Source of the DNA: Brasilonema sp. UFV-L1
Lineage (GTDB): Bacteria; Cyanobacteriota; Cyanobacteriia; Cyanobacteriales; Nostocaceae
DNA length: 43,162 bases
NCBI RefSeq assembly: GCF_012912105.1
Contig: NZ_QMEA01000043.1
Coordinates: forward strand, 1 to 43,162
Direction of reading: 5' to 3'
Position 1 is the stretch's first letter. Every line of letters begins with the position of its first letter. Both the position numbers and the translations under genes were made by a program. The notes below the pieces were generated by a model. That model saw only the letters and a list, made by a program, of their open reading frames with translations. It was not told the origin of the DNA and made no database searches. Positions 1-43,162 of this stretch are shown piece after piece.

Positions 1-112
1 ACGAGTAGACATTGTTAGTGGTTGTCCATTTTTGTCTATGAAAAATGAAGCGGCTTCTGACGGTTTAAGCTAAAAAATTAAGTGAAAAATTTTAAAAGCC
101 AACAAATCAACG

Positions 113-856
113 ATGAGTCAAAAATCCAAACCTCCACTGATTGGTATCACAACTTATGGTCATCAACAAACAATTCCTGTGTCCCCACTGAGTGCTTATT
201 CAGATGCTGTACGAACCGCAGGTGGTATACCAGTTTTATTGCCAGCAACAGACGTTGACTTAGTAAAATTCTTAGAGCCTCTCGATGGTCTTATTCTTTC
301 TGGTGGTGGAGATATTGATCCAGTTTTTTACAATGGTTGTGCTCATCCTACCATTTATTCAGTAGATTCACACAGAGATGCTTTTGAACTCCAGGTAGCA
401 CGCTTTGCTCTGGATAACCACATACCAGTATTGGGCATTTGCAGAGGATTGCAAATCTTGATTGTGGTATCTGGTGGTACTCTCATTCCTCATATACCAG
501 ATGAGTACGGTACATCTGTCTTGCATAGACTAGAACCAGGACCAGAACTGCGGCAATCCACAGAACATATGATCAAACTCAATGCAAATAGCCGTCTGGC
601 AAAGTTGATTCAAAAAACTCAAATATCTGTGGTTTCATTTCATCACCAAGCCGCACGTACGATTGGGCCTGGTTGGCGTGCTGTCGCATATGCACTGGAA
701 GATGGAGTGATTGAAGCAATCGAACATGAACATCATCCTTGGGCAATTGGTGTTCAATGGCATCCAGAACTTTCTCCAAATGATCCCAATCATCAGCGAA
801 TTTTCCAGGATTTTGTAGAATCAACGCTCCTTCGAAACAATCTAATCACAGTTTGA
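113..856 (+). CDS. gamma-glutamyl-gamma-aminobutyrate hydrolase family protein (peptidase C26, PuuD-like)
   Basis: A 247-residue class-I glutamine-amidotransferase fold protein. The nucleophile elbow GICRG places the catalytic Cys near residue 110, and VQWHPE near residue 217 supplies the catalytic His and Glu. An SGGGDIDP loop near residue 63 is typical of the C26 family, whose members cleave gamma-glutamyl bonds (PuuD in putrescine catabolism). The length matches the family. No other polyamine catabolism gene lies nearby, so the substrate is unknown. It sits about 110 bp upstream of ddl on the same strand and could be co-transcribed with it. The family is clear; the PuuD role is inference. 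Confidence 0.85.
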   Translation: MSQKSKPPLIGITTYGHQQTIPVSPLSAYSDAVRTAGGIPVLLPATDVDLVKFLEPLDGLILSGGGDIDPVFYNGCAHPTIYSVDSHRDAFELQVARFALDNHIPVLGICRGLQILIVVSGGTLIPHIPDEYGTSVLHRLEPGPELRQSTEHMIKLNANSRLAKLIQKTQISVVSFHHQAARTIGPGWRAVAYALEDGVIEAIEHEHHPWAIGVQWHPELSPNDPNHQRIFQDFVESTLLRNNLITV

Positions 857-966
857 GTTTTTGTCTGTAAATGCTTACGCTGATCATCAATAAAAAATAA
901 AGCAACTTTGACAAGTTGTGCTACGCTATCTGAACTTGACGCGTCGTGACACAAGAGGTATTTCAG

Positions 967-2091
967 ATGACGAAACTGCGGGTAGGATTGCTTTTTGGTG
1001 GTCGTTCGGGAGAACATGAAGTTTCTATAAGTTCAGCACGGGCGATCGCCAGAGCCTTGACGACAGAGCAAAACACTGATGCATACGAAATCTTGCCTTT
1101 CTACATCCAGAAAGATGGACGTTGGTTAGCAGGGGATGCACCACAACAAGTCTTAGAATCAGGAACACCGCTGCAATTGCCTACCACACTGACAACCACA
1201 CCTGATCATCAATTATCAGCTGCCAAAACTCAAGTTCTTAGCCGTTGGCAATCTCCTTCCCAAGTTGCAGAAGTAGATGTTTGGTTTCCCATTCTCCACG
1301 GTCCCAACGGTGAAGATGGCACAATACAAGGATTACTCACCTTAATGCAAGTTCCCTTTGTTGGTTCTGGAGTATTGGGTTCGGCGGTGGGAATGGATAA
1401 AATTGCGATGAAAACAGCCTTTGCCCAAGCAGGATTGCCACAGGTAAAATACAAAGCGTTAAATAGAGTGCAAATTTGGTCGAATCCTTGTGTTTTCCCC
1501 AAACTGTGTGATGAAATTGAGGCCACTTTAGGTTATCCGTGCTTTGTCAAACCTGCTAATTTAGGTTCATCGGTAGGTATTGCCAAAGCGCGATCAAGGC
1601 AAGAATTAGAAGCAGCATTAGATAACGCCGCTAGCTACGACCGAAGGATAATCGTTGAAGCTGGAGTTGTCGCCAGAGAATTAGAGTGTGCAGTTTTAGG
1701 AAATGATAGTCCTAAAGCTTCTGTTGTTGGTGAAATCACTTACGTGAGTGAATTTTATGATTATGAAACTAAATATACAGAAGGTCAGGCAGATTTCTTG
1801 ATTCCAGCACCTGTATCAGAAACTGTCACTCGTCAAATTCAGGAAATGGCTTTGCAAGCCTTTGCTGCCGTTGACGCTGCTGGATTGGCAAGGGTAGATT
1901 TTTTCTACACAGAAGCCACAGGAGAAATTTTTATCAACGAAATCAACACATTACCAGGCTTTACAGCAACAAGTATGTACCCTTTACTCTGGGCGCATAG
2001 CGGTGTTTCTTTCCCGGAATTAGTTGATAGGTTAATTCAACTTGCGATCGAAAGACATTCTACTTTCTCAACAACAAAAGAGGAAAACTGA
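967..2091 (+). CDS. ddl: D-alanine--D-alanine ligase
   Basis: ATP-grasp ligase that joins two D-alanines for the peptidoglycan stem peptide, in the cytoplasm. The N-terminus carries [14 protein letters not shown], the Ddl signature. The middle shows the ATP-grasp pattern ([14 protein letters not shown]), and the C-terminus has the metal/ATP site [11 protein letters not shown] followed by SMYP. I prefer the ATG at 967 because AGAGG sits 8 bases upstream; an in-frame GTG at 946 adds seven residues but has no obvious ribosome site. The protein is about 374 residues, normal for the family. A two-TM protein follows on the same strand. Confidence 0.95.
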
Positions 2092-2266
2092 TTTCATGTT
2101 GTTTGTTTTTAAGTATAAATAAATACCTTTAAAAGATAGAAAATATCGGATTAAGTAATTTGTGTTTATCAAAAAAATACTTAAAAACGATAGGTTTCTA
2201 CGGATACATCATAGTCAACCCTTCAGTACAATTAATAATTGGAGGGTACAAATTAATAAAGCAATT

Positions 2267-2917
2267 ATGGAAAATAGCCAGAATGCACAGCAGCAACCAT
2301 CCCAATCAGAAGCAGCCATACCAGAGTCGGGGAAGAGAATTCCGGGACGCGCAGAGAGCAAAAATCTTCTGATACATCTGCTTGTACATTATCCTTTGCT
2401 ATTCCCATTTGGGTTGTTACTGATTTTTATAGGTTCTAGTACTCTTGCCTTGTACAGCTTGGGCTATGTAGGACGTGTGAGACAGGAAGAACCTGAAATC
2501 GCAGAGGCTGAAATTATCAAACCAATTAAAGTACCCTCTGAGACAATCAATCCTACACCTTTATGGATGGTGGCTGCGATTGCTCTAAGTTGTGCGAGTG
2601 GTAGCTTGATACTATTCTTACTGCTAAACCGTCCAGCAAACCGTCAACAATTCAAAAATCAGATTAACCGCCATTACAAACGCGTAGCACAACAACGTCG
2701 CCCAGATTTAGAACCTCGGCCCAAGAAAAATCAGCCAGTTTTTGTGCCATCACAAGTTAGGGCACCTGTTGTAGTCATGCCCAGCCAAACACAACCTGTA
2801 GTTACAGTTTTACCACCAGAGCAAAATATTTTGCCGAGTCAGGCTAAAGAATCTCTGGCGAATATGTTGGATATGCGTAAGCACACTCCATTGTCTACAA
2901 TCTTACGCAAGGATTAA
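2267..2917 (+). CDS. conserved hypothetical two-TM membrane protein
   Basis: About 216 residues from the ATG at 2267; the frame is open from 2162. Two hydrophobic helices are visible, one in the LLVHYPLLFPFGLLLIF region and one in the WMVAAIALSCASGSLILFLLL region. They are separated by a short acidic loop and followed by a basic, proline/glutamine-rich tail, probably cytoplasmic. GGAGGG lies about 20 bases before the ATG, which is long, so an upstream non-ATG start (for example ATT at 2252) is possible. I recognise no enzymatic motif. The layout looks like a membrane-anchored scaffold or envelope protein, but the function is unknown. Confidence 0.6.
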   Translation: MENSQNAQQQPSQSEAAIPESGKRIPGRAESKNLLIHLLVHYPLLFPFGLLLIFIGSSTLALYSLGYVGRVRQEEPEIAEAEIIKPIKVPSETINPTPLWMVAAIALSCASGSLILFLLLNRPANRQQFKNQINRHYKRVAQQRRPDLEPRPKKNQPVFVPSQVRAPVVVMPSQTQPVVTVLPPEQNILPSQAKESLANMLDMRKHTPLSTILRKD

Positions 2918-2971
2918 CATAACATACAATCCGTGTGTGTCTTTGTTATTGCTGACGGGGTCTAACACGTA

Positions 2972-3049
2972 AGAAATTGAGCCAGCCCTAATACAACGAG
3001 TACCCGACTTGGAAGATAGATCCACAAAAAGAGGGCTGGCTCAATTTCT
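2972..3049. repeat. 18-bp perfect inverted repeat (long hairpin)
   Basis: The arm at 2972-2989 is repeated exactly in inverted orientation at 3032-3049, leaving a 42-base loop. As RNA it would form a very stable stem. It lies in a gene-free stretch and is followed by smaller foldable segments: CTCA/TGAG at about 3067-3078 and GCGTGAC/GTTACGC at about 3060-3100. It may be part of a non-coding RNA or the relic of a small transposable element; I cannot tell which. Confidence 0.6.
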
Positions 3050-3221
3050 AGGGGACAATGCGTGACCTCAAATCTGAGATTAACAACCTCTGTGTTACGC
3101 ATAACCCGGATCTTTCTTAACAATTGTGTAAAACCAGACAATTCGGGGAGTTTAGAGCTAGAGGAGGTTAAGAGGGGCTGACTTAGTGTCGCAAAGATGG
3201 ATAGGAGAATATTCTAAAAAG

Positions 3222-3258
3222 CGAGCGCCTACTTGTTGTTGGCGCTCGTTAAATGTTT
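3222..3258 (+). terminator. GC-rich hairpin, probable terminator
   Basis: The arms CGAGCGCC and GGCGCTCG are perfectly complementary around a short T/G-rich loop and are followed by a T-rich tract (TTAAATGTTTT). This fits an intrinsic terminator for transcripts entering from the 2.9-3.2 kb region. The U-tract is interrupted, so strength is uncertain. Confidence 0.5.
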
Positions 3259-3336
3259 TGAAGAACCAGCGGAGCGTCTATGCCTCTGATCAGAAGACAC
3301 AAGTCAGGATTGCTGAATCGATTTGGTTGGGGATTC

Positions 3337-3417
3337 ATATCAAGTCCGTTAAATGACTTATCAAAAGTCCGCAGCAGAGCGCGTAGCGGGCAAGAAGTGT
3401 TTATCCGGACTTGATAT
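3337..3417. repeat. 81-bp element with 12-bp perfect terminal inverted repeats
   Basis: ATATCAAGTCCG at 3337-3348 is matched by its exact reverse complement at 3406-3417. The interior contains a GCAGAGCGCGTAGCGGGC-type segment, a motif common in dispersed cyanobacterial repeats. It is small enough to be a MITE or a REP-like hairpin. The 67-codon open frame across it (3353-3556) has no ribosome site or recognisable product and is not called as a gene. Confidence 0.55.
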
Positions 3418-3591
3418 CAGTCGTCAGGAGCATAGACAAGAGGAACGTTCCTGGATTCTGGCGAATGATTCTTCTTCAATTGAACGTTCTGTTTGTGTCG
3501 ATATATTTTTAATATCTTCTCTCTATCAGATAGCCTTAGATTGTATCGTTTCATAATCTCAATGATGTGTTAATTAATAACTACGGATGAA

Positions 3592-3672
3592 GGGTATGAC
3601 CCTTCATTTGTTTCTATAAAAACAAGGGGTATGACCCATCATTGATTCATACTTAATTAAGGGGTATAACCC
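3592..3672. promoter_or_regulatory. three GGGTATGACCC palindromes at exact 35-bp spacing
   Basis: Palindromic cores occur at 3592-3602 (GGGTATGACCC), 3627-3637 (the same) and 3662-3672 (GGGTATAACCC). Start-to-start spacing is exactly 35 bp both times, while the sequence between cores is A/T-rich and diverged. The arrangement suggests three binding sites for a dimeric protein, or a degenerate tandem repeat. The nearest downstream elements are a possible 20-codon ORF at about 3784 (MRKYLDILP...) preceded by GAGG, and the duplicated RNA module. Which of these it controls, if any, is unknown. Confidence 0.5.
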
Positions 3673-3872
3673 CACATAAATTTGTCATAGAAAGAGATGT
3701 AAAATTAGACTTGAAAGTGTTCCTTAGGGTAAATCTCTGAGAGATAAAGCTCCGCTAGACTCAAGATGATTGAGGAAAAAACATGAGGAAATATCTGGAT
3801 ATATTACCAATTTTTGTCGTACTAGGTCATTTATCAAATCAATAAAAAACTTGCCAAAATGGCAACAAAACT

Positions 3873-4016
3873 ATGAGCAACTCAGTTAAATTAAAGAAGG
3901 TAAATGACTTCAAGGGTATTGTTATCAGGGTGTATCGCATACCATTAGATGTGATACACCTTCTACCAAAAAATCACCAAATAAATATCAAAGTATATCT
4001 TTGGTGTACTGACTAG
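3873..4016 (+). CDS. small ORF, copy A of a duplicated peptide
   Basis: A 47-codon frame opening MSNSVKLKKVNDFKG and continuing IVIRVYRIPLD. A second copy at 4562 encodes the same core, MNESIKLKKVNDFKG, then VVIRVY. In the shared part the nucleotide differences are mostly silent or conservative (AAT/AAC, TCA/TCG, I/V exchanges), which hints at coding constraint. Against this, no ribosome site is visible and the copies diverge after about 22 codons. A hairpin (TTGCCA/TGGCAA) sits just upstream, and the 3' half overlaps another hairpin at 3929-3960. I do not recognise the peptide. Confidence 0.35.
   Translation: MSNSVKLKKVNDFKGIVIRVYRIPLDVIHLLPKNHQINIKVYLWCTD
3929..3960 (+). other. conserved hairpin, copy A
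   Basis: GGTGTATC (3929-3936) pairs with GATACACC (3953-3960), extended inward by GCAT/ATGT-type pairs. The second copy near 4618-4650 keeps the pairing through changed bases (C-G becomes U-G, G-U becomes A-U). This supports selection on RNA or DNA structure rather than on sequence alone. Confidence 0.5.
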
Positions 4017-4049
4017 TTGTCGAAATAAATACATATGAATAATTAAGTT

Positions 4050-4214
4050 TACATTTACCGCACCAGGAATACTCAGCCCGTACAGGCGTTGTCGTTGACC
4101 TGCACATTAGCCCCCTAAATCACTGGCAGTGTCTGTACATATTCCTGTCTCTTCAGCGGTAAATGCTAAGTGGGAGCTTGAAAGCGTTTGGTATGCTTGC
4201 TCCCACTCTTTTTT
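4050..4214 (+). ncRNA. structured RNA candidate, copy A
   Basis: The outer helix CATTTACCGC (4052-4061) pairs with GCGGTAAATG (4156-4165). Inside it AGGAATA pairs with TATTCCT, and GTACAG can pair either with the nearby CCTGCAC (one mismatch) or with the distal CTGTAC. A TTAG-CCCC-CTAA mini-hairpin exposes a C-rich loop. A strong terminator follows at 4170-4214. A possible promoter (TTGTCG at 4017, AT-rich -10 near 4037-4045) would start transcription at about 4050, just where the helix begins. A near copy lies 658 bp downstream with compensatory changes. The family is not identified; a 6S-like rod is one possibility. Confidence 0.55.
4170..4214 (+). terminator. intrinsic terminator of RNA copy A
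   Basis: GTGGGAGC (4170-4177) pairs with GCTCCCAC (4199-4206), followed directly by TCTTTTTT. The same hairpin, loop included, recurs in copy B. A textbook Rho-independent terminator. Confidence 0.8.
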
Positions 4215-4529
4215 CTTTTACTTAAGTTTTTGAAGATAACAAAAATAATTTTTTAAGGATTATTCTCCAGATAACAAGAATTCTCTCTTGAGTAGAAAAC
4301 GGCTGTGCTGTCAGGACATAGCAAGGCTTTGTGCTTCTAGGAGATAATTTATAGTTTCTGTAAACTAAAAGCGCGGTCAAGCATTCAAAACTAAACAATC
4401 CAAAGTCAAATTTCCAGTACTAGTGAGTCAATTTAGACTATAACTTAAGCGAATCTGATTGAGAAAACAAGATAAAAAAATCTATCTAGATTCATGACCA
4501 AGTTATATTGTGTGCTGTCATTTTCCAAA
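4215..4529. other. AT-rich spacer between the two RNA modules
   Basis: About 315 bases with no convincing gene and no strong hairpin that I can see. It is the unique DNA between the duplicated blocks. A 23-codon frame opens at about 4493 (MTKLYCVLSF...) and overlaps the next small ORF, but it has no counterpart in copy A and is not called. Confidence 0.4.
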
Positions 4530-4561
4530 AATAAAAAACCTGCCACTTTGGCAACCAACCT

Positions 4562-4636
4562 ATGAACGAATCGATTAAATTAAAGAAGGTAAACGACTTC
4601 AAGGGTGTTGTTATCAGGGTGTATTACATATTATAA
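4562..4636 (+). CDS. small ORF, copy B of the duplicated peptide (shortened)
   Basis: A 24-codon frame, MNESIKLKKVNDFKG followed by VVIRVYYIL, then TAA. It matches the first 22 codons of the ORF at 3873 with silent or conservative differences, then stops early. It has the same hairpin (TGCCA/TGGCA) just upstream and the same downstream hairpin. It may be a decayed paralogue, a leader peptide, or chance open frame inside a conserved RNA. Confidence 0.3.
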   Translation: MNESIKLKKVNDFKGVVIRVYYIL

Positions 4637-4707
4637 ACGTGATACACTTTCTACCACAAAAAGCAGAAAAAAATGGCTATTTTTTGGAAAAAAATAATAA
4701 TCAGGTT

Positions 4708-4872
4708 TACATTTGTCGCACCAGGAATATCCAGCCCGTACAGGCGTTGTCGTTGACCTGTACATTAGCCCCCTAAATAACTGGCAGTGTCTGTACATAT
4801 TCCTGTCTCTTCAGCGGCAAATGGTGAGTGGGAGCTTGAAAGCGTTTGGTATGCTTGCTCCCACTTTTTTTC
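4708..4872 (+). ncRNA. structured RNA candidate, copy B
   Basis: Duplicate of the RNA at 4050. The outer helix here is CATTTGTCGC (4710-4719) with GCGGCAAATG (4814-4823). Relative to copy A, an A-U pair has become G-C with both partners changed, and a neighbouring pair is now G-U. The local hairpin GTACAGG/CCTGTAC is perfect here. The C-rich TTAGCCCCCTAA loop and the terminator at 4828-4871 are retained, and AATAAT at 4696 could be the -10. Transcription would run towards recR, but the terminator separates them. Confidence 0.55.
4828..4871 (+). terminator. intrinsic terminator of RNA copy B
   Basis: GTGGGAGC (4828-4835) pairs with GCTCCCAC (4857-4864), followed by seven T. Identical in stem and loop to the terminator of copy A. 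Confidence 0.8.
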
Positions 4873-4941
4873 TTAATAGCGTTAAATAGGCTCTCACAAA
4901 TGTCATCATAGTTATGGTGAAAACACATTGGAGATAAGACA

Positions 4942-5538
4942 ACGGTTTACGCACGCCCTTTAGCACGTTTAATTGAACAACTGCAACGCTTGCCGGGAGT
5001 AGGTCCTAAAACTGCTCAGCGGTTGGCATTGCATATTTTAAAGCGACCAGAAGCAGAAGTTGAGGCTTTGGCACAAGCTCTTATTGAAGCAAAAAAACAG
5101 GTGGGTTTGTGTTCTGTTTGTTTTCACCTATCTGCTGAACCAGTTTGTGAAATCTGCCGCAACTCAAACCGTGACAACACGACTATCTGTGTAGTCGCAG
5201 ACTCGCGTGATGTGATTGCCTTGGAAAAAACCCGTGAGTTCAAAGGCAAGTATCATGTTTTAGGTGGGGTCATTTCTCCAATTGAGGGCATTGGACCAGA
5301 ACAGTTGACTGTCCAAGCTTTGGTGCGAAGGGTGAGTCAGCACAAACCTCAAGAGGTTATTTTGGCAATTAGTCCAAGTGTGGAAGGTGAAACAACGACA
5401 CTGTATGTGGGTCAACTACTGAAGCCATTTACCAAAGTGACGCGCATTGCTTTCGGTTTGCCTGTGGGTGGTGATTTGGAATATGCTGATGAGGTGACCT
5501 TGGCAAGAGCTTTGGAAGGTCGGCGAGAGCTAGATTAA
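4942..5538 (+). CDS. recR: recombination protein RecR
   Basis: Recombinational repair factor that works with RecO/RecF to load RecA at gaps. Visible parts in order: helix-hairpin-helix [14 protein letters not shown], a zinc finger with four Cys ([16 protein letters not shown]), a Toprim core ([15 protein letters not shown]) and the C-terminal [20 protein letters not shown]. Homology runs upstream of the first TTG (4990) through [14 protein letters not shown], so the true N-terminus is near 4942. No in-frame ATG, GTG or TTG exists between the stop at 4918 and 4990. GGAGA at 4930 fits an ACG start at 4942, giving about 198 residues, the normal length. ATAAG occupies the place where ATG would be expected. 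Confidence 0.88.
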
Positions 5539-5724
5539 TCATAAGCAAAGTACAATAGCCAGAGGCTTAACGCAGAGCGTACCGCACATCCTCCTATCTG
5601 TGTTGATTCGGTGACTTGCGCCTGGAGATAGCAGGCTGTCCCACTCCAGGCATGTGTTCTACCAAAATGCCCTTATGTGGAATAAGGGCTTGGCAAGAGC
5701 AGATTGGTAATTGGGGAATTAGAC

Positions 5725-5940
5725 TTATTTGTGTTTGTCCTTATTTTGTTCTTTCTCTTGGTGACTATACTGCTGGAGTACTAAAACACACTGATTAATC
5801 GCCCAGTAAAGAACTTCTATTGGAGAGTCTCCCTGCTGAATGCGGTTTTCTACTTGTATGCCAATTAGCAAGGTTTGCAAAATTAGCAAGCCAGCGATGA
5901 TTTTCTGACTAAGGTTGGAACTGAATTTTTGGGTTGACAT
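5725..5940 (-). CDS. small single-TM hypothetical protein
   Basis: 71 residues with one hydrophobic helix near residues 14-30 (IIAGLLILQTLLIGIQV), a short amphipathic stretch and a charged tail rich in E, K and Q. AAGGTGA lies a few bases before the ATG on the minus strand, supporting real translation. It is convergent with recR and divergent from the NACHT gene. No family recognised. Confidence 0.5.
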   Translation of the reverse strand: MSTQKFSSNLSQKIIAGLLILQTLLIGIQVENRIQQGDSPIEVLYWAINQCVLVLQQYSHQEKEQNKDKHK

Positions 5941-6110
5941 TTAAATCACCTTGGTTTTGGATTTACAAGGTGAATTGTTTTTTTGGGTAAATGCCCAGAC
6001 ACGTTCCCCACACAGTGTTTATAATGTCTGTGTAATAAGGTTTTGCAGCTTGGGGACGTTTGTTTGTTTGGGTTATGAAAATTTCTTAATACTTTCTTTA
6101 CGTTTAACTA

Positions 6111-8828
6111 ATGCCAAGGAATATCCGTTGGGACGAATCTGTAAAAGAGAATACACAGTGTTTAGTAGAAGTTTTACTGTTTCATGCAGATGATGCATTC
6201 AAGGATGAGAAACTAAAAAGCATAGTTAATGTGGAGTGGGTAACAGAGAATAAACTGCGAGTCACAGGATTTGAAGACAAGCAGACAAGTGGTAAAAGAA
6301 AGCGAACAGTTGAAGTTGGTACCAAAAAAGAATATTTACTCAAGCTACTTCACAAAGCTGACAAAAGTTTAAGACTTCCCAAACCCAAAGACGAAGTTAG
6401 TAAAAGTCCAGAACACAGAGAATTAGATGAAATTCAAACTGCACTCGACTGCTTGAACGAGTTAGGAGTGCGAGAAGACGAAAAATCTGCAAAGAATAAA
6501 GGTTATTGGAAATTTACACTGACGCTAAAACATCAGACAGTAACACCGGAAGAAAATCTAGAGGTAGTAAAGCGGAAGTGGAGGGAACACTCAAAGACGA
6601 ATTCACTGGAGAGATCCCAAACTCCACAAACAACGGATAAAAGCATTTACTGTCAATCAATCTGCCATAAGAAGCTGGAAAAGCCGCAAGAATCCGCCAG
6701 ACTCAAATGCGAAGCACCTGAGATGGGATTTGAGGTAGATACTCTAGTGCCGCAGGTGCGATCGCGTGCCGCAGCCGACATCGGGTACATAGAACAAGTA
6801 GGAAAAATGCGGATGTTTCGGATCAATTATCCTGTACCTGTAACAGATGTATATGTTAACCTCAATATTCTGAAGCAAATAAGCAGCAACGATTTCTCTT
6901 TTTCCAACAGGCACAAAAATTCTGACGATGATTACAGCTGGCGCAGTTTTGACAGACAAGGATTAGGTTCGACACAACAGAAGGAAGTGCCTGCACTTGA
7001 GACAATACATAAACATCGCAAATTGATGGTGCTAGGCAAGCCAGGATCAGGAAAGACAACCTTACTCAAGTCGTTAGCAACTGCCTGCATTTATAAAAAC
7101 TTAGGGTGGAATGATCCAGATTATATTCCAGTTTTCATTGAACTGCGGAAGTTTGCAAAGGATGCTGCAGAGTATAAAAAATTAGGGCATGAGGAATTTA
7201 GCTTATTTGATGCTATCCAAAAGTTGTTTAAACAATGGAAAGTTGCTCCTGAAGGCTGTAAACGTATTTTGGAAGAAGGCAGAACGCTGATTCTGCTTGA
7301 TGGGCTGGATGAGATACCTACTAGCCACAGTGATTTTGTCACATGGCAAGTACGCCACTTCTGTCAAGATTTTGCTAAAAACCGCTTCATTATCACCTGT
7401 CGGACTCAAAGTGTAAAATATTGCTTTGATGATAGTTTTACTGACGTAGAAATTGCAAATTTTACCCAAGAACAAGTTTGTAAATTCGTCCATCACTGGT
7501 TTACTGTAATGGTTGGTGATACAGAAGCAAAGGAGTTAATACAAAACTTAAATACTCAATTACTAGTAAATAGACCTGTTGGAGAGTTAGCTGTTACTCC
7601 AATTTTGCTGAACTTAATTTGCTATGTGTTTTGGGCTAAGCAGGGCGATTTACCAACCAAGCGCTCTGAACTCTATGATGAATGTTTAAAAGGTTTGCTA
7701 GAAGGAGAGTGGGATCAAAGCAGAGGAGTTAAACGAGATAGTGAATTATCCTTAGACGAAAAAGAAAAACTGTTGGCACAAGTAGCATACACGCTGTTCG
7801 AGAATAATGATTATTTCCCACGCCAACGAAAGTTAGAAGAGCTTATTGTCAACTATCTTCAGACTCAACGTTCAGAAGCCAAGTATATTCTAGAATTGCT
7901 AGAATCACAGCATGGCTTGCTCATCCAACGCTCCACACAATATTTTTCTTTCTCCCACCTTACATTTCACGAGTTTTTTACAGCTAAATACATAGTTTCT
8001 AGTCCCAATCTCCAAGAAGTATTTCAACGTCTAGTTACTCACATTACTGAACCACGTTGGAGAGAAGTTTTCTTGCTTACTGTGGAGATGTTAGATCATA
8101 CAGATAACTTGTTGCAGTTATTGCAGTTGATGAGATGTCAGATTGACAAGCTTCTAGCAGGTGATGAGAAGTTACAGCAGTTCCTCTGTTGGGTTGAAGA
8201 AAAATCCCTTTCAGTAAAAACATCACATAATCCTGCTGTTATTCGAGCCTTTTACTTTGATATTGGTTTTGACCTTGCCCAAAATTTTACCGCCTGCCGA
8301 GCACTCTCTTGTGCTGTCAATCAAAATTTTGCCCCTTGCCGAGACCTTGTTGCCAACCCCTTCAACAAGAATTTTGGTCTTAGCCTCTTTCCTGGTATGG
8401 ACTTAGATGACAGCCTCGCTCTCATTTTTATCAACACCTGCGACTTCGGTACAGACCGAATCAATATGGACTCTATTTTCGATAGAGCCACCGACTGCAA
8501 CACTAATCCAAATATACAATGTGAACTGAAACAACTCAAAGACCAATTATCAGATTTCTTTCACGAGAACTCAGAAAATTTCAAACAATGGTGGCAGGAA
8601 AACAGTCAAGCTTGGATAGAAAAACTCAGATCTGTGATGATTAACCATCGTAATATTGGTCACGATTGGAAATTTAGTGAGCTTCAAAAGCAACTGTTAA
8701 AGCAGTACTACGACGCAAATAAACAACTGGTTGATTGTCTTAATAGTGATTGTTGCATCAGTCTGAAAGTGCGGCAGGAGATTGAGAATACACTACTGTT
8801 GCCTATAATAAGAAATATTCCGCCTTAG
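6111..8828 (+). CDS. NACHT domain NTPase (NLR-like, putative defence protein)
   Basis: 905 residues. The N-terminal 200 or so, charged and lysine-rich (MPRNIRWDESVKEN...), match nothing I know and would be the effector or adaptor position. A PVTDVYVNLNIL linker precedes the NTPase. Walker A GKPGSGKTT is near residue 309, Walker B LILLDGLDEIP near 395, and a sensor-like FIITCRTQ near 425. A helical winged segment follows, containing SFSHLTFHEFFTAKYI, the usual NACHT C-terminal motif, and a C-terminal sensor region without clear LRR, TPR or WD repeats. Bacterial NACHT proteins include anti-phage NLR-like factors. The NTPase call is firm; a defence role here is inference, helped by the Dnd island downstream. 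Confidence 0.88.
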   Translation: MPRNIRWDESVKENTQCLVEVLLFHADDAFKDEKLKSIVNVEWVTENKLRVTGFEDKQTSGKRKRTVEVGTKKEYLLKLLHKADKSLRLPKPKDEVSKSPEHRELDEIQTALDCLNELGVREDEKSAKNKGYWKFTLTLKHQTVTPEENLEVVKRKWREHSKTNSLERSQTPQTTDKSIYCQSICHKKLEKPQESARLKCEAPEMGFEVDTLVPQVRSRAAADIGYIEQVGKMRMFRINYPVPVTDVYVNLNILKQISSNDFSFSNRHKNSDDDYSWRSFDRQGLGSTQQKEVPALETIHKHRKLMVLGKPGSGKTTLLKSLATACIYKNLGWNDPDYIPVFIELRKFAKDAAEYKKLGHEEFSLFDAIQKLFKQWKVAPEGCKRILEEGRTLILLDGLDEIPTSHSDFVTWQVRHFCQDFAKNRFIITCRTQSVKYCFDDSFTDVEIANFTQEQVCKFVHHWFTVMVGDTEAKELIQNLNTQLLVNRPVGELAVTPILLNLICYVFWAKQGDLPTKRSELYDECLKGLLEGEWDQSRGVKRDSELSLDEKEKLLAQVAYTLFENNDYFPRQRKLEELIVNYLQTQRSEAKYILELLESQHGLLIQRSTQYFSFSHLTFHEFFTAKYIVSSPNLQEVFQRLVTHITEPRWREVFLLTVEMLDHTDNLLQLLQLMRCQIDKLLAGDEKLQQFLCWVEEKSLSVKTSHNPAVIRAFYFDIGFDLAQNFTACRALSCAVNQNFAPCRDLVANPFNKNFGLSLFPGMDLDDSLALIFINTCDFGTDRINMDSIFDRATDCNTNPNIQCELKQLKDQLSDFFHENSENFKQWWQENSQAWIEKLRSVMINHRNIGHDWKFSELQKQLLKQYYDANKQLVDCLNSDCCISLKVRQEIENTLLLPIIRNIPP

Positions 8829-8919
8829 AGCCACTACGTAGAATGGGTGGCGAAAAGTATTAATTTATCGCGATTGTGAGCGGCAATCGACAGAAAAAGT
8901 ACATAGCTGAATACTCAAA

Positions 8920-8991
8920 AGCCAGCAGTCGGATTTGAACCGACGACCTTCCGATTACAAGTCGGATGCACTACCACTGTGCTATGCTGGC
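8920..8991 (-). tRNA. trnT-UGU: tRNA-Thr (anticodon UGU)
   Basis: On the minus strand the acceptor GCCAGCA pairs with TGCTGGC. The D arm is GCAC/GTGC, the anticodon stem TCCGA/TCGGA carries loop CTTGTAA giving anticodon UGU, and the T arm GTCGG-TTCAAAT-CCGAC is canonical. CCA is not encoded. A promoter is visible at 9051-9079. Confidence 0.95.
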
Positions 8992-9421
8992 ATATCTAGC
9001 TTTTTTAAGATAGGACTAACTAGGCTTTTTTGGCATTGCACTAATTAATGATTGTACCATACACAATCAAATTGTACAACAAAAGTTGTAAAGAGTTATA
9101 TTTGTCCAAATGGTGCGGGAAATTTCTCATCCTCATCTGAATGCCGATTTCAGAAGATGATTGACACTCCCAACTCTGCCTGATTCCGCGTCTGTTGAGA
9201 GCGCAAAGCAGATCAATCACAGCACTTGAGACTATAATGAAACTCAAGCAAATTTGTGATTCTTTTCACTGACAATATTGATAAACTAGTCATAGACCAA
9301 AGCCACCTTAAAATTATGGGCTAGACATAAAGATATCTGGTGTAGTTTTAAGACAAGATTTTTTGACACGGCTGGGTACACCAAACAGAAAAACAAAAGT
9401 GTTCTTTGTAGAGCAACAAGC
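8992..9421. other. intergenic region between tRNA-Thr and argF
   Basis: Holds the tRNA-Thr promoter (9051-9079, minus strand). A TTGACA at 9362 could serve argF, although no matching -10 is obvious. The short open frames crossing it show no protein-like composition. Nothing else is visible. Confidence 0.4.
9051..9079 (-). promoter_or_regulatory. sigma70-type promoter for tRNA-Thr
   Basis: Minus strand reads TTGTAC, a 17-base spacer, then TACAAT. This near-consensus layout would start transcription at about 9044, some 50 bases before the mature tRNA. Confidence 0.6.
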
Positions 9422-10348
9422 ATGACAGCGTTGATTGGACGGGATTTATTAAGTCTGGCTGATTTGAGTCCAACGGAAGTTCTAGAACTTCTGCAAATGG
9501 CATCACAACTAAAATCACAAAGGCTGAGGTTGCAGTGTCATAAAGTGTTGGGGCTGTTGTTCTCCAAGGCTTCAACTCGGACACGAGTGAGTTTTACTGT
9601 AGCAATGTACCAACTGGGTGGACAGGTGATTGATTTAAATCCCAATGTCACTCAAGTCAGTCGCGGAGAACCAGTGCAAGATACAGCGCGGGTTTTGGAT
9701 AGATACCTCGATGTTTTGGCAATTCGTACCTTTGCACAGCAAGAATTGGAAATTTTTGCCAACTATGCCAAAATTCCCGTCATTAATGCTCTCACTGATT
9801 TAGAACATCCGTGTCAAGTTCTGGCTGATTTAATGACAGTGCAAGAATGTTTTGGTACTTTTTCTGGATTGACTTTGACTTATGTGGGAGATGGGAATAA
9901 TGTTGCTAATTCTCTGTTATTAGGCTGCGCTTTGGTAGGCATGAATGTGAGAATTGCCACACCAAATGGATTTGAACCAAATGCAGCGATTATAGAAACA
10001 GCACGTTCTATTGCAGCCAATAAAACTCAAGTCCTCTTGACTCATGACCCAGAAATTGCAACAAAAGGTTCTCATGTCATTTACACTGATGTTTGGGCAA
10101 GTATGGGACAAGAGCAAGAGGCAGACAACAGAATGCCAATTTTCCAACCTTATCAAGTGAATGAACAATTGATGAGTCTTGCTGAACCAGAAGCAATTGT
10201 TTTACACTGTTTACCAGCACATCGTGGTGAAGAAATCACTGATGAGGTTATGGAAGGTTCTCAATCACGTATTTGGGACCAAGCAGAAAATCGGATGCAC
10301 GCTCAAAAAGCCTTACTCGCAAGTATTTTAGGGGCAGAGGAATTTTAA
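9422..10348 (+). CDS. argF: ornithine carbamoyltransferase
   Basis: Transfers the carbamoyl group from carbamoyl phosphate to ornithine, giving citrulline in arginine biosynthesis. The carbamoyl-phosphate motif SKASTRTRVSF is near residue 49, the HPCQVLADL motif near residue 125, and the ornithine/catalytic Cys loop HCLPAHRGEE near residue 262. At 308 residues it is the normal length. The first ATG is used; the protein aligns with the family from GRDLLSLADL. It is a lone arg gene here, followed by lexA about 270 bp on. Confidence 0.96.
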   Translation: MTALIGRDLLSLADLSPTEVLELLQMASQLKSQRLRLQCHKVLGLLFSKASTRTRVSFTVAMYQLGGQVIDLNPNVTQVSRGEPVQDTARVLDRYLDVLAIRTFAQQELEIFANYAKIPVINALTDLEHPCQVLADLMTVQECFGTFSGLTLTYVGDGNNVANSLLLGCALVGMNVRIATPNGFEPNAAIIETARSIAANKTQVLLTHDPEIATKGSHVIYTDVWASMGQEQEADNRMPIFQPYQVNEQLMSLAEPEAIVLHCLPAHRGEEITDEVMEGSQSRIWDQAENRMHAQKALLASILGAEEF

Positions 10349-10544
10349 GTTATCAGCTCTGAGTGATGAATTGTGAGTTATGAATGGCTAAGTCTTTACT
10401 TCTGAGGGACTCCTAAATTCTCTGTTCTCGCTTGAAAATAGAACTTACCAACTCACCAACTCGTTCGAGAAAAATCTTTTTCATAGTAAGCTTCGTGGGA
10501 TTTTCTCGTGGTTGACTGACTTGAATTTATCAAAATGTTTAAAA

Positions 10545-10585
10545 TAAATAGTGCGTAGGGAGGTTTTTTGTAGTACTAATGTTCT
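10545..10585 (+). promoter_or_regulatory. lexA promoter with LexA box
   Basis: AGTACTAATGTTCT at 10572-10585 fits the published cyanobacterial LexA operator RGTACNNNDGTWCB at every position. A possible promoter lies just upstream: TTGAAT at 10521 and TAAATA at 10545, an 18-base spacer. The box would then fall shortly after the start point, where bound LexA could block its own transcription. Confidence 0.7.
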
Positions 10586-10617
10586 AGGAGCATTTGTATT
10601 TACCTCCTTAGAAATTT

Positions 10618-11223
10618 ATGGAACGTCTGACAGAAGCCCAAAGAGAACTTTACGAATGGCTGACAGAGTACATACGAGTACATCAGCATTCACCTTCTAT
10701 TCGACAAATGATGCAGGCGATGAATTTAAAATCACCTGCACCGATTCAAAGTCGGTTGGAACATTTACGCAATAAGGGGTACATTGAATGGAGTGAAGGT
10801 AAAGCACGGACAATTAGAATTTTACAAGCGTTAAAACAAGGTGTCCCAATTTTGGGAACGATCGCCGCAGGTGGATTAATAGAACCGTTCACGGAAGCTG
10901 TAGAAAATATAGATTTAGCGAATTTCTCATTACCTCCTCAAACATATGCTTTGCGGGTAACTGGCGATAGCATGATTGAAGATTCTATTGTGGAGGGAGA
11001 TTTGGTATTTTTGCGTCCAGTACTAGAACCAGATCAACTGAAAAATGGGACTATCGTCGCCGCGAGAGTGGATGGTATTGGTACGACTTTGAAGCGGTTT
11101 TATCGACTAGGCGATCGCATTACCCTCAAACCTGCAAACCCTAAGTACAATCCAATAGAAATGAACGCTATTCAGGTACAGGTGCAAGGTTCGCTTGTCG
11201 CCATTTGGCGCAATTACAACTGA
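10618..11223 (+). CDS. lexA: LexA repressor
   Basis: 201 residues. The N-terminal winged helix (residues 1-65, SPSIRQMMQAMNLKSPAPIQSRLEHLRNKGYI) binds DNA. The Ala-Gly cleavage site lies in GTIAAGGLIEPF (about residues 82-86). The S24 protease dyad is Ser in TGDSMIED near residue 120 and Lys in GTTLKRF near residue 160. All self-cleavage residues are present, so the classical switch looks intact, though some cyanobacterial LexA proteins control carbon or redox genes rather than SOS. Its own operator lies about 35 bp upstream. Confidence 0.95.
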   Translation: MERLTEAQRELYEWLTEYIRVHQHSPSIRQMMQAMNLKSPAPIQSRLEHLRNKGYIEWSEGKARTIRILQALKQGVPILGTIAAGGLIEPFTEAVENIDLANFSLPPQTYALRVTGDSMIEDSIVEGDLVFLRPVLEPDQLKNGTIVAARVDGIGTTLKRFYRLGDRITLKPANPKYNPIEMNAIQVQVQGSLVAIWRNYN

Positions 11224-11235
11224 TACCTATAGATA

Positions 11236-11397
11236 AGGAGGATGAGGAAGGAAGAAGCGAAGGATATTTTCCCACACTCCCACATCGAATGAAGTTAAAA
11301 GTTAGAAGTCAAAAGGAACTCATAAAAAATTCTTTCTTTTTACTTTGTACTTTTTAATCCCACACTCCCCTATCTTCCTTATCTTCCTCATCCTCCT
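11236..11397. repeat. 162-bp element with 15-bp inverted ends
   Basis: AGGAGGATGAGGAAG at 11236-11250 is matched by its exact reverse complement at 11383-11397. The interior is low-complexity (A-rich, then T/C-rich). It occupies nearly the whole lexA-helicase gap and could be a MITE or a purine-rich repeat pair. As RNA it could fold and act as a terminator or attenuator between the genes. Confidence 0.5.
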
Positions 11398-11431
11398 GGC
11401 TTTCGACTTCTCTTAGTACTGATGAGTGTTT

Positions 11432-12910
11432 ATGTATTTGGTAAAAAATCAAGTCACGCAACTACCCACGTTCAAATTAAGATTACCATTTGTCGGTGAA
11501 AGTAGGGGTGGTTATCATACACAACCATTACCAGGATGTCCTAGAATACCACCATCTCTACAATTGCGAGGGTATCAGCGACAAGCTGTCAACAATTGGT
11601 TTGGCAACAACGGTAGAGGTACACTAAAAATGGCGACTGGTAGTGGTAAGACTATTACGGCGCTGGCGATCGCCACTGAATTATACAAGCAAATAAACTT
11701 ACAAGTCTTGCTTGTCGTTTGTCCCTACCGACATCTCGTCACGCAATGGGCGCGAGAATGTGCAAAATTTAATTTGCAACCTATTTTAGCTTTTGAGAGT
11801 TTACACAATTGGCAGAGTCAACTTTCCACACAACTTTATAATGTGCGTTCTACTTCTCAACCGTTTCTTACAGTTATCACGACCAACTCTACTTTAATTG
11901 GGGATGGCTTTCAATCTCAACTCAAGTATTTTCCGGAAAAAACTCTCATCATTGGAGACGAAGCACATAACTTAGGCGCACCCAAGTTGGAAGAAAGTTT
12001 ACCTCGTCGCGTTGGGTTGCGACTCGCTTTATCTGCGACACCAGAAAGGTATTTTGACGAAGGTGGAACCCAATCTTTATTTGAATATTTTGGTCCTGTT
12101 CTCAAACCAGAGTTCACCTTAAGAGATGCTATTACTCAAGGCGCTTTGGTTCATTATTTATATTATCCGATATTAGTAGAGTTAACAGACATCGAAAGCC
12201 GTGCTTATGCTAAATTGACGAAAAAGATTGGACAAGCACTGCTATATCGAGAACGAGAAAACGTTGAATTAGCAGATTTAGAAGATAACGAAGATTTAAA
12301 GCCGTTATTGATGCAGCGCGCAAGATTAATTGGTGCAGCGGAAAATAAGTTAAACGCTTTGCGGGAGTTAATGTCAACTCGTCGCGAAACAACTCATACA
12401 CTTTTCTATTGTAGTGATGGTTCACAAGAGATAGGACAACGTTCTAGCTTGCACCAGCTAAAAGCTGTCGTCAAAACTCTGGGGATAGAACTCGGTTACA
12501 AAGTCAGCACCTACACATCCCAAACATCTATAGAAGAAAGAGAAGTTTTGCGTCGTCAATTTGAAAGCGGTGAATTGCAAGGTTTAGTAGCCATTCGTTG
12601 TTTAGATGAAGGAGTCGATATTCCAGCAATTCAAACGGCTGTGATTTTGGCAAGTTCTGCTAATCCTCGCCAGTTCATTCAACGGCGCGGAAGAGTTTTG
12701 CGCCCTCATCCAGGAAAAGAACGTGCCACAATTTTTGACATGATTGTCTTACCACCAGATTTAGATAGGAAAACTTTAGAAGTCGAACGCAATTTATTGA
12801 GAAAGGAATTACTGAGATTGGTTGAGTTTGCTGATTTAGCTGATAATGCTGGTGAAGCGAGGATGAAGTTACTCAACTTACAAAAGCGATACGGTTTGTT
12901 GGATCTATAA
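11432..12910 (+). CDS. SF2 DEAD/DEAH helicase, probable Dnd-associated restriction factor
   Basis: About 492 residues; an in-frame GTG at 11426 is an alternative start. RecA-like domain 1 has a Q-motif-like LRGYQRQAVNNW, Walker A MATGSGKT near residue 70, DEAH (IIGDEAHNLG) near 175, and SAT (LALSATPERYF) near 200. Domain 2 has RCLDEGVDIPAIQ and motif VI QFIQRRGRVLRP near residue 420. This is a ResIII/XPB-like architecture without a nuclease domain. From memory it resembles the family annotated as DNA phosphorothioation system restriction enzyme, found beside dnd genes. The Dnd island begins 1.7 kb on. The helicase call is firm; the Dnd link is by resemblance and context. Confidence 0.82.
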   Translation: MYLVKNQVTQLPTFKLRLPFVGESRGGYHTQPLPGCPRIPPSLQLRGYQRQAVNNWFGNNGRGTLKMATGSGKTITALAIATELYKQINLQVLLVVCPYRHLVTQWARECAKFNLQPILAFESLHNWQSQLSTQLYNVRSTSQPFLTVITTNSTLIGDGFQSQLKYFPEKTLIIGDEAHNLGAPKLEESLPRRVGLRLALSATPERYFDEGGTQSLFEYFGPVLKPEFTLRDAITQGALVHYLYYPILVELTDIESRAYAKLTKKIGQALLYRERENVELADLEDNEDLKPLLMQRARLIGAAENKLNALRELMSTRRETTHTLFYCSDGSQEIGQRSSLHQLKAVVKTLGIELGYKVSTYTSQTSIEEREVLRRQFESGELQGLVAIRCLDEGVDIPAIQTAVILASSANPRQFIQRRGRVLRPHPGKERATIFDMIVLPPDLDRKTLEVERNLLRKELLRLVEFADLADNAGEARMKLLNLQKRYGLLDL

Positions 12911-13005
12911 AGCCAAAAACAGGACGACTTTGCGCTTGGTAACTGCTTGTGTCCGACTTGTTCTGTGAGTCGGTTCGTCAATATTTAGATGCGTTTGCCC
13001 TGGTT

Positions 13006-13156
13006 ATACCAATTCTGTATGAAAATGCACCACGAACTTATGAAGAACGAACCGCCAAGCCTGCCCTCGAGCGAAGCGAAGGGACGCCAAGAACGCCAAG
13101 AAAGAAAGAAAGAAGAAGTCAAGAAAATTTGGCGCAGCCTCACAAAGAATTGGTAT
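13006..13156. repeat. MITE-like element with ATACCAATTCT ends
   Basis: ATACCAATTCT at 13006-13016 and its reverse complement at 13146-13156 bound 151 bp. The interior carries ACGCCAAGAACGCCAAG-type repeats seen widely in cyanobacterial intergenic DNA, then AAGAAAG repeats. The right end touches the stop codon of the minus-strand kinase gene. A second element with ATACCAATT ends lies at 42755-42926. No coding capacity. Confidence 0.55.
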
Positions 13157-13956
13157 TAGACTGCCCGAATTAAAGTGCCTTGAGTTGGCGTTTCTAAAAC
13201 TGCTTTGGCTAAATTTCCTGGGATATTCCCATCAATTATCCAGCAGTCAATTCCTAAACTGGAAATAGCCAAAAACTCCTCAACTTTTTTAGCCATTCCC
13301 CCAGTCACATCTACTGATTTGCTATTACCCAGGAAAGGTTTAATCTGAGAATAGTTGGCTTGAGTAATATTAGAAAGTACTTGCCCATCTTGATCGCGCA
13401 CACCTGGATAATTCCCGGCATTAATTAGGCGAACTTGAAACTTATGTTGAAGATAGAAATATTTGGCTAGTTCTGCCAGCAAAGTATCTGTGGACAGGAT
13501 AGTACCACCAATCGCTTTGTCTAGAACAACATCACCAAACACTAAAGGAATCAAACCTGCTTGTAGGCTATTTTCTATTGCACAGAAGTCGCTCGTCAAT
13601 AGTTTTTTATTATGAGTCACTACCATCGTAAGAGGTGGCAAGCTTACTACTGGCAAACCTGCTTGTAAAAAAACTTTAACTAGTAGTAAATTCAAATCTA
13701 AAGCATCTTGGTGGACTAAGCAGAATCCGAGTCTTTCTTCATCAGAAAAAAACCCATCAATTGTATTGTATTTTTTAGCTGATTGGTGAGCGAAAGAACC
13801 AGCACCGTTGCCTATAATCAATTTCAAATTAGGATTTTCATGTCTGATGAGGCTGATTTGCTCAACCAGTTGTGCCATAATTTCTGGTCGAGCAGTGTAA
13901 GGTTTATCCTTATCAGTAATTAAGGAACCTCCCAGCTTGACTAATACTAGCTCCAT
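13156..13956 (-). CDS. isopentenyl phosphate kinase-like amino acid kinase family protein
   Basis: 266 residues from the ATG at 13956. The frame extends further upstream, but homology begins at MELVLVKLGGSLITDK. The N-terminal KLGGS phosphate loop and the GNGAGSFAHQSAKKY segment near residue 60, with its His, are the marks of isopentenyl phosphate kinase. Further on, GDVVLDKAIGGTILSTD and a VDVTGGMAKK loop bind nucleotide. IPK makes isopentenyl diphosphate from isopentenyl phosphate and is best known from archaea and plants. Cyanobacteria use the MEP pathway, so a salvage role is likely. A relaxed-specificity phosphate kinase is the alternative. No isoprenoid genes are adjacent. Confidence 0.75.
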   Translation of the reverse strand: MELVLVKLGGSLITDKDKPYTARPEIMAQLVEQISLIRHENPNLKLIIGNGAGSFAHQSAKKYNTIDGFFSDEERLGFCLVHQDALDLNLLLVKVFLQAGLPVVSLPPLTMVVTHNKKLLTSDFCAIENSLQAGLIPLVFGDVVLDKAIGGTILSTDTLLAELAKYFYLQHKFQVRLINAGNYPGVRDQDGQVLSNITQANYSQIKPFLGNSKSVDVTGGMAKKVEEFLAISSLGIDCWIIDGNIPGNLAKAVLETPTQGTLIRAV

Positions 13957-14588
13957 AATCAAATGCTCAGGGCAAGCAAGACGAGAACTTCTAGGAAGTT
14001 TATCATAATAAAACAAATAAAAATTGATAGTGCAGCAATTTTCAGGTAATTGAACCACAAACTACGGTAAGCTGGACAAAGAGTGATGAATGAGATGCCA
14101 CTATTTTACTCAGGAGATTTGTGTTGTCGCGTCACGCATTTGTCCCTTATAAATCTGGCACACGAGTGTTGTGTTGAGTGTCCTCCGGACACGCTACGCG
14201 AACGGTGGGACTTTCTGGAGTACTCGTTTTTATAAGACTCCCAGATTCGGTGAGTTATACCAAAGACAGGGTATAGAAAAATGTCGTTCAATATTCCCCC
14301 TTACACCCTTACACCCCTACGGGGAAATCAAAAATCAAAACCATAAGGTAAGAAATAAATAAAGAACACTGTCACTTTTGACTTGTTTTGCCCCTACACC
14401 CTTTCTTGATCAAAGTGGTGACTTACAATGACATTATTCCACAAGTGATCATGTGAAATCATCTGATGATTAGTTCATGAAACTTTGATATTTTAAATTG
14501 ATGACAAAATATTGCTGCCAGTATATTTACTAATAGTTATCAAACCAGATAATATGATAATCTATGAAACTTATCTCTGAAAAGTCAG
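13957..14588. other. intergenic region upstream of the Dnd island
   Basis: About 630 bases with no supported gene. It contains a dispersed-repeat fragment (GTCCTCCGGACACGCTACGCG at about 14179-14200) and low-complexity runs (TTACACCCTTACACCCCTAC at about 14304). The region before 14589 is AT-rich and may hold the promoter of the next transcription unit. Confidence 0.4.
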
Positions 14589-14762
14589 ATGACAAAAGAA
14601 ACTCATATTGATTATGTTCAAGAACCAATTCTCAGTGCTTCACCAGAAGTACGGCAAATAATTGATCGTGTATGGCAGCTGGAGAAAAGTAGATTAGATA
14701 AGAAAATTAATAGCCATATTAATGATGATATTCTGGCGATTGTGAAGGAAGCAGTGCGATGA
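14589..14762 (+). CDS. small hypothetical protein coupled to the DndD-like ATPase
   Basis: 57 residues (MTKETHIDYVQEPILSASPE...), helical, charged and without Cys. Its TGA overlaps the ATG of the following ATPase in an ATGA arrangement, typical of translational coupling. That makes a real partner protein likely even though no family is recognised. It could be an accessory subunit of the ATPase. Confidence 0.55.
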   Translation: MTKETHIDYVQEPILSASPEVRQIIDRVWQLEKSRLDKKINSHINDDILAIVKEAVR

Positions 14763-16831
14763 AGCTGACTTCGATTAAGCTTTGTAACTTTCGCTCTTTT
14801 TATGGCAAGACACCAGAAATCATTCTTGCAGGAGGAGAGACTCGCAACACAACAATTATTCACGGTAATAATGGTTCCGGAAAAACGAGTCTGTTGAATG
14901 GGTTTACTTGGGTGTTGTATGAGAAATTTAGTGCAGCTTTTGCATCGACTGAACAGTTAGTGAATAAGCGTGCGATCGCCGAAGCGAAACCTGGGCAAGT
15001 TGTAGAATGTTGGGTTGAGGTGGAGTGGGAACATGACGGCAAACGCTACAATGTGAAACGCATATGCCGAGTTTATAAAAATGAAACCGACTTCAACGTT
15101 ACCAAAACAGAATTGCGTATGCAGGTAGCTGGGGATGATGGACGTTGGTATTTTCCACCTCAGCAACCAGAAGATGTGATTGGGCAAATTTTACCTATAA
15201 GTTTACATCAATACTTCTTCTTTGATGGTGAACGCATCGAAGAGATTGTTCGTTCTGACAAGAAAGCTGAAATTGCTGAAGCCACAAAGATTTTTTTAGG
15301 CGTAGAAGTGATTAACCGTTCCATCAATCACCTCAAGGAAGCCAAAAAAACTCTGGAGAATGAGTTAAGGGCGATTGGTGACTCAGAAATTAAACAACTT
15401 TTGAAACAGCAAAATACTCTCGATCAGGAAATTGAGCGTATCACAAAGCGACAAACAGAAATTAAACAAGAGTTAGAATATCAAGAAACTTTTAAAAAAG
15501 AGACAAGCAACCGCTTAAGAGAACTTAGTGCTGCCAAGGAATTAGAAGAAAGACGAAGAGAATTAGAAAAACAAAAAGCATCATCTCAGGAAAATCTCAG
15601 AGAAAGTCGGGAAGCGATTAAAAAAGCTATTTCTGCACGCGGTTATACTATATTACTGTCACAAAACACAGCACAATTTCGAGAAATCATAGATGACTTG
15701 AAGCAGCGAGGTGAGTTAACGTCTGGAATCTCACGGGAATTTGTGAATGAGTTACTCGACACTCAACGCTGTATTTGTGGTGCAGATTTACGCGAAGGAA
15801 GTCACTCACACGAGAATGTGAGAAAATTATTAGAGAAAGCGGGTTCTTCAATTGTGGAAGAAACAGCTATCCGTATGAGTGCTCAAGTCGATGAAATTGA
15901 TAAGCAAGCAGTGAGTTTTTGGTCAGAAATTGATAGAGAGCAAGCACGGATTAATCAGTTAAGACAAACTATATCACAAACTGAAGGTGAGTTAGATAAT
16001 ATTCAGGAACGATTGCGAAAAGATACCAATGAAGAAATTAGCAGTTTACAAAAGCGGTTAGATGAGATTGAAGAGAAAATTAGAGATTTGATATTAGAAC
16101 AAGGAGCAAATCAGCAACAAATAGCGAACTTGAAAACTGACTTGGAAGGTTTGAGAAAACAAATCGCCAAGCAAAAGCTGAATGAAGATAGACAAGCACT
16201 GGCGCAACGACGCATCAGCGCAACTCAAGATGCTATTGAACGGTTAACAGAAGTCAGAAACCGTCAAGAAAAGCAGTTTCGTTGGCAATTAGAAAAGCGG
16301 GTACAAGAAATCTTCAGCGAAATTTCGTTTACACCTTATATTCCTAAAATCAGCGAGAAATATGAACTGACGCTGGTGGAAAATACAGCAGGGATCGAAA
16401 TGCCAGTTGCAGCTTCCACAGGAGAAAATCAAATTCTCAGTTTATCTTTTATTGCCAGCATTATCGACAGGGTACGGGAATGGAGTGAAAAGAAAAAAAT
16501 ATTGCTGGTTCCTGATAGTAGTACTTTCCCAATTGTTATGGATTCCCCCTTTGGGAGTTTGGATGAAATCTCTCGGCGACAAATTGCAAAGACAATTCCC
16601 AAATTAGCAAATCAGTTAATTGTCTTGGTGACTAAGACGCAGTGGCGGGGTGAAGTAGAAGAAGAGATGACAGATAAAATTGGTAGGGAATATGTGCTGA
16701 CATACTATTCTTCTAAGCCTGAGTGTGAACAGGATTATATTGAGTTGCGTGGGGAACGATATCCTTTGGTGAGACAAAGTCCGAATGAGTTTGAGTACAC
16801 AGAGATTCTTGAGGTGGTGCGGGAAGGGTAG
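14759..16831 (+). CDS. SMC/Rad50-like AAA ATPase, DndD-like paralogue
   Basis: 690 residues. Walker A GNNGSGKTS is near residue 36. A conserved YFFFDGERIEEI follows, then IFLGVEVIN. A long coiled coil is interrupted near residue 338 by a Cys pair (RCICGADL), like a zinc hook, and continues to about residue 520. The C-terminal half-ATPase has the signature STGENQILSLSF and Walker B/D-loop IVMDSPFGSLDE. The same landmarks (FDGE, LGLE, GEKQLL, DTPLGRLD) occur in the dndD product at 24481, so the two are related. Its role in the Dnd island is unknown. DNA sensing, or a substitute restriction partner, is plausible. Confidence 0.82.
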   Translation: MKLTSIKLCNFRSFYGKTPEIILAGGETRNTTIIHGNNGSGKTSLLNGFTWVLYEKFSAAFASTEQLVNKRAIAEAKPGQVVECWVEVEWEHDGKRYNVKRICRVYKNETDFNVTKTELRMQVAGDDGRWYFPPQQPEDVIGQILPISLHQYFFFDGERIEEIVRSDKKAEIAEATKIFLGVEVINRSINHLKEAKKTLENELRAIGDSEIKQLLKQQNTLDQEIERITKRQTEIKQELEYQETFKKETSNRLRELSAAKELEERRRELEKQKASSQENLRESREAIKKAISARGYTILLSQNTAQFREIIDDLKQRGELTSGISREFVNELLDTQRCICGADLREGSHSHENVRKLLEKAGSSIVEETAIRMSAQVDEIDKQAVSFWSEIDREQARINQLRQTISQTEGELDNIQERLRKDTNEEISSLQKRLDEIEEKIRDLILEQGANQQQIANLKTDLEGLRKQIAKQKLNEDRQALAQRRISATQDAIERLTEVRNRQEKQFRWQLEKRVQEIFSEISFTPYIPKISEKYELTLVENTAGIEMPVAASTGENQILSLSFIASIIDRVREWSEKKKILLVPDSSTFPIVMDSPFGSLDEISRRQIAKTIPKLANQLIVLVTKTQWRGEVEEEMTDKIGREYVLTYYSSKPECEQDYIELRGERYPLVRQSPNEFEYTEILEVVREG

Positions 16832-17462
16832 TTTTTCAACTTTCAGACACAAACACAAAAGCTACAAACACAAAAGACACAAACGCAATGTAGAGACACG
16901 AAACCTCGCGTCTCTACAGCGTGTTTGCGTGAGTTGATAGAAGTTATAAACAAAAGAAGCGTAGAGAATGCAAAAGAGTAGAAAAGAGAGTGCTGTTGCT
17001 TCCGATGGAAGAAATACAACAAACTCACTTAATGGTAGTTCAAGAACTACATCAATATTGGGTAATGGTTTTTAAAAACTCTTCTCTCGCTGTTCTAATC
17101 GCCTCTGTTGTTACTCTATCAACTCAGAGCGCCCTTACTTTTCCTAACCTTGACAATCTTTGGGCTGTAGATTGTCTTCACCAGATAACACCCTAATGCT
17201 TGGAGAACTACTATCTAAAAGTTTCTATGTTTATTGTACTATCACACGTGGAGAGTTTGTGGTGTGATGCTGGACACTTTGTCATAAAGTTTTGTGAAGT
17301 GCGGTGAGACTGCTTTTGGAGAGATAAACAGTAAAGACGTGCAGGATGCAAAGGGGAGAAAGTGCGAGTTAAGTATCTGCTGTATGGTTAATCAACAGAA
17401 ATCGCAAGAAGTTAAAGTTGAAGCAATAGTATCGTGAAAACACTTTAGCAAAACATTGGGTT
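16832..17462. other. repeat-bearing intergenic region
   Basis: It starts with ACACAAA-type tandem repeats (about 16843-16886) and a hairpin repeat (16889-16918). An open frame at 16990-17196 (69 codons, one hydrophobic stretch) has no ribosome site and no recognisable family. I leave it uncalled, though it could be a decayed gene. Confidence 0.4.
16889..16918. repeat. TGTAGAGAC...GTCTCTACA dispersed hairpin repeat
   Basis: TGTAGAGAC at 16889-16897 is the inverted copy of GTCTCTACA at 16910-16918, with a CGAAACCTCG-like centre. Sequences of this form are a familiar dispersed palindrome in filamentous cyanobacteria. Confidence 0.6.
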
Positions 17463-18032
17463 ATGGTTGCAAGTTCAGAGCGTCAGTACATGACACCTCA
17501 GGAGTACTTGGAATGGGAAGAACGCCAAGACATTAAGTACGAGTACATCAACGGCGAAGTTTTTGCCATGACTGGCGGTACTCTTCCCCATACTACCATT
17601 GCTCTCAACCTGGCTTCGGCATTAAAAAGCCATCTCAGAGGTGGTGGCTGTCGTGCTTTTATGGCGGATGCGAAAGTAGGCGTATCGGAAAACGGATCAT
17701 TTCACTACCCAGATGTGGTTGTTAGCTGTGATCAACGAGATAGACAGGCGATGAAATTCCTTCTCTACCCTTGTCTGATTGTGGAAGTCCTTTCGCCTAG
17801 TACAGAGGCTTACGACAGAGGCGGTAAATTTTACCAATATCGCCGCATTCAGACTTTAAGAGAATACGTTCTTATTGATGCTGAAAAAATCAGTGTAGAA
17901 TGCTTCCGATTTAATGAAAAAAGTATCTGGGAATTACATCCCTACGAGGAGGGGGATGAAGTTCACTTAACCTGTGTTGATTTTCACTTTCCTATATCTT
18001 TGGTTTATGAAGATGTGGAGTTTTTGAGGTAG
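17463..18032 (+). CDS. Uma2 family (DUF820) putative endonuclease
   Basis: 189 residues. The opening [31 protein letters not shown], then HYPDVVVSC near residue 80 and [24 protein letters not shown] near 105, are the conserved Uma2/DUF820 blocks. The Asp and Glu of PDVVV and IVEVLSPST are the presumed PD-(D/E)XK metal site. This family is greatly expanded in cyanobacteria and of unknown cellular function. It lies inside the Dnd island, but there is no specific evidence that it belongs to the system. Confidence 0.9.
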
Positions 18033-18196
18033 GCGTAGTTTTAACAGAAATGAACCGCTCCAGGCGCAGAGGACGCAGAGGGAAAAGAGTGCGATCGCTG
18101 CTTTGTTGGTATAAAATTATGTTGTTATAAATGTGATCACTAGAAGCTTTCAGTTAAAATTGCAACAAAATAAATATCCACATAGATATTCACATC

Positions 18197-18658
18197 ATGG
18201 CTGCAAATAGAATCAAAATTGCTAAAGATAAGGTTGAATTAGTCAAAGGTTTAGTTGCATCAAAAGACACAACTGGTCCCTTTAACACTTATGTAGAAGT
18301 GATGGTGTTTGCAGCAGCATTGGGAGCAAAATATAAAAAGCGAGTTCCTTTAGAGGGAGTTGCTAAAGATTTATCTCCACTACGACAAGATTATTTTACT
18401 AGCAGCTTCGCTCTGTTGATTAATTTATTGGCTATTACCGAAATAAAAGACATCAAAATTCTAGGTGATGATGAAGTAGCTGACGAGCAACGCATTCATA
18501 TTTTTGAAGAGTATGCCAACGGTGGACTGGAAATTTTGCAAAATGAACTGCGGGGAGCGGTAGATTATTCCGAGCGGCTTCTATTAATTCTTAGTTCTGA
18601 AAGATTTAAACATGAGGGTGAAGAAGAGGAGTTTAATCTCAGTAAATTCCTCTCCTAA
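18197..18658 (+). CDS. DNA phosphorothioation-associated protein 4
   Basis: 153 residues, no signal or TM. The pattern RIKIAKDKVELVKGLVASKDTTGPFNTYVEVMVFAAALG and the C-terminal ILQNELRGAVDYSERLLLIL fit a small family found with dnd genes (Dnd-associated protein 4). Its biochemical role is not established. It converges on the DndB paralogue at 18711. The assignment rests on remembered family resemblance plus context. Confidence 0.72.
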   Translation: MAANRIKIAKDKVELVKGLVASKDTTGPFNTYVEVMVFAAALGAKYKKRVPLEGVAKDLSPLRQDYFTSSFALLINLLAITEIKDIKILGDDEVADEQRIHIFEEYANGGLEILQNELRGAVDYSERLLLILSSERFKHEGEEEEFNLSKFLS

Positions 18659-18710
18659 TCAACCTAGATTTGACTTTCTTTACAATTGCAATTATTTTTG
18701 TACTACTTTA

Positions 18711-20279
18711 TTATTCTGTATCCAGTTCATCATCTTCGGAGCTTTGTTTTGCTAAAGATTGACTATATAATTCAGGCAAGCCAGCAGCAAGCACAGCAGA
18801 AAACCTTTCACGAACGAGCTTATCTTTTTGCTGACTATTCATTTTTTCATGCTCTCTTCCATAGAAAGCAACAGTACTATATCCTTTGTATAATGCGTTG
18901 TAAGCATCAGTACAACCTGCCCACTTAACTTTATTCGTATCTGCACTAAAGAAATTTAGTAGCTTTCGCTTTGACAACATTGGATAACCGTTGGCAGTGT
19001 CTATTAGCGTTTTACGAGAGCCGAAGTACCACAAGCACAACAAGGAAAATATTCTATCTTCTACAGCTCTTGCAACCTTAATTTTATCATTTCCAGGATT
19101 TATAGCTACAAATGTCCATAATCGAAAGGGGTAATCAGGCAAATTGGCATCTACTCTAAGAACATCTTTGTCATATAGTCTATCCAAAAAGTTCAACACG
19201 TCATCTATATTCCCTAAATTTGTATCTTTGCCTTTATAGTCAAATTCCACCATTCTCCCCAGACGAATCATAGCTTTTTGGAATATAGCTTTGAAAGCCC
19301 ACTGATTTTCTTTCATCCTAGCAATAGCATCTTGGTGAGCTAGTATTTCTCGTTTATTCCAATCACTGTCTCTGGCAATTTCCTGCTCTCGAATAATTCC
19401 TTTATGTTTATTTGTTTGAGCTTGGAACTTCCCAAAAGTTCCCTCTATCAAATCATGTTCACGAGCATACTTGAGCAAGTTTCGGTATGGCTTAAATTCT
19501 AGTAAAAGTTTTACCAGCCAAGGACGAAAGTTGACTTTAAAACCTTCTATTGCGGAGTCAAGGTAATTTTCTGGTATTCGCACAAATGGTGTAACTGGTT
19601 CTCCATCTTCATCACAGTAATCTTCTACATAATATTCCTTGAGGGAACGCCCCTCATACTGAACTTCTTGATCATTTCTACCGAGTGCAGAGTCAATACT
19701 TTCGAGAAAATCGAAAACTTGCTTCTTTTCCATTGGATCGCGTGGTGGTTTTAGATCCAATATTGCCGAAACCAATAAATCTAAATGAACTAACGAATTC
19801 AAATAGTAGGAACTATCAAACCGATTTGAGTCGTCTTGCCAGCGCACGAGAGATAGAGGAAGCCTATCTTTCGCATCTTTAGCTGTACTTTCAGTCAGTA
19901 ATGTTCTGACACATTGTGCGCTAATGCTCTTGTCATCAAGGATTAGCTCTCTAGCTTTATCTACTGTCTTAGCATTTTTATTCAAGTCAGTGAATAATTC
20001 ACGAGCAATTCCCCGAATAGAATAGTCAGCTTCACTCTGAACATTCTGGAAACCAGCACTCTCGTGAAGCAAAACGAACAAGACTGGAATTTTAGTTTGT
20101 TGTTCAACTGTACGGAGAGTACCGCCTCTAAACTTTTGATCTTCACGGAAAGTACGGAGTGCCCAAAGACGATGTTGTCCATCTACAGCTACTGCTAATA
20201 CTCGATCTTCATCCCACCGAAGTCGAGCAGAGAGTCCAAAAGAAACGAATTGAACACCATCAAAGTTAGAAACCTTCAA
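18711..20279 (-). CDS. DGQHR domain protein, DndB-like paralogue (frameshifted N-terminus)
   Basis: 522 codons from a TTG that has no ribosome site. The DGQHR motif is at about residues 34-38 (AVAVDGQHRLWALR), unusually close to the start. The missing N-terminus lies just upstream in the other frame (20266-20394) with a good ribosome site. The two frames meet at TTC TAA C, where dropping one T gives a continuous protein reading GFNFDGVQFV. So the gene is either broken by one inserted base or read by +1 frameshifting. DGQHR/DndB proteins associate with phosphorothioation loci, and DndB itself is reported as a repressor of dnd transcription. It lies 75 bp downstream of the intact dndB-like gene in the same direction. 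Confidence 0.82.
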   Translation of the reverse strand: MKVSNFDGVQFVSFGLSARLRWDEDRVLAVAVDGQHRLWALRTFREDQKFRGGTLRTVEQQTKIPVLFVLLHESAGFQNVQSEADYSIRGIARELFTDLNKNAKTVDKARELILDDKSISAQCVRTLLTESTAKDAKDRLPLSLVRWQDDSNRFDSSYYLNSLVHLDLLVSAILDLKPPRDPMEKKQVFDFLESIDSALGRNDQEVQYEGRSLKEYYVEDYCDEDGEPVTPFVRIPENYLDSAIEGFKVNFRPWLVKLLLEFKPYRNLLKYAREHDLIEGTFGKFQAQTNKHKGIIREQEIARDSDWNKREILAHQDAIARMKENQWAFKAIFQKAMIRLGRMVEFDYKGKDTNLGNIDDVLNFLDRLYDKDVLRVDANLPDYPFRLWTFVAINPGNDKIKVARAVEDRIFSLLCLWYFGSRKTLIDTANGYPMLSKRKLLNFFSADTNKVKWAGCTDAYNALYKGYSTVAFYGREHEKMNSQQKDKLVRERFSAVLAAGLPELYSQSLAKQSSEDDELDTE

Positions 20280-20394
20280 TATTATCGGGGATGCGGCTTA
20301 AAATAGCACTATTTCCACGTATCTGTGCTAAATCGTACAAGACGACGTTTTCACTTAGCTGTTGCACAGCATCATTGCCATATAGCCATGCCAC
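20266..20394 (-). pseudogene. N-terminal fragment of the DndB-like paralogue, separated by a +1 frameshift
   Basis: 42 codons from a GTG at 20394 preceded by AAAAGGAG at 8 bases, the best ribosome site in this area. The peptide runs VAWLYGNDAVQQLSENVVLYD and LAQIRGNSAILSRIPDNIEGF and reaches TAA at 20266-20268. It reads smoothly into the downstream frame if one T is skipped. AAGG just before the shift point could act as an internal Shine-Dalgarno, as in prfB. Confidence 0.65.
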
Positions 20395-20468
20395 AAAGTA
20401 GACTCCTTTTATACATTATGTATCAAAGTAGCATAAGAATTGCTCTATAACCGAGTCATTATTAGTAA

Positions 20469-22067
20469 CTACAGAACGGCTGGAAGTCCTACTGCCTTCG
20501 GTTCAACAAACTTACCATCAAAACCTATTGTTTTATCTTCAACAGTTCTAGCTTTAGCTAAATCCTTGCGAAGTTCCGCACGTTCCATCTGATCCTGAAT
20601 TCCACCCAGAACATATATCACTAACTTCGCAGCCAAATCCCTTCCAGCAACTTGTACTCGCTTTTTGTTTGGATCGTACAAAACGCCATACCAGAGAGAT
20701 TGCGGGTACTCCATACCACTGAAGCCGCCTTGCTGATCGAACTTCCGCAGCTTCTTAAAGATATCTGCTAGCAAAAACCCTTTTTTAAAAACCAAAATTC
20801 CAAGAGCTTGAGCTAATGCGACTTGAGCCACAGGACGGAAAAGCATATTTCCTTCACCTCCATCCTTCTCAAAGCTAAACCGTCGCAACTGAGAGGAATT
20901 CTCTTCTTCAAGAAGCTGATAACTGGGAAGGTTTGCCAAACAATCAAATAGTTTTTTGAATTCCTCAATCCCCTGCTCAAGTTCATCATTCTCTGGGCGC
21001 ATGGGAATGAGTCCTTTTTCCAAGGGTTTCCAGTGAGGGAATTTTTGCCCCAAGTATCGCTCAGACATATCTTGCAGAGCTTGTAGCGTCGTCAAAACCG
21101 TAGAATTTGCTGCAACTGTCGCACTATTCCAATTGACGCGAGGGTTGCGATCCTGGCGTTGTTCCAAAAGCGGATGGGAGGTAGCGATTTTTCTAGCAAC
21201 AATTGCAAAACCATCATCCTCATTCAGCTGTGCTAACTGCCCTTTAGTCAAGGGTGCAGCCATCAAGTTGACATGAACAAAGATGGATCTCACCCGTCGT
21301 CTTGCCTGGATACGGGTTTCGCCAGCAGCCACAGCACAGATAAACTCAATACCAATTTTTTCCTTGGGCAAGCTTTGCAAGTAAGCAGGATCTAGTTGGT
21401 ACTGTTCTATCAAATTAGCCACTGTGATAAAAGTGTCATCAGCAGTTTTATCTTTTTTGTAGCGCTGGAGTTTGCCTGTCTTGAGCAACTCCATCAGCCC
21501 CTGCACCCCCATCAATCGATGTTGACCATCCAGGGCATAAATAGTCACATCATCTTCAGAAATCTTGAGTAATCCTACTTTACCATCTTGATCTAGAGGG
21601 GTGAAATCGGTAGTAGATTTTTTGGCTCGCCCCTGGCTATCCCACTCAGCCGCTTTGGGATTATCCACCCACAGTTGGTTAATTACTACCAGAACCGGCG
21701 GAAACTTATGATTTTTCCGAGCTGCCAAATACTGTACTAAAGGTGCTTGACGTGACCAATCAAGAGGACGCTGTTGAATTTCATCAATGCTATCTGCGTC
21801 AATTTCAATATTATCAGTTTCTGGATTATACTTCTTCTGAAGCAGCGGTAAGCCAGAAGCGAAGTGAACACGACCTGCAAACCATTCCAGTGTAACAGAG
21901 CCAACATACGCTTCAGTACCACCCATCTCTGTTTTTTGAACGAGAATCTGATCCTTCTTCCCCAGGAACTTCTCCAGTAGTAAAGCCAGTACCTGTTTCT
22001 CCTTACTTTCCCGTTCCAGGTACTCCCTAGCGATTTCAATGGTTGGGTCAAATACACTATCATTCAT
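20469..22067 (-). CDS. dndB: DndB-like DGQHR domain protein
   Basis: 532 residues. The DGQHR motif lies in DVTIYALDGQHRLMGVQGLMELL near residue 180, followed by the conserved VHVNLMAAPLTKGQLAQLNEDDGFAIVARKI segment. It is longer than the roughly 350-residue DndB of the classical operon. DndB is not needed for sulphur insertion and is reported to repress the dnd promoter. The gene is transcribed away from dndC across a 218-bp region with three A/T palindromes, a natural place for such control. The family is clear; equating it with classical DndB is inference. Confidence 0.82.
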   Translation of the reverse strand: MNDSVFDPTIEIAREYLERESKEKQVLALLLEKFLGKKDQILVQKTEMGGTEAYVGSVTLEWFAGRVHFASGLPLLQKKYNPETDNIEIDADSIDEIQQRPLDWSRQAPLVQYLAARKNHKFPPVLVVINQLWVDNPKAAEWDSQGRAKKSTTDFTPLDQDGKVGLLKISEDDVTIYALDGQHRLMGVQGLMELLKTGKLQRYKKDKTADDTFITVANLIEQYQLDPAYLQSLPKEKIGIEFICAVAAGETRIQARRRVRSIFVHVNLMAAPLTKGQLAQLNEDDGFAIVARKIATSHPLLEQRQDRNPRVNWNSATVAANSTVLTTLQALQDMSERYLGQKFPHWKPLEKGLIPMRPENDELEQGIEEFKKLFDCLANLPSYQLLEEENSSQLRRFSFEKDGGEGNMLFRPVAQVALAQALGILVFKKGFLLADIFKKLRKFDQQGGFSGMEYPQSLWYGVLYDPNKKRVQVAGRDLAAKLVIYVLGGIQDQMERAELRKDLAKARTVEDKTIGFDGKFVEPKAVGLPAVL

Positions 22068-22070
22068 GGT

Positions 22071-22174
22071 AGTTTTTAAAAACTTAATGCTATAGGACAG
22101 CTTGATTGTCTAAAAATTTGGGTACATTGTAGTAAAATTTTTAAAAACTTTACTCTCCAAATACTTAAAAAAGT
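22071..22174. promoter_or_regulatory. three A/T palindromes in the dndB-dndC divergent promoter region
   Basis: AGTTTTTAAAAACT at 22071-22084 is a perfect 14-bp palindrome, starting four bases upstream of the dndB ATG. A related TTTTTAAAAA core followed by CTT is at 22138-22150. ATACTT-AAAA-AAGTAT lies at 22161-22176. They look like operators, possibly shared between the divergent genes. Confidence 0.45.
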
Positions 22175-22189
22175 ATTGTGCGATTTGAA

Positions 22190-22236
22190 ACCCACATAGG
22201 CGGCTTTTGTCTGTACAGCAGCAAATTCTATCCGCC
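22190..22236. repeat. solo degenerate REP copy
   Basis: ACATAGGCGGCTTTTGTCTG and the following CAGCAAATTCTATCCGCC resemble the REP sequences that flank the RAYT transposase at 23905-24443, with several changes. It is probably an old copy without its own transposase. Confidence 0.55.
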
Positions 22237-22285
22237 ATCATTTTAGAAATGAGGTAACACCGATGTTTCCACCAGGTAGAGAGAA

Positions 22286-23881
22286 ATGACTACAGCACAA
22301 CAGCCAGAAACTAAAGGTAAGCAGACTCGTACTGTAGCAGAGTTAGTAAACGATATCACAATTCTCTCCAATGAAATTCAACAATTGTATTGTCAAGACC
22401 AAATACCCTGGATTATAGGTGTATCTTGGGGGAAAGATTCTAGCACAGTATTGCAGCTTGTCTGGAGTGCGATCGCCGCTCTTGCTCCAGAAAAAAGAAC
22501 AAAAACAATCCATGTCATTACAACAGATACTCAGGTAGAAAATCCTATCGTTTCTGCTTGGGTTCGCAAATCTTTACAGCAGCTCAAGTCTGCTGCAAAA
22601 GAACAGGAAATGCCGATTGAACCGCATCTACTTCAACCAGTCGTTCAAGACACATTCTGGGTAAATCTAATTGGCAAAGGCTACCCAGCACCACGCAACC
22701 AATTTCGCTGGTGTACCCAACGCTTGAAAATTAATCCTGCTAACCACTTCATTCGTGAGATGGTTCGAGCAAACGGTGAAACAATTCTTGTTTTAGGGAC
22801 TCGCAAAGCAGAGAGTGCCAAACGTGCTGCCACAATGCAAAAGCATCAAATTGGTAGAGTGCGCGATCGCCTTAGTCCAAATGCCAGTCTACCCAACTCC
22901 TTAATTTACACCCCCATTGAAGACTGGAGTAACAATGATGTTTGGATCTATCTAAATCAGTGTGAAAATCCTTGGGGAAAAAGCAATAAAGAGTTATTCC
23001 ATTTGTACCGAGGTGCAACAGCGGATAATGAATGTCCCCTAGTTGTTGATACTTCCACTCCTAGCTGTGGTGATTCTAGATTTGGGTGCTGGGTTTGCAC
23101 ACTAGTCAATCAGGATAAGTCGATGGAAGCGATGATCCAGAACGACGAAGAGAAAGAATGGATGCAGCCTTTACTCGATATCCGCAATGAATTGGATGCT
23201 GAAGATGATCGCGATAAAAGAGACTTTAGAAGAATTTGGGGGGATGTTCAGCTTTTTGAACGCAATAAAGATGGAGAAATCTCCGTAGAACCAATTCCTG
23301 GTCCCTATACTAAATATTGGCGGGAACATTGGCTAAGAAAAGTTCTAGAAGCCCAAACACAAATCCGTCGCACAGCACCAAAAAATATGCGTGATATCAC
23401 TCTAGTTACTACAGAACAATTGAGTGAAATTCGCCGGATTTGGCTAGAAGAAAAACACGAATTTGATGATAGTTTACCCCGTATTTATAAAGAAGTGACA
23501 GACGAACCTTTTATAGATCCGCGTCCTGGTGCTGGTAACAGTCTCCTTGGTAGTGATGAATGGGCAGTGCTGGAAGAAATCTGCCAAGAAGATGTCATGC
23601 ATCTAGAACTCATGGCGAAGCTTTTAGACACAGAACGCCAGTATCGCAAGATGGCGCGTCGCGTGGGAATTTACGATGCACTAGAAAAATGTTTTAAGAC
23701 AAGTTCGCGTTCGCAAAAAGAAGCGATTGATAATGCCCGTTTAACACGTGATTTGAAAGAAGCAGTGACTCAAGGTGACGTGACAAAGGTAAAGCAGCTG
23801 ACTTTAGGTGATGCTCCCGTTTCTGAAAATGATGAAACAGCCAAACCGCAAAATTGGGCAAACATCAAATTTAAAAAATAG
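22286..23881 (+). CDS. dndC: DNA phosphorothioation protein DndC (PAPS reductase-like)
   Basis: 531 residues. The PP-loop SWGKDSSTVLQL is at about residues 48-54 (a Trp replaces the usual second Gly). FRWCTQRLK near 150 and CGDSRFGCWVC near 265 give the conserved Cys that bind an iron-sulphur cluster. DndC activates DNA with ATP and, with DndD/DndE and a cysteine desulfurase, replaces a non-bridging phosphate oxygen with sulphur. The Cys set and overall length fit the DndC family and exclude plain CysH. It heads the plus-strand dndCDE run; no dndA is visible, so a housekeeping IscS-type enzyme probably supplies sulphur. Confidence 0.93.
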   Translation: MTTAQQPETKGKQTRTVAELVNDITILSNEIQQLYCQDQIPWIIGVSWGKDSSTVLQLVWSAIAALAPEKRTKTIHVITTDTQVENPIVSAWVRKSLQQLKSAAKEQEMPIEPHLLQPVVQDTFWVNLIGKGYPAPRNQFRWCTQRLKINPANHFIREMVRANGETILVLGTRKAESAKRAATMQKHQIGRVRDRLSPNASLPNSLIYTPIEDWSNNDVWIYLNQCENPWGKSNKELFHLYRGATADNECPLVVDTSTPSCGDSRFGCWVCTLVNQDKSMEAMIQNDEEKEWMQPLLDIRNELDAEDDRDKRDFRRIWGDVQLFERNKDGEISVEPIPGPYTKYWREHWLRKVLEAQTQIRRTAPKNMRDITLVTTEQLSEIRRIWLEEKHEFDDSLPRIYKEVTDEPFIDPRPGAGNSLLGSDEWAVLEEICQEDVMHLELMAKLLDTERQYRKMARRVGIYDALEKCFKTSSRSQKEAIDNARLTRDLKEAVTQGDVTKVKQLTLGDAPVSENDETAKPQNWANIKFKK

Positions 23882-23904
23882 GGATTCAGTAAACCAGAAA
23901 CCAA

Positions 23905-24443
23905 GCGAATCAAATTCGCGGCTACACAGACGAAACCCGCCTACGCGGGTTAAAGAAAAATGAGGTCAAATTACACACAATTATATATACATTATGTTTG
24001 GGCGACCTGGGATAGATTGCCCCTGATTACACCTGATATTCAGAAGCTAGTTTATGCAGCAATTATTAAGGAGTGTGAACAGTTGAAATGCACAGTGATT
24101 GCGGTGGGTGGCGTTGAGGATCATGTTCATCTGTTAACAGGCTTTCCGCCAACTCTGATTGTATCTGACTTGATTAAACAAATTAAGGGAAGTTCTTCTC
24201 ATTTTATAACTCATGAAGTCAAGCCAGGTGAGTTTTTCAAATGGCAAGGAAGCTACGGCGCTTTCACGGTTAGTCATGATGCCATAGATAACGTAGCTAA
24301 TTACATCAGAAACCAAGCTACTCACCATCTTCAAAAATCAATCATTTCCACCTGGGAACTTACTCCTGGATAACCTAAAAATCTCGTACTTAATTAGTCC
24401 GCGTAGGCGGACTTTGCCTGTGTAGCCGCGAATTCCATTCGCC
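23905..24443 (+). mobile_element. IS200/RAYT-type unit with flanking inverted REPs
   Basis: A left REP (23905-23951: GCGAATCAAATTCGCGGCTA through CCGCCTACGCGGG) and a right REP (24396-24443) are inverted relative to each other and bracket a tyrosine transposase gene. Each can fold (CCCGCCTACGCGGG; TCCGCGTAGGCGGA). It sits in the dndC-dndD gap, interrupting an otherwise tight operon layout. Confidence 0.7.
23960..24373 (+). CDS. REP-associated tyrosine transposase (RAYT / IS200 TnpA family)
   Basis: 137 residues. The HUH-type motif EDHVHLL near residue 53 binds metal, and the helix VANYIRNQATHH near residue 112 carries the nucleophilic Tyr. FHxLxxT-like features at the N-terminus appear as LYIHYVWATWDRLPLI. 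Length and motifs fit single-strand Y1 transposases that act on REP hairpins. No disruption is seen, so it may be active. It is not a phosphorothioation gene. Confidence 0.9.
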   Translation: MRSNYTQLYIHYVWATWDRLPLITPDIQKLVYAAIIKECEQLKCTVIAVGGVEDHVHLLTGFPPTLIVSDLIKQIKGSSSHFITHEVKPGEFFKWQGSYGAFTVSHDAIDNVANYIRNQATHHLQKSIISTWELTPG

Positions 24444-24480
24444 TGGTATATTTTCTAGCCAAAGCCAAAGTATCCATCAC

Positions 24481-26475
24481 ATGATATTTCTTGAACTTGT
24501 ACTACAAAACTTTGGTCCCTACAATGGACGTCAAGTTATCAACCTTAACCCACAAGACAATGATAATTCTCGCCCCATCATTTTATTAGGTGGAATGAAC
24601 GGTGGTGGCAAAACAACTTTGATGGACGCGATTCGCCTCGCGCTGTATGGACCTCGTGCTCAATGTTCTAATCGTGGTAATTTAAGCTATAGTGATTTCC
24701 TTAGCCAATGTGTGAACAGCCATTGTGAGGCTATTGAGAAAACCCGAATTGAATTACTTTTTGAACACATTGAAAATGACAAGCCGATTAAATACCGTAT
24801 CGTGCGAACTTGGGAAAAAAATCCAAAAGATGGTAAAGACAATTTAGGAATTTATGAATTAGATGCAAGACAAGAAGATTGGCTAAGAGAAGAATTAGTT
24901 AACACTTGGGACGATTACATTGAAAATCTACTCCCTTTAGGAATTTCTAATTTGTTTCTCTTTGATGGGGAACAAGTCAAGGAACTTGCAGAACAAGAAG
25001 TACCACCACCTATTGTCGCTGATGCAATTCGTGGACTTTTAGGGCTAGAGTTGGCAGAACGTTTAGCTGTTGATCTAGAAATTGTAGTCAACCGCAAACG
25101 TAAGGAAATAGCCGAGACGAAAGATTTGGTAAATATAGAAGAGATAGAAAAAAGACTCAAACAGCAACAAGCAGAATACGAAGAAAACAAGAACATAAAT
25201 GAAAAATTAAAAATAGAATTACAAAAATCAGAAAAACAAAAACAAGAAGCGTTTGATAAATTTGTTTCTGAAGGCGGTAAACTCGCGGCGGAACGAAATC
25301 AGTTAGAACTACAAAAGAAGCAAAAAACTGCTGAGGTAGAACAAGCACGTCAGGGAATGTGTCAATTGGCTGATAGTATCTTACCACTCGCGTTGATTGA
25401 ACCTCTACTAACTCAAACGCAACGCCAAGGAGAAAAAGAATTTCGCATTCAACAAGCACAGATAGCAAGAGATATCTTGTTTGAACGAGATAAACGTTTA
25501 TTAAATTGGATGACTCAAGTAGGAATCACAGAAGAACAAGTTGAAAAAATCAAAATATTTCTGGAAGAAGATGAAGAGACATTGCGAGCCAATTTGATAC
25601 AACCAGAAGAATCCTGGTTATTAGCTGACGCTGAAACTTTAAGTCAATTGGGTAATGTTTTCTACTACTTGCAAAATGACAAGAAGATAGCCAAGCAGCA
25701 AATTGGAATTCTCAAAAATAAGGAAGAAGAAATTATCACTCTGGAAAGACAAATACAGACAGCAGCCGAACCAGAAGCTTATAAACAGTTAGTTGATGCA
25801 CTAGAAGCAGCACAAAATAAAGTTTCTCAAATTCAAGCAGCAAGCGTTGTCACAAAACGCCGCTGTGATGAATTAGAAGCTGAAATAAAAAATATCAAGA
25901 AAGACTTACAAGAATATACCAAGCAAAATATTGACCGCAAAAACTACGAACATATTATTGCCTCAGCAGATAAAGTTCAACAAACACTGAAGCTTTTTCG
26001 CGAAAAATTAACCTTGCGTAAACTAAACAAACTCGAAATCGAAGTCACCGAATGCTTCCGCTACCTCCTCCACAAATCAGACTTAGTGCATCGTATCGCC
26101 ATTGACACTCACACCTTCAGCCTCTCGCTGTACGATTTACAAGGAAAACTCGTTTCAAAACATCGCCTCTCGGCAGGTGAAAAACAACTCTTAGCGATCG
26201 CCTTCCTTTGGGGATTAGCCCGTGTTTCTGGACGACGCTTACCAGTCGCAATTGATACACCTTTGGGCAGACTAGATTCTTCTCACCGCAGTAACCTAGT
26301 TGAACGTTACTTTCCATCAGCCAGCCATCAAGTCATTCTGCTTTCCACCGATACAGAGATAGGAGAAAAACAAGTCAAAATATTGCGAGAAAACGAGGCG
26401 ATCGCCCGCGAATACCTCCTCAAATACAACTCATCCACCCGCCAAACAACAGTAGAACCAGGATATTTTTGGTAA
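24481..26475 (+). CDS. dndD: DNA phosphorothioation protein DndD (SMC-like ATPase)
   Basis: 664 residues. Opens MIFLELVLQNFGPYNGRQ with Walker A GGMNGGGKTT near residue 37, then FLFDGEQVKELAEQE near 158 and LLGLELAERLA near 185. Coiled coil covers roughly residues 190-500. The C-terminal signature LSAGEKQLLAIAFLWGLARV and Walker B PVAIDTPLGRLDSSHR close the ATPase head. DndD is thought to open or nick DNA using ATP so that sulphur can be inserted. It starts about 600 bp after dndC because of the RAYT insertion and is followed closely by dndE. Confidence 0.93.
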   Translation: MIFLELVLQNFGPYNGRQVINLNPQDNDNSRPIILLGGMNGGGKTTLMDAIRLALYGPRAQCSNRGNLSYSDFLSQCVNSHCEAIEKTRIELLFEHIENDKPIKYRIVRTWEKNPKDGKDNLGIYELDARQEDWLREELVNTWDDYIENLLPLGISNLFLFDGEQVKELAEQEVPPPIVADAIRGLLGLELAERLAVDLEIVVNRKRKEIAETKDLVNIEEIEKRLKQQQAEYEENKNINEKLKIELQKSEKQKQEAFDKFVSEGGKLAAERNQLELQKKQKTAEVEQARQGMCQLADSILPLALIEPLLTQTQRQGEKEFRIQQAQIARDILFERDKRLLNWMTQVGITEEQVEKIKIFLEEDEETLRANLIQPEESWLLADAETLSQLGNVFYYLQNDKKIAKQQIGILKNKEEEIITLERQIQTAAEPEAYKQLVDALEAAQNKVSQIQAASVVTKRRCDELEAEIKNIKKDLQEYTKQNIDRKNYEHIIASADKVQQTLKLFREKLTLRKLNKLEIEVTECFRYLLHKSDLVHRIAIDTHTFSLSLYDLQGKLVSKHRLSAGEKQLLAIAFLWGLARVSGRRLPVAIDTPLGRLDSSHRSNLVERYFPSASHQVILLSTDTEIGEKQVKILRENEAIAREYLLKYNSSTRQTTVEPGYFW

Positions 26476-26540
26476 CTCTCTTCTTGTGATCTTCATCTTC
26501 GTGTTCTTCGCGCCTTTGCGGTTCGTTATTCTAAGACAAC

Positions 26541-26930
26541 ATGGAATCCCCCATAGATCGTATCAAACTCTCCCAAACAGCCAAAGACCAACTCCTCAAA
26601 CTCAGACGCAACACCAAAATCGACCAATGGAACATCCTGTGTCGTTGGGCGTTTTGTCGTTCCCTCGCCGAACCAACTCCACCCTCACCCGTACCAATTC
26701 CTCAAGATAGCAACGTCGAAATGACATGGCGCGTCTTTGGCGGCGAAATCTCCGATATATTGCTACTCGCCCTCAAGCAACGCTGCTACAACGACGGCTT
26801 CCCAACAGACAAAGAAACCTTGGCAACACAATTTCGCCTCCACCTACATCGCGGTATTGGTTACTTAGCAGGCGATCCAAATATCAAGAAGATTGAAGAT
26901 TTAGTTGAATTAGCGACCAAAAAGATATAA
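26541..26930 (+). CDS. dndE: DNA phosphorothioation protein DndE
   Basis: 129 residues. Opens MESPIDRIKLSQTAKDQLLKLRRNTKI and continues WNILCRWAFCRSLAEPTPPS, followed by a WRVFGGE block and HRGIGYLAG, the typical DndE pattern. The family is small and basic at the N-terminus and is reported to bind nicked DNA. It starts 65 bases after dndD without a clear ribosome site. Order and spacing with dndD and the methyltransferase support one operon. Confidence 0.92.
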   Translation: MESPIDRIKLSQTAKDQLLKLRRNTKIDQWNILCRWAFCRSLAEPTPPSPVPIPQDSNVEMTWRVFGGEISDILLLALKQRCYNDGFPTDKETLATQFRLHLHRGIGYLAGDPNIKKIEDLVELATKKI

Positions 26931-27000
26931 GGATTAACAAACCACAGATGCACACAGATGCTTATGATTGTGTTTGTCTGTGGTTCCTCTCAATATCCTT

Positions 27001-28464
27001 ATGTCGTCAGAGAGTTACTTAGAAATAGAACGCCATAAAGCCGCTATTTTTCGCACTGACTTATCGAGACCTGTGCGATTGGCAATAGAATGGTCAATTA
27101 TAAATAATGATACCACATTTTTTGACTACGGTTGTGGACACGGTGGCGATGTGCAGCGAGTCGCAAACCTAGGCTACACCAGCACTGGCTGGGATCCATA
27201 CTACTACCCTGATATCCCGTGTATTTCTGCTGATGTCGTGAATTTGGGCTACATCCTGAACGTGATTGAAGACCCAGAAGAACGCCGCCAAGCCCTTTGC
27301 CAAGCCTGGGAACTTGCCCAAAAAGTCTTAATTGTTGCGGCTCAAATTTTGATAAATGCTCCCAGTAACGCTCAAATTGCTTATGGTGATGGTATCGTCA
27401 CGAGTCGTAATACGTTTCAGAAATATTACGAGCAAGAAGAACTCAAAATATACATAGATGAAACCCTCAATGTCGATGCGGTACCAGTCGCACTTGGTGT
27501 GTATTTTATTTTTCGAGATGAAGCCGAAAAGGAAAAATTCAAAGCGATACGCTTTTTCTCTAGAACCTCAACACCAAGAGTCTGCATTCCTACGAAACGG
27601 TTTGAGGACTATAAAGAGATCTTGGAACCACTGATGGCTTTTTTTACTCTTCGTGGAAGACTTCCAGTCAAAGGCGAATTGGATAACGAACAGGAATTAC
27701 TCGGTGAATTTGGGAACTTCCGCCGTGCTTTTGGTGTTGTTTTACAAGCGACTGATGAAGCAGAATGGGATGCGATCGCCTACCGTCGTTCTCTTGACAT
27801 CCAAGTTTATCTTGCTTTGACTCACTTCGATAAACGTCCCTCTTGGCAAAAGTTATCACTAGAAATGCGCCATGACATCAAAGCTTTTTTTGGGAGTTAT
27901 GAAGAAGCTTGCGAAGTTGCTGACGCTAAGCTTTTCAGTTTAGGGAAAACCGGAGTCGTGCAAAGAGTTTGCGAAAAAAGTAAAATTGGCAAACACACTC
28001 GTAGCGCCCTTTACATTCATATTTCTGTGCTTAGTGAACTCGACCCTTTGCTACGCATTTACGAAGGCTGCGCTAGTCGAACTATTGGGCGTGTCGATGA
28101 CGCAACACTGATAAAGTTTTGTACAGATAAACCGATAATTTCTTACCTGTTTTACCCCCAATTCGATATTGATCCCCATCCAGCATTAAAAGCAAGTATC
28201 ACTATCGATTTAAAAACTTTGCGCATAACTCACCGAGATTATGAACAAAGAGCAAATCCGCCAATTCTCCACCGAAAAGAAACATTTGTGACTTCTAACT
28301 ACCCACTCTACCAAGAATTTGCTCAACTCACCCAACAAGAACAAGAACTAGATCTACTCAAGCATAAAAGCGAGATTGGTACTCGTGAAGGTTGGGCAAA
28401 ATGTCTTGCAGAACATGGGGTAGAAATTAGAGGTCATCAAATTCATCTGGTTAACAAAAGTTAG
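27001..28464 (+). CDS. DNA phosphorothioation-associated putative methyltransferase
   Basis: About 487 residues from the ATG at 27001; a TTG at 26968 would add 11. IERHKAAIFRTDLSRPVRLAIEW near residues 8-30 is the hallmark of this Dnd-linked family. The SAM-binding motif FFDYGCGHGGDVQRV is near residue 40, and a motif ISADVVNLGYILNVIEDPEER follows. The rest is a long C-terminal region without a domain I recognise. The substrate, DNA or protein, is unknown. It closes the dndCDE run; spacing to dndE is 70 bases. Confidence 0.88.
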   Translation: MSSESYLEIERHKAAIFRTDLSRPVRLAIEWSIINNDTTFFDYGCGHGGDVQRVANLGYTSTGWDPYYYPDIPCISADVVNLGYILNVIEDPEERRQALCQAWELAQKVLIVAAQILINAPSNAQIAYGDGIVTSRNTFQKYYEQEELKIYIDETLNVDAVPVALGVYFIFRDEAEKEKFKAIRFFSRTSTPRVCIPTKRFEDYKEILEPLMAFFTLRGRLPVKGELDNEQELLGEFGNFRRAFGVVLQATDEAEWDAIAYRRSLDIQVYLALTHFDKRPSWQKLSLEMRHDIKAFFGSYEEACEVADAKLFSLGKTGVVQRVCEKSKIGKHTRSALYIHISVLSELDPLLRIYEGCASRTIGRVDDATLIKFCTDKPIISYLFYPQFDIDPHPALKASITIDLKTLRITHRDYEQRANPPILHRKETFVTSNYPLYQEFAQLTQQEQELDLLKHKSEIGTREGWAKCLAEHGVEIRGHQIHLVNKS

Positions 28465-28605
28465 GATTCAGCCAAAAAATAAAAAACGCCAACTGCGTAA
28501 GATTGTGGAACTTTGCGTGATGTCTTGACATCTTTGCCTGATATTACATCGTAAGTATGGCAAGATATTTAAAATTCTTTCACTTTAGGAGAAAAAAATA
28601 AAACA

Positions 28606-29898
28606 GTGCAAACAATCTCATCACTACTGCAAGTTTTTAAAAGCCGGAAGATGGCGGCTTTGGTGTTACTTGGTTTTTCATCCGGTTTACCTTTTTTGTT
28701 AACTGGTAACACTTTAAAAGCTTGGATGACTGGAGAGAATATCAATTTAGGGACTATTGGCTGGTTTAGTCTTGTCAGTTTGCCTTATTCGTTGAAATTT
28801 CTTTGGTCACCCTTACTAGATAGGTATAAGCTCCCAATTTTAGGACGGAGGCGGGGCTGGTTAATTGTAACGCAGATTGCTTTAGTTGTCGCGATCGCCC
28901 TGATGGCTGGGCAACAACCCGCCACAGCACTACAACTTTTAGCAATCAATGCGATCGCAATTGTTTTTTTGAGTGCTACCCAAGACATTGCTGCTGACGC
29001 TTACCGCACCGACACTTTAGAACCACTGGAAGTCGGTGCTGGTGCTGGTCTTTTCGTCTCTGGTTATCGAGTTGCGATTATAGTAGCAGGTGCGTTAGCC
29101 TTAATTCTTGCTGACCGTATGCCGTGGAAATCAGTTTACTTGTTAATGGCGCTTTTCATGGCAATTGGCATTTTTGGCACTTTACTCGCACCAGAACCAA
29201 AGAAAGTCAGTCCTCCAGATTCTTTAGCACAAGCGGTCATACTTCCATTTCGAGAATTTTTTCAGCGCCTAGGTGTATACCAAGCTCTATTTAGTTTAGC
29301 ATTCATTGTACTTTATAAACTAGGCGATGCTTTCTTGAGCAATATGTCCACGCCATTTTTGCTCAAAACTGGCTTCACCAAAACTGATATTGGCGCTATT
29401 CAGATCGGGATGGGTTCAATTGCTACTATTGTTGGTGCCCTAGCAGGTGGTTCGATTTTGAGCAAAATCGGTATCAATCGCTCGCTTTGGGTCTTTGGGA
29501 TTTTACAAGCATTGAGTAATTTAGTATACTTTTTTCTGGCTGTACTAGGTCAAAACTACCAATTTATGGTAATTGCCATCAATGTAGAAAACTTCTGTGG
29601 TGGTTTAGGAACAGCTGCCTTTCTCGGTTTTTTAATGAGTTTGTGCAATCAGCGTTTTTCGGCGACTCAATTTGCTTTACTATCTAGTTTAATGGCTGTC
29701 AGTCGTGATATTCTTGCAGCTCCAGCTGGTGCCCTAGCAGAAATTACGGGTTGGCAGATATTTTTCTTAATTAGCATTGCCGTGGCTGTACCAGGACTAT
29801 TACTATTACCATTGTTTGCCCCTTGGAACCAAAAGCCAGCAGCAATGAAAAGACCAGGACTCGATAATGAAGAAGAGGATTTATGGGGCAGAAACTAA
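28606..29898 (+). CDS. ampG: AmpG-like MFS muropeptide permease
   Basis: 430 residues with about 12-14 hydrophobic helices. LGFSSGLPFLLTGNTLKAWMT near residue 20, then PYSLKFLWSPLLDRY near 60 and SATQDIAADAYRTD near 125, are the AmpG signatures. AmpG imports anhydro-muropeptides for wall recycling. The start is a GTG preceded by AGGAG at a rather long 14 bases. It overlaps the next gene by 16 bases, so they are probably co-translated. The AmpG family is clear; a pure muropeptide role is inference. Confidence 0.9.
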   Translation: MQTISSLLQVFKSRKMAALVLLGFSSGLPFLLTGNTLKAWMTGENINLGTIGWFSLVSLPYSLKFLWSPLLDRYKLPILGRRRGWLIVTQIALVVAIALMAGQQPATALQLLAINAIAIVFLSATQDIAADAYRTDTLEPLEVGAGAGLFVSGYRVAIIVAGALALILADRMPWKSVYLLMALFMAIGIFGTLLAPEPKKVSPPDSLAQAVILPFREFFQRLGVYQALFSLAFIVLYKLGDAFLSNMSTPFLLKTGFTKTDIGAIQIGMGSIATIVGALAGGSILSKIGINRSLWVFGILQALSNLVYFFLAVLGQNYQFMVIAINVENFCGGLGTAAFLGFLMSLCNQRFSATQFALLSSLMAVSRDILAAPAGALAEITGWQIFFLISIAVAVPGLLLLPLFAPWNQKPAAMKRPGLDNEEEDLWGRN

Positions 29899-30302
29899 TT
29901 ATTTCTATCGCAACGGCTATTCTTTTAATTACCGGCGTCTTACTTGGCTACGTCCTCTCCCAGCTGGTTCTGGGATACTTGACGCCTAACCTACTAACTC
30001 TGTTAGGAACTTTCAGCCTGATTATAATTTTTGGTACACTTTATTACGTTTTGTTTTGGGAATTTAGAAGACAGCAGGCGCAGACTTCCCCAGCAGGAAG
30101 AACACGACCTTCTCGAAGAAATGAGCGAAATGAGCGTACACCTGATGCAAATCTCAAAAACAGACTTACCTCGTTAGCCGGTGACACTAATGCAGCCCAA
30201 CGGCTAGTAGATCGTGTCAAGCAAGACTACCCTGGTATGCCAGAAAATTGGTATTGGGAAAAGGCGATCGCTGACTTGGAACGCGATCATCCAGCATCAT
30301 AA
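29883..30302 (+). CDS. hypothetical two-TM protein coupled to ampG
   Basis: 139 residues. Two N-terminal TM helices (about 5-28 and 38-58) are followed by an Arg-rich linker and a soluble C-terminus with NRLTSLAGDTNAAQRLVDRV and YPGMPENWYWEKAIADLERD. The last part is a recurring pattern in small cyanobacterial proteins of unknown function. The 16-base overlap with ampG suggests coupled expression. Confidence 0.72.
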   Translation: MGQKLIISIATAILLITGVLLGYVLSQLVLGYLTPNLLTLLGTFSLIIIFGTLYYVLFWEFRRQQAQTSPAGRTRPSRRNERNERTPDANLKNRLTSLAGDTNAAQRLVDRVKQDYPGMPENWYWEKAIADLERDHPAS

Positions 30303-30337
30303 CTTGAACTTTGTTCAAGTGACCCTCGCTTCGCTCC

Positions 30338-30604
30338 AATTCAAAATTCAAAATTCAAAATTCAAAAATAATTAAATAATTTTTAATTTCTAGATTTTGA
30401 AATTCCATGAATTTTGGATTAAAGGTTTGGATTGGAGCAGTTGGTACAAGCCCCTTCATTTATGAATGGAGGTATAAAAAGCGCAGCATCATTATTTCAA
30501 GCCCCCGGATTTATGAGCCAGTGCTCGGCTAGAGTTCCCCGACTTGAAGCACCTGGCGTCCGTAGGGTCTTTAATTTTGAATTTTGAATTTTGAATTTTG
30601 AATT
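30338..30604. repeat. 267-bp element bounded by 30-bp perfect inverted AATTCAAA repeats
   Basis: The repeat (AATTCAAA)n at 30338-30367 is the exact reverse complement of 30575-30604. Between them are foldable segments such as CCCCTTCATTTATGAATGGAGG and GCCCCCGGATTTATGAGCC, with GAAGCACCTGGCGTCCGTAGGG at the right. The interior resembles the subterminal hairpins of IS605-type elements, but no transposase is present. It fills most of the gap between 30302 and 30792. Confidence 0.5.
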
Positions 30605-30791
30605 CCCCCGAAGGGGGGTTGACACTAACCACAGGTACTATTGCCCCCCTAGCCTTTCCCGATGTATCTATTCAAATTCAGCGCCTCATGGGTGTCAAAA
30701 TAGCTTAAAAGTCGCTAAAATAAACGAAAAAAGTTTACAAAAATTAAGTAAAATTTTAAGAAATATCTACTGTTCGTTGCAAAATAGAAGT

Positions 30792-30971
30792 ATGGCTATA
30801 TTTCGTCAGTATATTGCCCCGTTGATTGTGGTACTAGTTTTTCTTATTGCTCTTGTAGCAGTGAGTGCCCGTATATTTTTACCATCTGATATGGCTGCAC
30901 CAGCACCTGTTGAAGAAACTGGAGAAGTGTCAACTACATTGTCTACCTTCTTTCCCTCTTTAAGTGTCTGA
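30792..30971 (+). CDS. small single-TM hypothetical protein
   Basis: 59 residues from the ATG at 30792; the frame is open further upstream through repeat DNA, which I exclude. One TM helix (APLIVVLVFLIALVAVSARIF, about 9-29) is followed by an acidic, Pro/Ala-rich tail. Its TGA lies inside the start of the GNAT gene, giving an 8-base overlap that suggests coupling. No family recognised. Confidence 0.6.
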   Translation: MAIFRQYIAPLIVVLVFLIALVAVSARIFLPSDMAAPAPVEETGEVSTTLSTFFPSLSV

Positions 30972-31518
30972 AGAACTTCTACCAGGTTACATAATTCGCC
31001 GTGGATCTACCTTAGACAAGGCGCTACTGGTGAAGTTCATGCAACGAACTTACCAGGAAGCTTTTCCACAGCAAGATTTTTCTCATCTAGCGCAAACAGT
31101 CGAACAATACTTCTCCAGAGAAACTCCCCTTTGGTGGGTTGATTTTGTAGGAGTGGAACAAAGCAATTCAAAATCGCGTAGCGTTGCAAGCGTTGCAACG
31201 CAATCTCAAAATTCAAAATTAGAAGTCTCTCCTTCACTCCCCATCGCCTGTCTATGGGTAGGAAATGCCATAGATCAAATTCGGGGCGATCGCCATGCTC
31301 ATATCTTTTTACTCTACGTGACGCCAGAACACCGACGACAAGGTATCGGGACAGCTTTAATGCGTTATGGAGAAAATTGGGCAAAAGCTAGAGGCGATCG
31401 CCAAATCGCATTACAAGTGTTTCAAACCAACACAGCCGCATTAAATCTTTATAATCAACTAAATTATCAAACTCAATCACTCTGGATGGTAAAATCTCTT
31501 GATGTCACAGAAAAATAG
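30964..31518 (+). CDS. GNAT family N-acetyltransferase
   Basis: 184 residues from a GTG. The acetyl-CoA loop RRQGIGTALMRYGENWAKARG is near residues 120-140, with strand HIFLLYVTPEH before it and LQVFQTNTAALNLYNQLNYQ after it, as in GNAT folds. Residues of about 64-88 (NSKSRSVASVATQSQNSK...) come from repeat-type DNA (TTCAAAATC, GCGTTGCAAGCGTTGCAACG, TTCAAAATTC) and look like an in-frame insertion into a surface loop. Substrate unknown. No Shine-Dalgarno is seen; translation may be coupled to the 59-aa protein upstream. Confidence 0.88.
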   Translation: MSEELLPGYIIRRGSTLDKALLVKFMQRTYQEAFPQQDFSHLAQTVEQYFSRETPLWWVDFVGVEQSNSKSRSVASVATQSQNSKLEVSPSLPIACLWVGNAIDQIRGDRHAHIFLLYVTPEHRRQGIGTALMRYGENWAKARGDRQIALQVFQTNTAALNLYNQLNYQTQSLWMVKSLDVTEK

Positions 31519-31598
31519 AGGTGTCAAATAATTTTTGTCCCTTACTCTCAAACTGAGAAATAAACTAGTGTTAGAAGTTTGACTTATTGCCACGGGGG

Positions 31599-31630
31599 AT
31601 TATATGTTAATCCCTAACAGGGATTGAAAC
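31599..31630 (+). repeat. solitary CRISPR-repeat-like sequence
   Basis: GTTAATCCCTAACAGGGATTGAAAC closely matches the 3' part of repeats in cyanobacterial CRISPR arrays, including the ATTGAAAC end that becomes the crRNA 5' handle. Only one copy is present, with no spacers and no cas genes. It ends two bases before the ATG of the HEAT-repeat gene. Confidence 0.55.
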
Positions 31631-31631
31631 T

Positions 31632-32390
31632 ATGTATGACGAAGACGACCATTACCTACTAGATGTCGAAACAGAGCTAGAAAGCCCTCTGGATCACATG
31701 GAACCGCTCACTGCCGAAACAGAGACGCCAAAGCCCAATCCAGAGCAGATGCTGGTATTATTAGAACATCCTCAACCGCAGCAAAGGATGCTCGCAGCGC
31801 GTGCTTTTTGTGATATAGAAGATGCTAGAGCGACTCCCCTGCTGATTCACTTGTTAAGTGATACCTGTCCTTTGGTACGGGTGAGTGCAGCGTATGGTAT
31901 CGGACGCAACCCAAGCTTAGATGCTGTAGAACCGTTGATTGCTCAGTTAAACCGAGATTGGAATGGCTACGTGCGTAAAGGGGTTGTTTGGGCATTGGGA
32001 AACTGTCGCGATCGCCGTAGCTTAGCACCTCTAGCAGACGCTTTGAGAACCGATATTTCCGCAGTGCGTCTGTGGGCGGCTACCGCCTTGGCACAAATGG
32101 CAGATGTGGGATATGAGGCTGTTGTCGGAGCAATGCCCCCCTTGATTGAAGCCTTGGTACGAGATCCTGTAGCAGCAGTACGGAGTAATTGTGCTTGGAC
32201 AATTGGACAACTCTGCCGCGAGCTCCCTTCTAACGTCGTTTATGCTACTGCTATTGATGCACTGATTCAAGCCTTTGCCGAAGACAAAGATTTGGGAGTA
32301 CGAGAAGATTCTAAAGCCGCCCTTTTGGGAGTTGGTGACCCCCGTGGACTTCAGTTGATTGAAACTCTCGAACAAGAAGGATGGTTTTAA
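31632..32390 (+). CDS. HEAT repeat domain-containing protein
   Basis: 252 residues. Acidic N-terminus (YDEDDHYLLDVETELESP), then about five HEAT/PBS-lyase-like helical repeats, for example ATPLLIHLLSDTCPLVRVSAAYGIG, SLDAVEPLIAQLNRDWNGYV and SLAPLADALRTDISAVRLWAATALA. The family overlaps with phycobilin lyase-type and scaffold proteins; no lyase partner or phycobiliprotein gene is near. Role likely protein binding. The mRNA leader contains the CRISPR-repeat-like hairpin directly before the start codon, and no ordinary ribosome site is visible. Confidence 0.85.
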   Translation: MYDEDDHYLLDVETELESPLDHMEPLTAETETPKPNPEQMLVLLEHPQPQQRMLAARAFCDIEDARATPLLIHLLSDTCPLVRVSAAYGIGRNPSLDAVEPLIAQLNRDWNGYVRKGVVWALGNCRDRRSLAPLADALRTDISAVRLWAATALAQMADVGYEAVVGAMPPLIEALVRDPVAAVRSNCAWTIGQLCRELPSNVVYATAIDALIQAFAEDKDLGVREDSKAALLGVGDPRGLQLIETLEQEGWF

Positions 32391-32397
32391 CAATTGT

Positions 32398-32470
32398 CAG
32401 TTATCAAGGAAGCGCAGTACCAGTTACCAGTTATCAGTTATCGCTGTTCACTGTTTACTGGTCACTGTGT
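32398..32470. repeat. CAGTTATCAGTTACC-type short tandem repeats
   Basis: Imperfect seven-base units (CAGTTATC, CAGTTACC, CACTGTTTACTGG) fill the gap between convergent genes. The same family recurs at about 33898-33998, where it runs into TACTGTG repeats. This is typical STRR DNA of filamentous cyanobacteria. Confidence 0.6.
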
Positions 32471-32476
32471 ACTCTA

Positions 32477-33814
32477 CTAACTCCCCTTATACTGAATCCG
32501 ATAAATACGGTTATTTGCTTCTTCAGTGACTAAAAGACTACCATCAGGCAAAACGAGTAAGCCCACAGGACGTCCCCAAGTTTTTGGTCCAGCAGGGTCT
32601 AGGAGAAATCCAGTCAGAAAGTCTTCATAGTAACCTTGCGGTCGTCCTTTGGTGTCGAATGGTACAAATACAACTTTATATCCAGTGCCGCGATCGCGGT
32701 TCCAAGAACCACGAAAGGCAACAAAAGCACCATTACGATACTTTTCAGGGAATGTTTGACCGTCATAAAACTGCAATCCTAATGCAGCTGAGTGCGCTTG
32801 AAATAGCACATCTGGTGTACGAGTCAGACGTGCTAAATCAGGTCGCTTACTCGCACCACCCGACTTCTGACGTGGATCGAGGTTTTTAGGTGTTAGGTAG
32901 GTATAAGGCCAACCATAGAATTCTCCCTGCTGAATGCGTGTCAAGTAATCTGGTACTAAGTCATCACCTATACCATCACGCTCATTAACAGTAGCGTAAA
33001 GTTCTTTAGTCACAGGGTGAAAATCCAAACCAATAGGGTTACGTAAGCCAGAAGCAAAAGTTTGCTGCTGGGAACCATCCAGGTTCATGATTTGCACTGA
33101 AGCCCGTGGTAATTCTTCTTCATCTACATTAGATTCAGAACCAACAGAAACATAGAGTTTTTTCTCATCGGGTGAGACTACCACGTTACGTGTCCAGTGC
33201 TGATTGTAACCACCACCAGGAAGGTCAGCAATTTTTTGACCAGTACCACTCAGTTGCTGTTGACCTTTTTGATAAGGAAATCGCACTACAGCATTCGTAT
33301 TGCCCAAAAAGAAAGAATCACCCCCAAAACTCATCCCAAAAGGAATATTGACTCCGTTGGCTTGTGTGGCAAATGTCTGTTTGACATCAGCCACGCCATC
33401 GCTGTTGGTATCCCGTAGTAAACGAATACGATTTTGCCTTGTCTCAGTGACTAACACATCACCGTTGGGAGTTAAAGCTAACCAGCGAGGTGCATCCAAA
33501 CCATCAGCAAAAACGTTGACCACAAAGCCAGATGGTACACGCAGAGTCGGATTTTCAGGAATTGAGACTACCTGAGGTGACTTTGAAGCACTATCAGTGG
33601 CGTAAGGTTGTGGCAAATCAGCAACATTAATACGGATGGGTGTCGGTGAAAATGGTTCTGTACGAATACCATTTTCCATTTGTGTAGAACTCTGTGCTAG
33701 TTGAGCAGAAGGTGAAGATTGAAGTGTCGGTTCTTCTTCGGACGCACGAGTCTGGTTACAGGCTGCTGCTGTAGTCAGTAGCAGAAAAAGCAGCAAGCAA
33801 CGCAGATGTTTCAT
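32477..33814 (-). CDS. PQQ-type sugar (sorbosone/glucose) dehydrogenase lipoprotein
   Basis: 445 residues. The N-terminus MKHLRCLLLFLLLTTAAACNQ is a lipoprotein signal with lipobox-like TAAAC, so the mature protein is probably membrane-anchored in the periplasm. The body is a six-bladed propeller of the soluble GDH/sorbosone type: GLDAPRWLALTPNGDVLVTE, SVGSESNVDEEE, ASGLRNPIGLDFHP, GEFYGWPYTY, FRGSWNRDRGTGYKVVFVPF and LLVTEEANNRIYRI. These blocks carry the PQQ/calcium residues of the family. No PQQ synthesis genes are here; the cofactor may be imported, or the activity may differ. Confidence 0.85.
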   Translation of the reverse strand: MKHLRCLLLFLLLTTAAACNQTRASEEEPTLQSSPSAQLAQSSTQMENGIRTEPFSPTPIRINVADLPQPYATDSASKSPQVVSIPENPTLRVPSGFVVNVFADGLDAPRWLALTPNGDVLVTETRQNRIRLLRDTNSDGVADVKQTFATQANGVNIPFGMSFGGDSFFLGNTNAVVRFPYQKGQQQLSGTGQKIADLPGGGYNQHWTRNVVVSPDEKKLYVSVGSESNVDEEELPRASVQIMNLDGSQQQTFASGLRNPIGLDFHPVTKELYATVNERDGIGDDLVPDYLTRIQQGEFYGWPYTYLTPKNLDPRQKSGGASKRPDLARLTRTPDVLFQAHSAALGLQFYDGQTFPEKYRNGAFVAFRGSWNRDRGTGYKVVFVPFDTKGRPQGYYEDFLTGFLLDPAGPKTWGRPVGLLVLPDGSLLVTEEANNRIYRIQYKGS

Positions 33815-33897
33815 GGTAGAAATGTCAATAATGATGCACAGCTCCTTAAAGTTAGACCAAAAATTCTAAAACTGTCACCATTCCAAAGTCCGATATT

Positions 33898-33998
33898 ATC
33901 AATTATCAGTTATCAGTTACCAGTTACCAGTTATCAGGTAGGAAAGGGACTCGTCCACCCCTTGTTTACTGTGTACTGTGTACTGTGTACTGTGTACT
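33898..33998. repeat. short tandem repeats (CAGTTATC and TGTGTACTG units)
   Basis: The first half repeats TTATCAGTTATCAGTTACCAG units; the second half is four copies of ACTGTGTACTG-type units (about 33966-33999). No gene. Confidence 0.6.
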
Positions 33999-34005
33999 GA
34001 TGTCA

Positions 34006-35259
34006 TCATGACTTCATAGCCGCTTCCCCAAGTTCACTTGGTCGCACACTCAACTGTTGAGTTTGTTCACCCCGTTGTACCTTGATTTGTAAAGGCTGGT
34101 TGATTCGACTCTGTTCTACCAAGCCTTGCAATTGCTCAGCTGTTGTTATCGCTTGTTCATCAACTTGGGTAATCACATCTCCCCGACGCACACCAGCAGT
34201 AGCAGCAGGACTGTTGGGCATCACTTGTACTACCAATACACCATTGGTTTCTGGTAATATTATTGTCGTATTGGGGTCGCTATTAGATTGTTTTGCTAAT
34301 TCTGGTGTGAGAGTCACCATCCGAACACCAATATAAGGATGCGAGATTTTCTGACCACTCGCCAAAGCATCTTTAATCACCTTGGCTTTGTCAATAGGAA
34401 TAGCAAACCCAATTCCCTGAGCATCAGCACGAATCGCTGTATTAATCCCAATAACTTCACCTTGTTCATTAACTAAGGGACCACCAGAGTTACCAGGATT
34501 GATAGCAGCATCAGTTTGGATAAAGTCCAAGCGTTTATCTGGGATACCAACTTGAGCACTAGAGCGATTCAACGTGCTGATAATACCCAAAGTCACAGTA
34601 TTATCTAATCCTAACGGATTGCCGACTGCGATCGCCCAATCACCCACTTGCAAATCCTTAGAGTTACCAAGAGGAGCAACTGGCAAATTGTTTCCATCAA
34701 TTTTGACAACTGCCAAATCTGAAGGCTCATCCACCCCTTTCACCTCTCCTTTTAACTTGCGTCCATCCTTGAGGGTAACGGTAACAGAATCAGCACCACT
34801 GACAACATGAGCATTCGTGAGAATCATGCCATTGGGGTCAATAATAAAACCAGATCCTTCTCCGCGTTGATGGTACTCTTGAGGCACCCTAGAGAAATCA
34901 TTACCAAAAAAATCCCGGAAAAAAGGGTCACTAAAAAACGGGTCAGGCGTACGCATAGTGATTGTACGCTCCGTATCAATTCTTACAACTGCTGGTCCGA
35001 CTCGATTGACAGCAGCACTCACGAAACTGCGGATAGAAGCTTTTTGAGAGGTTGCTGCTGGAGGTGTGGTTGTTTCTACCGTGGGAGTGATGGGTGCAAC
35101 AGCACTAGGTGGAGACGAGTGCTTAAGAATTTGTAAGTTAGGAAATGCCCATAAAGTCGTCAAGGTTAAACCCACACTCAAGACAGCAACCAGAGCATAA
35201 CTAGTCAACTTAAGCAAGAGGGGAGAGAAACGTTGTTCTTGTGAAGATGACAAAGACAT
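34006..35259 (-). CDS. HtrA/DegP-family serine protease with PDZ domain
   Basis: 417 residues. An N-terminal TM anchor (about 15-33) is followed by a Pro/Thr-rich linker. The trypsin-like domain has His in [11 protein letters not shown] near residue 152, Asp in SDLAVVKID near 183 and Ser in [12 protein letters not shown] near 258, so the catalytic triad is complete. A PDZ domain covers about residues 305-405 ([24 protein letters not shown]). Cyanobacteria carry HhoA, HhoB and HtrA paralogues, and I cannot assign which this is. Likely role: degradation of misfolded proteins in the periplasm or at the thylakoid/plasma membrane. It is divergent from an oxidoreductase. Confidence 0.93.
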
Positions 35260-35711
35260 AGTAATTTGTGCGATCGCAAACAGTTATAGGTTGCGTGAAC
35301 CCGAAGAATCAAGTTTTTTTTGACAACCCATCAAAATTGTGTACTTGGATTTAAAAAAAAATCAGTGTCGATAATATCGGCACCTTTACGACTATTATGA
35401 CTGGTGAATGTGTTGTTCAGCGTGCTAGCAATATCTAGTTTTCAGCCTGAGTGAGTTCAATCGCTGTTCTCTGGTCACCAAACGTAAGCTATGAACATCA
35501 GGCGAAATCTGGGCTACCAGAGTTGTTTAACTCTTAAGAGTTAAACTGCAAAAGCTACAGTCTTTTTCTTTGCTTTTATAGGCAAAATAAAGGTTTTCGG
35601 GTTAGTACCGTGTGTCAAAAACAACATAAAATTTTCTGAGTGCAAGATCTGAATCAACATTGAAGCAATTTGTGATAAACAAGCAGTAGAAAAAAGCAAT
35701 CGGAAACTGCT
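35260..35711. other. divergent intergenic region with a 22-bp palindrome
   Basis: About 450 bases between htrA-type and MDR genes transcribed away from each other. It contains the perfect palindrome at 35525-35546 and an oligo-T/oligo-A run near 35313-35360. No gene is supported. Confidence 0.5.
35525..35546. promoter_or_regulatory. perfect 22-bp palindrome GTTTAACTCT/AGAGTTAAAC
   Basis: GTTTAACTCT is followed directly by TA and AGAGTTAAAC, its exact reverse complement. It has no loop and no T-run directly attached, so an operator for a dimeric regulator fits better than a terminator. It lies 165 bp before the MDR start and 265 bp before the protease start. Confidence 0.5.
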
Positions 35712-36722
35712 ATGAAAGTTTGGGAAGTTCACTCAAAAGAAGGTTTAGATGCATTGACACTGGTTGAAAAACCAGAACCACAACCAAAAGCAGGACAAAT
35801 CCTACTGAAAATGCGTGCGGCTTCACTCAATTATCGGGACTTGTTAACTGTCAAAGGCGCATATGGTTCTAAGCAAAAGCTACCGTTTGTTCCACTTTCT
35901 GATGGTGTAGGGGAAGTGGTTGCTGTTGGCGAGAAAGTGAGTAGAGTTAAAGTAGGCGATCGCGTCGCTGGTATCTTCATGCAAACCTGGTTAGAAGGAG
36001 AATTTTCAGCAGATAAATCAAAATCAGCATTGGGTGGAGCGATTGATGGTATCTTAGCTGAGTACGTGACACTTGATGAAGACGGCGTTGTTCATGTCCC
36101 AAAACATCTTTCTGACGAGGAAGCAGCATCATTACCTTGTGCAGCAGTCACTGCTTGGAACGCCTTAACAACAGATGGTAAACTCAAAGCTGGCGACACT
36201 ATCCTCATACAAGGTACAGGAGGAGTGTCTATATTTGCGTTGCAGTTTGGTAAAATAATGGGGGCGCAAGTCATTGCCACTTCCAGCAGCGACTTAAAGT
36301 TAGATAAATTAAAGCAACTTGGAGCATCCGAAGTCATCAATTACAAAACCACACCAAACTGGGATGAAAAAGTTTGGGAACTGACAAATCAGGTGGGTGT
36401 TGACCGTATTATTGAAGTTGGTGGTGCAGAAACCTTCAATAAATCGCTACGTGCTGTTCGCTACGGCGGGCATATCAGTCTGATTGGAGTGCTTTCTGGA
36501 TTCAGCGCAGATGTTAGTACAGTGTCGATTCTGCACAAAGGGATGACTGTACAAGGTATCTACGTAGGTAGTCGCGCCATGTTTGAGGCAATGAACCGAG
36601 CAATTGCTTTACATGATATCAAACCTATTGTTGATCGAGTGTTCCCCTTTGAAGAAGCGCGCCAGGCGTTAGAGTATATGGAAAGTGGAGCACATTTCGG
36701 TAAAATTGCGCTGCGCTTTTAG
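35712..36722 (+). CDS. NAD(P)-dependent MDR-family alcohol dehydrogenase / quinone oxidoreductase
   Basis: 336 residues. Opens MKVWEVHSKEGLDALTLVEK, then the GroES-like domain with AASLNYRDLLTVKGAYG and PLSDGVGEVVAVGEKV. The Rossmann segment is GDTILIQGTGGVSIFALQFGK near residue 160. SLNYRD and the absence of the catalytic-zinc Cys pattern put it with zinc-free quinone oxidoreductase-like members rather than classical alcohol dehydrogenases. The C-terminus (EEARQALEYMESGAHFGKIAL) is complete. Substrate unknown. Confidence 0.88.
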   Translation: MKVWEVHSKEGLDALTLVEKPEPQPKAGQILLKMRAASLNYRDLLTVKGAYGSKQKLPFVPLSDGVGEVVAVGEKVSRVKVGDRVAGIFMQTWLEGEFSADKSKSALGGAIDGILAEYVTLDEDGVVHVPKHLSDEEAASLPCAAVTAWNALTTDGKLKAGDTILIQGTGGVSIFALQFGKIMGAQVIATSSSDLKLDKLKQLGASEVINYKTTPNWDEKVWELTNQVGVDRIIEVGGAETFNKSLRAVRYGGHISLIGVLSGFSADVSTVSILHKGMTVQGIYVGSRAMFEAMNRAIALHDIKPIVDRVFPFEEARQALEYMESGAHFGKIALRF

Positions 36723-36886
36723 GAACAAGACTCAACAGATTTTTGTGAAAAGTTAACTCTTTAGAAGAATTTATCATGGCAAAGTTTTTCAAATTCTTTG
36801 CCACTTTTTCTGTCAATAGAAAGATTAATTCCTTTTATAGTACAAACATAATTAACGGGTGTAAAACATCAAATAGGAGAAAACCC

Positions 36887-37105
36887 GTGACTGACGAGTT
36901 GAAAAAAAGTGACAAAGTGAAGTGGAAGACATCGCAAGGTGAAACGACTGGTGAGGTGGAAAAGAAACTCACTTCACCGACACAAATTAAAGGACATCGT
37001 GTCGCCGCCTCAAAAGATAACCCAGAGTACTTGGTAAAAAGTGACAAAACTGGAAAAGAAGCAGCTCACAAACCTGATTCTTTAGAGAAAATTGAGGAGT
37101 CATGA
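36887..37105 (+). CDS. DUF2945 (HVA1 / Tudor-like) protein
   Basis: 72 residues from a GTG preceded by TAGGAG at 7 bases. The open frame reaches back to 36776, but that part is unrelated. The pattern DKVKWKTSQGETTGEVEKKLTSP, then IKGHRVAASKDNPEYLVKSDKTGKEAAHKP, is the DUF2945 domain, a small Tudor-like fold of unknown role. It overlaps the start of the DUF3140 gene by ATGA. Confidence 0.82.
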   Translation: MTDELKKSDKVKWKTSQGETTGEVEKKLTSPTQIKGHRVAASKDNPEYLVKSDKTGKEAAHKPDSLEKIEES

Positions 37106-37440
37106 ACGTTATGAGTACAGATGTTAAATCAGTGGTTGACGAGTTTTACTCGTCAGTTAATATGACAGCAAAGGAACTGCAATCTTGGCTAGAAACAAAA
37201 GAGTCTCAATCGGTTGGACAAAAAAAAGGAGATGATGAATCCATAGGACATAAATCCGGTAGGTATATCGTCGAACTACTACAAAATAAAAAAGATGATT
37301 ACACTGATGATGAAATCTCACACATGAAAAAAGTCATCAGTTATATCCATCGTCATTGCGCACAACAACCTGATGGTGATGTTGAGCATACTCACTGGCG
37401 CTACTCTTTAATGAATTGGGGACATGACCCGCTAAAATGA
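37102..37440 (+). CDS. DUF3140 domain protein
   Basis: 112 residues. VVDEFYSSVNMTAKELQSWLETKESQSVG and SGRYIVELLQNKK, then YTDDEISHMKKVISYIHRHCAQ with a C-terminal WRYSLMNWGHDP, match DUF3140. A second Met at codon 4 is an alternative start. DUF2945 and DUF3140 genes recur as pairs and are sometimes linked with stress or DNA-related functions, but the role is unknown. Confidence 0.85.
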   Translation: MNVMSTDVKSVVDEFYSSVNMTAKELQSWLETKESQSVGQKKGDDESIGHKSGRYIVELLQNKKDDYTDDEISHMKKVISYIHRHCAQQPDGDVEHTHWRYSLMNWGHDPLK

Positions 37441-37625
37441 GAGATGAATTCAGCAATTCTTGAGTCAGTCGTCAGGAGTAGAATAGCCTTCATACCTGAC
37501 GCGTGAAGTCTAGGTTCTGTACCTCACGCACGAACAAACTGCTGTAGAAAAGATAGCACAAAGTGCAAAACTTTTGACAAGCAACAAATTTACGAGTGTG
37601 CAAAGACTTAAATATTTAAGTAGGC

Positions 37626-38726
37626 TCAAATACACGGAAGTACGACTTGCACAACTGTTTTTTCTCCTAGCTGACTGTGGATGTGCAATTTTCCTCCGTG
37701 TAACTCAGCTATACGTTTAGCGATGATTAAACCTAAACCTGAACCTTGTTGTTCATAAAGTTGGCGCTCAAATTGTCGATATGCTCCCAATTCAGCAATT
37801 TGAGCAGCTGTCATACCTCGTCCGTAGTCAGTTAGTGAGATAATCAGTTGATGATTAACCAAAGTACTTTTCAGATGAACTCTTGTTCCTGATGTTGAAA
37901 ACTTAAAAGCATTATCAATTAACTCTTCAATTATTTTATAAAGTTTTGTCTCGCAAATTTGTAGACAACAGCAACTTTGTAAGTCAACTTGTAAATCTGT
38001 ATAACGTCCTACTTGTTGAGCTTTTTCAGCCATTAATTTTTCCAACGCCATTGAAGGGAAAAGCGTTTTATGGCTTTGCAACTGTTGCATTCGTTTTGGA
38101 TCTGTTGCTAGAATTTCGAGTTCTGTATAAAGTAAAAAATTCTGAACTAATCTGTATAAGCGTTGTCCTGACTTATAAATTCCTTCTGCCATCTCACAAA
38201 TTTCCTGTCGAGAAAGAGTCTCGACTTCTTTCATTAAAAGTTCAGAAAAACCCAAAATACCATTCAGTGGTGTTCTCATTTCGTGAGGAAGAGACTTGGT
38301 AATACTATTACGCAAATCATCCAGCCTTTTTTGTGATTGTTGATGAATGATAAGTTGTTTTTCTAATCGGGAGGAAATTGCAGCAAGTAGTTCTGCACGG
38401 GTAAAAGGCTTTGTTAAATAATCATCAGCTCCCAACTTCATCCCTTGGCGAAAGCTAGCTTTATCACTTTTAGCTGTTAAAAAAATCAATGGAATCGTCG
38501 CTGTTGTCGGTTGTTGACGTAATATATTTAAAACGCCATAACCATCTAATCCTGGCATCATCACGTCACAAAGAATCAAGTCAGGGATTTCTTCTTGAGC
38601 TAACTTGACACCAATCTGACCATTTTCTGCAGAAATGACATTAAAATCTTCATAAGTTAGTAATTCTAAAAGATTCTGTCTGACACTTATCTCATCTTCT
38701 ATGACCAGAATTTTATACATATTCAA
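37626..38726 (-). CDS. response regulator-histidine kinase hybrid
   Basis: 366 residues. N-terminal REC domain with phospho-acceptor Asp in LILCDVMMPGLDGYG near residue 54 and the KPF Lys near 106. HisKA follows with the His in LPHEMRTPLNGILGF near residue 153, then HATPase_c with IIEELIDNAFKFS (N box) near 270 and GSGLGLIIAKRIAELHGG near 335. REC before kinase and no sensory domain suggests a relay protein that takes input from another kinase. The first two residues may be dispensable (second Met at codon 3). Confidence 0.92.
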   Translation of the reverse strand: MNMYKILVIEDEISVRQNLLELLTYEDFNVISAENGQIGVKLAQEEIPDLILCDVMMPGLDGYGVLNILRQQPTTATIPLIFLTAKSDKASFRQGMKLGADDYLTKPFTRAELLAAISSRLEKQLIIHQQSQKRLDDLRNSITKSLPHEMRTPLNGILGFSELLMKEVETLSRQEICEMAEGIYKSGQRLYRLVQNFLLYTELEILATDPKRMQQLQSHKTLFPSMALEKLMAEKAQQVGRYTDLQVDLQSCCCLQICETKLYKIIEELIDNAFKFSTSGTRVHLKSTLVNHQLIISLTDYGRGMTAAQIAELGAYRQFERQLYEQQGSGLGLIIAKRIAELHGGKLHIHSQLGEKTVVQVVLPCI

Positions 38727-39062
38727 TCAAGCTTAATTAATGAAAAATTTTAGATTTTTGGTTTCGTTGACCACTACTTATTATTCACTTGATAACACTT
38801 GATAAGTAGTAAATAGCCATCATTGCGTACACCAAAACACATGAAAATAAGGAGTCAGGAGCGTTTTCCTTGCCTACGCTTCGCCTCCGGTTAGGAGGAA
38901 ATGCGGAATTTTATCTCCTGACTTGGTGGATTCTGAATTCTATTTTCAAGCTAGGTGAACAGAATAAAATATAAAATGCAACCCAATTAAATCCTCTCAA
39001 AAAAAGGTTTTTTTTCTACTTTATACTCATGGCTTTGAAACTGATTATAGATTTTTTAAAAC
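38727..39062. other. intergenic region between two signalling genes
   Basis: About 336 bases. Two inverted pairs are visible: ACTACTTAT/ATAAGTAGT (about 38774-38810) and GTCAGGAG (38854-38861) with CTCCTGAC (38915-38922). They may terminate or process the upstream transcript. No gene is seen. Confidence 0.4.
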
Positions 39063-40274
39063 CTACACACTTAACCGTTTTTTAGCAAATAAAATCTTTT
39101 CAAACTCTGCTACTGGTAATGGAAAACTGAAGAGAAATCCTTGGATAGCGTCACATTTATATTGGCGCAAAAAATTAAGTTCTTGTTCCGTTTCTACACC
39201 TTCAGCAACTGTATGAAGATTGAGATTATGTGCCATTTGAATTAATGCCGTTGTAATGACTGCTTTCTGTGAGTCATTTGCAATATCTTGAATAAAATAT
39301 CTGTCTATTTTTAAAGTATGAATCGGTAATAGCTTTAAATAACTTAAAGAAGAATATCCAGCCCCAAAATCATCAATAGCAATTTTGACACCAAAAGAAT
39401 GAACTTCTTTCATAGTAGAAATTGCTCGATTGATATCTTGCATAATTATGTTCTCTGTTAATTCTAGTTCTAAGCAATCTGGAACTAAATTGTTTGCTAA
39501 TAAAAGATTGATAACTTTTTGACTAAAATTAGGTTGATTTAATTGATGTGCTGATAAATTAACAGCTATGCGTAACTCTGTTAATCCTGCATTATGCCAG
39601 AGCTTTGTTTGTTGACAAACACTCTTTAATACCCAATCACTAATAGGTAGAATTAAACCAGTAGATTCTGCCAAAGGAATCAATTCTGTAGGAGTCACCA
39701 TTCCTAATTTGGGATGTTGCCAACGTAATAAACTTTCAGCAGCGATGATTCTACCAGAACGAACATCGACTATTGGTTGATAGTAAACTAGAAATTGTTG
39801 AAAATCTCCCTGCTCTATAGTACGACGTAAATACATTTCCATCATTTGTACTTTAGGAGAGAATGTCTGCGCCTCCAATTTTGTACAGACTCGCTTTATG
39901 AAAGTTGCTTGCTTTGCTAAGCGGCTTGTGATTGCATTTAATAATTCTGTACGAGTAAATGGTTTAGTCAGATAATCATCAGCACCTAAATCCATCCCTT
40001 GACGAAAATCAGATCTCGCAGATTTTGCTGTGAGAAAAATAAATGGAATAGTTGCTGTGACTGCTTCTTCACGTAATGTTGTCAGTACACCATAACCATC
40101 AATTTCTGGCATCATTAAGTCACATAAAATTAAATCGGGGACTTCAGAAACTGCTAACTCTAGCCCGATACGCCCATTCGGAGCAGCAATAGTTTCAAAC
40201 TCTTCTGCAGCTAACAAATCTATAATATTTTCTCGTACTAATTTTTCGTCTTCAATGACTAAAATTTTGGTCAT
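39063..40274 (-). CDS. response regulator with EAL domain (putative c-di-GMP phosphodiesterase)
   Basis: About 403 residues from the ATG at 40274, chosen because GAGG lies 7 bases before it; an ATG at 40295 has no such site. REC domain with Asp in LILCDLMMPEIDGYG near residue 54 and KPFTRTE near 105. The EAL domain starts near residue 150 (AESLLRWQHP, an ESL variant of EAL) and contains LELTENIIMQD, IDDFGAGYSSLSYLKLLP, LKIDRYFI and AEGVETEQELNFL, so the metal and catalytic residues appear present. It probably hydrolyses cyclic di-GMP under control of phosphorylation. It starts 13 bases after the CBS-PAS kinase and is likely its output. Confidence 0.92.
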   Translation of the reverse strand: MTKILVIEDEKLVRENIIDLLAAEEFETIAAPNGRIGLELAVSEVPDLILCDLMMPEIDGYGVLTTLREEAVTATIPFIFLTAKSARSDFRQGMDLGADDYLTKPFTRTELLNAITSRLAKQATFIKRVCTKLEAQTFSPKVQMMEMYLRRTIEQGDFQQFLVYYQPIVDVRSGRIIAAESLLRWQHPKLGMVTPTELIPLAESTGLILPISDWVLKSVCQQTKLWHNAGLTELRIAVNLSAHQLNQPNFSQKVINLLLANNLVPDCLELELTENIIMQDINRAISTMKEVHSFGVKIAIDDFGAGYSSLSYLKLLPIHTLKIDRYFIQDIANDSQKAVITTALIQMAHNLNLHTVAEGVETEQELNFLRQYKCDAIQGFLFSFPLPVAEFEKILFAKKRLSV

Positions 40275-40287
40275 GATTTGCCTCTGA

Positions 40288-42753
40288 TTATGCATGATAG
40301 TTTAACGGCAGAGTTACAGTGAATATTGTTCCCACTCCAATTTCACTTTTTACCGTAATTTCACCATGATGGGTTTCCACGCAGTTTTTTACAATTGCCA
40401 ATCCTAACCCCGTACCTTGGATGTTCGCAACATTCGTCCCTCTGTGAAAAGACTCAAATAGGTGAGGTAAGTCTTCTGGTGGAATACCTATTCCTTGATC
40501 TTGAATTGTAAAGACTGCTAGCTCATCATGGAATGTCAGAGTAAATCTGACTGTACTACCAGTTGGAGAATATTTAATTCCATTCGAGAGTAAGTTACTC
40601 AGAATATGCCCTAGCAATTTTTCATCCATACAAGATGGCATGGAATCAAATTGACTGCTAAAGTGAATGGCATATTGATGATTGATATTTAGTTGTAATT
40701 CTTCTACTAGATAATGACAGTATTCGACTAAATCTAAGGGCACAGGTATAAAATCTAATTTTCCTGCTTCTACTTTACCAATCACCAAGATATTGTTTAA
40801 CATCTCAGTCATACGCTTGACAGCAGTTTGAATGCGATGCAAGTGAGAAACTTGTTTTTCCTCAGTCCATCTATGACGATAGTGTTCTAATAATTCTGAT
40901 GAAGAAAGAATAGTGCTGAGAGGCGTGCGGAATTCATGAGAAGTCATTGAGACAAAGCGAGATTTCAATTCATTCAGTTCTTTTTCTTTGTGCAGCGCAG
41001 CTTTTAATTCTTCTTCTAGTTGCTTGCGTTGTGTGATATCAGTTTGAATACTAATATAATGAGTGAATTTACCACAATTATCATAAACCGGAGAAATACT
41101 GACTTCACTCCAAAAGAGAGTACCATCTTTACGATAGTTACGTAAAACGACGGTACAACTTTTTCCTTGGGCGATCGCATCCTGTAACTCAGCCATACCC
41201 GGTTGATCGATATCACAGCCGTGGAGAAAACTGTAGTTTTTGCCAATCACCTCCTGTATTGAATAACCAGTGATTTCCTCCAATGCTGGATTAGCATATA
41301 TAATGGGCGAGTCTGGCATTGTCACATCAGCGATGATGATCCCATTGCTGCTAGCTGCGATCGCGCGATCGCGCAGTTGTAAACTTTCTTCTGCTTGCTT
41401 GCGTTCAGTAATATCTTCAAAAGTGCCAAGAACCCCGATCACATTTCCTTGATGATCGTGAAGTGGGATTTTACTCGCCTCCAGCCAAGCTTGTTTACCA
41501 TCTTTTCGGATGTGGCGAAAGATAACATCATATTCGGGCGTATCAGTCAGCATCACCCTCAGGTCAGATTCATAGTACAAGTCTGCCTCTTGTTCATTAA
41601 CTAATAAATCGTAGTCAGTCTTACCCACAATATCTTCTGGACTCTCAAGACCAACCATTTCGGCAAAGATGCGATTACAACCTAAGTACGCGGAAGCTGT
41701 GTCTTTCCAAAAGATACTTTGGGGGATATTATCCATGATGAACTGCAACATTTCCTGTGATTGTCGCAATTGCTCTTCTACATACAGACGATCAGTCATT
41801 TCAAAAATGAGCTGCTTATTCATTTCTTTGACAGCCCTTGTTCGTTCCTCAACTCGCATTTCCAGTTCTGCTTGTACCTGTTGTAGTGTTGCTTCTGTCT
41901 GCATACGTTCAGTAATATCTATAGAGCAGCCAATGTAACCAATAAAGCTGCCATCAGACCCAAATCTTGGAACACCCATGTTGAGCAGCGAATGATACTC
42001 TTGATCTGGACACAAATAACGACAGATATACTGGAAACGTTGATGGTTTTTGAATGCTGCTTCGTATGTATCGAAATAGCGCTGTTTATCTTCAGGATGA
42101 ATTCCTTCTACACAACCTTCACCTAGTAACTCTTCCAAAGGACGTCCTGTAAATTCCACACAGGATTGGTTGAGGAATGTATTCAAGTTATTAGCATCCC
42201 TCATCCAAATCAGTATGGGTAACTCATTTGCCAGTTTGCTGAATGGCTCCTCACTCTCAGGCAATGCCTGAGTAGCTGTTTCTGCCAACCCTTTGTCAGA
42301 TTCTGGGCAGTCAGACGAACTTGATAGAGTTCCCTGTGCTTGTTGTTCTAGAGATTGACAAATACTTTCATATGTGCATAAGCCCACAACTTGACCTTGC
42401 TCATCAACGAGTGGTACACAAAACAAATGATGTTGGCGTAAAAATGACAGTATAAATACTACATTAGAAACATCAGAGCGTTTTAGGGTGAGTACTGAAG
42501 TCGTCATGACATCGGACACTTTTGCAGTGTGTAGATTGATGTCACACAACAGAAGCCGTAATGCATTATGCTCTGTAAAGCACCCCACTATTTGCCGATT
42601 CTCAACTATCAACACACACCTTGCTTGCGGTTGACACTTCCTCATCACAGCAATGACATCTGATAAGAGTGTATCAGGTGCAACAGTTAAGGGAAAAAAG
42701 TCAATTGCAGAGTCTAACAATGGCAATGAGAGAAATTGAGCAAAGGTGGACAT
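40288..42753 (-). CDS. CBS-PAS multi-sensor histidine kinase
   Basis: 821 residues, no TM segment. Two CBS domains (about 10-130, KVSDVMTTSVLTLKR) may bind adenine nucleotides. Three PAS/PAC blocks follow (about 165-285, 330-450 and 455-580), each ending in a DITERKQ or DITQRKQ motif. HisKA has MTSHEFRTPLSTILSSSELL near residue 605. HATPase_c has LLSNGIKYSPTG near 730 and IQGTGLGLAIVKNCVETHHG near 785. The kinase is cytoplasmic and probably senses energy, redox or small ligands. The REC-EAL gene directly downstream is the natural partner. Confidence 0.93.
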   Translation of the reverse strand: MSTFAQFLSLPLLDSAIDFFPLTVAPDTLLSDVIAVMRKCQPQARCVLIVENRQIVGCFTEHNALRLLLCDINLHTAKVSDVMTTSVLTLKRSDVSNVVFILSFLRQHHLFCVPLVDEQGQVVGLCTYESICQSLEQQAQGTLSSSSDCPESDKGLAETATQALPESEEPFSKLANELPILIWMRDANNLNTFLNQSCVEFTGRPLEELLGEGCVEGIHPEDKQRYFDTYEAAFKNHQRFQYICRYLCPDQEYHSLLNMGVPRFGSDGSFIGYIGCSIDITERMQTEATLQQVQAELEMRVEERTRAVKEMNKQLIFEMTDRLYVEEQLRQSQEMLQFIMDNIPQSIFWKDTASAYLGCNRIFAEMVGLESPEDIVGKTDYDLLVNEQEADLYYESDLRVMLTDTPEYDVIFRHIRKDGKQAWLEASKIPLHDHQGNVIGVLGTFEDITERKQAEESLQLRDRAIAASSNGIIIADVTMPDSPIIYANPALEEITGYSIQEVIGKNYSFLHGCDIDQPGMAELQDAIAQGKSCTVVLRNYRKDGTLFWSEVSISPVYDNCGKFTHYISIQTDITQRKQLEEELKAALHKEKELNELKSRFVSMTSHEFRTPLSTILSSSELLEHYRHRWTEEKQVSHLHRIQTAVKRMTEMLNNILVIGKVEAGKLDFIPVPLDLVEYCHYLVEELQLNINHQYAIHFSSQFDSMPSCMDEKLLGHILSNLLSNGIKYSPTGSTVRFTLTFHDELAVFTIQDQGIGIPPEDLPHLFESFHRGTNVANIQGTGLGLAIVKNCVETHHGEITVKSEIGVGTIFTVTLPLNYHA

Positions 42754-42754
42754 A

Positions 42755-42926
42755 ATACCAATTCAAAATTCAAAATGTGCTGCGCACCGCTGCGCTAACA
42801 AAATTCGTCTTGAAAAGTTTTGCGCCGGGAAACCCGGACGCGCAAACTTTTCGCAAAATGAAGAAAACCAAACATCACAAGGGTTTGAGAGTGTGTATCA
42901 GTCGCATTCTTTTTTTAAATTGGTAT
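42755..42926. repeat. MITE-like element with ATACCAATT ends
   Basis: ATACCAATT at 42755-42763 and its reverse complement AATTGGTAT at 42918-42926 bound 172 bp. Inside are AATTCAAA repeats, a GTGCTGCGCACCGCTGCGC palindrome and a strong hairpin (AAAAGTTTTGCGCCGGG with CCCGGACGCGCAAACTTTT, about 42815-42851). It shares end sequences with 13006-13156 but not its interior. It begins two bases after the start codon region of the CBS-PAS kinase. Confidence 0.5.
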
Positions 42927-43100
42927 AAATGTTTGCAATCATCTAGTAGCACGAAATTGTTTTATATCTATAAAGTTATGTATAGAGCTACTTTCCATAC
43001 ACTCCTATTCATATGGTGTTTGTAAGTAATTTTTGGCATATTTTTTCGGAAAATAGTGGAGATTTATACTATTTTTACTCCGACTTCATATTTAAGAGAA

Positions 43101-43162
43101 GTAGGGGTGTAGGGGAAGATAGGGAAGTCGGGGAAGATGGGGAAGTCGGGGAAGTTGGGGAA
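43101..43162. repeat. GGGGAAGTC short tandem repeats
   Basis: At least six imperfect units of nine or ten bases (GGGGAAGAT, GGGAAGTCG, GGGGAAGTT) run to the window edge, so the full length is unknown. Typical STRR DNA. Confidence 0.65.

Follow-up and report, generated by a model that had tools for sequence, protein, structure and literature searches.

What kind of element is repeated in tandem upstream of recR in Brasilonema sp. UFV-L1, and what might it do? The stretch of DNA analysed, here called the window, comprises 43,162 nucleotides of contig NZ_QMEA01000043.1. Self-comparison confirmed the two tandem copies that had been described in an earlier note on this DNA, and placed them at positions 3841-4216 and 4530-4874. 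Identity between the copies was 85% for the segments 3841-3941 and 4530-4630 and 93% for 4038-4213 and 4696-4871, and a DNA search of the whole genome retrieved these two full copies alone. They are preceded on the 5' side by a D-Ala-D-Ala ligase gene (946-2091, Pfam) and a hypothetical gene (2162-2917) that gave no Pfam match; recR (4990-5538, Pfam RecR domains) lies directly downstream of copy 2. Measured from a conserved promoter-like dyad to the terminator, the RNA genes extend over 3852-4214 and 4541-4872. Very probably, the copies represent a single standalone non-coding RNA gene of ~300 nt that has been duplicated in tandem. The features of both copies are as follows:

3852-3864, forward strand: copy 1, promoter-like dyad TGCCA-AAA-TGGCA; spacer of 3 in 109/109 full copies
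3887-3892, forward strand: copy 1, -10-like box TAAATT (TAN3T), 22 bases past the dyad; same offset in 107/109
3896-3930, forward strand: copy 1, 5' element GAAGGTAAATGACTTCAAGGGTATTGTTATCAGGG, conserved in sequence without covariation
3899-4214, forward strand: copy 1, predicted transcript of ~316 nt; putative start 7 bases past TAN3T
3927-3962, forward strand: copy 1, variable hairpin GTGTATC../..GATACAC (fold); absent from many homologues as judged by eye
4052-4165, forward strand: copy 1, rod closed by a 10-bp outer helix (fold, covariation, covariance-model matches)
4111-4118, forward strand: copy 1, apical loop CCCCCTAA with almost invariant AA and five C, predicted to be open
4168-4214, forward strand: copy 1, terminator-like hairpin and T-run; loop region GCGTTTGGTATGC conserved (fold, covariation)
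4541-4553, forward strand: copy 2, promoter-like dyad TGCCA-CTT-TGGCA (pattern search)
4576-4581, forward strand: copy 2, -10-like box TAAATT (promoter alignment)
4588-4872, forward strand: copy 2, transcript of ~285 nt, predicted from the promoter layout
4616-4650, forward strand: copy 2, variable hairpin (fold)
4710-4823, forward strand: copy 2, rod closed by a 10-bp outer helix (fold, covariation, covariance-model matches)
4769-4776, forward strand: copy 2, apical loop CCCCCTAA (alignment, predicted openness)
4826-4872, forward strand: copy 2, terminator-like hairpin (fold, covariation)

DNA comparison detected the RNA in 74 of 149 relatives, and 110 copies were collected from 82 loci; one of them was truncated by a contig end, leaving 109 full copies. 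The dyad TGCCA-N3-TGGCA was present upstream of all 109, always with a spacer of 3. The motif TAN3T stood exactly 22 bases past the dyad in 107 of the 109 copies, as against at most 10 copies for each of the other offsets between 0 and 59, and the -10-like box read TAAATT in 81. In the class-II activator layout the centre of the dyad lies near -41, and the arrangement found here looks like a promoter of this type. Transcription would then start near 3899 and 4588 and yield a transcript of ~285-320 nt. In the window, the dyads start 200 bp (copy 1) and 169 bp (copy 2) upstream of the outer helix, which contradicts the earlier placement of a promoter at the very start of this helix; the transcript of ~160 nt proposed to begin there was likewise not supported. 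Nor did the small ORF that had been assigned to each copy withstand comparison: a start codon occupied the slot in 52/109 copies, 46 of these 52 frames were 30 codons or shorter, and the ORF would begin upstream of the predicted transcript start.

NtcA-activated promoters have the same layout of dyad, 22 bases and TAN3T. The NtcA site, however, is a GTA-N8-TAC dyad at about -41, and it was rejected as an identification since the dyad was TGCCA-N3-TGGCA in 109/109 copies. The J-Box of the SigJ regulon, described as an extended -10 with the sequence GGGaAtacT (PMC6495340), was also rejected, the -10-like box here being TAAATT in most copies. Within the genome of Brasilonema sp. UFV-L1, the bare dyad occurred at three sites, two of them at the RNA, compared with two control matches, and a looser promoter pattern gave nine matches compared with one in the control. 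One of these nine, a further site with the right dyad and spacing, TGCCGAAATGGCAAC-N20-TATTGT, was located on the minus strand (C282:50888-50928, L003); it has no obvious gene behind it and gave no Rfam match at gathering score. The 5' element GATAAACGACTTCAAGGGTGTTGTTATCAGGG that accompanies the promoter was strongly conserved in sequence, and two candidate hairpins in it exhibited covariation no higher than shuffles in a 40-row alignment. The latter held 40 of 46 rows: L067_1 was left out for want of a promoter match, and L043_2, L090_1, L090_2, L091_2 and L092_2 were omitted by manual choice.

The rod together with the terminator folded at -59.6 kcal/mol in copy 1 and -60.6 kcal/mol in copy 2 (z -4.89 and -4.94; 0/200 shuffles as stable), confirming the rod, the 10-bp outer helix and the strong terminator reported before for each copy. 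Folds of the predicted transcripts reached z -5.48 for copy 1 (3899-4216; 0/100 shuffles as stable) and z -3.32 for copy 2 (4588-4874; 0/200). Between the copies, A-U in the outer helix is replaced by G-C, a change of both partners (CATTTACCGC/GCGGTAAATG versus CATTTGTCGC/GCGGCAAATG), as the earlier note had observed. Its statement that the hairpin near 3929 and 4618 also covaries was too strong, because the copies differ there by three changes on one side only and by the loss of one pair (compared by eye over 3927-3962 and 4616-4650). The terminators, called identical in the same note, are indeed strong terminator-like hairpins, but they are nearly and not fully identical.

Covariation was assessed in 46 diverse rods, obtained from the 109 full copies by selection for similarity (91 rows), length (89 rows; the degenerate rods L043_1 and L052_1 were removed here) and identity below 0.86. 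Two-sided changes occurred in 28 of 48 pairs and amounted to 138 cells, compared with a shuffle mean of 44.4, and no shuffle out of 500 came up to the real alignment in any of five measures; the two-sided counts do not depend on the hand-set structure alone. Under the set structure 92.0% of the paired positions could pair, as against 38-51% when the structure was slid along the alignment, a percentage that for the inner rod helices leans to the chosen structure because they were drawn manually, guided by the copy 1 fold and the alignment. From the 89-row core alignment RNAalifold recovered the outer helix and the terminator alone. The outer helix was 98.7% paired with two-sided changes at 7/10 pairs, and the terminator helix (helix 6) 99.0% paired with two-sided changes at 4/9 pairs. 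The pattern of sequence change thus lends strong support, for both rod and terminator, to the view that selection acts on structure, already put forward for this module.

At the tip of the rod lies the loop CCCCCUAA, whose C's and two A's, unlike its U, were kept in 90% or more of the 46 rows. In 86 cores, the mean unpaired probability of the loop was 0.75 and that of the core as a whole 0.35; mean loop openness exceeded 0.8 in just 37% of these cores. The loop resembles the seed of an sRNA, a conserved and accessible single strand, in its conservation and predicted openness. An alternative helix between the 5' strand of the rod and the loop flank was not convincing, with 61.7% of positions paired and 60.7% in shuffles.

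A covariance model of rod and terminator matched 202 of the 217 genomes in the GTDB family to which the window belongs, including 195/206 good genomes and 55/56 genera. In a sample of the phylum 41 of 386 genomes were matched, all of them the own genome or members of the same family, and 0/343 genomes outside the family gave a match, nor did two within it; the filters used in both searches may miss weak matches. With laxer filters, 14 of the 15 unmatched family genomes again gave no match and one gave a weak match (E 0.06). An exact DNA pattern of promoter and 5' element retrieved 113 stretches, all cyanobacterial by title and mostly from Nostocales genera. BLAST detected the rod in 103 of them, and some of the others end at the edge of the stretch.

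No named family accounts for this RNA. A search of Rfam 15 with E up to 5 gave four matches, all under gathering score, in agreement with the earlier note, which had found no family to assign; the only gathering-score match across the whole window was a tRNA (8920-8991). 6S RNA (RF00013, ssaA), which the note had named as an example of a known family, binds RNA polymerase and templates product RNAs. It shares with the module an interrupted rod, a comparable size and a wide distribution in the clade. A dyad promoter, a tandem arrangement and the conserved loop of the terminator hairpin set the module apart from it. 6S RNA was rejected, as its covariance model did not match within the module and the single 6S RNA of the genome was located on contig C111 with 101.2 bits. 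NsiR1 is likewise a non-coding tandem RNA of heterocystous cyanobacteria, but it measures ~60 nt and has a HetR-dependent promoter, whereas ~285-320 nt and a TGCCA-N3-TGGCA dyad are predicted here. Table 1 of an sRNA survey in Nostoc sp. PCC 7120 contains RNAs that run from start site to terminator, some of them confined to heterocystous strains (PMC4734099). They resemble the present RNA in this form and are listed there by PCC 7120 coordinates. Searches of open-access literature listed nothing recognisable as this RNA or its dyad, which is weak evidence of absence.

The position of copy 2 immediately upstream of recR raises the question whether the RNA serves as a cis-acting leader of this gene, either as a riboswitch or as an attenuator. 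The RecR of the window was matched in only 10 of 224 RNA-bearing loci, of which six are pieces of this window and the remainder are three loci of one other genome (L006, L086 and L123) and L160, where it lies more than 2 kb off; distant recR genes would be missed in this count because many loci extend only ~1.5 kb past the RNA. Since recR was seen next to the RNA only here and in one congeneric genome, its position is not conserved. Among 168 distinct loci, 73 have a hypothetical protein cluster upstream and 51 have the ligase two genes upstream; one of the first two genes downstream codes for an alpha/beta hydrolase in 73, and in the rows listed it lies on the opposite strand. The likely ancestral arrangement, as far as gene order tells, is ligase, hypothetical gene, RNA and convergent hydrolase. 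Because the usual downstream hydrolase is convergent, the RNA is not the leader of the next gene, and a function as recR leader is highly improbable. Even slightly less credit is due to the notion of a MITE-like mobile or repetitive element in place of a gene. Tandem copies, up to nine in one genome (G023), would fit such an element, but most genomes listed hold one or two, synteny is kept in about 73 of the 168 loci, and distant blastn matched none of 72,556 plasmid and 50,697 phage records.

Other features of the window were observed nearby. Three 35-nt direct repeats starting GGGTATGACCC or GGGTATAACCC are located upstream of copy 1 (3592-3696), and an imperfect 28-nt inverted repeat, its arms 75% complementary and 35 nt apart, occupies 3332-3422. 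A protein of 905 aa (6111-8828) contains the domains NACHT, effector-associated domain 4 and NCH2; it is a STAND-type ATPase, a class known from defence and signalling in bacteria.

The promoter layout is not confined to this RNA. Of 388 genomes from the order, 182 contained the pattern dyad-AC-N20/21-TAN3T; eight of the rows listed, counted by eye, had a reversed-control match. Thirty loci from families other than that of the window (L272-L301) were taken one per genome and not hand-picked, some being near-identical relatives; in 10 of them a leader ORF, e.g. MIISDLNYLE...GG, followed within 300 nt. When 11 hand-picked stretches, mostly with tandem sites, were included, 33 of 57 distinct sites preceded a leader ORF, compared with 128/4000 positions drawn at random from the 30 loci. 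Several of the other sites, as judged by eye, lay inside coding sequence or ahead of other genes. Across L272-L312 the layout was common to many small double-glycine-leader genes, several of them in tandem arrays. Seven small peptides or neighbours were searched against Pfam without a match apart from one at chance level (E 0.094), and five of the seven matched no NCBIfam model. The leaders resemble in their double-glycine motif the small secreted EbfG peptides of Synechococcus elongatus (PMC4997328). In genus g107 (L348-L350) the sites precede leader peptides, and also an RTX protein gene with a PPIase gene behind it; genes for HlyD and a peptidase-C39 ABC transporter adjoin the promoter sites, and no dyad was seen ahead of the C39 exporter or HlyD. 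EbfG is not known to be linked to the TGCCA-N3-TGGCA promoter.

Inside the family of the window, 24 genomes chosen for extra or missing sites contained 39 promoter sites, 19 of them at this RNA, and none of the non-RNA sites listed had a recognisable leader peptide behind it. For this reason the connection with peptides draws on other families only, and a link between the RNA and secreted peptides, deduced from the promoter layout that they share, is suggestive only. Possible further RNA genes were seen behind the same layout. In genus g39 (L327, L329, L330 and L331) it precedes a conserved hairpin-rich stretch GTGCAAGGGGTGTAGCAAAAGTAGCCCCGACC..., and in L322 and L334/L351 the sites, tandem in L334, are followed by a terminator-like hairpin ..CGGG../..CCCG... 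An Rfam search of 20 dyad loci returned a HEARO match only (L277), ~770 bases past the dyad.

We propose, with a probability of roughly one in two, that the RNA is a trans-acting regulator of the antisense type which presents its C-rich loop and whose activator is shared with secreted-peptide genes. A trans-acting sRNA would be transcribed as a unit of its own; promoter-like and terminator-like signals and a standalone position are read here from the sequence. An activator would bind the dyad at about -41 and recruit RNA polymerase; it is probably the same that controls double-glycine-leader secreted peptides in sister families. The transcript of ~285-320 nt would begin at the 5' element, continue through a variable A+T-rich linker into the rod and stop at the terminator. 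The rod may keep CCCCCUAA single-stranded, so that it could pair in trans with G-rich stretches of mRNAs, for instance ribosome-binding sites. As the activator is probably shared with secreted-peptide genes, the targets would most likely belong to secretion or cell-surface functions. Against this reading count the limited openness of the loop (above 0.8 in 37% of the cores), the deviating loop of one rearranged copy (L343, CCCUUAAA), the 5' hairpins that do not covary, the peptide link that comes from other families, the bare dyad with three matches to two control matches in the genome of the window, the C39 exporter before which no dyad was seen, and six genomes with promoter and 5' element but no rod.

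The loop could instead bind a protein. The main rival to the antisense-type regulator is accordingly a scaffold RNA for a protein or the polymerase, in which a long interrupted rod sequesters its partner as 6S RNA does; we give it about half the credit of the regulator. Interrupted helices, a closing stem and a bulged region recall 6S RNA in outline, and conservation resides at the level of structure. Against it, Rfam gave no 6S match here and the 6S RNA of the genome is the one on the other contig, while the best-conserved single-stranded part is a short C-rich loop suited to base pairing. Rather unlikely, and behind the scaffold, is an origin as 5'/3' untranslated scaffold of a secreted-peptide mRNA, in which function would lie with promoter, 5' element and terminator and the RNA body would be a relic or gene container. 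This would be consistent with the same layout before leader-peptide genes, whose 5' UTRs by eye hold a similar CAAC..AAGG..GUUG, and with several rearranged loci. In six genomes of genus g4 (L259-L263 and L265) the hypothetical gene is followed by promoter and 5' element only, and no rod was seen. In genus g39, 10 of 13 genomes have the rod and 3 do not; an ORF of 311 aa (795-1730, no Pfam match) lies between 5' element and rod in L343, and in L344 and L345 the promoter precedes the same ORF with no rod. The rearranged copy of L343 carries the loop CCCUUAAA in place of CCCCCUAA. Strong compensatory change in 46 diverse rods and presence in 202 of 217 genomes would, however, not be expected of a relic.

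It is possible, though doubtful, that a promoter class which precedes genes for small secreted double-glycine peptides in other filamentous cyanobacteria, in one genus next to a C39 exporter gene, serves a structured multi-copy RNA in this family, and that this RNA forms the regulatory arm of a programme for the cell surface or for peptide signalling. With its fixed spacing, the dyad offers a concrete, testable handle on an uncharacterised activator and also on small secreted peptides, of which those tested had no match in Pfam or NCBIfam. An RNA of ~300 nt that is carried by nearly every genome of a much-studied family and has no Rfam family represents a gap in RNA annotation.
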